Source: an uncultured Gammaproteobacteria bacterium
GTDB taxonomy: Bacteria > Pseudomonadota > Gammaproteobacteria > Enterobacterales > Psychrobiaceae
NCBI GenBank assembly: GCA_913060565.1
Contig: CAJXRU010000015.1
Location: 1 to 50,305 of the forward strand
Direction of reading: 5' to 3'
Length of the DNA stretch: 50,305 nt
Positions 1 through 50,305 of the stretch are shown here, one piece after another. A model generated the notes under the pieces. The model searched no databases and was not told where the DNA came from. It saw only the letters and a program-made list of their open reading frames with translations. A program made the translations under genes and the position numbers. The stretch's first letter is position 1. Each line of letters begins with the position of its first letter.

Positions 1-114
1 GATGTCGTATTTGGCGGCAACCGAATGAAAAACTTCAGCGACTTTACCGGCTTTTTCATTGGTTTTAACTTGCTCATAACCAAAATCTGTTGTCTCGTTG
101 ACGTTTTGACTCAT
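1..114 (-). CDS. ubiE: UbiE, ubiquinone/menaquinone C-methyltransferase (5' end only)
   Basis: Reverse-strand reading from an ATG at 114-112 gives 38 codons that run off the left edge of the window. The peptide starts [16 protein letters not shown] and contains [11 protein letters not shown], which matches the conserved N-terminus of UbiE (E. coli has HFGF...VFHSVASKYDVMN). UbiE is the SAM-dependent C-methyltransferase of ubiquinone and menaquinone synthesis in the cytoplasm. Only the N-terminal leader is present; the SAM-binding motifs lie outside the window. The identification rests on a short but distinctive motif. Confidence 0.85.
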
Positions 115-254
115 GTGATTTACTCATAAAATAATTTACCCGCTAGTGTACTCCAAGGCAGGGTAATTCGAAACACTCAAAATGATAAAATTACATAGCT
201 TTCGGCACATAATGCGCCTACAATCGGCGCCACTAATCCAGCGCGAGTTTTTCC

Positions 255-1163
255 ATGCCAAACAACGACCAATATAAGCAAGGGTTACTCTTTGCGTTTG
301 CTGCCTACATCATGTGGGGCGTGGCACCTATCTATTTCAAGGCATTGGTGGGAATAGGCGTTGTTGATATTCTATTACACCGCGTTATTTGGTCGTTTGC
401 TTTTATCTTATTAGTGATTTTGTTAGTTACTGGTTTCTCTAAAATTAAGAAGTTATTCAAAGACCGAAAAAGACTTAGTTTGCTGGGCATAACGTCGATA
501 ATTATTGCCTTTAATTGGCTATTGTTTATATGGGCTGTCAATAACGATCACATGCTCGATGCATCACTCGGTTACTACATCAACCCCTTGTTAAATGTTG
601 TTTTGGGGACCTTGTTTCTGGGAGAACGTTTACGAAAGTTGCAGTGGGTAGCTGTAGCTATCGCCTTTGCAGCGGTAATGGTGGAAGTGATTTCATTTGG
701 TTCAATCCCATGGATTTCATTAGCACTGGCAAGTTCATTTGGGGTTTATGGATTAATGCGCAAAAAGATCAACATCGACGCCATCAGCGGTTTATTTGTT
801 GAAACGTTGTTCCTCTTGCCATTCGCACTAATTTATTTACTAGTGATTGATAGTAGTTCACTTGAATTACTAACAGGTGATTGGGCGATAACATTACTGA
901 TTATATCTGCCGGTGTGGTTACCACATTGCCATTACTCGCATTTTCAGCGGCTGCCATTCGCATTCCACTGTCGACATTAGGTTTTATTCAATACATCGG
1001 CCCAAGTTTAATGTTGTTATTGGCTGTGTTCTTTTACGGCGAGGAATTTCAAATCCAAAAGGCGTTCACCTTTGGATTGATTTGGATGGCGCTGATTGTT
1101 TATACCTCTGACAGTGTTAAACACGGCATTAAGCAGCGGAAATTGAGAAAGAGTGAAAGCTGA
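255..1163 (+). CDS. rarD: RarD, EamA/DMT-family inner-membrane transporter
   Basis: A 302-residue, very hydrophobic protein with about ten predicted transmembrane segments in two EamA repeats, close to the roughly 296 residues of E. coli RarD. The N-terminal FAAYIMWGVAPIYFK and the segment LLHRVIWSF are characteristic of RarD among drug/metabolite transporters. The family is annotated as chloramphenicol-sensitivity protein, but its physiological substrate is not established. The ATG at 255 has a GAG seven bases upstream. The gene is divergent from ubiE, with about 140 bp between them, and converges on the glycerophosphodiesterase gene with only 7 bp between stops and no strong terminator visible. 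Confidence 0.88.
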   Translation: MPNNDQYKQGLLFAFAAYIMWGVAPIYFKALVGIGVVDILLHRVIWSFAFILLVILLVTGFSKIKKLFKDRKRLSLLGITSIIIAFNWLLFIWAVNNDHMLDASLGYYINPLLNVVLGTLFLGERLRKLQWVAVAIAFAAVMVEVISFGSIPWISLALASSFGVYGLMRKKINIDAISGLFVETLFLLPFALIYLLVIDSSSLELLTGDWAITLLIISAGVVTTLPLLAFSAAAIRIPLSTLGFIQYIGPSLMLLLAVFFYGEEFQIQKAFTFGLIWMALIVYTSDSVKHGIKQRKLRKSES

Positions 1164-1170
1164 AAACAAG

Positions 1171-1866
1171 TTACTTTTCTTGAACTTGCCATTCAAAAAA
1201 TCGTTGTGGGTAATCGGTGAACACACCATCGACACCCATCGCGTTAAACTCGCTAAATAATCGTGGATCATTCACTGTATAAACCAATACTTTCAAGCCC
1301 CGTTGGTGGGCATCGTCGATGAGTGCTTGATCAACAGATTCACTGCATAGGTTAATCGACCATGCGTCTAGATCGTCGGCGAAACGTGCGTAATCAATCA
1401 TCACACTCGCGCATAATGCGCCAACTCGATATTGCGGCGCTATTTCTTTTATATCCCGTAGTGCATGATGGTAAAAACTAGAAATTAAGAAATCGTCATT
1501 TTTCCATCCTTCGCTAACAAGTTCATTTAGTAAGGTAATGGTGGGCAAGGCGCTTGCACGATCCTTTAATTCAATGTTGATTACAGCACGGCGATTAACA
1601 TGCTTAATGACTTCTTTTAGTGTAGGTAGCGATTGATTATTTTCACTGGTGAAACGGCGCAATGTTGCTAAGTCATGCTGGTATATATGACCTGTGCCAT
1701 TGGTGGTGCGCTCAAGGTATTTATCGTGAATAACAATTAAATCACCGCTGTGTTCACGAATATCAATTTCAATCCAGGTCGCCCCTTGTTCGATAGCTAG
1801 GTCGATAGACGCTAGTGTATTTTCTGGCGCATATCCACGAGCGCCGCGATGGCCAATACACAACAT
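1171..1866 (-). CDS. Glycerophosphodiester phosphodiesterase (GDPD family)
   Basis: Hydrolyses glycerophosphodiesters to glycerol-3-phosphate and an alcohol. With the start at 1866 the protein has 231 residues, close to cytoplasmic UgpQ-type enzymes, and has no signal peptide. Catalytic and metal ligands are visible: H6-R7 in GHRGARG, E15 in PENT, E33 and D35 in IEIDIR, and H47 in VIHD. I chose the ATG at 1866 because GAGGAG sits at the right distance and the codon follows the stop of the upstream GST gene by 4 bases; an upstream start at 1911 would add 15 residues and overlap that gene. It is the second gene of a two-gene unit. Confidence 0.88.
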   Translation of the reverse strand: MLCIGHRGARGYAPENTLASIDLAIEQGATWIEIDIREHSGDLIVIHDKYLERTTNGTGHIYQHDLATLRRFTSENNQSLPTLKEVIKHVNRRAVINIELKDRASALPTITLLNELVSEGWKNDDFLISSFYHHALRDIKEIAPQYRVGALCASVMIDYARFADDLDAWSINLCSESVDQALIDDAHQRGLKVLVYTVNDPRLFSEFNAMGVDGVFTDYPQRFFEWQVQEK

Positions 1867-1870
1867 TGCT

Positions 1871-2533
1871 TTACTCCTCACTAAGTGGAAAATAAGTCGG
1901 CGCGTCGCCAATTTGCCAACAAGGAATTTTTTTCATTACGTTTAAAAAAGCACTCGATTGTAAAAAGTTATCAAGCCATTGTTTAAGATGCGGATAATCA
2001 GCGCCGTCAAACCATGCTTTATCAACATGGGCAAACTGGCGAACAAAAGGGAATATTGCAATATCACCGTAGCTTTGGTTGTTTCCAAACAAGAAATCTT
2101 GGGTGGTGAGTCGTTGTTCTAGCTGTTGTAAAAACACTTCGCCGTGAGTACGGTAATCTTGTTGTGTTTGTTGTGTTTGTTGTGGAAAACGATCGAAATA
2201 TTTGTACTTATCGAGATTGCCCTTAAATACATTATCATTTTCACAAATAAGCGCTAATTCTTCATTTGTCGGAGCTTTTAAAATAGAATTGGTGCCATGG
2301 GTTACGGCATAATCCATGACTTCAAGGCTCTCCTCAATAACTTGCTCATTATTGATAATTAATACAGGTACAGTGCCTTTCGGAGAGGCTAGCAACATTT
2401 CAGCGGGTTTATTCTTTAATATCAGTTCACGGATCTCTACCGACACTTGATTTAATGTTAATGCCATTCGTGCGCGCATAGCGTAAGGGCAACGGCGGAA
2501 ACTGTATAAAATAGGGAATGTTTGTTCTGACAT
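1871..2533 (-). CDS. Glutathione S-transferase family protein
   Basis: A 220-residue protein with an N-terminal thioredoxin-fold GST domain (LYSFRRCPYAMRAR; Cys15 in CPYA as in omega/Grx2-like members; KGTVPVL cis-proline loop near residue 55; EES for the glutathione gamma-glutamyl group) and an all-helical C-terminal domain. Substrate cannot be told from sequence. A polyglutamine-rich segment QQTQQTQQ near residues 119-126 is encoded by three copies of a 9-bp repeat. It is first in a pair with the glycerophosphodiesterase gene, 4 bp apart. Confidence 0.82.
   Translation of the reverse strand: MSEQTFPILYSFRRCPYAMRARMALTLNQVSVEIRELILKNKPAEMLLASPKGTVPVLIINNEQVIEESLEVMDYAVTHGTNSILKAPTNEELALICENDNVFKGNLDKYKYFDRFPQQTQQTQQDYRTHGEVFLQQLEQRLTTQDFLFGNNQSYGDIAIFPFVRQFAHVDKAWFDGADYPHLKQWLDNFLQSSAFLNVMKKIPCWQIGDAPTYFPLSEE
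2159..2185. repeat. Three tandem copies of a 9-bp repeat inside the GST gene
   Basis: The + strand reads TTGTTGTGT twice and then TTGTTGTGG, encoding a Gln-Gln-Thr run on the minus strand. Unit length is a multiple of three, so copy-number change would keep the frame. Confidence 0.85.
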
Positions 2534-2704
2534 ATCGACGGATAAATATTGAGGTAATGGAATGATTGTAACTTGAATAAATAGTTTTAGGCTAAAAATA
2601 TGTATTTTATTGATTAATCAGTCTTTTCATAAAAATTATGTCGCTATATTGGTTGTGGTGTTAATAGTTATCATTCACAATAAAAACTCTTATTTCTCGC
2701 ATGG

Positions 2705-3469
2705 ATGATTTTTGTGTCTCATTCTTCTAATAGTAATTCTTTGTTATCTAGTGATCTTCTCCTCTCAATTATCGAAAAACAGGCATTTGGTGTTGAATAT
2801 CAACCGATTATTGCACTCGATAATCAAGCTATCTTCGCTTATGAAGCGTTATCTCGTTTTTTTGATGATAATCAGCAACCAATAAGACCCGATCTTGTAT
2901 TTGCAGCGTTGCATGATAGTCCACTTACTTTGCATCAAGTCGAGTTAGCGCAAAAGAAATTGCAATTAGTCAATGCGCCATCAGGTAAACGATTATTTAT
3001 TAATTTAGATCAGGATTCATATTTCCAAGGTCAACAAGGTATTGACGCTGATTCAGATAATACTTATGTCACGTTATTCAAACAGTTTTCTAGTGAGCTA
3101 GTCGTTGAGCTCATTGAAAACTCTGAAATTAATGATGCCAAGATGAGTCTGCAAATGATAAAGAGCATGGCTAATCATCAAATTAAAACAGCACTTGATG
3201 ATGTTTGTAATGAGCATTCCATGCTGTCAACCATGGTACTAGAGCGAGTTGATTACATTAAATTAGATCAGTTGGTGGTGCAAAATAAAGAAAATAGTTC
3301 GTTTTTGTTATTGGTGAATGCGTTGATTGGCTATGCGAAAGAAGCTGATAAGCCGATTATTCTAGAAGGCATTGAAACATTTGATGATCTAGAATTCGCA
3401 CGTTCACTTGGCGTGACTTATGTGCAGGGGTTCTTGTTTAAAGATAAGTTTATAAAGGTACGTGCTTAA
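2705..3469 (+). CDS. EAL-domain c-di-GMP phosphodiesterase (stand-alone)
   Basis: A 254-residue protein that is almost entirely one EAL domain, with no sensor or GGDEF domain. Catalytic positions are present: E47 of EALSR, N100, E135, D165-D166 (LDD), K186 (IKLD), E221 (LEGIE) and Q241 (VQGFLF). It is therefore likely an active cytoplasmic enzyme opening c-di-GMP to pGpG, though activity is inferred. The start is uncertain: ATG at 2705 has no obvious ribosome site, and the out-of-frame ATG at 2701 stops after nine codons. It converges on uvrD with a terminator hairpin between them. Confidence 0.85.
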   Translation: MIFVSHSSNSNSLLSSDLLLSIIEKQAFGVEYQPIIALDNQAIFAYEALSRFFDDNQQPIRPDLVFAALHDSPLTLHQVELAQKKLQLVNAPSGKRLFINLDQDSYFQGQQGIDADSDNTYVTLFKQFSSELVVELIENSEINDAKMSLQMIKSMANHQIKTALDDVCNEHSMLSTMVLERVDYIKLDQLVVQNKENSSFLLLVNALIGYAKEADKPIILEGIETFDDLEFARSLGVTYVQGFLFKDKFIKVRA

Positions 3470-3481
3470 AGAGACAAAATG

Positions 3482-3508
3482 AAAGGCTAGCTGATGTTGC
3501 TAGCCTTT
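3482..3508. terminator. Bidirectional hairpin terminator between the EAL gene and uvrD
   Basis: A perfect 10-bp stem AAAGGCTAGC / GCTAGCCTTT with a 7-nt loop, A-rich on the left and T-rich on the right. It lies between two convergent stops. Confidence 0.85.
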
Positions 3509-3519
3509 TCATCGACAAA

Positions 3520-5697
3520 TTAACCAAGTACTTCTAATCTAGCGTAAGCCACCATTAACCAGCGTGAATTACCATCGTCAAAGCTGACTTCAACACGGGC
3601 TTGTGCATCACTACCTTCATAATTCACGATAATGCCATCACCAAATTTCGTATGATTAACACGTTGACCTAATGCTAAGCCTGTTTGGTTAAAGGTTTGC
3701 GCAGCCTTAGTAACACGGTTTGTTGCCGTTGTTGGCTGTGAAATACTGGTGGTTAAGCGAATTTCATCGATTAAATCAGATGGGATTTCACGTAGAAAGC
3801 GCGACGGTTTATGGAATTTTTCTTGGCCATATAAGCGGCGTGATTCAGCGTAACTAATATAGAGTTTTTTCATCGCACGGGTAATGCCTACGTAGGCGAG
3901 GCGACGTTCTTCTTCTAATTTGTCAGGCTCTTCCATGGTGCGCTGACTTGGGAACATGCCTTCTTCAACACCGGCAATGAAAACGAGCGGAAACTCAAGG
4001 CCTTTAGCGCTGTGCATCGTCATTAGTTGCACTGCATCTTCATACTCATCAGCTTGTGATTCACCAGCTTCTAATGCGGCGTGTGACAAGAATGCATTGA
4101 GTGGTGTCATGTCTTCTAATTCAGCATCTTCAGGCATAACAAAATCGTTCATTGCAGTAAGTAGCTGATCTAAGTTGTCCACGCGATCTTGCGCGCGGTC
4201 GCCTTTTTCTGCCAAATACATGGTTTTTAAGCCACTGTGATTAATCACAAAGTCGGTCATTGAGCGCAGCGACATATCACCGCTTTCATCTTCCATTTGA
4301 TTAACCAGTTCAATAAAACTATTGATGGCATTAGCGGCACGACCGGTGAGAATTTTTTCGCGGATTAACAATTTACTAGTTTGCCATAATGTCATACCTT
4401 GCTGACGCGCATTATGACGCAGTTTTTCTAGCGTTGTGGCGCCAATACCGCGGGTTGGAGTGTTAACCACACGTTCAAAGGCGGCGTCATCATCGCGATT
4501 GGCGATAAGGCGCAAATAGCCCATGGTGTCTTTAATCTCTAAGCGATCATAGAAACGCAGGCCGCCATAAATTCGGTAAGGTAGTCGCTGTGATAATAAG
4601 GCTTCTTCAATGATTCGAGACTGAGCATTGCTACGATATAAAATCGCTACTTCTTCAAGGTTGCCGCCTTGCTCGTGCCATTCGTTGATTTTATTGCTAA
4701 TAAAGCGTGCTTCATCAATTTCATTAAAAGCGGCGTAGAGAGAAATTTGTTCGCCTTTGTCGCCTTCGGTCCACAGTTTTTTACCTAAACGTTCTTGGTT
4801 ATGGCTGATAACGGCGTTAGCGGCTTCAAGAATATTATGGGTCGAACGATAGTTTTGTTCTAATTTGATCGTTTGAGCTTGTGGGAAATCATTTAAAAAA
4901 CGTTGTAAATTTTCAACCTTAGCACCACGCCAGCCATAAATAGATTGGTCGTCATCACCAACAATCATTAAGTTATTGTTAGCGCTCGCTAACATCTTAA
5001 CCCATGCATACTGAATGTTATTGGTATCTTGGAACTCGTCGACCAGAATATTGCTAAAGCGTCGTTGGTAGTGCTCTAGGACTTGCGGATTATGAATCCA
5101 TAGCTCGTGAGCACGTAATAGCAATTCAGCAAAGTCGACAAGGCCCGCACGATCACAAGCTTCTTGATAGCTTTGATATAACTGCTGCAACGTTTGTTCA
5201 TAGGGATCGCCATAGGTATCGATGTGCTTAGGACGTAGTCCTTCGTCTTTATGACTATTGATGTAAGATTGAACTTGGCGTGGCGGATAGGTTTTTTCAT
5301 CAAGATTAAGCGATTTCAATAAACGCTTTATCATTTTAAATTGATCATCTGAATCGATAACTTGGAAGTTCTGCGGTAACTTCGCTTCAGTGTAATGCAT
5401 ACGTAACAAGCGATGCGCGATGCCGTGGAAAGTGCCTATCCACATTTTACCGAGTTGATCGCCAAGTAAGCTTTCAACACGATAGCGCATTTCTTTAGCA
5501 GCTTTGTTGGTAAAGGTTACAGCTAAAATAGAGAAACTTGAATGTTGCTCGACTTTCATTAGCCACGCAATACGATGAACCAGCACACGTGTTTTACCAC
5601 TGCCAGCGCCAGCAAGTACTAACTGTTTTCCCGCTTTAGCTGCCACAGCATCACGTTGGTGTTCATTCAAACCATCAAGTAAAAGAGAAACGTCCAT
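3520..5697 (-). CDS. uvrD: DNA helicase II UvrD
   Basis: A 725-residue SF1A helicase acting in nucleotide excision repair and mismatch repair, unwinding 3' to 5'. Visible motifs: Walker A AGAGSGKT (29-36), motif II DEFQDTN (220-226), motif III GDDDQSIYGWRG (247-258), motif V TMHSAKGLEFP, motif VI YVGITRAMK, and a C-terminal Tudor-like segment (VNHTKFGDGIIV). Length matches E. coli UvrD (720). It is the last gene of the xerC-yigB-uvrD run. A LexA-type box lies about 48-63 bp upstream of its ATG, inside the gap after yigB, so it probably has its own SOS-responsive promoter as in E. coli. Confidence 0.97.
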   Translation of the reverse strand: MDVSLLLDGLNEHQRDAVAAKAGKQLVLAGAGSGKTRVLVHRIAWLMKVEQHSSFSILAVTFTNKAAKEMRYRVESLLGDQLGKMWIGTFHGIAHRLLRMHYTEAKLPQNFQVIDSDDQFKMIKRLLKSLNLDEKTYPPRQVQSYINSHKDEGLRPKHIDTYGDPYEQTLQQLYQSYQEACDRAGLVDFAELLLRAHELWIHNPQVLEHYQRRFSNILVDEFQDTNNIQYAWVKMLASANNNLMIVGDDDQSIYGWRGAKVENLQRFLNDFPQAQTIKLEQNYRSTHNILEAANAVISHNQERLGKKLWTEGDKGEQISLYAAFNEIDEARFISNKINEWHEQGGNLEEVAILYRSNAQSRIIEEALLSQRLPYRIYGGLRFYDRLEIKDTMGYLRLIANRDDDAAFERVVNTPTRGIGATTLEKLRHNARQQGMTLWQTSKLLIREKILTGRAANAINSFIELVNQMEDESGDMSLRSMTDFVINHSGLKTMYLAEKGDRAQDRVDNLDQLLTAMNDFVMPEDAELEDMTPLNAFLSHAALEAGESQADEYEDAVQLMTMHSAKGLEFPLVFIAGVEEGMFPSQRTMEEPDKLEEERRLAYVGITRAMKKLYISYAESRRLYGQEKFHKPSRFLREIPSDLIDEIRLTTSISQPTTATNRVTKAAQTFNQTGLALGQRVNHTKFGDGIIVNYEGSDAQARVEVSFDDGNSRWLMVAYARLEVLG

Positions 5698-5744
5698 AAG
5701 CCATCATTCATCGTCAATATTAATGAGCGACACTATATCAAATA

Positions 5745-5760
5745 CTGTATGTAAATACAC
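5745..5760 (-). promoter_or_regulatory. Candidate LexA (SOS) box upstream of uvrD
   Basis: The + strand reads CTGTATGTAAATACAC, matching the CTGT-N8-ACAG SOS box at seven of eight fixed bases and flanked by TA as in the longer consensus. It lies in the 74-bp gap between yigB and uvrD, where E. coli uvrD also has an SOS box. Confidence 0.75.
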
Positions 5761-5771
5761 CTAAACTGTGA

Positions 5772-6503
5772 TTAGGTTATTAATTGCATGAGATCGTTAA
5801 TACGTTGAAACTCAACGGTAGGCAACTGAAGAGGTTTCTTGTAGTGATCGAAGGATTTACAACTTGGGTTTATCCAACCATTCTGCCAGCCCATATCACC
5901 GCTGCCTTTGATGTCTGAAGTTGGATGGTCACCAATATAGAGAATGTCATTTCCTGATAATGCTAATCGCCTTTGAGCTTCATTAAACATGTCTTTAGCT
6001 GGTTTCATAGCAATGACTGGGGAAGTGTCTTGAGATGGCTGAAGTGCGAATTCAAAATAGTGGTCAATGCCAAATTGATTAATGTCTGCGTTGCCGTTTG
6101 TGATAACGAATAAACGGAAGTGTTTCTTCAATAGTGCTAGTGTGTCGTGAACTGATGAAGATAGTGTGATGTTATTTCTAGCCGCTAAGAAAACGTTCAT
6201 CGCTTTCATCATGCCGTCATTAGCTTGTTGCTGCGTATAACCGCTATTTAGCAACCCTTGTGCTAATGACACTTGGCGGGCTAAGGTGATGTCATGTCGT
6301 AATTTAGGCTGTAATCGCGTTGCGGCTAATCTGATATCTGTCCAATCGCTAATGCTCAGCTGCTGTGTTTTTGGAAACTCATGAAGTAAGAATTGATGCA
6401 GCTTTTGCTCTGCATTTATCAATACAGGTCTATTGTCGTAGAGCGTATCGTCGAGGTCAAAACCGATGGCCTTTGGGCGAATATAACTTTTGTAAAATTG
6501 CAT
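5772..6503 (-). CDS. yigB: HAD-family phosphatase YigB (FMN phosphatase type)
   Basis: A 243-residue haloacid dehalogenase-like hydrolase. Motif I is DLDDTLYD (nucleophile D16, acid D18), motif II is ITNGN, and motif IV is GDHPTSDIKG. E. coli YigB, encoded between xerC and uvrD as here, dephosphorylates FMN and the riboflavin pathway intermediate 5-amino-6-(5-phospho-D-ribitylamino)uracil; assignment rests on motif set, size and identical gene position. It lies 14 bp after xerC. Confidence 0.88.
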   Translation of the reverse strand: MQFYKSYIRPKAIGFDLDDTLYDNRPVLINAEQKLHQFLLHEFPKTQQLSISDWTDIRLAATRLQPKLRHDITLARQVSLAQGLLNSGYTQQQANDGMMKAMNVFLAARNNITLSSSVHDTLALLKKHFRLFVITNGNADINQFGIDHYFEFALQPSQDTSPVIAMKPAKDMFNEAQRRLALSGNDILYIGDHPTSDIKGSGDMGWQNGWINPSCKSFDHYKKPLQLPTVEFQRINDLMQLIT

Positions 6504-6517
6504 GGTTTTATGACACC

Positions 6518-7408
6518 TTATTTCTTTTTGGCTTTTGCGCGAGGGTGGGCGGCATCATAAACGGACGCTAAGTGGCCAAAATCTAATTGGGTATAAATCT
6601 GGGTTGTTGATAAATCATTATGCCCTAGCATTTCTTGCACAGCGCGTAGGTCACCACTGCCTTCTAACATATGTGTAGCAAATGAATGACGCAATTTATG
6701 GGGATGGATATGCGAATTAACCTGCTGTTCACTAGCCCACTTTTTTATACGGACTTGTACGCTGCGATGAGAAATACGTTGACGTTGTTTACTAACAAAC
6801 AGTGCAAGTTCATCGCTATTTACGAATTCTCCTCGAACGGCTAGCCACTTTTTCAGCCAGGTGATTGCTAGTGTGGTGACAGGTACCACGCGCTGTTTGT
6901 TACCTTTACCAGTGACGGTGACAAGTTGTTCAGGATAACTGATGTCATGTAAGTTAAGGTTCACTAACTCTGCAAGACGCAATCCACTGGAGTAAAACAA
7001 CTCCATGATGGCTCTATCACGTATTGCAAGTGGACTGTCATCTTCGACATTTAATAATTGGTTTACTTCATCTACGTTGATGTTCTTGGGAAGTGGTTTA
7101 GCCTGTTTGGGCGCGCTAATTCCAATACAAGGATCTTGATTAATGATTTCTCTGTTTAATAAAAATTGGCAAAAACTACGAATGGCCGACAGCTTAGCGG
7201 CAATTGATCTTGATGATAATCCCCGTTGTCTTAATTTGGCAATCCATGCTTTTAAATGATTGCCATTCAATTGATGCCATTGATGAATTTGGTCGTCTAA
7301 ATGTTCGGTTAACTCATTAATAGTACGTCGATAGTTTACAAGCGTGTGTGGCGACAGTTGCCGTTCGCTTGTTAGATAATCTAAAAATTGCTGTAACGGC
7401 TTTTGCAT
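6518..7408 (-). CDS. xerC: Tyrosine recombinase XerC
   Basis: A 296-residue site-specific recombinase that, with XerD, resolves chromosome dimers at dif. The N-terminal SAM-like domain (to about 90) is followed by the catalytic domain with R144 (GLRLAEL), K168, H237-x-x-R240 (HKLRHSFATHM), H263 (LGHND) and nucleophile Y272 (QIYTQ). The conserved neighbours DUF484 and yigB distinguish XerC from XerD. The ATG comes 3 bp after the DUF484 stop, indicating coupled translation. Confidence 0.95.
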   Translation of the reverse strand: MQKPLQQFLDYLTSERQLSPHTLVNYRRTINELTEHLDDQIHQWHQLNGNHLKAWIAKLRQRGLSSRSIAAKLSAIRSFCQFLLNREIINQDPCIGISAPKQAKPLPKNINVDEVNQLLNVEDDSPLAIRDRAIMELFYSSGLRLAELVNLNLHDISYPEQLVTVTGKGNKQRVVPVTTLAITWLKKWLAVRGEFVNSDELALFVSKQRQRISHRSVQVRIKKWASEQQVNSHIHPHKLRHSFATHMLEGSGDLRAVQEMLGHNDLSTTQIYTQLDFGHLASVYDAAHPRAKAKKK

Positions 7409-7411
7409 GGG

Positions 7412-8083
7412 TCACTCTGCGAGTAAGCGTTTTACAATACTGGCGATCAAACGCGTTAATTGCATTAACAGCAAATTGTCCATTTCAGGATGAAAGTGAT
7501 TTGGATCGTCACTGCTTATTGCTAGCAATCCTAATTCACCGTCGGAACCTAGGGCAATCAGTGCTACAGAACCCGGTTCTGGATGATTAAACAGCAGTTG
7601 TTGCTCTTGCTGATTAATCCGGCCAAAGTAATGATAACCACGACCTAAACGTTGGACGAGTAGGTTATCTAACTCACTGCGATTAATATAAAGTGATTCA
7701 GGTGATTGGCTCTTAAATAACTTAAATGAGACATGGGTTAATTCAAGCTCATTAATGAAATGTTGGTTTAGCGTGTTGTTGATAGCATGGAGATCTACGC
7801 AGTTCAAAAGTTCGAAAAACAACCCTGCGAATTTTTGGTAAAGGCGCTGATTTTGACTAGCAATAGCCATTAATGAGGTGATTTCGTCTTCTAACGTGAC
7901 GATCTTCTCACGCATGATTCGCTGCTGACGTTGAACTAACGATACTGTGCCATGTTTTTGCTGTGTAACATCAAGCTGGTTAAGTAAGTGAGGACGCTTT
8001 GCTAAAAAATCTGGGTTTTCTCGCAAATATTCTTCAACAAGATCATCATCAAGCAATTGTGCTAAATCGTCTATTTGGTTCAT
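7412..8083 (-). CDS. yigA: DUF484 family protein (YigA)
   Basis: A 223-residue cytoplasmic protein of the DUF484/YigA family, which has a GAF-like fold and no settled function. Visible features are an acidic N-terminal helix region ([16 protein letters not shown]), a short coiled coil near residues 50-75 ([19 protein letters not shown]), and a GAF-like C-terminal half ending in [16 protein letters not shown]. Its start overlaps the dapF stop by four bases (ATGA), and it precedes xerC, the order seen in many gammaproteobacteria. Confidence 0.9.
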
Positions 8084-8910
8084 AGTCGAATTTGTCCATC
8101 ATAAACGTGAGTTGCAGGGCCAGTCATTTTTAATTGGCTGCGGTCACCACGCCAAAAAATCTTCAGGGTACCGCCAGGTAAGTCAACAGTAACATTGTCA
8201 TCGAGTAATCCCTGAGCTTTACCTATTGCTACTGCGGCACAAGCCCCTGTACCACAGGCCTTAGTTTCACCAACACCACGCTCATAAACGCGTAACTTTA
8301 TATGTTTGCGAGAAATGACCTGCATAAAGCCAACATTGGTTTGCTGCGGAAAGCGTTCGTGATGGGATAATTGGGGGCCTAATGTTTCAACTGGCGCTTC
8401 GTTAATATCATCAACAGTAAGCACACAATGTGGATTGCCCATAGATACAACACCACAAAATGCGGTTTGATCATCAGTACGCAATATATAAGTTGCTTCT
8501 TGTTTGTTTGCTTCAAAAGGAACTTTAGCTGGATTAAACTGAGGCACGCCCATTGAAACAGTAATTTGCCCGTTGCGTTCATGCTTTAATTGAAGTTTTC
8601 CACCTTTGCAGCTCACGCCTAAACGATAGCGATTACTAAGGCCTTTCATACGCACGAATTTGGCGAAACAGCGTGCGCCGTTGCCACAATTTTCTACTTC
8701 ACTGCCGTCGCTATTGAAAATACGGTAATGGAAGTCGAGATCGGGATCATAAGGAGATTCAACCATCAGTAACTGGTCAAAGCCAATGCCTGTGTGGCGA
8801 TCTGCCAATTTAATGATTTGATCTTTGCTAAGGAATACATTGTTTGAAACGGCATCGACCATCACAAAGTCGTTGCCTAAACCATGCATTTTTGAAAAGT
8901 TTAATAGCAT
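8080..8910 (-). CDS. dapF: Diaminopimelate epimerase DapF
   Basis: A 276-residue enzyme converting LL-diaminopimelate to meso-DAP, for lysine and for peptidoglycan. Both catalytic cysteines of the two-base mechanism are visible: C75 in ENCGNGARC and C219 in [10 protein letters not shown]. The N-terminus [15 protein letters not shown] is canonical. It lies 74 bp downstream of lysA, which encodes the next enzyme in the pathway, and overlaps DUF484 by four bases. Confidence 0.97.
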
Positions 8911-8984
8911 ATTGCTTCTTATATTTATGCAATCGAGAATAACTCTCCAGCGAACACTGAACTATCCGCTGGGATGATAAGCTA

Positions 8985-10235
8985 TCAGTCGATTGATTTA
9001 GCTTCGCCTCGCCATAAGTCACTTAAAGTTTCGCGTTGGCGAATTTGAATGGCGCGATCGTTGTCGACCATAACTTCTGCGGCTTTTACACGAGAATTAT
9101 AATTGGATGCCATAGTAAAGCCATAAGCACCACTAGATCTCACCGCAACATAATCGCCAGCATTTACAGCTAAATCACGTGATTTACCTAAAAAGTCGCC
9201 AGTTTCGCAAATGGGACCCACCACATCGTAGTTTTTGCTGGTGGCGTTGTTTTGTATAACGGGAATGATCTCTTGCCATGCACTATATAACGCCGGCCTG
9301 ATTAAGTCATTCATTGCGGCATCAATAATCGCAAAATTCTTATCGGGTGTTTCTTTTAAGTATTCAACTTTAGACACTAAAATACCGGCATTTGCCATGA
9401 TGGCACGGCCAGGTTCAAAGATGATGGTTAGATGTTCGCGACCTTTTAACCCTTGTGCAAGTGCTGCGGCATATTCACTAGGGGCTGGCGGTTTCTCATC
9501 TTGATAAGTAACGCCGAGGCCGCCACCAACATCAATATGACTAACTGTGATGTCGTGCTCAGCCAGTTCATCAACGAGCTTAAGTACGCGTTTTAAGGCG
9601 TCTGTAAATGGCGCTAAATCGGTGAGTTGTGAACCAATATGGCAATCAATGCCTTTGACGGCAAGAGACGGTGAATTTTCGGCAAATTGGTAAGCTGGTA
9701 GCGCTTGTTCCATACCAATGCCAAACTTGTTTTCTTTGAGCCCTGTCGAGATATAGGGGTGAGTACCTGCATCGACATCTGGATTCACGCGAATAGAAAT
9801 AGGCGCTATTTTATTCATGTCGGCGGCAATAGCACTGATGCGTTCTAATTCTGGTACTGATTCAACATTAAAGCAATAGATGCCAATGTTAAGGGCATAA
9901 CGAATTTCATCCTCAGATTTACCAACGCCAGAAAACACCACTTTTTGCGGATCGCCGCCAGCTTCTAATACGCGAGCCAGCTCGCCTTTTGAAACAATAT
10001 CGAATCCAGAGCCCATCTTGGCCATAATATTTAGGATAGCGAGGTTTGAATTGGCTTTAACGGCATAACAAATTAAATGCTTTTGAGCGCCTGCGGCTTC
10101 ATCAAAAGCGCGCCAATGACGCTCAATAGTGGCGCGGGAATAGATATAAAGCGGTGTTCCGTGTTGTTGTGCTAGTTGCTGAACAGGCAATTTTTCAGCA
10201 AACAATTGCTGATCTATAACGTTAAAGTAATCCAT
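8985..10235 (-). CDS. lysA: Diaminopimelate decarboxylase LysA
   Basis: A 416-residue PLP enzyme that decarboxylates meso-DAP to L-lysine. The alanine-racemase-type barrel carries the PLP lysine K60 in CYAVKAN; HIGSQ and EPGR (phosphate binding) and CETGDFLG (active-site cysteine from the partner subunit) are visible. The ATG at 10235 follows the lptM stop by 2 bp, so the lptM-lysA-dapF genes form one transcription unit. Confidence 0.97.
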   Translation of the reverse strand: MDYFNVIDQQLFAEKLPVQQLAQQHGTPLYIYSRATIERHWRAFDEAAGAQKHLICYAVKANSNLAILNIMAKMGSGFDIVSKGELARVLEAGGDPQKVVFSGVGKSEDEIRYALNIGIYCFNVESVPELERISAIAADMNKIAPISIRVNPDVDAGTHPYISTGLKENKFGIGMEQALPAYQFAENSPSLAVKGIDCHIGSQLTDLAPFTDALKRVLKLVDELAEHDITVSHIDVGGGLGVTYQDEKPPAPSEYAAALAQGLKGREHLTIIFEPGRAIMANAGILVSKVEYLKETPDKNFAIIDAAMNDLIRPALYSAWQEIIPVIQNNATSKNYDVVGPICETGDFLGKSRDLAVNAGDYVAVRSSGAYGFTMASNYNSRVKAAEVMVDNDRAIQIRQRETLSDLWRGEAKSID

Positions 10236-10237
10236 AT

Positions 10238-10372
10238 TTACTGCTCTTTAATTGTTGCTTCACTGGCTGCTGGTTGATTGGTTGTTGGAGCTTCTTCTTC
10301 GTAAAGTGGGCCTTTTTGACCACAGCCGGCAAGTGAAGCCAACAATAAGGCGCCAATAACGTATTTTGACAT
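10238..10372 (-). CDS. lptM: LptM (YifL), small lipoprotein of LPS transport assembly
   Basis: A 44-residue ORF found by translating the gap upstream of lysA. It begins MSKYVIGALLLASLAGCGQKGPLYEEE: a short signal peptide, lipobox LAGC with lipidated Cys17, then the family signature GCGQKGPLY, then a variable acidic tail. In E. coli, LptM (YifL) aids oxidative maturation of the LptDE translocon in the outer membrane. Its position directly before lysA/dapF is conserved in gammaproteobacteria. Confidence 0.93.
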   Translation of the reverse strand: MSKYVIGALLLASLAGCGQKGPLYEEEAPTTNQPAASEATIKEQ

Positions 10373-10449
10373 GGTTTTCTCAGTGCTAATTATTTCAATT
10401 GCCCATATAATCGCATTAACGATAACAAAAGCAAGCTTTAGAGGATGAT

Positions 10450-10773
10450 ATGAACGACAGTCAGTTTCACCAAATAGTCGATGACTTATTAATGGCTATT
10501 GAAGAAGTATTAGATGACGCCATGGTTGATTTTGATTATGAAACCTCAGCCGGTGTTTTAAAATTAGTGTTTAGTGATAAAAGTCAGATCATAATTAATC
10601 GTCAAGAACCATTACACCAAATTTGGGTGGCTACTAAATTCGATGGTCATCACTTTGAATTAACTGACGGCAAATGGGTTGATAACCGCATGGGTGCTGA
10701 ACTAATGCATCTAATTAGCGATAGTATTAAGCGCCAATCAGGTGTTGTCATTGATTTGAGTGGAATTGCCTAA
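10450..10773 (+). CDS. cyaY: CyaY, bacterial frataxin
   Basis: A 107-residue frataxin-fold protein that binds iron and modulates the IscS cysteine desulfurase in iron-sulfur cluster assembly. The acidic first helix (MNDSQFHQIVDDLLMAIEEVLDD) supplies the iron-binding ridge, and INRQEPLHQIWVATK is the conserved central strand motif. A strong ribosome site AGAGGAT precedes the ATG. It is divergent from lptM and translationally coupled to the next gene (TAATG overlap). Confidence 0.94.
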   Translation: MNDSQFHQIVDDLLMAIEEVLDDAMVDFDYETSAGVLKLVFSDKSQIIINRQEPLHQIWVATKFDGHHFELTDGKWVDNRMGAELMHLISDSIKRQSGVVIDLSGIA

Positions 10774-11435
10774 TGTCGATTGATGCTATTGTAAAAAATC
10801 CACAAGGTGAAGCCGATGCCGTTGTTATTTGGCTTCATGGCTTAGGCGATTCAGGGGCTGGTTTTAGTGAAGCTGTGCCAGCATTGAAATTAAATAAAGA
10901 TCACCGCATTAAATTTATTTTCCCTAATGCACCTGAGCAACCTGTAACTATCAATAACGGTTTTGTGATGCGTTCATGGTACGACATCAAAACCATGGAT
11001 TTGGATGGTCGCGCTGATATTCCAACGCTTGAGCAAAGCGAGCAACTTATTATTGAGTTAATCGAAGAGCAAATTGCCAATGGTATTAGTAGTAATCGTA
11101 TTGTGTTAACGGGTTTCTCACAAGGTGGCGTACTTTCTCTGTATACAGCATTGCGTTTAAAGCATAAATTAGCAGGCGTGGTAGCGTTATCTTGTTACCT
11201 AGCGACAAATGATTTGCCGTTTGAAGGCGCGCAAGGCGTTAATCACGATACGCCAATCTTTAGTTCGCATGGTGAACAAGATTCTGTGGTGCCATTTGCA
11301 GCTGGTAAAGATGCTGCACAGCGTTTATCTGCGGCAAATTTTGACGTGACTTGGTCACAATATCCAATGGAACACAGTGTATGTATTGAGCAGCTGGAAA
11401 AACTCGGGCATTGGATTAGTGATAAATTATCCTAG
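10773..11435 (+). CDS. Alpha/beta-hydrolase carboxylesterase (phospholipase/carboxylesterase family)
   Basis: A 220-residue cytoplasmic esterase of the PF02230 family. The oxyanion region WLHGLGDSG, nucleophile S116 in GFSQGG, the acid in HGEQDSVVPF and the histidine in PMEHSVC form the catalytic triad. Bacterial members hydrolyse short-chain esters; the natural substrate is unknown. The ATG overlaps the cyaY stop (TAATG), indicating a two-gene operon. A strong hairpin terminator follows. Confidence 0.88.
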   Translation: MSIDAIVKNPQGEADAVVIWLHGLGDSGAGFSEAVPALKLNKDHRIKFIFPNAPEQPVTINNGFVMRSWYDIKTMDLDGRADIPTLEQSEQLIIELIEEQIANGISSNRIVLTGFSQGGVLSLYTALRLKHKLAGVVALSCYLATNDLPFEGAQGVNHDTPIFSSHGEQDSVVPFAAGKDAAQRLSAANFDVTWSQYPMEHSVCIEQLEKLGHWISDKLS

Positions 11436-11437
11436 TA

Positions 11438-11474
11438 AAACAAGCGTGGTAGTCATTGACTAAGACGCTTGTTT
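11438..11474. terminator. Bidirectional terminator between the carboxylesterase and DUF2798 genes
   Basis: A perfect 10-bp stem AAACAAGCGT / ACGCTTGTTT; the 17-nt intervening stretch holds a second short stem AGTC-ATT-GACT. T-rich on the downstream side, between convergent genes. Confidence 0.82.
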
Positions 11475-11487
11475 ATTTTGTGATTGA

Positions 11488-11712
11488 TTATTCGGATATT
11501 ACTTTCTCTACCAAGTGCTTAACTAGTGGCTGTATACAAAAAGCGGCTAAAAAAGCGATTGGCCAAGCAAATAAGAAGGAGTCACGCCAGTTTAACCCAA
11601 ACTCAGGATGTGTTACTCCTACTTGATGACCGATAATAATCCCACTCATAATCAGCGCCATAAAAAACGACATAAAGAGTGACGTTAAAAATCGTTGTCT
11701 AAAGCTCATCAT
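11488..11712 (-). CDS. DUF2798 small inner-membrane protein
   Basis: A 74-residue protein with two predicted transmembrane helices (FLTSLFMSFFMALIMSGIII and FAWPIAFLAAFCIQPLV) separated by a short loop with NWRDSFLFAWP, typical of DUF2798. No function is established for the family. Two ATGs are adjacent (11712 and 11709). The first overlaps the TAA stop of the di-heme peroxidase gene, so translation is probably coupled and the protein belongs to that operon. Confidence 0.75.
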   Translation of the reverse strand: MMSFRQRFLTSLFMSFFMALIMSGIIIGHQVGVTHPEFGLNWRDSFLFAWPIAFLAAFCIQPLVKHLVEKVISE

Positions 11713-12788
11713 TAATTGATACTCCCCCCAACAGTTAAACCGCTTGGTAAGCGTTCTGGTTTTCCGCGATAAAAGCTATTCGTATTTAAAGTGTTGAGAA
11801 ATGCAGCAATATCTGCGAAATCTCCTTCGCCGATGGGGGTTTCCAAATCATCACGGCCTTCGTAAGTCGCAATGGCGTCAATTAGTGTTGCGCGTGAACC
11901 ATCATGCATATAGGGCGCAGTGTGACTGAGGTTACGCAGTGTTGGTGTGCGCACGACTTCGTCGTTAATGATGGCTTCATCGTTGTGAATTTGATTGTCT
12001 GATAACATAGGGCCACTGTGGCAACGAGCACAACCGCCGTCGATAAACTTATTAAGACCGACGATTTCCTGTTGAGTTAATACATTGGTATTACCGTTAA
12101 TGAATTGGTCCAACCGAGTATTTGGTGAAATAATTTTACGTTGGAATGTGGCTAATGCTTTGCCGATGTTCTCAGGCGTAATTGCATTTTCAGAGCTAAA
12201 TGCTTGTTCAAATAACTCAACGTATTCTGGAATGGCTTTTAGGCGCTCGACCATAATTGGGAGTGCATCTGCGACGGGAATTTCATCCCCCAGCATTTCA
12301 ATGGAATTTTGAATGGGCCCAAGTGCCTGTTCTCTGAGCGTATCGGCACGTAAATCCCAGAAATAGCCTCCTGATACAAAGCTGCTCAATTGGCTGTTTA
12401 TAGTAAGTCCTGTGAAAGCAACATTCATGATGGTTGGTGAGTGAATGTCGGTTACTTGTGAGCCTAAGCGATTTGGGCCTGCACCTACGCCGTCATGTCC
12501 TATTGAAAAGCGACGGCCGTCAGCCCAGCCAAAGTCAGGGTGGTGACAAGATGCACAGCTGGTGGTTTTGTTGCCTGATAATATAGGATCCCAAAATAAG
12601 AATTCGCCCAGTCTCTCTTTGACGGCGTTGTATGGGTTGTCAGCAGGGTAGAGTGCATTTTCTGGCAGCGGCACAAAAAGCTCGTTGTAATCACGGAAAC
12701 CTGTATCAACAGTAATATTCCCGCCTTCACCACCACCGCCACATGCTACTAATAAGAATGAAAGACTTCCGATGATTAATTTTTTCAT
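11712..12788 (-). CDS. Di-heme cytochrome c peroxidase / MauG-family lipoprotein
   Basis: With the ATG at 12788 the protein has 358 residues, a signal peptide and lipobox LVAC (Cys16), so it is membrane-anchored facing the periplasm. Two c-type haem sites are present: CASCH (78-82) and CARCH (253-257). The C-terminal YMHDGSRATL is typical of the CCP/MauG superfamily, which reduces peroxide or oxidises a protein partner. The start is set by GGAG eight bases upstream; a TTG four codons earlier has less support. It lies downstream of the Fur-box-associated TonB receptor gene, which suggests a role tied to iron or haem, but the partner is unknown. Confidence 0.87.
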   Translation of the reverse strand: MKKLIIGSLSFLLVACGGGGEGGNITVDTGFRDYNELFVPLPENALYPADNPYNAVKERLGEFLFWDPILSGNKTTSCASCHHPDFGWADGRRFSIGHDGVGAGPNRLGSQVTDIHSPTIMNVAFTGLTINSQLSSFVSGGYFWDLRADTLREQALGPIQNSIEMLGDEIPVADALPIMVERLKAIPEYVELFEQAFSSENAITPENIGKALATFQRKIISPNTRLDQFINGNTNVLTQQEIVGLNKFIDGGCARCHSGPMLSDNQIHNDEAIINDEVVRTPTLRNLSHTAPYMHDGSRATLIDAIATYEGRDDLETPIGEGDFADIAAFLNTLNTNSFYRGKPERLPSGLTVGGSIN

Positions 12789-12918
12789 GAGATACTCCAA
12801 AGGAACTAATTTTACTAAGTATGCCGATAGAGTGATTGAGGAAGCGTCTATAAAATGTCATTTGTGATGTTATTACACCACTTATGTATGATAAATGGCG
12901 TAAAATTACATTAAAGCA

Positions 12919-14973
12919 TTAAAATTGGTAGCTCAGTGTTAAATTGACACTACGACCTTCTTCGTAGAATGATTCTTTAGGGGATAAGCTACCATCACGT
13001 TCAAAGTCGAGACGGTTCGCATATTCTTTATCAAATAGGTTAGTCACCGATAGACGTACCGATAAGCCTTTGACAGTAACTGGTTGATAGTTGGCAAATA
13101 TGTCCATTGCAAACCATGTATTCGAACCTTCATTTGGAATATCTTCAAGTCCCTTATCAGAAACTTGTTGCGTCGGGGCGTGATTGTGCTTAAAGGCAAA
13201 GGTTGCCACACTGCCTAACGACAATTCTTGGTTAAGGGCGAAGTTGGTTTGCAGATTAACTTTATCTGAAGGTATTTCAGCCAGTGAAAACCCAGTATTT
13301 GAATCTCGACCACGAGTGCGAGCATAGCTGGCGTTAAGCTCCCAATCATTTAGTTGGTAACTAGTCGAAATTTCAAAGCCTTTGAGGCTAACCTGCCCTA
13401 GATTGACTTTTTCTCCATCTGGCCATTCGGTGCTGTAAAGATCGGCAATGTAGTCTTTGATATCATTTTTGAATATGTTAATGCGGGTGACTAAAGTATC
13501 GCTGTTTGAAAATACATGGTAGTTATCGAATACGATACCCATTTCTTTGTTGTCTGCGCGCTCAGATTTTAGGTTTGGATTTGGTTTAAATCCACGACCA
13601 GAAGTGAACAGATGACCATCGCTCGGTGGATTGAGTGCTTGGGCAAACGAGGCAAATAACTTTACGTCGCTTGATAATTCATAAACACCGTTTAATGACA
13701 TAGAAACACGGCTTTCAGTGCGGCCATCACGTAATAGCGGCTCGCCATTTAGACCAATGGCGTTTGAAGACTCGATGTAAAATGAATCGTAGCGAATACC
13801 TGGAATTACATTCAAGCGATCGGTTACTGGAACTTGTAAGTTAACCCACGTTGCTAACTTTCGCGATTTGCTAGAGGCTTCACTGGCTGCGCTTTCATCT
13901 TCGATTATAACACCTGTGATTTGGTCTGACTTAATCACTTCACCATTGTGTGTAGTAAAGTGACCTGATACACCGTAATGCACTAAGCCAAGATCGGTTA
14001 CAGAGTCGTTACTGATGGTAAAACCGATGCTGTTATCTTGGATATCTTGAGTACCTTGCTCATTATTGCCTTCGTCCTCCCATGAGAATGAGTCTACATA
14101 ATTAATGTAAAACGCTGCGTTGAGGTCAACAAGGTCATTATCGCTTGCTTTGTCACTCCATACTAATGACGCGCCATTGTATTTTGTATCGCGATAACCG
14201 ATGTCGTTACGAACTTGATAAGTGCGGCTGTCATCTGTGTTAAACGTGAATTTTAGCGCTTGATCATTGTTTAATTGATGATTGATTTTCACTAAGCCAG
14301 ACTGTTGATCTCCACGCGTTTTATCGTAGCTAGGGCCGCCGTTACCGATGTGATATGGCTGACGATCCGAGGTTTGGAATGATGCTAGGTAATCAGTGTT
14401 GTCATTGATACCAAACACCGTCACACCCATGTCTTTTTGTTGGTTGTTACTGCGATAACCAAAGTCAAATTTGCTACCAAATGTCTCATTGCCAGCCAGT
14501 AAATCTCTAGCAGAAATGGTTTCAATAGTGATTTTACCTGCAGCAGCACCAGACGTTGGGCCAGCGGTCACCTGAATCGAGTTAACAAAATTCGGGTTTA
14601 AGTACCAGCTGCCGCGCTTGGTGGCGAAGTTACTTTGGTAAATACCATCAATTGAGATATAGGCGTGCGATTGTGGTAAACCACGGATCGAGATATTTTC
14701 ACTCGTTGGCGTCGGGCCGCCGAGGATATCGACATTCGGTAAAATGCGCAGTGCTGCTGGCACGTTCTTACTGCCGATATTCTTGATTGTGTCACTTTCA
14801 ATACTGTTTATAGCTTGTGGTTTCTTGATATTTGCGTGCTTGTTGCTCTCTGAAGAAACAACGGTAATTGAATCGAGGACGTAGATTTTTTGATCTGTCG
14901 ATGAAACCGCTAGCGACGGCATGCTTACAACACCAGCAACGAATAGTGCGATTGATGTTTTATAGTAGTTCAT
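12919..14973 (-). CDS. TonB-dependent outer-membrane receptor, haem/haemoglobin type
   Basis: A 684-residue beta-barrel receptor. A signal peptide (ALFVAGVVSMPSLAVSS) is followed by TonB box DSITVVSS, a plug domain (PNVDILGGPTPTSENISIRG...SIDGIYQ) with GAAAGKITIETISARDLLAG as in the haemoglobin/transferrin receptor group, and a barrel ending in aromatic F (LTLSYQF). FKPNPNLKSE matches the NPNL element of haem receptors; the FRAP element is degenerate (FAQALNPPS). The ATG at 14973 is preferred to 14988 because GGGA sits nine bases before it. A near-consensus Fur box lies 27 bp upstream, so iron repression is likely. Siderophore or another metal complex remains possible as ligand. Confidence 0.88.
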   Translation of the reverse strand: MNYYKTSIALFVAGVVSMPSLAVSSTDQKIYVLDSITVVSSESNKHANIKKPQAINSIESDTIKNIGSKNVPAALRILPNVDILGGPTPTSENISIRGLPQSHAYISIDGIYQSNFATKRGSWYLNPNFVNSIQVTAGPTSGAAAGKITIETISARDLLAGNETFGSKFDFGYRSNNQQKDMGVTVFGINDNTDYLASFQTSDRQPYHIGNGGPSYDKTRGDQQSGLVKINHQLNNDQALKFTFNTDDSRTYQVRNDIGYRDTKYNGASLVWSDKASDNDLVDLNAAFYINYVDSFSWEDEGNNEQGTQDIQDNSIGFTISNDSVTDLGLVHYGVSGHFTTHNGEVIKSDQITGVIIEDESAASEASSKSRKLATWVNLQVPVTDRLNVIPGIRYDSFYIESSNAIGLNGEPLLRDGRTESRVSMSLNGVYELSSDVKLFASFAQALNPPSDGHLFTSGRGFKPNPNLKSERADNKEMGIVFDNYHVFSNSDTLVTRINIFKNDIKDYIADLYSTEWPDGEKVNLGQVSLKGFEISTSYQLNDWELNASYARTRGRDSNTGFSLAEIPSDKVNLQTNFALNQELSLGSVATFAFKHNHAPTQQVSDKGLEDIPNEGSNTWFAMDIFANYQPVTVKGLSVRLSVTNLFDKEYANRLDFERDGSLSPKESFYEEGRSVNLTLSYQF

Positions 14974-14999
14974 ATGAATGATTCCCATTGGAAGTTAAT

Positions 15000-15018
15000 G
15001 TTAATGAGAATCATTATA
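15000..15018 (-). promoter_or_regulatory. Fur box upstream of the TonB receptor gene
   Basis: GTTAATGAGAATCATTATA matches the 19-bp Fur consensus GATAATGATAATCATTATC at 16 of 19 positions. It lies 27 bp before the receptor ATG and after the DUF4198 stop, so the receptor probably has its own iron-regulated promoter. Confidence 0.85.
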
Positions 15019-15065
15019 TTTTGTTGTGTGTGAACTAAAGTTCACCAAATCGATTAGTTTGGTAA

Positions 15066-15869
15066 TTATTCGGTAATTTCTAAGGTGAGATATTTTTCGA
15101 CAGAACGCTCTGTTGCATGGGGATCGTTTTTAAGTTCGAGCTCTTGTTCAACAGCGAGTAAGTATTTACCAGGTTTGTTGACGTTAAAAGAGAACATACC
15201 GCGATCTTTTTTACTGAGATCTTTTTCAGTTTTTTCACTGTCTTCAAATAAATATTGGTTGCTGCTGCTCAAGGTGACTTCTGCTGCTTCAACAGGCTGG
15301 CCGTTATAAGTTATCTCAAAGGTGATTTTTTGGTTTGGGCGTAATTTATTAGGGTGTTGTAGTGGTTTAATAACTAAGCCTTTAGTTGGTTGTACCTCGA
15401 TTTCAGAGAAACCGTTATAACTGACATAAGTCTCACTAGTAATGAGTTTATGAACGGTTTTTAATGGTTTACTGCCTTTAGGAAGCGTGTGCCATTTGGA
15501 TTTAGGCATGCGCGTTTTTTGGCGCTCGCCTTCACTGTCTTCGTAGATGGTTAAAAAGACTTCAGATAGAGGACTTTGGATATAATATGTGCCGCGCTTA
15601 TCAAAGTTTATGTCATATACTTCTTTAGTTTCACCGCTAAATGCGACAAGATTTTTTGATGTTTCACCAGTTGGCGAAGTCACGAATAGTTGTTTAAAAC
15701 CGTGATTCGCTTCAGCCACGAGTGTTGTACCAGAGCGTGATACGTCAAAAGAGAAAGTTGTTTGTTCGTCAGTGTGAATTTCGTGGCGATCGGCTTTTAT
15801 CCAGACGTCATGAGCTAATGTCGTTGTGCTTATTAGCGAAACAGTCGCAGCGATAAGTAATTTATTCAT
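15066..15869 (-). CDS. DUF4198 periplasmic protein
   Basis: A 267-residue exported protein: signal peptide MNKLLIAATVSLISTTTLA, then HDVWIKADRHEI at the mature N-terminus, the typical opening of DUF4198 proteins (also annotated as periplasmic components linked to cobalt or nickel transport). The rest is beta-rich and Ig-like, with two repeats resembling carboxypeptidase-regulatory folds (FEITYNGQPVEAAEVTL). The mature N-terminal histidine after Ala could bind metal, which is inference. A ribosome site AAGGAAA precedes the ATG. It lies upstream of, and in line with, the Fur-box-linked receptor gene. Confidence 0.8.
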   Translation of the reverse strand: MNKLLIAATVSLISTTTLAHDVWIKADRHEIHTDEQTTFSFDVSRSGTTLVAEANHGFKQLFVTSPTGETSKNLVAFSGETKEVYDINFDKRGTYYIQSPLSEVFLTIYEDSEGERQKTRMPKSKWHTLPKGSKPLKTVHKLITSETYVSYNGFSEIEVQPTKGLVIKPLQHPNKLRPNQKITFEITYNGQPVEAAEVTLSSSNQYLFEDSEKTEKDLSKKDRGMFSFNVNKPGKYLLAVEQELELKNDPHATERSVEKYLTLEITE

Positions 15870-15884
15870 AATTTTCCTTTAATA

Positions 15885-15905
15885 GATATGATTTGCATTT
15901 GTATT
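15885..15905 (-). promoter_or_regulatory. Weak Fur-like site upstream of DUF4198
   Basis: The reverse strand carries AATGCAAATCAT, matching 10 of 12 core Fur positions, flanked by poorer matches, 19 bp before the ATG. Much weaker than the site at 15000; treat as a candidate only. Confidence 0.35.
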
Positions 15906-15996
15906 ATCAACTATGTGTTGTCAACCTAATGTCACAACGGACTTTTATTTTGGTATCTTGATGCGATAAGGCTTAGGTAAGTCATTATCACGCCTT

Positions 15997-18900
15997 CTAT
16001 AAGACCGTTAGTTTTTTCTTTGTTACCACAAAGAGAGCTGGACTTAATAATAAAACCGTAGCGATAGAAAATATTGTGCCAAAACTTAGACTAATAACCA
16101 TGGGTATCAAGTAAAGTGCTTGAGTTGATGTTTCAAACAATAGCGGGATTAATCCAACAGCCGTTGTTATTGCGGTTATGATAACGGGTCTAAAACGCGA
16201 CAGCGCGGCGTGCTCTATTGAAGCCATTAGATCGTCGCCACGCTTTATAGCTAGGTGGATCTGTACCAGCATGACAAATGCGCCATTAATAACCAAACCA
16301 GCTAATGCAATCATGCCAAATAGACTCATTACACTTAAATCAACCCCAAGTAATATATGACCAAGTAATGCGGCACTTAAGCAAAATGGGATTACTGCAA
16401 TGATTAATAGAGGGGCCAAATAGCTTTTAAAGTAGATAGCTAAAATAGCGTATATGAGCGCCAAACTAATGAGAGCGCCATAAATTAGCGGCATATTTAC
16501 TTTTGACTCGACGCGTGCGCTCCCGCCGAGCTCAACGCTTAATCCATCAAACTCTTGCGCTAGGGCTGGAATAAGATCTAACTCAATACGGTTCATAACC
16601 GCTGTTGCACTCGCTGTTTGGCGTAGCACACTTCCAGTTATCTCAACAAACTGGTTACCGTCTAAGCGATCGATTGCGGTAGTCGCAATTGTATGCTTAA
16701 CGTCGGCAACTTGGCCTAGTGGGATTTCTTGACCATTAGGTGAAGTAATAATGAGATCATTAATATGTGTGGCAAACCCACGGATGTCTTTATCCATTCG
16801 CAGCTTTATTTTTACTTCATCACCATCAATGATTTGGCGGTGTAGGACATCACCATAGAAAATTGAGCGTACAGCTTGCCCAAGGCTATCACTGTCAAAA
16901 CCTAGTGACCTTCCTAATTGATTAACGGTTAAATCAAGCTTTGGTTTGCCGTCAACTAAGGCGCTATCCACATCGGCAACGCCGGATACATTACTGAGCT
17001 TTTCCATCATCTTTTTACTAGCCTTGGCTAGAATTTCACTATTGTTGTGGCCTAGTTCAACCACAATTTCTTGTCCGCCACCGGGTCCAACTTGATAGTC
17101 AAAAAATATTGACTTAACGCCAGCGACAGGACCTATTTTATTGCGCCATGCATCGACAAAATCTAATGCGCTGAAGCTCCTTAAATCATCATTTACTAAA
17201 CGAAACGTGACGGATGCTTCACTAGCAATGAGATCTTGCATGACATATTTATGGCCGCTAATACCATCGATACTATTGAGTGCTTGGTAGCCTGCGTCTT
17301 GAATATAGTTGACGATATCGGCTTTTTGTTGATATGGCAGGCCGCTTGGGAATTCGACTTCTGCATCAATGCGTGTTGATTCTATTTTAGGAACAAAGCT
17401 TTGATCGACGCGATCGCTCAAGGTCCACGAAAATATAATGCTAGTGATGGCAACAAATATTGTAATAACAAGGATTGGTTGAGCCATGACTTTCTTTAAT
17501 AGCGCTGCATAGTATCGACTTTTAAGGATATTAAAGCTATTTACGCTTCTTTGCTGCCATCGCATAATTAAGGTGGTTTTGACTTTGGGTTTTAAGCCAC
17601 TTAAATGGTGGGGTAAAATAAACAATGCTTCGATTAAGCTCACAAAGAAAATAGCAAAAATTAGCATAGTCATTGGCTTAAACATCACGCCAAGTTCGCC
17701 CGGGACAAATAGTACAGGTAAGAAGGCTATCATGTTGGTTGCCACTGAAATAACGATGGGCATTGCCATTTCGCTTACACCTTCTTTGAGGGCGGTTTTT
17801 ATTTCAATGCCTTGCAGTACTTTTTGATGAATATTTTCAGCCACAACAACACTGTCATCGACTAAAATCCCTAAGGTTATAATAAAGGCGAATAACGTGA
17901 TCATGTTAATAGGCAATGAGAGTAGAGGCATTAGGCCAAGTGCGCCAATAATAGCCACTGGTATGCTCATACTTACCCAAAAAGCCAGTCGCATATCGAC
18001 AAACATCGCTAGAACGAGCATGATGAGCAGCATACCGATTAAACCATTTTCAAATAGCAATGCTATGCGTTTTTGGTAATCTTGAGCTTCATCTTGAAGA
18101 ACAGTAAGAGTAAGGTTTTCTGGGATGTTCTCTTGATATTCATTAATAAATTCCACAATTTCAGCGCTGAGCTCGACGGGTTTTGCGAACGTATCTTGAT
18201 AAGCAACCAATACAATGCCAGGTTGGGAATTGAGCATAAACGGTTGTATATTTTCGCCAAATTCATAGTTTAAATTAGCAATATCGCCAAGTAATATTGA
18301 CTGGTTATTCTGATTGATAATGCTTATGTTGGACAGTTCATTAAGGTTATTGGCGCGACCAAGCGTTCTAATTACAATATCTCCTCCCTTGGTGGCTACA
18401 TTGCCGACAGGGATATCTGTAAGATTGCGAGTGAGCGCAGCTGAAATATCGTCAAGGCTTATATTGTATTGTCTAAGTACCATTTCTTTGACTTCGATAA
18501 CTATTTCAGCACTGCCTTGCCCTTCGAGAACCACTTTTGAAACATCAAGCTCACTGGCCATTGCATTTTTGAGGCGTTGGGCGTGGTGATACAGCGTGAA
18601 AGGAGATACGTTACCGTGTAATCCTATTTCAATAAGACTATCTTCTTCTTGTACCAAAGAAACTATAATTGGTTCCATTTGTTTGGGGAAGGTAGATACG
18701 CGATCGATTGTATTTTTTATTTCATTGAGCGCTGATTCGCGATTAACCCAATCGTGAAGTGACAAGGTGATCTTTGCATCTCCTTCTTCTATTTGCGCGC
18801 TCAATTCGTCCACATAACTGTGGTTAAGTAATAATTGTTCGATAGCTAGTACAATCGATTGCTCCATATCCTGCGCTGTAGCCCCTGGATAGCTAGCTAT

Positions 18901-19065
18901 TATCTCAATTTCGTTGACCTTAAATGAAGGGCTAGTTTCTTGTTGGATACTGCTAAAAGAAAATATTCCAACGAGGATAATGGCCACTGTTAACAAGTTG
19001 GTTGCGACAGGGTTGTCAATCATCGAATGTAAAAGACGATTTAATACAGATTGATTTGATTTCAT
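15997..19065 (-). CDS. RND-family efflux permease (AcrB/HAE-1-like)
   Basis: A 1022-residue inner-membrane proton-driven pump with the standard RND layout: TM1 (NLLTVAIILVGIFSFSSI), large periplasmic loop, TM2-6, second loop and TM7-12. The proton-relay pair D403-D404 in TM4 (GILVDDSVVVAENI) is intact. Substrate cannot be read from sequence. It lies 4 bp after its adaptor gene; no outer-membrane factor gene is adjacent, so it probably uses a TolC-type channel encoded elsewhere. Confidence 0.9.
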   Translation of the reverse strand: MKSNQSVLNRLLHSMIDNPVATNLLTVAIILVGIFSFSSIQQETSPSFKVNEIEIIASYPGATAQDMEQSIVLAIEQLLLNHSYVDELSAQIEEGDAKITLSLHDWVNRESALNEIKNTIDRVSTFPKQMEPIIVSLVQEEDSLIEIGLHGNVSPFTLYHHAQRLKNAMASELDVSKVVLEGQGSAEIVIEVKEMVLRQYNISLDDISAALTRNLTDIPVGNVATKGGDIVIRTLGRANNLNELSNISIINQNNQSILLGDIANLNYEFGENIQPFMLNSQPGIVLVAYQDTFAKPVELSAEIVEFINEYQENIPENLTLTVLQDEAQDYQKRIALLFENGLIGMLLIMLVLAMFVDMRLAFWVSMSIPVAIIGALGLMPLLSLPINMITLFAFIITLGILVDDSVVVAENIHQKVLQGIEIKTALKEGVSEMAMPIVISVATNMIAFLPVLFVPGELGVMFKPMTMLIFAIFFVSLIEALFILPHHLSGLKPKVKTTLIMRWQQRSVNSFNILKSRYYAALLKKVMAQPILVITIFVAITSIIFSWTLSDRVDQSFVPKIESTRIDAEVEFPSGLPYQQKADIVNYIQDAGYQALNSIDGISGHKYVMQDLIASEASVTFRLVNDDLRSFSALDFVDAWRNKIGPVAGVKSIFFDYQVGPGGGQEIVVELGHNNSEILAKASKKMMEKLSNVSGVADVDSALVDGKPKLDLTVNQLGRSLGFDSDSLGQAVRSIFYGDVLHRQIIDGDEVKIKLRMDKDIRGFATHINDLIITSPNGQEIPLGQVADVKHTIATTAIDRLDGNQFVEITGSVLRQTASATAVMNRIELDLIPALAQEFDGLSVELGGSARVESKVNMPLIYGALISLALIYAILAIYFKSYLAPLLIIAVIPFCLSAALLGHILLGVDLSVMSLFGMIALAGLVINGAFVMLVQIHLAIKRGDDLMASIEHAALSRFRPVIITAITTAVGLIPLLFETSTQALYLIPMVISLSFGTIFSIATVLLLSPALFVVTKKKLTVL

Positions 19066-19069
19066 ACTA

Positions 19070-20188
19070 TTAACGTACCAACGTTATTGGTTTGGCGATG
19101 ACCGTGACTTTGATACCGGTTCGTGCACCAGATAGCTTGTGTTCTGCGACTTGTTCACCTTTGGCCAAACTGTTAATGGCATAAACCCAATTTTTATCGT
19201 TCCAGATGACTTCGAAGGGTCTGTTTTGTAATATATTTTTATCATCCACTACCCATACCGTTTCATTGCTGATAGCCGTTGGTGGAAGTTTAATGATGTT
19301 TTTATGGCGTTTAAGTGAGAAGTCTATTTCGACAAATTCGTCTAAGATGAAGTTACTATCAGCTAAAACAACAATGATTTTCTGAAGTTGTGTCTTACTA
19401 TCGAGTTTAGACACAATGTGGTTTACACGGCCTAAAGTCGATTGATTATCAGCGGTTCTTACCAGGACTTCTTGATCGGGGCTAAGTTGCTTAGCAACAC
19501 TTTTGGGAACTAGTGTTTCAACGCGCAACGTTGATAAATCTGCCAGTGTTGCTAAGGCTTGTCCTTGTGAGACAAAGTCACCTAGGTGAACACTTCGCTC
19601 AATGATTTGATAGTTTCTTGGACTAATAAATGTGGCTTTTTCTAACGCTAAACTAGCTAATTCAGTCTCTTTTTTTGAAATCGTTACTTCACTCTGCGCA
19701 GCAATCATTTGCGGCTCTCGCAAGCGAATGGCTGTATCAGTGACGGTGTTATTGTATCCTTGAGATGCCAATGCGAGCTCTTTACTTGCCACGGTTTGCT
19801 GCGCTTTTTCTAGTGCGAGCTGTGCTTTAGCTATGGTGTATCTGTTTTGGGCGCTAACCAATTGATTTTTAAGTGTTCGGTCGTCAATCTTTGAAAGCAT
19901 TTCACCTTTTTTAATGAAAGCGCCAAGTTCAAAGTTAGGATGCAGAGCTGTTATTTCACCAGTTGTTTGAGCGCGCAATGTTAACTGTTCACGTGCAGTA
20001 ATACGACCGTAGGATGTATAGGTCGGTTGAAATTCAATGACTTCGGGTTGTATGGTATTAACGTATGTTTTACTTGATTCATTTTTGTCATGTGCAGGAC
20101 TGGGGGCTGATAAAAAAATAATACTGCACGTAATTACTGTGAGCAGTGAGATAACAACGACAGCCCTAGTCTGTGTATTTTTCGGCAT
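19070..20188 (-). CDS. RND efflux periplasmic adaptor (membrane fusion protein)
   Basis: A 372-residue HlyD/AcrA-type adaptor with an N-terminal membrane anchor (VVVISLLTVITCSIIFLSA), a lipoyl-like half motif (LRAQTTGEITALHPNFELGAFIKKGEMLSKID), a long alpha-hairpin (residues about 100-170, QNRYTIAKAQLALEKAQQ) and a second lipoyl half plus beta-barrel (FISPRNYQIIERSVHLGDFVSQGQ). It links the permease to an outer-membrane channel. AGGATGAG precedes the ATG at 20188. It is first gene of the adaptor-permease pair. Confidence 0.88.
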   Translation of the reverse strand: MPKNTQTRAVVVISLLTVITCSIIFLSAPSPAHDKNESSKTYVNTIQPEVIEFQPTYTSYGRITAREQLTLRAQTTGEITALHPNFELGAFIKKGEMLSKIDDRTLKNQLVSAQNRYTIAKAQLALEKAQQTVASKELALASQGYNNTVTDTAIRLREPQMIAAQSEVTISKKETELASLALEKATFISPRNYQIIERSVHLGDFVSQGQALATLADLSTLRVETLVPKSVAKQLSPDQEVLVRTADNQSTLGRVNHIVSKLDSKTQLQKIIVVLADSNFILDEFVEIDFSLKRHKNIIKLPPTAISNETVWVVDDKNILQNRPFEVIWNDKNWVYAINSLAKGEQVAEHKLSGARTGIKVTVIAKPITLVR

Positions 20189-20297
20189 GACTCATCCTTT
20201 ACCTTGAATTAATAATTTCCGATTAAATATAAACTTAGTGACGTCTAATTTTAGTCATTGGATTCCTATATTATGTAATTGAGATATGGTGAACTTA

Positions 20298-20320
20298 AAA
20301 GGTGGCTACTAGCCACCTTT
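20298..20320. terminator. Hairpin terminator after the NTF2-like gene
   Basis: A perfect 10-bp stem AAAGGTGGCT / AGCCACCTTT with loop ACT. On the minus strand it is followed by a short T run, so it would separate the DUF3500/NTF2 unit from the RND unit. Confidence 0.8.
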
Positions 20321-20378
20321 ACGATATTTTCGGCTCAATACTTCCTTTGATTTATGATCTACTACAAAGAGTTTTTAG

Positions 20379-20843
20379 CTATTTTATAACGGGTTTTTGA
20401 ACAACCGTTGCTTGATGAGAAACCAGCTTCCACTTTTTATCTAAGAGGTGATAAATTCTTGTAAACACACCGTATTTGGTGGGTTTCACAACCTTGTTTA
20501 CCTTTTTGCTATTTTCATAGTGTCCTGTAACAATGGCCATATTGTTAAACAATCGTATCGAAAAGTCGTATAGTTTAAAGTGATTAAACTTCCCTTTAGT
20601 TGAACGCATTTTTTCCAAGTATTGTGCTTTGGTGCGCAATGAACCGTCGGTTGTTATGTGTATAGCATTGTCAGCCATAATCGCATCTATCGCTTGCAAG
20701 TCTTTTTTTAACATAGCGTCGATTCGATTATTTTCAATATCAAGTATTTGTTGTGATAGTGATTTTTGCTGTGCACTCACTGGCAATACAAGTAACAGTG
20801 CAACAGTAATGACTATAGCTCTCGCTGCGTTAAGATTAGCCAT
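20379..20843 (-). CDS. Exported NTF2-like (DUF4440/SnoaL) protein
   Basis: A 154-residue protein with a signal peptide (VITVALLLVLPVSAQQ) and a cone-shaped NTF2-like domain: helix IENNRIDAMLKKDLQAIDAIMADNA, then the strand pattern NNMAIVTGHYEN...VFTRIYHLLDKKWKLVSHQAT typical of DUF4440. The fold serves either catalysis or ligand binding; function is unassigned. It starts immediately after the DUF3500 stop (zero gap), so the two are probably one unit. Confidence 0.78.
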   Translation of the reverse strand: MANLNAARAIVITVALLLVLPVSAQQKSLSQQILDIENNRIDAMLKKDLQAIDAIMADNAIHITTDGSLRTKAQYLEKMRSTKGKFNHFKLYDFSIRLFNNMAIVTGHYENSKKVNKVVKPTKYGVFTRIYHLLDKKWKLVSHQATVVQKPVIK

Positions 20844-21962
20844 CTAGTGATCCTCGCTAATGTGACGTTGTAACCAGTCTTGGCCATAATCGTTACTTGG
20901 ATCGCGCACAATAATATGGGGATGAGTATTCCAGTCAAAGCCTGTGCGTTGATCGACAAAGTCGATGAGGATCGATGGACCATGTACGCGGTAAAATACT
21001 TTTTCGCTACCATCACTTGGCCCCATCCACATAAAGAATAATGAATCTTTACCATCTTCTTTAATTTTAGCTAGTTGCTGTTCTGCAACGTCAAAGTCTG
21101 CATTATTGACGTACTCTTCAACTAATACCCACAATAGTTTACGTTGTGGCGCTGACATGTCAGAGGCTTTTAATCCACGGTATTTGCGCTTGGTGTCTTT
21201 TTTACCCGGACCTGCAAAGTCGGTTGGCCCAAATTTATTCGCTGGGTATTCTTTAGCAACGATAGCGATTGCTCTTTGCTTGTCAGTTAAACTTCTTAAT
21301 AACTCAACTCCGCGTTTTCTTTCTTGAGGTAAAAATTGATGGCCTGCGTGTGCGCCATGACTAATAACCGCCGGGTCGGCACCGTAAAACATAGGAACGA
21401 ATGTTGCCTTGCCATCGACAACGGTAAAGTTAGCTGCGAGATGATGGCCAGTAATCATGTAGCCCCATTGTTTATCGGTCACAGGGTTGCCATAAAATGA
21501 AACCCAATAGTCGATTGCGCCAAGACTTTGGTTCTTGCCGAAAAACTTGTCGCTGGTTAATTCACGATTTTCCCCTTCGTGTTTTAACTCGTCATCCCCT
21601 CGAACCGCACCCCAAACCTTCTGATAGCCTTGAGAGCTTGTAGAAGCGATAAGCAGTTCATGGAGCAGATGACGTTGTTTGATACTGAGTCGGCCAATAG
21701 GTAATCCATTTCGTGCTTTAGAATGAATAGGAGCATTACTCCATTTAGTACGTTCTTTGTCATCGACAAAAGATAATAGCAATGCTTTTTTTTGAGTTAG
21801 AGTGAATGAATTAACAAGCGCTGTTGCAGTCTCTGTCATTTGAAATGCACTTTGGCTTGCCTTTGGAACATTGTGAGATTGTTGCTCGTGAGCGAAAGGT
21901 TGTTGTGTGTATACTAGTGTAGTGACAATACCAATTGCCATTAAAAGAGTTTTATTCATCAT
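20844..21962 (-). CDS. DUF3500 domain exported protein
   Basis: A 372-residue protein with a signal peptide (MNKTLLMAIGIVTTLVYTQQPFA) and then a full-length DUF3500 domain, recognisable from LTDKQRAIAI, WGYMITGHHLAANFTVVDG, FYGADPA and the C-terminal RVHGPSILIDFVDQ...HPHIIVRDPSNDYG. The histidine-rich core (GHH, HAGH, HPH) may bind metal, which is inference. No biochemical role is established for the family. Two ATGs (21962 and 21959) are possible; the second has the better spacing to AAGG. The gene heads the unit ending at the 20298 terminator. Confidence 0.78.
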   Translation of the reverse strand: MMNKTLLMAIGIVTTLVYTQQPFAHEQQSHNVPKASQSAFQMTETATALVNSFTLTQKKALLLSFVDDKERTKWSNAPIHSKARNGLPIGRLSIKQRHLLHELLIASTSSQGYQKVWGAVRGDDELKHEGENRELTSDKFFGKNQSLGAIDYWVSFYGNPVTDKQWGYMITGHHLAANFTVVDGKATFVPMFYGADPAVISHGAHAGHQFLPQERKRGVELLRSLTDKQRAIAIVAKEYPANKFGPTDFAGPGKKDTKRKYRGLKASDMSAPQRKLLWVLVEEYVNNADFDVAEQQLAKIKEDGKDSLFFMWMGPSDGSEKVFYRVHGPSILIDFVDQRTGFDWNTHPHIIVRDPSNDYGQDWLQRHISEDH

Positions 21963-22041
21963 ATGCCTTATTAGTTATTTATTGTTAAGGTACATGCTGA
22001 ATTGTCTAAAAATTGTCTTTCATTATTTGATGAGTGTTTCA

Positions 22042-22069
22042 ATGGCTACATCGAAATAGATGTAACCAT
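22042..22069 (-). terminator. Possible hairpin after the glycosidase gene
   Basis: ATGGCTACATC and GATGTAACCAT form an 11-bp stem with one C-A mismatch and a 6-nt loop, 15 nt past the stop. The T run is poor, so termination is uncertain. Confidence 0.45.
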
Positions 22070-22083
22070 ATTTAGTTATCTAT

Positions 22084-25017
22084 TTAGTCTTGTATTTTCA
22101 TCACTCGTAAACCAAATAAATCTACTTTATTCACCGGCCCCTTAGTGCCGCCTGCGCCGCTGTAACTGTGGTTATTTTTTAGATAACTCATGTTAAAAAA
22201 GTCAGATAACTCTATTTGATAACTGCCGATATCAAGACTGGAAATTAAGGGTGTTGAATAGGCTTTGGCTGCTTCGTTATGAGGCATTTGTACTACGCCA
22301 CTAGCCACTAGCTTTCCTTTATTATCACGCACTGTCATCCATTTTACACCAGCAGTAATGCCGGTATTAATTTGATGTTGCATGTTGTGATATTGCCATG
22401 AAAGAGCATATGAGCCTTTGGTTTTTATCTTGATGTTATTTAATTGCAGCGTATCTTGCGGCGCGCCCCAATTTAGCAGTGCACTATTTTCTGGTTGTTG
22501 ATTACCCGTTACATTATCAGCACTTAAGGTGTGTAATTGTCCTTGGTTTTGACACTGTACAGGCGCGTGATGTGATGCATTGCCTGAGCTGATAAAGGTG
22601 GCGCCAACACTATAACAAGCTTGTGTCTCATGATGGTTATCTTGCCAAGTTAATGACGATAATTGCGGCTTAATTAACTGTCCATTGCGATAAATTTGAT
22701 AAGTAACTGCTGATCTATCGCTGCTTTCATCAATAGCAATTACATTGTGTTTGTCACTTGTTTTTAGGGTGAAAATCGGTGTTTTAGGCGCAAAACTGGC
22801 TTCATCACGTGGGCCGGTTTTAGCATTGACCAATGTTAATGGCTCTGCTGGCGAATTTGGCGCAGTCAATGTCACTTTAAGTGTATTAGTTGCCGCTAAA
22901 TCACTGTCCTTAAGAGAACGTGAATCAAGCTGCTTACCGTTGAGGTTGAGTGACGCGATATTATAGATACCCGTAGTTGTACCAAGTGTTGGCAGTTGCA
23001 AGGTAACGTCAATTTTCTTACCGTGCCAACTTAGGTTATTTAGGGTAACGTGTGGTTGCGCCGCAAAGTAATCTCGATGTAATTTCGTGGTCATTAGCGG
23101 CTCAATCACCAAGCCGTGAGTTGTGCTTTGTACGCCGAATAATGATTCGATTACCATGTTGAGGTAACCAGCAACCGACCATAGTTGGCGCTTTGAATTA
23201 ATCGCTGGCCCTGACAATGCAGGTTTTTCTTTTTCTAACCACATGGCTTGCGCTGATAGCCATTCGAGGTTTTCCATATTGGATAGGTTAATAGCCGCAC
23301 CGCGAATTAACGTTTGATAGGCACTGTTTGCAACCGCCGCATTGTGGCCGACTTTAGCGGCTTTTAAACCATAGGCGGTGACAAATGGCCAGATAGCGCG
23401 ATTGTGGTATACGCCGATGTCAGGTTGTTGTGGAAAAATCACGGGTGCGCCCATCACGCCATGTGGATAGTGGCTCAAAATTTGTTGGCGTTGATTGTCA
23501 TCGGCAATACCCGTGATGATGGCAAGCGATTGACCCAGCCAATCGAATTTGGCCAATGGTGTGTTATCAAAATGTCCCGCAGTAAGACTGCTGTACATGC
23601 CTTGTTCTGCAAGCCACAGTTCTTTATTAATTGACTGTTTAAGTGCAAGTTGCCATTGAGCATAACGCTTGGCTAATGCGGGTTGGTTTAACTCACTGGC
23701 TAATTCTTTAGCCAGTTTAATTGCTTGGTAGTGACCCGCATTGGTGGAAATCGATTTGCTGGTGGCCATTGATGATAAGTCATCTTTTATCCATGGCGCA
23801 TAACTCTGTTCACGCCAATCTAAGAATGATTGCTCACCGTTGTACAGGCCAGTATTTTGGTCGAAGGCCACTTGGCGATCTATTTCTATTGTGTTGCTGA
23901 GGGCGGTAAACGCTGTCTGAGCAAAGTCACTGCGTGTTTTTCCGGTTAGGTTATTTAATGCTGATGTCGCGCCAAAGGCCCAAGTAACGCGATCGGTACT
24001 GATTGGCCAACTACCGCCACTACCGGTATCTTGAATAATTTGTAAACCGTCGTTACTGCCTGCGATGGTAGGGGCTTTAGGGACGCTATTGCGATAAGGT
24101 GATAGCTTAAAGTTAAGCGAGTTGGTAACGCGTTGTGGATCTAATAACCCTAAACTCAGATGAGCAGAGTAGGCGAGATCTCGTGTCCAAACGTAATTCC
24201 ACTTTTCCCCAGTTTCGAAACAGCTACAGGCAATGGCGTTGCCGTCGTTATAATTATTGTCGCGGATCACCTCTACTGCATCGAGTTTCATTTCGTCGAT
24301 GGCTAATGCAAATAGGGCGTCAAAGGCGGTATTACCACTGCGTAAGTAAGGCTGCTTTGGATCTTCTTTGTACACTGAAAATGAAGGAACAGGATCACGC
24401 AACACGGCTGTTGTTTCGTGAACGTATTCTTTTAAGCCGTCAAGGTCTGTACTTGAGAAGGTCGCTGTTTCGGTTTTTTGATCATAGGTGTTAAATGTTA
24501 ATTGCTGCGTTTTACCTTGATGTGGTGCGATATCGGCAGGATAAACGTGGCTAGTTTTGTTAATTGATAGCGTAAAAGGCGTTGTTTTGGTGTTGAGCGA
24601 GATCAGATATTGTCCAGGCTCTGTCACCATTAAATAAGACTTTCCGCCGGCTTTGTTATTGCTAACATCATATTGCTGCGCATCACTTAAGACATCTAAC
24701 GTAATGTCTTTTTCCGCCTGTACGACGAATTCTTGTGACCAACTGTCAGTGGCAAATTTAAACTCAAATACACCATAGCTTAGGCGTATTTTTGATGATA
24801 AAACGCCGTTGTTCATCATGAGCTTGTCTTTGGTGCCCCAACCGTTAAAACTGCCGCGGATAAAGAGCGGTGGTAACGCTGTGGTAGTTACTTGTTGAGC
24901 TGTCACTTCTGGCGCAGTAGGAGAGGTACGAACCGAAGAATCACAGCCAACAATCGTCGTCGCAAGCAGAGAGGGTAATAACCAATGACGTGATGAAAAA
25001 AGAGGCGACCGGCGCAT
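22084..25017 (-). CDS. Large six-hairpin glycosidase-like lipoprotein
   Basis: A 977-residue surface or periplasmic lipoprotein (signal and lipobox TIVGC, Cys25). Residues about 45-150 form a glycogen/starch-binding type domain (LFIRGSFNGWGTKDKLM; GVFEFKFATDSW), as in CBM48/pullulanase-type modules. The middle (about 210-680) is an alpha/alpha-barrel of six-hairpin glycosidase type: WNYVWTRDLAYSAH, SFLDWREQSYAPW, IWPFVTAYGL. The C-terminus (about 690-977) is beta-rich, ending in a CBM-like segment (YQIELSDFFNMSYLKNNH). Related families act as glycogen-debranching, glucoamylase or rhamnosidase enzymes; an alpha-glucan substrate is my inference. Candidate acidic residues include D and E in WTRD and DWREQ. 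Confidence 0.75.
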   Translation of the reverse strand: MRRSPLFSSRHWLLPSLLATTIVGCDSSVRTSPTAPEVTAQQVTTTALPPLFIRGSFNGWGTKDKLMMNNGVLSSKIRLSYGVFEFKFATDSWSQEFVVQAEKDITLDVLSDAQQYDVSNNKAGGKSYLMVTEPGQYLISLNTKTTPFTLSINKTSHVYPADIAPHQGKTQQLTFNTYDQKTETATFSSTDLDGLKEYVHETTAVLRDPVPSFSVYKEDPKQPYLRSGNTAFDALFALAIDEMKLDAVEVIRDNNYNDGNAIACSCFETGEKWNYVWTRDLAYSAHLSLGLLDPQRVTNSLNFKLSPYRNSVPKAPTIAGSNDGLQIIQDTGSGGSWPISTDRVTWAFGATSALNNLTGKTRSDFAQTAFTALSNTIEIDRQVAFDQNTGLYNGEQSFLDWREQSYAPWIKDDLSSMATSKSISTNAGHYQAIKLAKELASELNQPALAKRYAQWQLALKQSINKELWLAEQGMYSSLTAGHFDNTPLAKFDWLGQSLAIITGIADDNQRQQILSHYPHGVMGAPVIFPQQPDIGVYHNRAIWPFVTAYGLKAAKVGHNAAVANSAYQTLIRGAAINLSNMENLEWLSAQAMWLEKEKPALSGPAINSKRQLWSVAGYLNMVIESLFGVQSTTHGLVIEPLMTTKLHRDYFAAQPHVTLNNLSWHGKKIDVTLQLPTLGTTTGIYNIASLNLNGKQLDSRSLKDSDLAATNTLKVTLTAPNSPAEPLTLVNAKTGPRDEASFAPKTPIFTLKTSDKHNVIAIDESSDRSAVTYQIYRNGQLIKPQLSSLTWQDNHHETQACYSVGATFISSGNASHHAPVQCQNQGQLHTLSADNVTGNQQPENSALLNWGAPQDTLQLNNIKIKTKGSYALSWQYHNMQHQINTGITAGVKWMTVRDNKGKLVASGVVQMPHNEAAKAYSTPLISSLDIGSYQIELSDFFNMSYLKNNHSYSGAGGTKGPVNKVDLFGLRVMKIQD

Positions 25018-25107
25018 GATATTAGAATTCCTTAGCTAAATTAACAACTAAGGATAATGCCTAACTTTGGGGGATTTATTAAATGAATACGTATGTAACT
25101 AATTCAA

Positions 25108-25137
25108 AAGCCAGCAAGGGGACAATTTTACTGGCTT
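25108..25137 (-). terminator. Hairpin terminator after the multicopper oxidase gene
   Basis: AAGCCAG / CTGGCTT stem of 7 bp with a 16-nt loop, followed on the minus strand by CTTTTG. It lies 9 bp past the oxidase stop. Confidence 0.65.
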
Positions 25138-25145
25138 GGATATCT

Positions 25146-26237
25146 CTACTTTTTGGGCGCTACATGATACAGCGACGTCATACCTGCTGAGATGTGATCA
25201 TTGACGTGACAATGATACATCCAAGTACCAGGGTTATTTATCGTCATATCTAATGTTTTCATTGATGCTGGCAGTAGCTCTACAACGTCTGTACGACGGC
25301 CATTAATAAGACCTGTGTGTCCGTGCCAGTGTGGCGTATGCAAGTCAACTTCTGTACCTAAAGCGATTAAATGCCAGCGTACTTTGTCGCCATCTACCAT
25401 ATTTAGGCCGGGCAAATTAGCGAATAGGTAGCCGTTGATCATGTGCATTAGGTTGCCTTCGACGAATTCTTCATCGTCGCTATCAACGTCTTTGCCGATA
25501 TAGTTTTTGATGTTGTCGTCTAAGAAGTGGCTCTCGTTTTCATCCATTACTGTGTATAAATTGACGAATTCACGATCAACATCTTTTGGCGTACCGTCGG
25601 GGTTAGCCATGCCTTTAGCTGTGACGATAATCGCGCCAACTAAGCCAGAATTTGAATCTTGAATACTTTGCACATGTGAGTGATACACCCAAACAATAGA
25701 GCTGTTATCAGCAGGACCCGGTCCGGCTGTTTCTGGCACCTTCCAGTGATAAGTATATGTTGTACCTGGCATTACACGATCGTCACCTTTTTGAGCTTTG
25801 CTCGTACCATCGTTAGTTGGTGCACCTTCATTGGCCTTGGTATAAAACACGCCATGTGGATGGATGGTGTAAGGAAGTGAGCCGTTGTTTTTGAAGACAA
25901 CTTTGATGGTGTCGCCAACTTCTGCGCGAAATAGTGGACCTAATAATCCAAGATGCTCTTCATGGGCTGGGCGCTTTTTCAACGTGGTAAACGTCGCGTC
26001 AGTGTATTCACGGTAAATAGCTTTCTTATATTTACTACCGATAGTCTTGTTGGAGCTTTCAACAAATACCTTTTGTGAATCTTTTAGTGGCATATTCATC
26101 ATTAGATTAAAATGCTTAGGGGCATAGTCCCATTCAATTTCATCAGCTGCGACGTAATATTTTCGCTCGGCTGCATTCACACAAAGGCATATTGTTATTG
26201 CGAAAAAAACCGCAATCATTTGGATTAACTTATTCAT
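25146..26237 (-). CDS. Two-domain, ceruloplasmin-like multicopper oxidase
   Basis: A 363-residue exported oxidase (signal peptide IAVFFAITICLCVNAA). All four copper-ligand clusters are present: HPH (126-128), HSH (186-188), H300 with HWHGH (303-307), and HCHVNDHISAGM (342-353; type-1 Cys343, His348, Met353). The length equals two cupredoxin domains, shorter than CueO/laccases (about 500), and TIHPHGVFYTKANEGAP is reminiscent of ceruloplasmin/factor V type domains. Likely a periplasmic metal or phenol oxidase, possibly ferroxidase; as a two-domain enzyme it should work as a trimer. It has its own terminator and lies near Fur-box-linked genes. Confidence 0.87.
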   Translation of the reverse strand: MNKLIQMIAVFFAITICLCVNAAERKYYVAADEIEWDYAPKHFNLMMNMPLKDSQKVFVESSNKTIGSKYKKAIYREYTDATFTTLKKRPAHEEHLGLLGPLFRAEVGDTIKVVFKNNGSLPYTIHPHGVFYTKANEGAPTNDGTSKAQKGDDRVMPGTTYTYHWKVPETAGPGPADNSSIVWVYHSHVQSIQDSNSGLVGAIIVTAKGMANPDGTPKDVDREFVNLYTVMDENESHFLDDNIKNYIGKDVDSDDEEFVEGNLMHMINGYLFANLPGLNMVDGDKVRWHLIALGTEVDLHTPHWHGHTGLINGRRTDVVELLPASMKTLDMTINNPGTWMYHCHVNDHISAGMTSLYHVAPKK

Positions 26238-26334
26238 AGACCATCAAGAAGCGCATTAAAAACGTCATGATATACCAGTAATGCGAATGAAAATAGCTAT
26301 TGTTTGTAAGCTGTTTGCGTTAAATCAAATATTA

Positions 26335-28746
26335 CTAAAACAGCTCTTCAGCTTGGCGATCAAACGGCTCAATGATAATGACGCTATTTTGCAGCTTAAT
26401 GCGATTAAATTGCGGTAAATTGAAGCTAATTCCAAGTTTTTCTTGGCTCTTGTTCTTCTGCTCTTTAGTAAAAGTGTAAAAGCGGTATATCTCACGCAAC
26501 AGCTCTAATTCGTTATGTTCATCTTGCCAATAGCTGGAGAGGTGATTGTTTTCATCAAGAATATAAACTTTGATACCTTGTTTTCGCTGCTCTAAGAAAA
26601 ACTGTACATAGCCCATGCTGGCGTGTTCATAGATCAATCGTTTAACTTTGCTGGTGGTTGGTTGTTTACTTGGTACTTGGGTCAGGGCGTTATTACTTAA
26701 TGTTTTATACAACTCAACAGCATTGCTAATCGCCTTGTATTCGACATTCTCGCGATGAAAAAACAAACCATATAACTTGCCTGCAACGACTATTGACTTG
26801 ACTTGAATGCCTTTTTTACTGGACTTTTTAAGTATTTCGAAACACTCATCCAATAAAAAGCTAACGTGATCTCGCAATAGAATTTGATGGTTTTTGGCCA
26901 CGCTTAAAATTGAAATTTCTGGGGTGTCGTTACTTGATCTAATTAAGGTAAATAAATGGCTTAATAACTCGAGGATCGCCGTATTACCGTTAAAAACCAT
27001 AGCATGATGTTCATTCCAGCTATTGCGATAGACCAAATCAATACTCGAAATCAGGCTACGTTTTTCACGACCTATTGAAAAAACATTGCTCATTAACCAG
27101 TCCATCATCTGCGTTTGACCATCAAAGTCGATGGTCGCATCGTCAAGCATATTAATGATGATCGATACCTGTTCTATTTGACTCGATTGCACTAATGCAT
27201 TCTTTGTTGCTTGCGCTTCACCTGTAAACTGCTCGGTAAGATGATGCAGGGCACGGTTAACCTTATGTTTATATTTAGCATTATCACTAGGCAATTTTAT
27301 CTGGGTTGTGGGACTAATTAATTGATTCATCGCGGCCCACGTTAGCAGCTTAATAATGTGAGTATCTTTATGAATAATATAATCTTTACCAAAAACTGGT
27401 GGTTGGCTTAATAATAACCAGATTCGACATTTATTATCGTCAATGCCGCGGCGTAAATAAAAATTATTGTTGGTATGTTTAACAGATTTTAGCGACGTTA
27501 AACGGCCAATCTTAGTGCTTGAGCCCTGATAAGCAGAATAGAGCTTACGACTTAAAATAGTGAGTTCTTGCGGATACATCGCTTCATCAACGTGATGAGA
27601 TTTCGCGAGTTCTTTCATTAAACGATAACTTTCGAGTAATGCTGCAACTAATGCTTGATGATGTTGCTGACTATCCACTGGGCTCCAACGAGCCTGCCGA
27701 TCAAGGTGACGAATTTGTTCACTGCTGAACTGCCATTGCTCAACCAGCGCTTTTAGCTGACGTTGTTGATAATTTAATACTGTTCCTTGTTTGATGTAAC
27801 TTAACGCTGGAGCGCATTTTAAGTAGAAACATTCACGGACTAACTTAAGGCGTTTGTGATCATTGAGTCGTGTTAAATGGTCGCTAATACGCTGCAAAAG
27901 TAGGAGATAATGATCGGTAAATTGACCGTTTAGCATTAACTCTTGCCACTGCACCGACAATAATTTCGTATGAGGAAAGTCACTAAAATATGACTCTAAA
28001 AGCAATGCTTTGAGTAGTGATTTTTCAGGTGAATCAATGCCTTTATATAACTGCCACATCATAGCTCCAAAATATTCCTGTGCTGGAATATGACTTGGTT
28101 GGCCCAAATCGATGGCGTTAAGGTGTTGATTTTCTGGTGTCAGGTGCCATTGAATAGGTTGACCTGCTAATGTGATTGCTGAGCGATAGAACTCATCGAG
28201 TAATAACCAATGTTGAGCACTACCACTAGATTCTTTATCAAACCCAGATTTTACGCCTTGCTCAAATTGATTTTCGGTGACTAAAAACAAATGCAACTCA
28301 ACACCTATCTGACTCGCCCACGCTTCAATCAGCTGACACTTTTGTTGAATCATGTCTCGCGTATCTGATTCCACATTGTCCTTAATACATAGCCAAACAT
28401 CCCAATCAGACTTGATACTTTGTCCTAAACTTCCGAGGCTGCCAATGGTGTAGAGGCCTCGATAAAGTGTCGGTTTATCTTGTGTGGCCGTGGTAATTTC
28501 TATATTAAATAATGCTTTGGCTAGACGTTTTGCATGAGAGGATAGTTGAAAGTCAGCAATTGCTGCACCGCGGAACTGCTCGATAAAGCCTGGTAAGCCA
28601 GGCATGTTTTCATTAATAAGCAGCGGTAATAAATAAGCAAGCTGGCTATTCTCTGGTGAGAGTTGTTGGAAAATTTGATTGATATGATTCGTACGTTGCG
28701 AGCAAGTTGCCGCAAAATCGCTACGAAGTTGGTAATGATCAATCAT
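26335..28746 (-). CDS. cyaA: Class I adenylate cyclase CyaA
   Basis: An 803-residue cytoplasmic enzyme making cAMP from ATP, the effector of CRP. The N-terminal catalytic half has the nucleotidyltransferase-like signature GSLGSLGQSIKSDWDVWLCI (near residues 107-126). The C-terminal half is the regulatory region acted on by the PTS in E. coli; it is slightly shorter than the E. coli protein (848). It is transcribed away from the DUF2914 gene and hemC, the same neighbourhood (cyaA divergent from hemCDXY) as in Enterobacterales and Vibrio. Confidence 0.95.
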   Translation of the reverse strand: MIDHYQLRSDFAATCSQRTNHINQIFQQLSPENSQLAYLLPLLINENMPGLPGFIEQFRGAAIADFQLSSHAKRLAKALFNIEITTATQDKPTLYRGLYTIGSLGSLGQSIKSDWDVWLCIKDNVESDTRDMIQQKCQLIEAWASQIGVELHLFLVTENQFEQGVKSGFDKESSGSAQHWLLLDEFYRSAITLAGQPIQWHLTPENQHLNAIDLGQPSHIPAQEYFGAMMWQLYKGIDSPEKSLLKALLLESYFSDFPHTKLLSVQWQELMLNGQFTDHYLLLLQRISDHLTRLNDHKRLKLVRECFYLKCAPALSYIKQGTVLNYQQRQLKALVEQWQFSSEQIRHLDRQARWSPVDSQQHHQALVAALLESYRLMKELAKSHHVDEAMYPQELTILSRKLYSAYQGSSTKIGRLTSLKSVKHTNNNFYLRRGIDDNKCRIWLLLSQPPVFGKDYIIHKDTHIIKLLTWAAMNQLISPTTQIKLPSDNAKYKHKVNRALHHLTEQFTGEAQATKNALVQSSQIEQVSIIINMLDDATIDFDGQTQMMDWLMSNVFSIGREKRSLISSIDLVYRNSWNEHHAMVFNGNTAILELLSHLFTLIRSSNDTPEISILSVAKNHQILLRDHVSFLLDECFEILKKSSKKGIQVKSIVVAGKLYGLFFHRENVEYKAISNAVELYKTLSNNALTQVPSKQPTTSKVKRLIYEHASMGYVQFFLEQRKQGIKVYILDENNHLSSYWQDEHNELELLREIYRFYTFTKEQKNKSQEKLGISFNLPQFNRIKLQNSVIIIEPFDRQAEELF

Positions 28747-28789
28747 GTTTATAATCTCAATTTTCCTGAGTCAGCATTCTAGCGAATAA

Positions 28790-29617
28790 GTGACCTTAAA
28801 ATCTATACCTGTAGTCGTTAGAACTGCCATATTCGCTTTTGGCTTTAGCGTACTGTTGGTATATGATGTTATCTCTTCAATCGCAAATGGAAGTGTCCCT
28901 GTGCAGCTTAAAATTAAAATCGATTTAGCCCCAGAAAATAGTGCAGTTGTATCAGCGCAGGCTCCTTTTGACCCAATTAAGATCCGAAATTTCCTTTTCG
29001 TGTTAATTATTATGTCTAGCTTGGTTTGTACTATGGCTTATAGCATGTGGCCATCTGAGCCTGTATATGCTGAAACAGTCAATGATAACGCCGCGGGAAA
29101 TGTTGGAATTTTACCAATTATCATGGAAGACGACGAACCGCCAAAACAGCCTGATATTGTGCTTGAAGATACGCAATTATTGGTAGAACAAATGACCGAA
29201 ATAGATGCTCAAGCAGCGGTAAAAGCGCAAGAGACTAATGCTATACCAACAGCTGAATCTATTCAGTCAAATGACGTGACCGCAATTGCCGAAAATAAGC
29301 ACGTGGCACGTGCGCAACTGACATCTGCAATCGTCAGACGCGAACCTATCGATAATATTACGTCACTTAGCCTCGCTAACGATAAACAGGTATTTTTCTT
29401 TACTCAGATTAACCAACTTAAAGACAAGATGATTTCTCATCGCTGGCGTTTAAACGGCAAAGTAATGGCGCAAGTTAGTCTGTCGATTGGTGGTGATAAA
29501 TGGCGAACTTACTCAAGCAAAACATTTAATAACAGTATGCTTGGTCGCTGGGAAGTTGCAGTCATTGATGAGAACGAAAATGTCCTTAGTGTCACTGAAT
29601 TTGATGTGACGCAGTAA
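28790..29617 (+). CDS. DUF2914 domain membrane protein
   Basis: A 275-residue protein with one clear transmembrane helix (NFLFVLIIMSSLVCTMAYSM, about 68-87), a cytoplasmic N-terminus, an acidic linker (DDEPPKQPDIVLEDTQ) and a C-terminal DUF2914 domain: FFFTQINQLKDKMISHRW, then WRTYSSKTFNNSMLGRWEV. The domain's function is unknown. The start is doubtful: GTG at 28790 directly follows an in-frame TAA and lacks a good ribosome site; a start further in is possible. It is divergent from cyaA across 43 bp and precedes hemC by about 100 bp. Confidence 0.72.
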   Translation: MTLKSIPVVVRTAIFAFGFSVLLVYDVISSIANGSVPVQLKIKIDLAPENSAVVSAQAPFDPIKIRNFLFVLIIMSSLVCTMAYSMWPSEPVYAETVNDNAAGNVGILPIIMEDDEPPKQPDIVLEDTQLLVEQMTEIDAQAAVKAQETNAIPTAESIQSNDVTAIAENKHVARAQLTSAIVRREPIDNITSLSLANDKQVFFFTQINQLKDKMISHRWRLNGKVMAQVSLSIGGDKWRTYSSKTFNNSMLGRWEVAVIDENENVLSVTEFDVTQ

Positions 29618-29719
29618 ATTAGTCTAAAAACACCAATAATTGAGCCTTAGTTTTTGCCATTCGTCTTGGTGGTGATATCATTGCCGCCATACTAATTTCA
29701 CACTTCTTTTGGAACCCTT

Positions 29720-30652
29720 ATGTCTGTAGATATCGTGCGAATTGCCACTCGAAAAAGCCCTCTGGCATTATGGCAAGCAGAGTTTGTAAAAGCACAATTA
29801 GAACACTTTCACCCTAACATCAAAGTTGAGCTAGTAACCATGGTTACTAAAGGTGACAAAATTTTAGATACGCCGCTTGCTAAGGTCGGTGGAAAAGGGT
29901 TGTTCGTCAAAGAACTTGAAACGGCTATGTTAGAAGGACGAGCCGATATCGCGGTTCATTCAATGAAAGATGTACCTGTTGAGTTTCCTGAAGGATTGGG
30001 TTTAGAAGTTATTTGTGAGCGAGAAGACCCTCGCGACGCATTTGTATCAAACACTTTTAAGTCAATCGATGAATTGCCAGAAGGTTCAGTGGTTGGTACA
30101 TCGAGCTTACGTCGTCAATGCCAAATTCGTGCAGCGCGCCCTGATCTTATTATTCGTGATTTACGCGGTAATGTTGGTACACGCTTAGGAAAGCTAGATG
30201 CTGGTGAATACGACGCGATTATTCTTGCTGCAGCAGGTTTAATTCGCCTTGAAATGAACAAACGTATAGCGTCATTCATTGAGCCTGAGCAGTCACTTCC
30301 TGCGGTAGGTCAAGGCGCAGTTGGTATCGAATGTCGTGAAGATGACGAACGAATCAAAGCATTATTAGCACCGTTAGAGCATTTGGAAACGCGCCAACGC
30401 GTGTTGGCTGAACGTGCTGTAAATAAACGTCTAGAAGGTGGCTGTCAGGTGCCAATCGGCAGTTACTGCGTGATTGAAGGTAATGATTTTTGGTTGCGCG
30501 CACTAGTTGGTAATCCTGATGGCAGTGTTATGTTGACAGAAGAAGCTCGTGGCTCGCTGCAAGATGCAGAGCAAGTTGCAATTGAAATGGCTGATAAGTT
30601 ATTAAATCGCGGTGGTAGAGAAATTTTACAACAGGTTTATGCACAAGCTTAG
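29720..30652 (+). CDS. hemC: Porphobilinogen deaminase HemC
   Basis: A 310-residue enzyme that joins four porphobilinogens into hydroxymethylbilane. C242 in EGGCQVPIG carries the dipyrromethane cofactor; [20 protein letters not shown] and [11 protein letters not shown] supply substrate-binding arginines. Length is standard. It heads the hemC-hemD-hemX-hemY operon; hemD starts inside its 3' end. Confidence 0.98.
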
Positions 30653-31379
30653 TCATAAAAATCGACGTGTCTTAATTACACGTCCACAAGCAAAGTCTGA
30701 ACAATTGCAGGCTTTGCTGTTGTCCCATCAGCTTTATTGTTTATCTTATCCATTAGTACAATTTTCGTCTAAAACCTTCCCGCAAGCGCAGCATTTTGTG
30801 TCGCAAGCAGATATTATTATCGCTGTGAGTGAAAACGCGGTGATTTATGCGAACCAACAGATTAATGATTGGCCCAGCTCTGCCCAATACTTTGCTGTTG
30901 GTAGCGCGACTCAGCAGCAATTTTCTCTATTGGGTATCTGTGCTGATTCGCCTGAAAATGCTACGTCTGAAGGCTTATTGGCGTTGACTCATTTGGCGAA
31001 TGTTCAGAACAAACGTGTTGTTATTTTGCGCGGTGACGGAGGAAGAGAATACCTCGCGCAAGAGTTAAGTCGTCGAAATGCCCACGTTGATTACGTAGAA
31101 ACATATTGCCGTGAATTAATGCCAATGGATAATTCATATCAGGTATTGCAATGGCAACAAGAGCAAATAAACACTATAGTGGTGACAAGTGGTGAAATAT
31201 TGCAGTATTTATGGGATAACATCGGCGAAATAAACCAATGTTGGCTAAAGCAGCTATCTTTAATAGTGCCTAGTCAGCGCATTGTAACTCTTGCTGAAAA
31301 TTTGGGTTTTCAAGCAATTGAGTTAAGTAATGGCGCTGATAATGAATCAATTTTAAAAATTTTATTGAATGAGTGTTAA
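30639..31379 (+). CDS. hemD: Uroporphyrinogen-III synthase HemD
   Basis: A 246-residue enzyme that closes and inverts ring D of hydroxymethylbilane. The two-domain HemD fold shows [14 protein letters not shown] at the N-terminus, VGSATQQQF in the middle and [12 protein letters not shown] in the C-terminal lobe; the family has low sequence identity, so operon position supports the call. I chose the ATG at 30639 (AGG six bases upstream, 14-bp overlap with hemC) over an upstream GTG at 30612. The next gene starts immediately after its stop. Confidence 0.93.
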
Positions 31380-32645
31380 ATGACAAAATCTAGTGATGAT
31401 GCATCAAGCAAAGGATCTTCTGACAACGAAATCGATATCAAACAGCAAGTAGAAAAGTCAGTTGATGAAACAGAGCAGCATGTTGAAGTATCAGATAAAC
31501 AAGAAGAGACTTCGCTTGATAGTGAAAACGTTGTTGTGGATGAATCTCCCAAATTAAATAAAACGTCAGCGCCGTCAGAAAAGTATGTGGAAACCGCCGT
31601 GGTCAATCAAAAAACGCCTATTAGTAAATTAGCAATATTTTGCCTTATTTTAGTGTTATTGCTAGCTGGCGCAGCTGGATATGGCGTCGATAAATACATG
31701 AAAGAGCAAGTTGCCCAACAAGCAAAAATTGACGCGCTAGTCGCCAAACAATCAAGTGTCATTGACGACATTACCAATCAGTTAAATCAACAAGTGAAAG
31801 AGCTACAAACGCGAAATCAGTCGTTAACACAAGAATTGACTGACAATGTCGAAACACAGCTCGCATCTCAGCAGCAATCACAGACATTAATTAATCAAAA
31901 GATTGCTGAACTATCAGGACGTCGTCCAAGTGACTGGCTATTAGCAGAAGCCAACTATCTAGTGACTATTGCCGGTCGAAAGTTGTGGCAAGAGAAAGAT
32001 CAAAAGACTGCGGCAGCGCTGTTAGCTACTGCGGACAAGCGTATTGCAGAGATGCATGATGAATCATTAATAGATATTCGCCGAGCGCTTGCAAAAGACA
32101 TTGCGACGCTGTCTGCGCTACCACAAGACAAGAGTCAGGATATTGCCTTAGCTATTGATGGCTTAATAACTCAAGTGGATAGCTTAAAATTAAATACAGT
32201 GACATTGCCAGACGCTGTTGAAGATGAAACGCAACAGTCGACAGCTGACGCGTCATGGCAAGAAAATTTGAAACAAACTTGGTATGGCTTTATTGATGGC
32301 ATGATAACCATTCGGAAACGTGAGAGTAACGTTGTTCCGCTGATATCAGCTAAGCAGCGCTGGTATTTAGAAGAAAACTTAAAGAATAAGCTTGTTCAAG
32401 CCCAATTAGCTGTCTATCGAAAACAACAGCAAGCATTCACTAGCTCAATCGAAGTTAGCCGCACCTGGGTTTTGCAGTTTTTTGACCGAGAAGATAGCAC
32501 GACTACGTTTATGTTGGACGAATTGGCTAAATTAGAAAAAGCATCAATTACAGTGAATTATCCACGTGACTTACTGAGTAGAAACCTCATTGGTGATGAA
32601 GTAGTTCGTCGAAATATAGGCTCTGCACAAGCAATGGAGCGTTAA
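31380..32645 (+). CDS. hemX: HemX, inner-membrane protein of the hem operon
   Basis: A 421-residue protein: an acidic, Ser/Glu/Val-rich disordered N-terminus (about 1-75), one transmembrane helix (LAIFCLILVLLLAGAAGYGV), a coiled coil (about 105-175, ITNQLNQQVKELQTRNQSL) and a periplasmic helical domain with the conserved RRPSDWLLAEANYLVTIAGRKLW-type core. Sometimes annotated as a uroporphyrinogen-III methyltransferase, but it has no methyltransferase motifs; its role in haem synthesis is unproven. ATG directly follows the hemD stop. Confidence 0.93.
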   Translation: MTKSSDDASSKGSSDNEIDIKQQVEKSVDETEQHVEVSDKQEETSLDSENVVVDESPKLNKTSAPSEKYVETAVVNQKTPISKLAIFCLILVLLLAGAAGYGVDKYMKEQVAQQAKIDALVAKQSSVIDDITNQLNQQVKELQTRNQSLTQELTDNVETQLASQQQSQTLINQKIAELSGRRPSDWLLAEANYLVTIAGRKLWQEKDQKTAAALLATADKRIAEMHDESLIDIRRALAKDIATLSALPQDKSQDIALAIDGLITQVDSLKLNTVTLPDAVEDETQQSTADASWQENLKQTWYGFIDGMITIRKRESNVVPLISAKQRWYLEENLKNKLVQAQLAVYRKQQQAFTSSIEVSRTWVLQFFDREDSTTTFMLDELAKLEKASITVNYPRDLLSRNLIGDEVVRRNIGSAQAMER

Positions 32646-32646
32646 T

Positions 32647-33822
32647 ATGATTCGATTGCTGATATTTGTCGTCATAATACTTTCGGGCATTTTGATTGGT
32701 CCATCGTTGATGGGGCATGATACTCACGTGTTGGTTACGGTTAACGGTTGGACTATGGAAACTAGTTTGGGCGTTATGATCATGATGATTATTTTGTTTT
32801 ATGCCTTGTTGCAATTTGCAGAGTGGGCGCTGGTTAACACCATCGCAATGTGGGGCAGAACACGTCATTGGTTTGGGTGGCGCAAAGAGCGAATTGCCCA
32901 GCAAAAGACTATTGATGGTGTGCTTGAATTTGCCGCGGGTCACTTTTCACAAGCTGAGCAATTAAGTGTTACTCATGTGAAACATAGTAAAGAACCATTG
33001 TTGAATTACTTTACCGCAATAAACGCCGCAGCAACTCAGGGAAAAACACAGCAAAGGGATGAATATATTCAACAAGCGTTAGAATTTGCACCTGAGAACA
33101 CGGCGTTAATAGCAATCAAATTAAAGTTTCTAGTTGAAGCTGGTGATTATGAAAGCGCTAAAAGCTGGCTTGAACTGCAATCAGATAAAATCGCTAAACA
33201 TGCTGATTTATTGCCGTTAGCGCTTAAAGTGCGTGAATATTTTGGTGAATGGGCAGTGGTAGTTGAGCTATATGATGCCATGTTAAAGCATCGATTGCTT
33301 ACCCCACCAGAGCATCAAGCACAAATTTGTCGTAGCTACGCAGCTCAATTAAGTTGCCTTAATACAAGTGATTTAGAGACAGTTACGCAAGGTTACAAAT
33401 CCATTCCGAGAAAATATCGCAATGATATCGACATCTTTTGCGAGTATGCTAAGTTAGTTATTAAACTTGATCAGGCAACACTGATTGAAAAGGAATTGTT
33501 TAAGCGTTTAACGAAACAACTTAGTATGAGTTTGTTAAGTGTCATTGCACTATGCCCAACCAAGAGCGCAAACCTATGGAGTGAGCGTTTAATTGGTTTG
33601 GAGCACTATCATAATGATGCCGATTTCATTGATGTCATTGTGCAGCTTTCTGTATTAGATAGACAATGGCAAACAGCTAAGAACTGGTTGCTTAAATCAA
33701 TCCAAATTGAACCGTCAGTGTTGCGTTATCAAAAACTTGCTCAGATCCAACAAGAGCTTGGCGAAGGCAGTGGTGCTTTGGATAGCTTCAATAAAGCGTT
33801 GAATTTTCGTCAAGCGAAGTAA
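32647..33822 (+). CDS. hemY: HemY, TPR-containing inner-membrane protein
   Basis: A 391-residue protein with two N-terminal transmembrane helices (LLIFVVIILSGILIGPSLM and MIMMIILFYALLQFAEWALV) and a cytoplasmic or periplasmic TPR array (for example YIQQALEFAPENTALIAIKL, LAQIQQELGEGSGALDSFNKAL). HemY is a conserved partner of HemX, without proven enzymatic role; it is not the Gram-positive protoporphyrinogen oxidase also called HemY. The ATG comes one base after the hemX stop. Confidence 0.93.
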   Translation: MIRLLIFVVIILSGILIGPSLMGHDTHVLVTVNGWTMETSLGVMIMMIILFYALLQFAEWALVNTIAMWGRTRHWFGWRKERIAQQKTIDGVLEFAAGHFSQAEQLSVTHVKHSKEPLLNYFTAINAAATQGKTQQRDEYIQQALEFAPENTALIAIKLKFLVEAGDYESAKSWLELQSDKIAKHADLLPLALKVREYFGEWAVVVELYDAMLKHRLLTPPEHQAQICRSYAAQLSCLNTSDLETVTQGYKSIPRKYRNDIDIFCEYAKLVIKLDQATLIEKELFKRLTKQLSMSLLSVIALCPTKSANLWSERLIGLEHYHNDADFIDVIVQLSVLDRQWQTAKNWLLKSIQIEPSVLRYQKLAQIQQELGEGSGALDSFNKALNFRQAK

Positions 33823-33837
33823 CAGGGAAGTTAAGTA

Positions 33838-34869
33838 ATGAAAGATAACTCGAACTTTGACGAGTCAGTGAAAACGCTCAAAAAGACTATTCCGCTGATG
33901 ATGAAATACAGTGTGCCAGTTAATCCAACTAACTACGCGCTGTGGTATACCTATGCTTCAAATGAAGTGCCTAACTTAAATCGTGAACTAGATTCTGCGC
34001 TCAAGCTATATAATACCTGTCCTAAATTTCGCGCCGAACAGCTTTATACTAAGCACGTAAAAAATGAAGCTGTTGATCAAGCAAAAACACTGCAAGCATC
34101 AATTGATAAGATGATGAGTAAAGTAGGCGACACTATTGGCAATACACAGAGCAACGCCAAGAGTTTCGAACAAGAAATGTCACTGTGCCATGAAGAGCTT
34201 GCTGAGTTAGATTCTATTGAAACACCGATAACACCTGAAGCCGTATCTGGCTTTGTTGGTGAGTTACTTTCCAAATCGATGGCGATGCGTGATAACGCAA
34301 AGTCATTAGGTGACAGTCTTGAATCTGCACAACAAGAGATAAAAACACTACGTATGAAGCTCGCAGATAGCCAACAAGATGCGCTATATGATGCATTAAC
34401 AGGTTTGCTCAACCGTCGTGCATTTGAGCAAGAAATAGATGGTTTATTAACGTTACCCGATGCTCAAGCCTGTTTAATTATTGCTGATATCGATAATTTC
34501 AAAGACTTTAATGATAAGCATGGCCATACGATGGGGGATCAAGTATTAAAAGCGGTTGGTAAACGCCTTGCTATTTCGACGTCCAATGGCGCGTTCGCAT
34601 TTCGGTATGGTGGTGAAGAGTTTGCCGTCTTAATGCCTAAATCTACGATTACTAGAGCGCATGAGATGGCTGAAAAAATCCGCTTGTCGATTGAGCGATT
34701 GATTATCAAAGATCGTAAATCTGGCGAAACGATTGCAAATATCACCTGTTCATTTGGCGTTGCTAAATTGCTGAAAGACAAAGAAGCGATTGAATCTATA
34801 AACCTTGCGGATCAGCGCTTATATAGCGCTAAGCAGCAAGGGAGAAATAAAGTAATATCAATGGGTTAA
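33838..34869 (+). CDS. GGDEF diguanylate cyclase
   Basis: A 343-residue protein with a cytoplasmic helical N-terminal region (about 1-180, including a coiled coil ESAQQEIKTLRMKLADSQQDALYD) and a C-terminal GGDEF domain: DALTGLLNRRAFEQE, metal-binding D217 (ADIDNFK) and active-site GGEEF (258-262). It should make c-di-GMP. The RxxD inhibitory site expected before GGEEF is absent (SNGA), so product inhibition by that route is unlikely. AGGGAAG lies upstream of the ATG, 15 bp after hemY. Its 3' end overlaps the convergent MATE gene by four bases. Confidence 0.9.
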   Translation: MKDNSNFDESVKTLKKTIPLMMKYSVPVNPTNYALWYTYASNEVPNLNRELDSALKLYNTCPKFRAEQLYTKHVKNEAVDQAKTLQASIDKMMSKVGDTIGNTQSNAKSFEQEMSLCHEELAELDSIETPITPEAVSGFVGELLSKSMAMRDNAKSLGDSLESAQQEIKTLRMKLADSQQDALYDALTGLLNRRAFEQEIDGLLTLPDAQACLIIADIDNFKDFNDKHGHTMGDQVLKAVGKRLAISTSNGAFAFRYGGEEFAVLMPKSTITRAHEMAEKIRLSIERLIIKDRKSGETIANITCSFGVAKLLKDKEAIESINLADQRLYSAKQQGRNKVISMG

Positions 34870-36212
34870 CGAGTTAATTTGTTAAATCGATGAGTCATTA
34901 ATGCGGCTGATATTGTTAGGCCGCATATGATTGCCACCCAATATCCTTTCACACCCCAACCGCCAAACTCCGATAATACATAGCCGATGGGAAAACCGAT
35001 GATCCAGTAGGCGACGACACAAATATACATCGGGATCTTAGTATCTTTCATACCGCGTAATGCGCCACTCGCGTTAACTTGTATTCCGTCAGATATTTGG
35101 AACACCGCTGCTAGAATAATGAGTTGACTGGCAACAGTGAAAACAAGTTCGTCGGAAGTAAAAACTGCAATAAAAGATTCATGGAACAGCACCATACAAG
35201 TCGCGGTGAATACCGAAATTAAAATACCAAAACACACACCCATGAAGCCAGTTTGGCGGGCCTGCGCAGCATCTTTACGGCCAATGTGATAGCCGACTCT
35301 TGCCGTTACTGCTATTGATAAGCCAAGCGATAATGTAAACGCTAAAGATGAAATATTGATGGCAATTTGATGGCCGGCGATATCAGGGACTGTGTATCGA
35401 CCAATCATTAATCCCACCGCGCCAAATAGCGCAACCTCTAAACCCAAACCAATACCCATAGGGGTGCCGACTTTCAATACTTCCATATAGTCGTCTAGTC
35501 TAGGCTTTAGCCAATTACTAAACAAACTAAAGCCGTGATAGCGTGCAGATGTCAGCGTATAGATAACGAGTGAGATTGCCATGATTGTCCAGACAACTAT
35601 CGTTGCCCAAGCAACACCAATGGCGCCCATTGCTGGTACACCAAAACCGCCATTGATAAACCAGTAATTACAGGCGACATTGAAGGGTAACGCTATGATC
35701 GAGCAATACATAATCGCTTTAGTTGCAAACATTCCTTCGTTACAAAAACGCAGTGCAAAGAAGAAATACAAAGGGAAAACGCCCCACGCTAAAACATTCA
35801 AGTAGCCACTGGCCAATGGAACGATTTCTTCAGTTATACCAATAGCCCAAAGTACAGGTTCTAAAGAAATGAGAATTAGCGCACTGGGTAACGCTAATAG
35901 GAGTGACATCACCACCCCTGTTTGGAAAGAACGCTTAACGCCAAGTTTATTTTCTTCACCATTGTACTGGGCGGTGATTGGACTCAGTGCTAAAAATATT
36001 CCAATGATAAAAACGATAATCGGATTGAAAATACTGACACCAATTGCAACCGCAGCTAATGCATCTGCACTATAACGACCTGCCATAATAGTATCTATGA
36101 CGCCAAAAGACATTTGTGCTAATTGCGCAAGAATCGCAGGAATCGCCAACTTGATTAACTGGCTGCTTTCTTTTTTATAAGCGGGTGTAAGTTTTTGGGT
36201 TATTCTTTTCAA
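34866..36212 (-). CDS. MATE family multidrug efflux transporter (NorM/MdtK type)
   Basis: A 448-residue, 12-helix antiporter of the inner membrane. Two MatE repeats are visible; LAQMSFGVIDTIMAGRYSADALAAVAIG and GHQIAINISSLAFTLSLG match NorM/MdtK. These use Na+ or H+ gradients to expel cationic drugs. The start is TTG at 36212, with GAGTG upstream; no in-frame ATG precedes LIKLAIP. It is tail-to-tail with the diguanylate cyclase gene. Confidence 0.9.
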   Translation of the reverse strand: MKRITQKLTPAYKKESSQLIKLAIPAILAQLAQMSFGVIDTIMAGRYSADALAAVAIGVSIFNPIIVFIIGIFLALSPITAQYNGEENKLGVKRSFQTGVVMSLLLALPSALILISLEPVLWAIGITEEIVPLASGYLNVLAWGVFPLYFFFALRFCNEGMFATKAIMYCSIIALPFNVACNYWFINGGFGVPAMGAIGVAWATIVVWTIMAISLVIYTLTSARYHGFSLFSNWLKPRLDDYMEVLKVGTPMGIGLGLEVALFGAVGLMIGRYTVPDIAGHQIAINISSLAFTLSLGLSIAVTARVGYHIGRKDAAQARQTGFMGVCFGILISVFTATCMVLFHESFIAVFTSDELVFTVASQLIILAAVFQISDGIQVNASGALRGMKDTKIPMYICVVAYWIIGFPIGYVLSEFGGWGVKGYWVAIICGLTISAALMTHRFNKLTR

Positions 36213-36567
36213 TCGTGTTCACTCTAGATAGGTTGGCAAAGCCTTAGGCGTTGTCGGCTGATTATTATCACTCATGTTATCGTTGCTGTCATTGTTTCAA
36301 TTTGATTATTTTTATGCCATAAATCCGTCACATAAGCGATGTAGCATACGCTTCGAAATTTTGAAATTACTTGTAACAACTTGGTCAGCGCATATTTAAT
36401 ATAAGCTGTGGTAACTTAGTTTTTCCAGTGAAGTTTTGAAGAAATATGGCCCCAGTTAATGATGTAAATAATGGCTAGAATTTCCAGTAAAATCTCTCAA
36501 ATCTTCATTGAACTTGTTGTCTTTTATTTGGTCAAAAATCTCACGGTAATCATGGAACATATAGCGT
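36213..36567. other. Intergenic region, 355 bp
   Basis: AT-rich DNA between the MATE gene and a small ORF. I find no ORF above ten codons, no RNA gene signature and no strong terminator. Two short direct repeats TTTCCAGT (near 36423 and 36481) and a small hairpin AAGCG-N10-CGCTT (near 36335) are visible. It must hold the MATE promoter and possibly that of the small gene. Confidence 0.6.
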
Positions 36568-36780
36568 ATGAAAAACTTCACTAAAAACTCCATCAAACAA
36601 ATCGTTAAATATGTAAAGATTTTCTTTGAAGGAACCCTTCGTGTAGAAAGCTTAGGTGTATTTAGTTTTCAGCAAGGACTGTTACAAGCCCCATCCGATG
36701 CGACGGAACAGCAGCATTCATTTGTCAGTAAAATTAATCAATTAATTAAATTACGCCAACCTGTAGCGCAATGGGAATAG
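36568..36780 (+). CDS. Small conserved-looking hypothetical protein
   Basis: A 70-residue basic protein starting MKNFTKNSIKQIVKYVKIFF, with the middle segment FEGTLRVESLGVFSFQQGLLQ and a C-terminal helix. No signal peptide and no transmembrane helix strong enough to call. I do not recognise the family. GGAA lies ten bases upstream of the ATG and a strong terminator follows 31 bp after the stop, which supports a real gene. The amphipathic first helix could bind membrane or nucleic acid; this is only speculation. Confidence 0.55.
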   Translation: MKNFTKNSIKQIVKYVKIFFEGTLRVESLGVFSFQQGLLQAPSDATEQQHSFVSKINQLIKLRQPVAQWE

Positions 36781-36811
36781 TTCATTTCCATATTCGCTAA
36801 TACAGCAAATA

Positions 36812-36839
36812 AAAAAGCCAATCTTATGATTGGCTTTTT
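36812..36839. terminator. Bidirectional terminator between the small gene and sulA
   Basis: A perfect 12-bp stem AAAAAGCCAATC / GATTGGCTTTTT with loop TTAT, between convergent genes. A textbook intrinsic terminator for either strand. Confidence 0.92.
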
Positions 36840-36860
36840 AGTTCTAATTATTCAATAAAT

Positions 36861-37409
36861 CTAGTGAATAGATCCACTACGGCGGTCAATACTGAGATGC
36901 TGATGACTTAATTGTTGGTTATAACAGTTAAGTTGAATTTGCGGCTGAGTGCTCGCTGTTGGCTTAAACAAAAATGTTAAGGCACTCGTGCGTTTTGCTG
37001 CTAATTGTAGACGTTTTAAATCACGATTATCAATTTCACCAGGCCAGCCTAATACTGCGCTTGAATTTCCAGACATCAGCGCTTGTTCCATTGCCCACAA
37101 GGCATCAACTTGATCCTTAGGGTGTACCAGTAATACGCGCGACGTATCTATTCCGTTACTTTCAAGGAGTGACTTTAAACCAATTTTAGGTGCGCCAACT
37201 AAGACGATCCAACGACCTTGCTCACTTAACTTGATTAACGTTGGCAATAAAATATCTAGTTGTTCGTTAATCGAATCTGCGCTAATCACTTCATTGATTG
37301 TTTGTGATTGCCAACCACCATGAGTGAGAGACTGATCAATATAATCAATACCTGAGCTCATTGAAAAACTGTGGTCGTTAAAGTTGCTGCTAATAACTAG
37401 TGATTTCAT
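36861..37409 (-). CDS. sulA: SulA-like cell division inhibitor
   Basis: A 182-residue protein encoded directly after lexA. The region from about 60 to 130 ([48 protein letters not shown]) has the RecA-like SulA pattern; SulA binds FtsZ and halts division during SOS. The start at 37409 overlaps the lexA stop (ATGA) and has GGAG seven bases upstream; the ATG at 37415 lies too close to that site. Cotranscription with lexA puts it under LexA control. Sequence divergence from E. coli SulA is large, so context adds much to the call. Confidence 0.82.
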
Positions 37410-38029
37410 TGCCATGCTCCATTTCTGATAACACCAACAGCTAATCCCTCAATCTCAACTGATTGATATTCTAAATCTACAACGATGGTTGAAAATTCTG
37501 GATTCTCTGGGTGTAGTAAGATTTTATTTGCTTGCTTCTCGAAACGTTTAACTGTTACATCGTCTTCAACACGGGCAACAACAACTTGTCCTTCACGAAC
37601 TTGATTTGTTTTATGAACAGCTAGTAAATCACCGTCCATAATGCCGATATCTTTCATACTTTCACCATTGACACGCAGTAAATAATCGGCGCTTGGATGA
37701 AACATATTTGGGTCAACTTGATAATGAGCTTCAACATGCTCTTGCGCTAAAATTGGTTCACCTGCGGCGACTTGACCAATTAAAGGTAGGCCTGCTTCTG
37801 GTGCAGGGTCGTTGGCAGCTTCTATTAATCTAATGCCACGTGATGTGCCAGGGATAATTTCAATAGCCCCTTTTTTTGCGAGAGCTTTTAAATGTTCTTC
37901 TGCGGCATTGGCTGATCTGAACCCTAACTGTTTAGCAATTTCAGCACGAGTAGGTGGCATGCCAGTCATGGAAATATTATCTTTGATGAGCTGTAAAATT
38001 TCTGCTTGTCTATTCGTTAATTTTTTCAT
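37406..38029 (-). CDS. lexA: LexA repressor
   Basis: A 207-residue SOS repressor. N-terminal winged helix [15 protein letters not shown]...[15 protein letters not shown] with recognition helix [13 protein letters not shown]-terminal S24 domain with self-cleavage bond Ala89-Gly90 (QVAAGEP), nucleophile S124 (NGESM) and K161 (VTVKRF). The ATG at 38029 is chosen by homology to E. coli LexA and by AAAGG seven bases upstream; an in-frame start at 38044 would add five residues. Two LexA boxes in its promoter show autoregulation. It is cotranscribed with sulA. Confidence 0.97.
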
Positions 38030-38062
38030 GCTGATGCCTTTCACTGGATATATTTAATTAAA

Positions 38063-38078
38063 CTGTTTTTCTATACAG
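38063..38078 (-). promoter_or_regulatory. LexA box 1 of the lexA promoter
   Basis: CTGTTTTTCTATACAG, an exact CTGT-N8-ACAG match, flanked by AA and TA. It lies 34 bp before the lexA ATG. Confidence 0.93.
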
Positions 38079-38082
38079 TATC

Positions 38083-38098
38083 CTGTCAGTATATACAG
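38083..38098 (-). promoter_or_regulatory. LexA box 2 of the lexA promoter
   Basis: CTGTCAGTATATACAG, an exact match to CTGT-N8-ACAG, 20 bp from the first box (two helical turns) as in E. coli lexA. It covers the predicted -10 element. Confidence 0.93.
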
Positions 38099-38115
38099 TA
38101 AAAATTGTTGTGCAA
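38088..38115 (-). promoter_or_regulatory. Predicted lexA promoter
   Basis: On the minus strand TTGCAC (38115-38110), a 16-bp spacer and TATACT (38093-38088) resemble a sigma-70 promoter; the -10 sits inside LexA box 2. Confidence 0.6.
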
Positions 38116-38434
38116 GGATTAATCAGTATTTGTACTGATTTTTTTCTCTTGTCATCTAAGGTATTAGCGGTTTATTACTAGGTTATTAAAATTAAATCGT
38201 TATTAAGTTGTTGATAATAATTGTTTTAGCCGTTTATCAGTTGCTGAGTTTTGGTTCGTTAAAAAATAGAAAACTCGGTAGATTTAGAAATTAAAAGACG
38301 GGAAAGTTGTTTGACATTATTCGTGTACAGTACTTTTATTGGTTATTTATACAGTAAATTATTCACACAATAAAAAAGCAGAAATGGCTAGATGCTTCTA
38401 TTGTTTAATAAAGTAAATAAATTCAGGGATGATA
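38101..38434. other. Intergenic region between lexA and a small lipoprotein gene
   Basis: About 330 bp of AT-rich DNA without an ORF. A sigma-70-like promoter toward the lipoprotein gene is possible (TTGACA at 38311-38316, 17-bp spacer, TTTTAT at 38334-38339). Two TACAGTA half-sites (38326-38332 and 38350-38356) resemble half LexA boxes, but neither has a good CTGT partner. Confidence 0.45.
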
Positions 38435-38746
38435 ATGAGAAAAAATGATGTGCTAGTAATAGCCGCTTTGACTTTGTTAGTGTCGGGTTGTGTAGCGCCT
38501 AATAGTGATCAACAAGATATACGAACTGTAAATTATAGTGAATTGTCTTGTGAACAAATCGATCTAACCTTTACCAATTACCAAGCCATGATTAAATCAA
38601 GTAACGTGATTACGGACCTGATTTCACTTGCCAGTCCAAGTGCTGGAATGGTCGCCAATAAAACAAAATCTTCAGCGGAATTAATCTATGAACAAGCGAG
38701 GATTACTGCTGCACCCATTGCGCTAGCAAAGGGTTGTGATTTTTAA
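38435..38746 (+). CDS. Small lipoprotein of unknown function
   Basis: A 103-residue protein with a basic start (MRKNDVLVIAALTLLVSGC), lipobox VSGC and predicted lipidated Cys19; the mature part has a short Ser/Thr segment and a hydrophobic stretch (LISLASPSAGMVAN) and one further pair of cysteines. No family recognised. I chose the ATG at 38435 because AGGG lies six bases before it; the ATG at 38429 abuts that site. The stop overlaps the convergent reductase gene by four bases. Confidence 0.72.
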   Translation: MRKNDVLVIAALTLLVSGCVAPNSDQQDIRTVNYSELSCEQIDLTFTNYQAMIKSSNVITDLISLASPSAGMVANKTKSSAELIYEQARITAAPIALAKGCDF

Positions 38747-39684
38747 TAGCCACTTTTCCTGTCTACCACAGTGGGTAATATGCCTGATTCTCGATAGTGA
38801 CGAATATTATCGGCGACAATTAATACTGCTGAATCATTGTTAGTTGGTGCAGATATATGGGGCAATACCGTTATCTTTGGGTGTTGCCATAGCTCAGATT
38901 CTTGAGGCAGAGGTTCGATATCAAATACATCAAGTACGGCATGGCTTAGGTGTTCAATGTCTAATAATGCTAGCAGGCCATTAGTATCGACAATACCGCC
39001 ACGAGAGAAATTAATGACGTTGGCGCCCTGTGGTAATTGACTTAATGTGTCTTCATTTAATAAATGCTGGGTGCTTGGTGTTAGTGGCAACAAAGAAATA
39101 AGGATATCGGTGTCGGCAAGCATGTCTGATAGTCCTTGCTCGCCGCTATAACAACTGACGTTATCGATGTTTTTCAGAGTTCTTGTCCAACAACTTAATT
39201 GATAATCGAGTTTACCTAGCAATGATAGTGAGGCCAAGCCAAGTTCACCAGCGCCAAGTACACTGACTCGAATGTTTTTGGAATTAATATTGGGGAGTTG
39301 TCGCCATTGGTTTTGGCGCTGTTGTAGATGATAGTGCGGTAAATTACGCTGTAAATAGAGGGTCCAAGTCAGTACTGATTCGGCCATTGATTGAGCAAGT
39401 GTTGGGTCGATTAATCGCACAAGTTTAATGTTAGGGGATAGATCAGCACTTAATAGACGTTCGACACCAGCCCATAGACTTTGGATCCAAACAAGATTGG
39501 GAAACCTAGCGACAACGGCAGGATCTGGATTAGCAACGATAGCAATATCAACGGCTTTCGCTGCTTCATCTGTTAGTTCACTGGGTAAGAAAATGTCTTC
39601 ATTGCTAAGCTGCGCTCGCAACATAGCTAACCACGTTTGTTGTTCATTGCTTGCTAACTCACTAATAAAAACAATCTTACTCAT
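38743..39684 (-). CDS. D-2-hydroxyacid dehydrogenase, GhrA-like
   Basis: A 313-residue NAD(P)-dependent reductase of the 2-hydroxyacid family, closest in layout to GhrA glyoxylate/hydroxypyruvate reductase (312). The Rossmann motif is VLGAGELGLASLSLL (about 143-157); catalytic Arg is in NFSRGGIVD, the acid in DIEPLP and the His in LPHISAP. The ribosome site AGGAT precedes the ATG. It is last gene of a three-gene unit, 5 bp after the VOC gene. Confidence 0.86.
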   Translation of the reverse strand: MSKIVFISELASNEQQTWLAMLRAQLSNEDIFLPSELTDEAAKAVDIAIVANPDPAVVARFPNLVWIQSLWAGVERLLSADLSPNIKLVRLIDPTLAQSMAESVLTWTLYLQRNLPHYHLQQRQNQWRQLPNINSKNIRVSVLGAGELGLASLSLLGKLDYQLSCWTRTLKNIDNVSCYSGEQGLSDMLADTDILISLLPLTPSTQHLLNEDTLSQLPQGANVINFSRGGIVDTNGLLALLDIEHLSHAVLDVFDIEPLPQESELWQHPKITVLPHISAPTNNDSAVLIVADNIRHYRESGILPTVVDRKSGY

Positions 39685-39689
39685 ATATC

Positions 39690-40163
39690 CTACTTTTTAG
39701 GGCGATATGAAAACTCTAAACGATTGCCACTTGGCTCTCTGATCATCATATGCATTGTTGGGCCACCATACGCGAGCTCTGGTGCAAACTCAACGATAAC
39801 ACCATCGACATTTTTTATGCGCTCAAACAACACATTTAATCTCTCTAACGACTCAACAGTAAAGGCTAGGTGATGTAAGCCAACGTTGTTTTTACGGTTA
39901 AAAGTGACGGTTTTTTTAGGATCTTTGGTTTGCCATAAAGTTAAAAACATTTTGCCGTCTGATACGAATTTTGCTGGATATTTTTCATCGCCGCCAACGA
40001 GTTTCCATTGCAAAGTGTCAGTAAAGAAGCTGGCAGATTTTTCAAGATTAGACACCGTTAAACCAACGTGATTGAAACCTGATGTTAAAGGCTTTTTGTC
40101 GTCGTTGGCGTGTGCAGTAAAACTTGCGGCTAAAATGATTAATGCGCTAATAAGTTGTTTCAT
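39690..40163 (-). CDS. Exported VOC (glyoxalase/bleomycin-resistance) family protein
   Basis: A 157-residue protein with a signal peptide (ISALIILAASFTAHA) and one VOC module: GFNHVGLTVSNLEKSASFF, then LHHLAFTVESLERL and MIREPSGNRLEFSYR. Metal ligands expected for the fold are His in NHVG, His in LHHLA and Glu in RLEFS. VOC proteins range from glyoxalase to dioxygenases; a periplasmic location is unusual for glyoxalase I, so the substrate is unknown. It sits between the hydrolase-OsmC gene (8 bp) and the reductase gene (5 bp). Confidence 0.8.
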   Translation of the reverse strand: MKQLISALIILAASFTAHANDDKKPLTSGFNHVGLTVSNLEKSASFFTDTLQWKLVGGDEKYPAKFVSDGKMFLTLWQTKDPKKTVTFNRKNNVGLHHLAFTVESLERLNVLFERIKNVDGVIVEFAPELAYGGPTMHMMIREPSGNRLEFSYRPKK

Positions 40164-40171
40164 GGTGTTCT

Positions 40172-41407
40172 CTAGTTAATTAATGTACTGGTAATTGAAA
40201 GGTTGCCGTGTAGCGTTTTGTGTACCGGACATTTGTCGGCAATTTCCATTAAACGCTGACGCTGAGCATCAGTTAAATCGCCTTTTAGTGATATCTCACG
40301 AGATATCACTTCGAGTAATTGTGGCTTTTCGTCTTCACAGTCTTGGCAATCTTTGACATGGCTACGACTGTGAGACAAGGTGACTGATACGTCATCTAAC
40401 GGTAATTTTTTGCGATTGGCGTACATGCGAATTGTCATTGAGGTACAAGCGCCAACGCTGGCGAGTAATTGCTCATAGGGATCAGGTCCTAAATTATCAC
40501 CGCCAAAATCTAATGGCTCATCACTAAGCCAATAGTGATTGTCACTGTGAATGTCTCGCGTGAATTGTTTATTACGCTCGTTAACCATTACATGGCCGCG
40601 TGGCACAGCAGACTCTTGAGCAGAGGTACTGAATTGCTCTGCGGGTAAATAACGGGTTGCCCAAGTCGCTATTGTAGTGGCAACATACTCAGCGTCATCT
40701 TTATTCGTTAATAAGTGATCGGCATTGTCTAAGGTAACGAAGGATTTCGGGTGTTTCGCCTGACGATAAATTTTCTCGGCTTCGTTAATTGATACCGTCT
40801 GATCCATTGGCGAATGGAAAATCAATAGCGCCTTTTTAAGCGATGAAATATGGTCAGAATCTTGGTCTCGCAAATCATCTAAAAACTGTTTTTTAATCAC
40901 AAAAGGACGACCTGCTAAGTTAACGTCTGCCTGACCGTGTTCGTCGATCTCATCAACGTGGACAGCGAAGTTTTTAATAACATGCTCTGCGTTGCTTGGT
41001 GCGGCAATAGTTACAACACCCAAGGCTTCTGGTACGTGTTGTGCGGCTTTTAACACGGCGGCGCCACCAAGACTATGACCGACTAAAATACTCGGGGCTT
41101 GATATTCATTTCGCAGAAAATCAGCCGCTGACACGAGATCGGCAATATTTGACGAGAAGTTAGTATTGGAGAAATCACCATCGCTGTTACCAAGGCCGGT
41201 AAAATCAAAACGCAATACGCCAAAACCTCGGGCTACAAGTGCGCGTGCAATGCGTGATGCCGCCGCAATGTCTTTGCCACAGGTAAAACAGTGGGCAAAT
41301 AATACAAAAGCAGTTGGTGAAGTGCTTGGTAATTCTAATAAGCCATTAAGCTGTAAATTTTGCTCACTGGCGGCAGCGGGAAATTGAACCTTGATACGCT
41401 TGCTCAT
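40172..41407 (-). CDS. Fusion of alpha/beta hydrolase and OsmC peroxidase
   Basis: A 411-residue cytoplasmic protein with two domains. Residues about 20-255 are an alpha/beta hydrolase (nucleophile S112 in GHSLGG; His in NADHLL). Residues about 270-405 are an OsmC/YhfA domain with C321 (VGACTSM) and C393 (KCPVHK), the pair used to reduce organic hydroperoxides with thiols. An extra CQDCED motif at 354-358 is present. This fusion is known in proteobacteria. AGGAT precedes the ATG. It is first gene of its operon, and a MITE-like repeat begins 27 bp upstream. Confidence 0.88.
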
Positions 41408-41433
41408 CGATACATCCTATCTGGTCTGATAAA

Positions 41434-41595
41434 ATACCAATTGCAATAACTCTTTGCTCATTTTTCACGATCTAAATGGATGATAATTTCGTAATTTATT
41501 TCTTAAATAGAACAACTATTTATTAAAATAAATGCCTTATTCTAATCCATTTATCTACGTTACAAAATTGATCACATAATTAATACAATTGGTAT
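41434..41595. repeat. MITE-like long imperfect palindrome with terminal ATACCAATTG repeats
   Basis: A 162-bp non-coding element bounded by perfect 10-bp inverted repeats, ATACCAATTG (41434-41443) and CAATTGGTAT (41586-41595). The arms are partly complementary along their whole length: TAAATGGAT near 41473 pairs with ATCCATTTA near 41545, and the centre is AAATAG-AACAA-CTATTT (41505-41521). It could fold as one long hairpin. From memory, similar ATACCAATT-bounded repeats are common between genes in marine Alteromonadales. Confidence 0.75.
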
Positions 41596-41648
41596 GAGTT
41601 AATAAAGACCCTAACATGGACAAAATGTATTCGTCATTGTGTAATTAA

Positions 41649-41686
41649 AATCATGCCGCGGCTTAGCGCATTTCCGCAGCATGATT
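41649..41686 (-). terminator. Hairpin terminator after the esterase-TPR gene
   Basis: AATCATGC-C-GCGG pairs with CCGC-A-GCATGATT (12 of 13 bp), 12-nt loop; the minus strand continues TTTTAATTA. It lies 13 bp past the stop. Confidence 0.8.
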
Positions 41687-41698
41687 GAAGACTTACAT

Positions 41699-42964
41699 TT
41701 AAGAGGACTTCTTTGCTACTCGCGTTTTAAAGTCATTGAGCATTTGAGTGAAAAACTCAAACCGAGGATCTTTTAATCGTTTAGCGATACCAACCGCTTG
41801 CAAGTGAGCTGCTAGCGCTAAATCGTCTTTACCAACGCTTTCATATGCATCAGCCAAGCTATCAAATGCATTGGCTTCATTGGGGCTAAGTTTGGTCCAG
41901 CGCTTGAATATGTCGATAGCCTCTACATTTCGCTCTTGTCCCAACAAGTTGTAACCAATACCCCTAAAGCTGTTCACATTGCGTTGAAGATCAGGCTCTG
42001 GATAAATACGGTAGCCATATTTTTTAGACAAATCGGCATAGTAATCATCGATCTTACTTAGCGCATTGCCTTTTTCCTTGGTGATATTTCTAAATTGGGC
42101 TAATTCGTCGTTAGGAAATGAAAACTTGATGGCTGATAGTAGCCCTGGAATTGCCATTGGGTAATGTTTAAATCCAGCAATGTGTTCGATCTTTGATTTA
42201 AAGTTTTTACTGTTGAATGGCGCTAAACGCTTTTTAAGTTCGGCAGCATTAGTGGCTTGATTAGGGTTATCATCGCCATCACTCAGCGCTGATGAAATAT
42301 ATAGGTAGCCTTTGCGATTTGGATTATTACGCAAATGGTTGACCAAGGTGTCGATAAAGTCAGTTTCTTTATCATAACCTAAGCTAAAGATATCAATCGC
42401 GGCAAATAGATAGTGTGCATTAAAAAGATCGGGTTCATTAATTAGCGTATGCAGTGCCATAATAGCAGACGGCGACATGCCAATGAGTACGCGAAAATCG
42501 TTGGTACGGTAGTTTTTATCAATATAAGGCACTAATTCATCGCGCATAAATGCCATGTATTCGTCAATTTTATTTGGCGTGTTACCAAGGTTCCACTCAG
42601 AATCTTTTACTTCTACTTTCGGCAAGTAGCGCCAAATATTAGGTGTGTGTAGTGCTACGACAATAGATTTAGGCATTGCCGCTGTATTGCTTAGATGACT
42701 AACAACACCGTTCACGCCCTGAGAAAGTGTCCAGCCATCCAATGTATACACCACCGGATAACGTACATTTTCTCCCGTTTTTTCATATCCCTTAGGTAAG
42801 TAAACATCGATAACATGGTCACGTTTGAGCGCTTGTGAGGTGAGGGTGATTTTTTTACCGTAAGTTAATGGCTCAGAAACAGCCTTGGTTATGCTAGCCA
42901 TGGTTTGACTACTAAAACTTAAAACAGCCGTCATGGCTATGCCTAAATAAAAGTGTTTTAACAT
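41699..42964 (-). CDS. Exported esterase (esterase D/PF00756 family) with C-terminal TPR
   Basis: With the ATG at 42964 the protein has 421 residues. A signal peptide (AMTAVLSFSSQTMA) is followed by a putative esterase domain (about 25-290: PVVYTLDGWTL; nucleophile serine in IGMSPSA; His in GFKHYPM) and a helical tail with TPR-like units (YNLLGQERNVEAIDIFKRW; SLADAYESVGKDDLALAAH). Family members include enterochelin/ferri-siderophore esterases and S-formylglutathione hydrolase; substrate here is unknown. AAAGGAAA precedes the chosen start; 31 further in-frame upstream codons would disrupt the signal peptide. A strong inverted repeat lies just upstream. Confidence 0.82.
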   Translation of the reverse strand: MLKHFYLGIAMTAVLSFSSQTMASITKAVSEPLTYGKKITLTSQALKRDHVIDVYLPKGYEKTGENVRYPVVYTLDGWTLSQGVNGVVSHLSNTAAMPKSIVVALHTPNIWRYLPKVEVKDSEWNLGNTPNKIDEYMAFMRDELVPYIDKNYRTNDFRVLIGMSPSAIMALHTLINEPDLFNAHYLFAAIDIFSLGYDKETDFIDTLVNHLRNNPNRKGYLYISSALSDGDDNPNQATNAAELKKRLAPFNSKNFKSKIEHIAGFKHYPMAIPGLLSAIKFSFPNDELAQFRNITKEKGNALSKIDDYYADLSKKYGYRIYPEPDLQRNVNSFRGIGYNLLGQERNVEAIDIFKRWTKLSPNEANAFDSLADAYESVGKDDLALAAHLQAVGIAKRLKDPRFEFFTQMLNDFKTRVAKKSS

Positions 42965-42980
42965 GAGATTTCCTTTTGTG

Positions 42981-43010
42981 AATTTATAGTTCGCAGCGAT
43001 ACTATAAATT
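42981..43010 (-). promoter_or_regulatory. Inverted repeat upstream of the esterase gene
   Basis: AATTTATAGT and ACTATAAATT are perfect 10-bp arms; the 10-bp centre TCGCAGCGAT adds TCGC-A-GCGA, giving a nearly continuous 30-bp palindrome. It ends 17 bp before the ATG, so it is an operator or a 5'-UTR hairpin. Confidence 0.65.
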
Positions 43011-43127
43011 TGTATGTTAAAACACCTGACGATGAGCTGATTTTTTACTGATTTCATGCTGAATCAATGGTTTAGTAATGATATGGTGTGATGACTACAT
43101 GAGGGATATGAAAGAGATAATTAGGCG

Positions 43128-43973
43128 ATGACATTCATAAAATTCAAATTTAGCATGCTGTTATTACTGCAATTAACCGTGAGCAATCTAGCTTTTAGCC
43201 AGCAAAACATTACTAAACTATCAACGAAGGATTGCAAAAAGTTACAACAAAATAAGGTCATCACGAAAAGCAATCCAATTGCGTGTTCTCGATTGTCATT
43301 AGTAACTTTTAGTCATAGAAATGATCATGGAACAATACACGATGACGGACAACTAGTGGTGTTAGATGTCATCGCTGCTCAAGTCGTAAAATTAACAGCC
43401 GCGCTAACTCAACAAGGTTTTATGATTGAAAAAGCACAACCTATGGAGCGCTATTTAGGTGATGATAAACGCTCGATGACTGACAATAATACATCGGCTT
43501 TCAATGGGCGTGCTATTACTAATGGCAAGCGTTGGTCACTACATGCTTATGGCGTTGCTGTTGATATTAATCCTGTGCAAAATCCATTCATTGATATTGG
43601 CAAAGACGGTACAGCAGTGGTGAGTCCAACACAAAGTGCACGTTATGCTATGAATCGTCTAAATGAGCGAGTGGGCAAGCAACCACGCCAAGACATGGCA
43701 GAAGATGTTGTCGATCTTTTTGCACAGCACGGTTTTTTTATTTGGGGCGGCGACTGGAATTACCCCATTGATTATCAGCATTTTCAGGTGGGGCCACGTC
43801 GATTTGTCGAGCGCTTGATTTCATTGCCACAGCAACAAGCACGTGTATTGTTCGAACAGAAAATAACTTTGTATCGTCGATGCCAAAAAGAAAATAAAAC
43901 AATAAAAAAACTAAAACGCCGCGCGCACTGTGCAAACACCGTTATCCAACATATGAAGAAACCACATGTTTAG
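43128..43973 (+). CDS. Exported M15-family peptidase (VanY/L,D-carboxypeptidase-like)
   Basis: A 281-residue protein with a signal peptide (MLLLLQLTVSNLAFSQQ) and an M15 zinc peptidase domain. Zinc ligands are visible: His and Asp in SLHAYGVAVDINP (HxxxxxxD spacing) and His in DYQHFQV; WGGDWNYPIDYQHF is typical of the peptidase M15_4 group. It probably trims peptidoglycan peptides in the periplasm. The C-terminus is basic (KKLKRRAHC). Its 3' end overlaps the next small gene by 8 bp, so the two are likely cotranscribed. Confidence 0.83.
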   Translation: MTFIKFKFSMLLLLQLTVSNLAFSQQNITKLSTKDCKKLQQNKVITKSNPIACSRLSLVTFSHRNDHGTIHDDGQLVVLDVIAAQVVKLTAALTQQGFMIEKAQPMERYLGDDKRSMTDNNTSAFNGRAITNGKRWSLHAYGVAVDINPVQNPFIDIGKDGTAVVSPTQSARYAMNRLNERVGKQPRQDMAEDVVDLFAQHGFFIWGGDWNYPIDYQHFQVGPRRFVERLISLPQQQARVLFEQKITLYRRCQKENKTIKKLKRRAHCANTVIQHMKKPHV

Positions 43974-44196
43974 GCAAGAGATTGAATCGACGACTTGTGT
44001 CAGATGCGAGCTCGAATATCCAACCCGTAATCAACAATGCCATCATTGCGTTGGCTTGGATGATATTGATGCCTCGACATTAAAATCGCGAATGAGAAAT
44101 AAGTTAGTTGCTCACAATAGTAAACTTAGCCGACAAATGATTATCGGCTTTGTGATTGTTGTTAACGTAATTTTGGTCGCCTTATTGATAGTCTAG
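43966..44196 (+). CDS. Small zinc-ribbon-like membrane protein
   Basis: A 76-residue protein with two CxxC pairs (CVRC at 11-14 and CHHC at 25-28, 10 residues apart), like a zinc ribbon, then a basic linker and one C-terminal transmembrane helix (MIIGFVIVVNVILVALLIV). The zinc ribbon would sit in the cytoplasm if the tail is inserted as predicted. No family recognised. It overlaps the M15 peptidase gene by 8 bp, indicating translational coupling. Confidence 0.68.
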   Translation: MFRQEIESTTCVRCELEYPTRNQQCHHCVGLDDIDASTLKSRMRNKLVAHNSKLSRQMIIGFVIVVNVILVALLIV

Positions 44197-44235
44197 TGCT
44201 CAGTTTTTACCGAATAATTTGCTAGTCAAACAAAA

Positions 44236-44250
44236 CGGAATGTTATTCCG
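44236..44250. promoter_or_regulatory. Palindrome CGGAAT-GTT-ATTCCG upstream of the TetR gene
   Basis: A perfect 6-bp-arm inverted repeat with 3-bp centre, 54 bp before the TetR ATG, followed by ATTTTTAG. It fits either a TetR autoregulatory operator or an intrinsic terminator of the preceding gene. Confidence 0.55.
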
Positions 44251-44304
44251 ATTTTTAGTTTTGTCTGTTATTATCTCGTTTTCAATAGAGCTAGAAATTG
44301 AAAT

Positions 44305-45018
44305 ATGACATTAAAAATTACCAAAAAAGAACAGATACTTCAGCGTGAAAAACGCGTTTTAGCTTGCGCTAGGCGCATGATTTCTGAGAACGGTTTGATC
44401 GGTTTCAAAATGCCCGATTTGGCTAAAGAATCTGAAATCTCAATTGGTGCTTTATATCGTCATTTTGAAAGCCGTGAAGATTTAGTCACCGCCGTTGCAC
44501 AATATGCCCTACATACACGCCATACAAAATTGTTACTTGTTAATGAACTTTTCGATTCGCCAATTGATAGGTTAATTGCGATCCCCTTGTTAGATTTTTT
44601 ATTTAATGTTGCACATAGAGAGGCTTTTCAAACAGAAACTTGTTGTATGAATGCTTCGTTTGTTGCATTGGCAAGTGATAAGCGACGTTTGTCCTTTCGA
44701 GCACAAGGAGATAGGGTCGCATCACTCATTGAAAATACTATCACTGCAGTAAATAGCACTGGTGTTTCCGTTTCATGTGCAGAAGGGATCTGGTCTCTGA
44801 TCAGTGGCACATCGCTAATTTGGTTTAGCCAGGCGCGGACTGTCGAATTGGAGGAGGCACTAAATTTTTTCAGTCCTCATTTCATTGGCTTTTTAAGAGG
44901 TTACCTACCTAACCTCAATGTGACAATTGAAGACATCATTAAAATAGAACAGATATTGCTAGACCGCGCTGATGATTGGCGTTGGTCATTAAATGGAGAT
45001 TCTTACGATGAAGATTAA
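44305..45018 (+). CDS. TetR/AcrR family transcriptional regulator
   Basis: A 237-residue DNA-binding protein. The N-terminal helix-turn-helix is clear: RVLACARRMISENGLIGFKMPDLAKESEISIGALYRHFESREDL (about 17-60, recognition helix SIGALYRHF). The C-terminal ligand domain has several cysteines (TETCCMNAS) and no recognised ligand. It probably controls itself and the VOC gene that overlaps its 3' end; the palindrome 54 bp upstream is the likely operator. Confidence 0.87.
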   Translation: MTLKITKKEQILQREKRVLACARRMISENGLIGFKMPDLAKESEISIGALYRHFESREDLVTAVAQYALHTRHTKLLLVNELFDSPIDRLIAIPLLDFLFNVAHREAFQTETCCMNASFVALASDKRRLSFRAQGDRVASLIENTITAVNSTGVSVSCAEGIWSLISGTSLIWFSQARTVELEEALNFFSPHFIGFLRGYLPNLNVTIEDIIKIEQILLDRADDWRWSLNGDSYDED

Positions 45019-45469
45019 CGCTGTCATTCTCACGTTGTTATCCTGCTTCTGGCTCAATAAAGCTGTTGCAGCTGCTGACGATACGAGCAGTATTTACATG
45101 GTCACTATTCATACTGACAACTTTGCACAAATGAAGAATTTTTATCAAAACGTTATGCAACTTAAAATCACTGTTGAAAATGGTGAATTTGTTGAGTTTG
45201 AACATCGAGGTTTACGTTTATCCCTTGCAAGTTATCAAGCGTTGTCTTTTCTTTCCGCTGAAAGCTTAAAGGTAAAAAGAGCAGGCTCAGGTGTCGGAAT
45301 TGGCTTTAAATATAACTCGAAGGAAGCCGTTGAGCGCCGCTATGACGAGTTAGTGAAAAGAGGAGCTGTTGCTATAAGCTCGCCAACGGTCCAACAATGG
45401 GGAGAATATACGGCATTCTTCGCCGATCCCGATGGTAATGTTCACGAACTAGTTAGCGATATAAAGTAA
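45008..45469 (+). CDS. Exported VOC family protein
   Basis: With the ATG at 45008 the protein has 153 residues, a signal peptide (AVILTLLSCFWLNKAVAAA) and one VOC domain: YMVTIHTDNFAQMKNFYQNVM, then AFFADPDGNVHELVSD. Expected ligands include His in TIHT and Glu in HELV. GGAG lies nine bases upstream of this ATG, so I prefer it to 44993. It overlaps the TetR stop by 11 bp, so the two are an operon; the regulator may sense its substrate. Confidence 0.78.
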   Translation: MKINAVILTLLSCFWLNKAVAAADDTSSIYMVTIHTDNFAQMKNFYQNVMQLKITVENGEFVEFEHRGLRLSLASYQALSFLSAESLKVKRAGSGVGIGFKYNSKEAVERRYDELVKRGAVAISSPTVQQWGEYTAFFADPDGNVHELVSDIK

Positions 45470-45504
45470 TAATATACAAAGGCTGTACTAATTAAGTCGC
45501 GATA

Positions 45505-46833
45505 CTACCCATTAATATCAATAGTAGCTCGAGTGCCTTGCTCTCCATTGTTACTAAGCGTTAATTGCCACCCTTGTTTTTCACATAGTCGATTAACAAT
45601 GCTTAGGCCAACACCAGACTTTTCTAATACGTTTAATGAGGTACTAGCGCTGTTTTCAAATCCTTCTCCGGTGTCTTCAACAATTATTTGGCTGCTTGTT
45701 GCGCGAACTATTACCTGGCCTTCATGGGTGTGCTGCAGGGCATTTCTTACCAAGTTGTCGAGTATGATTGAAACGTATTGTTTGCAAGCGTTAATGTGCT
45801 GGTTGTCTTCGATGCTGTTCACACAGGTGACTTGTTCACAACGTTTGAGATAATCGTGCTTGGTGAATGTATTGCTGGCAAGTTCATATAAATTGAATGT
45901 CGTCGGCTGTTCACATCCATCTTCTTCACGCCCTAACATTAGAAAGGTTTCAATGAGGTGAGTCATGTCTTTGTTTGAACGCTCAACACGTTGTAAAAAG
46001 CTATTGATCTTTCCGTGCTGTCCTTCGGGAGTAGAAAGGGCCAATTCAATTGCAGCACGGCTGCTGGCGACTGGTGTTCGCAGTTCGTGGCTCGCATCGC
46101 GAGTAAAGCTCTTTTCTCGCTCCACAAAGTCGTGAGTTCTGGCGGCAAATGAGTCGATTTTGTTAGCAAGTAACGCGATTTCGTCATTAAAGTACGAATC
46201 TTTGCATGATTTCTTGTTGTCAAAATCCATATGGTCTACTGATTTAGCTAAACGACTAAGTGGTGAAACAACCGTCATGGCTAACATCGTCCCAATGGCT
46301 AAGCCGATGAGCATGATTAACGCCAGCATCTCGAGAAACATATTCTCGACAACTTCCTCAGAGTAGTTGTCATAGTTGCTAAACGTGCTCACATCAACCA
46401 AATAGTAGAATTTTTCCAATGAATTCGGCCATATTTTGGCTTCAAGAATATGAATTGTTGTACCGTTTTTGCCAAACTCATAGATATTATATTGCTGAGG
46501 GGTGCTAAATGCGGGGCCTAAATTGTGGACATCAATCAACTTCTGGGCGGTAAATTCACTATCTGGGAAGTAACTTGCCAGTTTTTCGATCATTTTAGTT
46601 TCTGTTGTGATCTCGATATCAGCTGTTGTAAACTGACTCATATCAAAGGTTGGATCGGCACGATAACGATCAATTAGTTGTTGGGCTTCCTGCGTGATAT
46701 ACCAGTTAAATAACTCATCTGAGTTGTATTTGAGTCCAATAAAAGTGACGCGGCCGTAACATAGTGTGACTATGATGGCGAAAGCAATACAGGCGAGAAT
46801 GAAACGAAATTTAATACTGTGTAAGAAATTCAT
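45505..46833 (-). CDS. Sensor histidine kinase
   Basis: A 442-residue inner-membrane kinase: TM1 (about 9-31), a periplasmic sensor loop (about 35-165), TM2 (LIMLIGLAIGTMLAMTVV, about 172-190), a HAMP segment, the H-box with H249 (DASHELRTPVA), N-box (LDNLVRNALQH), G1 (VEDTGEGF) and G2 (GVGLSIV). It overlaps the response regulator stop by four bases (ATGA), so the two form a two-component operon. Divergent RND efflux genes suggest it controls them. Confidence 0.92.
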   Translation of the reverse strand: MNFLHSIKFRFILACIAFAIIVTLCYGRVTFIGLKYNSDELFNWYITQEAQQLIDRYRADPTFDMSQFTTADIEITTETKMIEKLASYFPDSEFTAQKLIDVHNLGPAFSTPQQYNIYEFGKNGTTIHILEAKIWPNSLEKFYYLVDVSTFSNYDNYSEEVVENMFLEMLALIMLIGLAIGTMLAMTVVSPLSRLAKSVDHMDFDNKKSCKDSYFNDEIALLANKIDSFAARTHDFVEREKSFTRDASHELRTPVASSRAAIELALSTPEGQHGKINSFLQRVERSNKDMTHLIETFLMLGREEDGCEQPTTFNLYELASNTFTKHDYLKRCEQVTCVNSIEDNQHINACKQYVSIILDNLVRNALQHTHEGQVIVRATSSQIIVEDTGEGFENSASTSLNVLEKSGVGLSIVNRLCEKQGWQLTLSNNGEQGTRATIDING

Positions 46834-47492
46834 GAAATACTAAATCCCCGCCCTTTAGCTGTGGTTATTAATGCGTTGGAATAGGGCTTGTCGATTTTGT
46901 TTCTTAACTTATAAATATGACTGCGCAATGAGTCGCTATCGGGTAATTCATCGCCCCAAACATAATGTTCTAAATCTTCTCTAGGCACTACTTGCGGCGA
47001 CCGTTGCGCCAGTATAACTAGCAACTTGTAGGTGTTGGGTGATAATACGATAGTGTCGCCAGCTCGTGTTACTCGTTGTGCTTTTAAATCGATGGTGAGG
47101 TCGCCAACAGAAATTTGATTGCTTAATCCTAAATAGCGCTGGTGGATAGCGAGAATACGTACCGCGAGTTCACTCAAATCGAACGGTTTTACTAAATAGT
47201 CATCGGCGCCGACAGAAAAACCAATGAGCTTGTCTTCTATGGTATCGCGAGCTGTTAGAAACAATACTGGGGTGAAATCATTGTGGTCATTACGCAATGT
47301 TTTGCATAACGTTAAGCCATCCATTTTAGGCATCGCGATGTCGAAAATATACATATCGTAATTATTAGCTTGCGCGGCAGTAAGCCCTGCTACACCATGC
47401 CACGCGAGATCGCAGCTATGATCTTGTATCTCTAAATAATCGATAATGCTTGCCGCTAAATCGGCGTTGTCTTCAACGAGTAAAATTCGCAT
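46830..47492 (-). CDS. OmpR/PhoB-family response regulator
   Basis: A 220-residue DNA-binding regulator. Receiver domain with acidic pocket E7-D8, phospho-acceptor D51 (YIFDIAMPKMDG), T/S switch in FLTARD and K102 (YLVKPF); C-terminal winged helix with LSPNTYKLLVILAQR and DSDSLRSHIYKLRNKI. It is first gene of the operon with the kinase, and divergent from the RND adaptor gene; an inverted repeat in the shared gap is a likely target. Confidence 0.93.
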   Translation of the reverse strand: MRILLVEDNADLAASIIDYLEIQDHSCDLAWHGVAGLTAAQANNYDMYIFDIAMPKMDGLTLCKTLRNDHNDFTPVLFLTARDTIEDKLIGFSVGADDYLVKPFDLSELAVRILAIHQRYLGLSNQISVGDLTIDLKAQRVTRAGDTIVLSPNTYKLLVILAQRSPQVVPREDLEHYVWGDELPDSDSLRSHIYKLRNKIDKPYSNALITTAKGRGFSIS

Positions 47493-47543
47493 AAATTATT
47501 CCCACCTTATAATGCATTCATTATAAACAAAGATAGTGTGACT

Positions 47544-47566
47544 AGAACGTGAAAGTGTCACGTTCT
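47544..47566. promoter_or_regulatory. Perfect inverted repeat between response regulator and RND operon
   Basis: AGAACGTGA and TCACGTTCT (9-bp arms, 5-bp centre AAGTG), 52 bp from the regulator ATG and 65 bp from the adaptor ATG. Central in the divergent promoter region, so a regulator-binding site is the likely reading. Confidence 0.6.
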
Positions 47567-47631
47567 GTTCACGGCATTGTGTATACAATCGTCAAAATCA
47601 AAAATTCTAGCTTTTGTTCCATGAGGATATT

Positions 47632-48696
47632 ATGCGTGTTTTACTAATAAATTTACTATTTTTGTCACTAACTGCCAGTAGTTTTTACGCCACGGCAGCT
47701 TCAAACGATGTTGAAGTTGTTTATGCTAAACAGCAGTCTAAAAGTCTTGAACTGACGTTAAGTGGTAACGTTAAAGCGCAAAATGATGCGCAACTTGCGA
47801 CTCAAGAGTCTGGTGTTGTTCAGTCAATTATGGTGGATGCAGGCGATAGTGTAACCAAAGGGCAAGTGTTGCTTACGTTAGACGATTCATTAGCAGTTAT
47901 TGAATTGGCGCAGGCTCAAGCACAAGCCTCGTCGGCACGGATTAAATATCAAGAAGATTTGCGTTTATATAATGAAATTGTTGGTCTCGCTAAAAAGGAA
48001 GTCGTCGCAAAAACACTATTGGCCGAGCGTAAGTCCAATGTTGCCAACAGTCAGGCGATGTTAAGTCAGTCGCAAGCTAATGTGAAACGTCAACAAACAG
48101 TAGTGCAACGTCATCAACTTATTGCGCCATTTGATGGCACCATCGCTTCGCGCAATGTTGATTTAGGCGAATGGGTGAGCCCACAAACGCGTGTCTTACA
48201 GTTAGTTTCTTCACAATCGTTACGCGTATTTGTCGATATTCCTCAAGAACATTTTCACAGTATTCAAGCGAGTAGTTTAGTGCCAGCGATAGTCACGCCA
48301 GATTTTGCTTCAGATAACGCGATGAATCTTGAGTTGTCTAAGGTGAATTGGGTATCAGATCAAGCGAGTCGAACGTTCCAAGGCCGTATCGATTTACCTG
48401 AGAATTCATCACTTGTTTCAGGTATGTCTGCCAAAGTAAGTCTGATGTTGCCATCACAACAAAGCGCTCAAGTAAATTTGCCTAAAACAGCATTAAAACG
48501 CCATCCAGACGGTAGCTATAGTGTTTATTCGGTACTTAATAATGTCGTTAAACGCATTAGCGTGCGCTTAATTAGTAGCAATTTCGATCAAGTATTAGTG
48601 CAAGGTGTACCCGAAAATGCCGCGGTTATTACATCAGGTAGCGATTTACTAGTGGATGATATGCCAGTAACTATTGTTAGCAACAAAGGGGCTTAA
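47632..48696 (+). CDS. RND efflux periplasmic adaptor (membrane fusion protein)
   Basis: With the ATG at 47632 the protein has 354 residues and a cleavable signal peptide (LLFLSLTASSFYATAA). The first lipoyl half (GVVQSIMVDAGDSVTKGQVLLTLDD), a hairpin (about 85-150, with LAERKSNVANSQAMLSQSQ), the second lipoyl half (IAPFDGTIASRNVDLGEWVSPQT) and a beta-barrel (FQGRIDLPENSSLVSGMSAKV) are visible. AGGA sits upstream of the chosen start; a start 18 bp earlier would break the signal peptide. The permease gene follows after 2 bp. Confidence 0.9.
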   Translation: MRVLLINLLFLSLTASSFYATAASNDVEVVYAKQQSKSLELTLSGNVKAQNDAQLATQESGVVQSIMVDAGDSVTKGQVLLTLDDSLAVIELAQAQAQASSARIKYQEDLRLYNEIVGLAKKEVVAKTLLAERKSNVANSQAMLSQSQANVKRQQTVVQRHQLIAPFDGTIASRNVDLGEWVSPQTRVLQLVSSQSLRVFVDIPQEHFHSIQASSLVPAIVTPDFASDNAMNLELSKVNWVSDQASRTFQGRIDLPENSSLVSGMSAKVSLMLPSQQSAQVNLPKTALKRHPDGSYSVYSVLNNVVKRISVRLISSNFDQVLVQGVPENAAVITSGSDLLVDDMPVTIVSNKGA

Positions 48697-48698
48697 TT

Positions 48699-50260
48699 GT
48701 GTTTAAAGCAGTGATAGGTCGAGGCATCTTAGTCGCCGTAGTTGTTGCTATTGTCTGTATTTTGGGAATTGTCGGCTCCTTAAAAATTCCAGTACAGATG
48801 ATTCCAGATCTTGAAGTACGCGCCATTACCGTACGCACCGGTTGGGCGGGGGCAACACCACAAGATGTTGAAAAAGAAATCCTTATTGAACAAGAGCGTT
48901 ACCTTCGTAGTTTACCCAACTTAAAACGCATGATGTCTTATGCGTCAATGGGTAGCGCGCGAATCGAGCTTGAATTCCCATTTGGGGTCGATGTTAACGA
49001 TGCGATGATCAACGTCAATAACGCATTGAGTCAGGTGTCTTCATACCCTGATAACGTCGATCAACCGCGTTTGATCTCAAGCTCATTTTCTAGTAATGCC
49101 TTTATGTATTTCTCGCTAAAACCAGAGAAGGGCAACCCGCTTGGGCTTGATATGGACATGATGCGCGATTACGCCGAAGACTTTGTTCGTCCGCGGATGG
49201 AAAGTGTGCAAGGTGTTTCTGAAGTAGGTGTTCGCGGCGGCGCGGCGCGACAAATTCAAATTAAGATCGATCCCTCTCGTTTAGCCCAACGTGGCATTAG
49301 TTTGAGCGATGTTCGCAACGCTATTCGCAACAGAAACCGCGATGCGTCTGCTGGTGATATCGAGTCGGCCAGTGAACGTTATTTAGTGCGTGTTATTGGC
49401 CGTGTGAGTAGTGTTGATGCATTAGAAAACGTGATTGTTTCACGTCAAAATAATATTAATATTCGCCTCAAAGATGTGGCGGACGTGGCGCTTGATCACT
49501 ACGAAACACGCAGTTTGTCGTTCCTTGACGGCGAACGCACCATTAGCTTATCAGTACGCCGTGAAAGTGGCTCCAATGTTATTGCCATTAAAGAAGGTAT
49601 GTTAAAAGTGGTAGAGCGCGTTAATCGCGATTTACTCAAACACAATGGCCTTGAATTAAAACTGATTGGCGATGATGTTGAATATGTTCAAAGTTCATTG
49701 TCCAATGTGTGGTTTAACTTGATTCTGGGTGCCTTATTAGCCGCTGGTGTGATGTATTATTTCTTGCGTTCGGGCAAGGCAACATTAATTGGTGTGTTGG
49801 GAATCCCAATGTGTACTATCGCCGCATTTCTCGGCTTAATGTTGTTTGATCGCACCATTAATGTGATATCTCTTGCGGGGGTTGCCTTTGCAATTGGCAT
49901 GACGGTGGATAACACCATCGTGGTGATGGAAAGCATTATGCAAGCGCGTAAGAAGTTTAATTCGGGCTTTGAAGCGGCTGTTGAGGGCGTTAAAGATGTA
50001 TGGCCTGCGGTATTAGCTTCAACTGCGACGACAATTCTTGTTTTTGCACCAATCTTGTTTGTACAACAAGAAGCTGGTCAGCTTTATTCTGACATCGCCA
50101 TTGCAATTTCGGGTGCAATTATTGCCTCGATGTTGGTAGCAATCTTTGTGGTACCTGTGACTATTGCTAATTTTGGCAAAGCGAAGCAAGTTGCGAAACA
50201 ATCGCTACAACTTTCTGATCGTTGGCTTAAATTTGTCGGATTTTTCATTAAAGATAAATC
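48699..50260 (+). CDS. RND-family efflux permease, 3'-truncated by the contig end
   Basis: An open frame from GTG 48699 gives 520 codons up to the last genomic base. It starts MFKAVIGRGILVAVVVAIV (TM1), then KIPVQMIPDLE and VRTGWAGATPQDVEKEI, typical RND; TM2-TM6 follow, including GMTVDNTIVVMESI in TM4. That motif has D404-N405 where the other permease in this window has Asp-Asp. About half the protein is missing; the frame continues without a stop into the adapter at 50261, adding about 15 false residues. It lies 2 bp after the adaptor gene. Confidence 0.9.
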
Positions 50261-50305
50261 CTGTCTCTTATACACATCTGACGCTGCCGACGAGAGGATA
50301 GTGTA
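50261..50305. other. Nextera (Tn5) sequencing adapter, not genomic
   Basis: The sequence begins with the Tn5 mosaic-end complement CTGTCTCTTATACACATCT and continues GACGCTGCCGACGA, the Nextera read-1 adapter; GAGGATA then GTGTA looks like an i5 index and the start of P5. A reading frame crossing it on the minus strand begins with the typical adapter peptide MYKRQ. Confidence 0.97.

Follow-up and report, generated by a model that had tools for sequence, protein, structure and literature searches.

A palindrome before a hydrolase-OsmC gene is probably a copy of a protein-free, IS630-driven MITE family of marine bacteria

The 162-bp palindrome that lies just upstream of a three-gene unit in the window (the whole 50,305-nucleotide stretch of DNA analysed here) is, with a probability that we put at about 93%, a copy of a widespread, protein-free MITE family of marine bacteria driven by an IS630-type transposase. 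An IS630-family transposase (Tc1/mariner-type, DDE) made elsewhere would bind ends of the form ATACCAAT..., excise the element and reinsert it into a T-N-A triplet, TAA or TTA in almost every case, and the triplet is then found duplicated on either side of the insert, as the flanks across the family demonstrate. In the window, read-through from upstream would give the unit a 5' leader that contains a long hairpin, leaving the region just before the ATG outside it. The analysis thereby supplies a repeat family, a likely driver and a target rule, with elements in 90 of the 295 genomes sampled from the order.

Features of the element and its surroundings in the window.
Feature	Coordinates	Strand	Remarks	Basis
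MITE copy	41434..41595	minus	162 bp including the outermost A/T; transposed unit probably 41435-41594	
Terminal inverted repeat ATACCAATTG	41434..41443	+	end nearest the hydrolase-OsmC start	sequence; similar ends on IS630-family elements
Terminal inverted repeat CAATTGGTAT	41586..41595	+	end nearest the esterase gene	sequence
Flanking triplet AAA	41432..41434	+	partner TGA at 41595-41597	sequence compared with family flanks
Alpha/beta hydrolase fused to an OsmC domain	40172..41407	minus	downstream gene in family orientation; first of a tight three-gene unit	
Putative esterase	41699..43057	minus	upstream gene in family orientation	

A preliminary description of the window had reported an element with perfect 10-bp terminal inverted repeats and partly complementary arms, and the sequence is as described: the outer 32 bp of the arms are 78% complementary and the 162 bp form an imperfect palindrome. 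It had also called the element non-coding, in agreement with which no ORF of at least 80 aa among the window ORFs overlaps it. Its placement immediately before the hydrolase-OsmC start was right as to position but off by one in distance, as 26 bp, not 27, separate the element edge at 41434 from the first base of the ATG, at 41407 on the minus strand. Downstream of the fusion gene, the unit continues with a glyoxalase-family gene and then a 2-hydroxyacid dehydrogenase gene. In family orientation the window copy lies on the minus strand, codirectional with both neighbouring genes; it scores 154.4 bits on that strand and 51.6 bits on the plus strand against the family covariance model, being itself one of the 26 copies behind the model. 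Folding, one of the checks proposed earlier, gave -43.5 kcal/mol (z -6.7) for the minus strand of the element alone and -31.5 kcal/mol (z -5.0) for the plus strand, with none of 200 shuffles equalling either value, so the element folds far beyond chance on both strands. Because the family duplicates a 3-bp target, the transposed unit is probably the 160 bp TACC...GGTA, without the outermost bases.

We counted copies at increasing phylogenetic distance. BLASTN against the element's own assembly (4.35 Mb, 215 contigs) found five places, namely four copies, three of them besides the window copy at 75%, 72% and 73% identity to it, and one 31-bp stretch. That stretch (G000:C162:139-169, in L005), although 90% identical to the element, covers only about 30 bp within an apparent cold-shock-type frame, and we set it aside as a copy and as probably a chance match. 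Among relatives, 11 of 39 genomes (own genome included) had matches, including eight of the nine genomes of the genus. A covariance model of the family, trained on 26 copies, then matched the 90 genomes mentioned above, which fall in 18 of 99 genera, and at least nine copies in the element's own genome, where all nine scored candidates were positive; up to nine candidates were scored per genome. In named genomes, the core pattern occurred in at least 117 stretches, those listed coming from Colwellia, Cognaticolwellia, Pseudocolwellia, Thalassotalea, Litorilituus, Psychrobium and unclassified records; in viral contigs it had no exact match. After removal of repeats and cut-off copies, the 154 full-length matches left 139 distinct copies. 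The copy count that the preliminary description had called for thus turned up multiple copies at unrelated loci of the same genome and more in relatives, and the outcome that it had named as contrary, a single copy at a conserved locus with no empty site, is not what we observed, several copies being present elsewhere.

Flanks of the copies carry a target duplication. For 138 of the 139 distinct copies we compared the left 3-mer, taken to end in the element's first base, with the right 3-mer. The two were identical in 105 of the 138 full-length copies (TAA in 59, TTA in 43, TGA in two and TCA in one), whereas 2000 shuffles of the flank pairings gave 52 on average and never more than 71. The search for target-site duplications was therefore positive at the family level but negative for the window copy, which is flanked by AAA and TGA and has no intact 3-bp duplication, against the TAA or TTA of most copies in the family. 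Its duplication has either decayed or was never perfect.

Further traces of insertion came from a nested element and from an empty site. The element of L051 is interrupted by another copy, and L008 is an uninterrupted paralogue. Between the two, the left flank runs up to 1623 and the right flank begins at 1621, a three-base overlap obtained with the right flank extended across four unaligned bases; the right-hand triplet of the nested copy is altered. Empty sites, which the preliminary description had also suggested looking for, were found at the L164 locus but not for the window insertion. At L164 (nine loci aligned of 12 fetched), the element is present in Colwellia sp. 75C3 and in isolate DT_22, both with TAA on either side, and is missing from the other seven loci, whose joined flanks are 85.8-95.0% identical across the junction and gap-free in five; one of these empty loci, L311, reads CAA. 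In light of the duplications, the nested copy in L051 and the filled and empty L164 loci, sequence comparison establishes insertion for the family. For the window insertion, relatives yielded no empty site because the only congeneric orthologue's contig ends just upstream; one of eight other genomes of the genus has the hydrolase-OsmC gene. L017, used as a further empty-site probe, also gave none, one flank being 68-70% identical to relatives and the other unmatched as a whole.

A candidate driver is found in relatives. Congeners and Colwellia hold nine IS630-family elements, 927-1116 bp long, whose ends resemble those of the MITE (L132, which is the element of L116, L133, L134, L136, L138, L141, L262, L263 and L265). 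At both start and end they carry a motif like ATACCAAT-N3-ATTAA, often with TGATC further in. Against the MITE consensus, 16 of the 18 ends match at no fewer than 16 of the 25 positions scored, a comparison that is partly circular because the nine elements were chosen partly by their end motif; one end of L134 is poor, at 12 of 25. For comparison, 211 ATACC sites in other loci with IS630 matches had a median of 11, and 13 reached 16, some of these lying in loci that overlap the nine elements. A domain scan of the two transposase halves, which covered L116 only among the nine, found that the second half exceeds the cut-offs of PF13358 (DDE_3) and NF033545 (IS630), while the first half matches helix-turn-helix families and scores 95.9 bits for NF033545 against a cut-off of 100. 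Several of the nine elements are broken by stops or split frames, and identical flanking 3-mers occur in five of the eight IS copies with both flanks.

Because IS630-family elements in congeners and Colwellia bear such similar ends, an IS630 transposase acting in trans is the likely mover. Mobilisation in trans had been proposed before any search, and the copies, the target duplications, the L164 empty site and the similar ends on IS630 elements all point to it. In the element's own assembly of 215 contigs there were three matches to the family (best E 1.9e-11), and none to the DDE half of the L116 transposase at E 1e-20; since all three fall below the family cut-off, the driver is known from relatives only. 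The window copy looks old, because its ends are intact, its duplication has decayed and no full-length driver was found in its own assembly. A 2-bp TA duplication is described for IS630-type elements and ERIC-like MITEs (PMC6267812), whereas the duplication of the marine family reads as 3-bp T-N-A. A TA target combined with a one-base asymmetry of the ends reproduces the letters of TAA and TTA, but not the two TGA cases and the one TCA case. If confirmed, the 3-bp duplication would represent a variation in how IS630 elements treat their target.

Two further arrangements were seen. In L116 (G008:C90, about 1548-2957), the IS630 element adjoins, and perhaps lies inside, another IS630 transposase gene. 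In G005, the contig ends L084-L090 and L106 hold a multi-copy element with a similar end, ATACCAATTCCGTTAATTTTGTGATC, followed by an ORF start reading MTQTISQLI; its left flanks are T-N-A in the seven contig ends inspected of the eight, and its body was not found in the stretches examined.

Among known repeats, the family most closely resembles ERIC/MITEPlu5 as described, and appears to be a new family of a known kind. ERIC, MITEPlu5 and MITEEc1 of enterobacteria are likewise short and non-coding, with strong secondary structure over their full length and ends resembling those of a subset of IS630-type transposons (PMC6267812); copy numbers and effects of ERIC are described in PMC10969869. The marine family differs in its ends, which read ATACCAAT... 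and are not of the CCC subtype, setting it apart from ERIC by description; in length, the window element having 162 bp and MITEPlu5 123 bp (PMC6267812); in the target noted above; and in its hosts, marine Colwellia-like genera rather than enterobacteria. The pneumococcal RUP is similar in that IS630-Spn1 has been proposed, from shared ends, to mobilise it in trans, but it has 107 bp and a TA target (both from PMC2229807; compared by description). Correia/NEMIS elements of Neisseria, according to that source, come in two sizes, the longer of which has about 50 bp more in its interior, whereas the marine family has modules at two internal sites, found together in L061; this comparison, too, is by description. 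Our search of open-access titles and abstract openings, with ISfinder and subscription journals outside its scope, found no description of the family, and a text search for the end sequence gave, among the matches listed, no title on bacterial repeats.

We also examined where copies lie relative to genes, using 120 of the 139 copies. None of the 120 is inside a predicted ORF of at least 70 aa. With 18 set apart at locus edges, the 102 classed copies comprise 37 between convergent genes, 32 tandem sense, 25 tandem antisense and 8 between divergent genes. Of the 113 copies covered (from the 139), 43 have a terminator-like hairpin within 70 nt, compared with 131 of 765 intergenic TTA/TAA controls, which were unmatched for gene arrangement. 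This bias in context is consistent with the loss of harmful insertions, with a target preference or with the two combined. By eye, the elements of L003, L020, L028, L055, L084 and L086 sit shortly after a terminator-like hairpin.

Could the palindrome instead be native to this locus, a non-mobile cis-regulatory feature of the operon? Its position just upstream of the unit would suit such a role, as would the lack of an intact duplication and of an empty site of its own, but copies at unrelated loci in its own genome and across the order, together with the family's duplications and the L164 empty site, reduce this idea to a near-negligible probability. A mobile element might still supply or alter the hydrolase-OsmC promoter, through the junction of TTGGTAT with the flank, which is extended -10-like. 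The element end stands only 26 bp from the ATG, where the minus-strand junction reads TGGTATTTT. Of 134 right ends, 37 bear an outward-facing TGGTATwwT (w, A or T), as do 26 of 134 left ends; these are raw counts that come without a control. Against this, a consensus scan of 41350-41760 found no sigma-70-type site on the operon (minus) strand and a single one on the plus strand, with 2.2 expected by chance, and copies between divergent genes are rare (8 of 102). We consider such a promoter effect unlikely. The preliminary description had raised an embedded promoter for the three-gene unit, and the scan speaks against it, the sole site being on the opposite strand. No terminator was found on the operon strand near the window copy, and as the scan was empty on that strand we rejected an embedded promoter or terminator serving the operon.

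A different possibility, also raised in the preliminary description, is that the family is a structured RNA, either a leader or a small RNA, whose minus-strand transcript is under selection and which is mobile by chance. Several observations seem to favour it. Across the alignment of 26 copies, 96.7% of cells are paired, both sides have changed in 22 of 41 pairs, and covariation is 0.351, compared with 0.149 when shuffled and at most 0.080 when slid. The family strand, minus in the window, folds better in 21 of 23 clusters, with a composition-controlled mean z of -6.2 versus -5.0 (Wilcoxon p 0.0017 over 23 clusters that are related to one another; the clustering used 118 of the 139 copies). 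When pairs are chosen by Watson-Crick pairing, G-T outnumbers A-C by 58 to 20, against a ratio of about 1.2 predicted from composition alone, and optional modules occupy fixed sites, some folding as small hairpins. The wobble excess, however, need not imply RNA selection, because the same types of change are at least as skewed in unpaired columns (137:75) as in paired ones (95:71). In a wobble-neutral alignment of the arms, 95 G-T stand against 76 A-C, which does not exceed the ratio of 1.34-1.42 that composition predicts; by cluster the count is 16 to 6 towards G-T (p 0.052). A count of 57 G-T to 10 A-C over 23 clusters was rejected as a sign of strand-specific RNA selection, since a structure drawn for the family strand favours G-T by construction.

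Other evidence also weighs against an RNA. Tandem copies show little preference for sense over antisense to their neighbours (32 versus 25). Searched against Rfam, the whole window gave nothing at gathering scores, nor did 41380-41720 at E up to 1, so the window element is without a match; six loci holding variant elements gave three matches, none of them on an element. Template-switch correction of palindromes can also produce covariation between arms. Because the copies are related and template switching can homogenise palindromes, we take the covariation as maintained pairing and leave its cause aside. Selection at the RNA level did not survive the controls and we leave it as unproven; the structured-RNA explanation as a whole strikes us as quite unlikely. 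For the mobile family that we favour, covariation across copies and the filled and empty Colwellia sites together offer a natural test of the effects of a hairpin on its neighbours.

Copies also vary in internal structure. In 11 loci of relatives, about 45 extra bases are present at model position about 56-61; a twelfth insert there in the output was a reverse-strand reading of L010 and was left out. A second module of about 45 bp, at model position about 109-112, was found in two loci by script and in L022 and L046 by eye, and the element in L061 has both modules. One or two small hairpins form in some of the inserts, and several fold weakly or not at all. Other related elements share the ends but not the centre, and L012 and L047 hold forms of about 70 bp reduced to the outer stem. 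A more ambitious picture would have mobile hairpins across the order exchanging cassettes at two fixed internal sites and swapping their central hairpin, with pairing selected for the fold and with an IS630 branch that shifted from TA to 3-bp T-N-A; we regard it as speculative and improbable.

In several copies, among them those of L033, L051 and L061, the module near model position 57 has a hairpin around ACATCC. The complement of one module form, ACATCCATGT, resembles the CsrA-binding consensus. This module could be an inserted REP-like unit. The module near position 110 (L010, L022, L061 and L046) has a hairpin with the loop AGGAC in L010 and L061. Finally, beside the MITE copy in L017 (G008:C26) lies another repeat family, at L017:2660-2924, which occurs at more than 20 places in G008.
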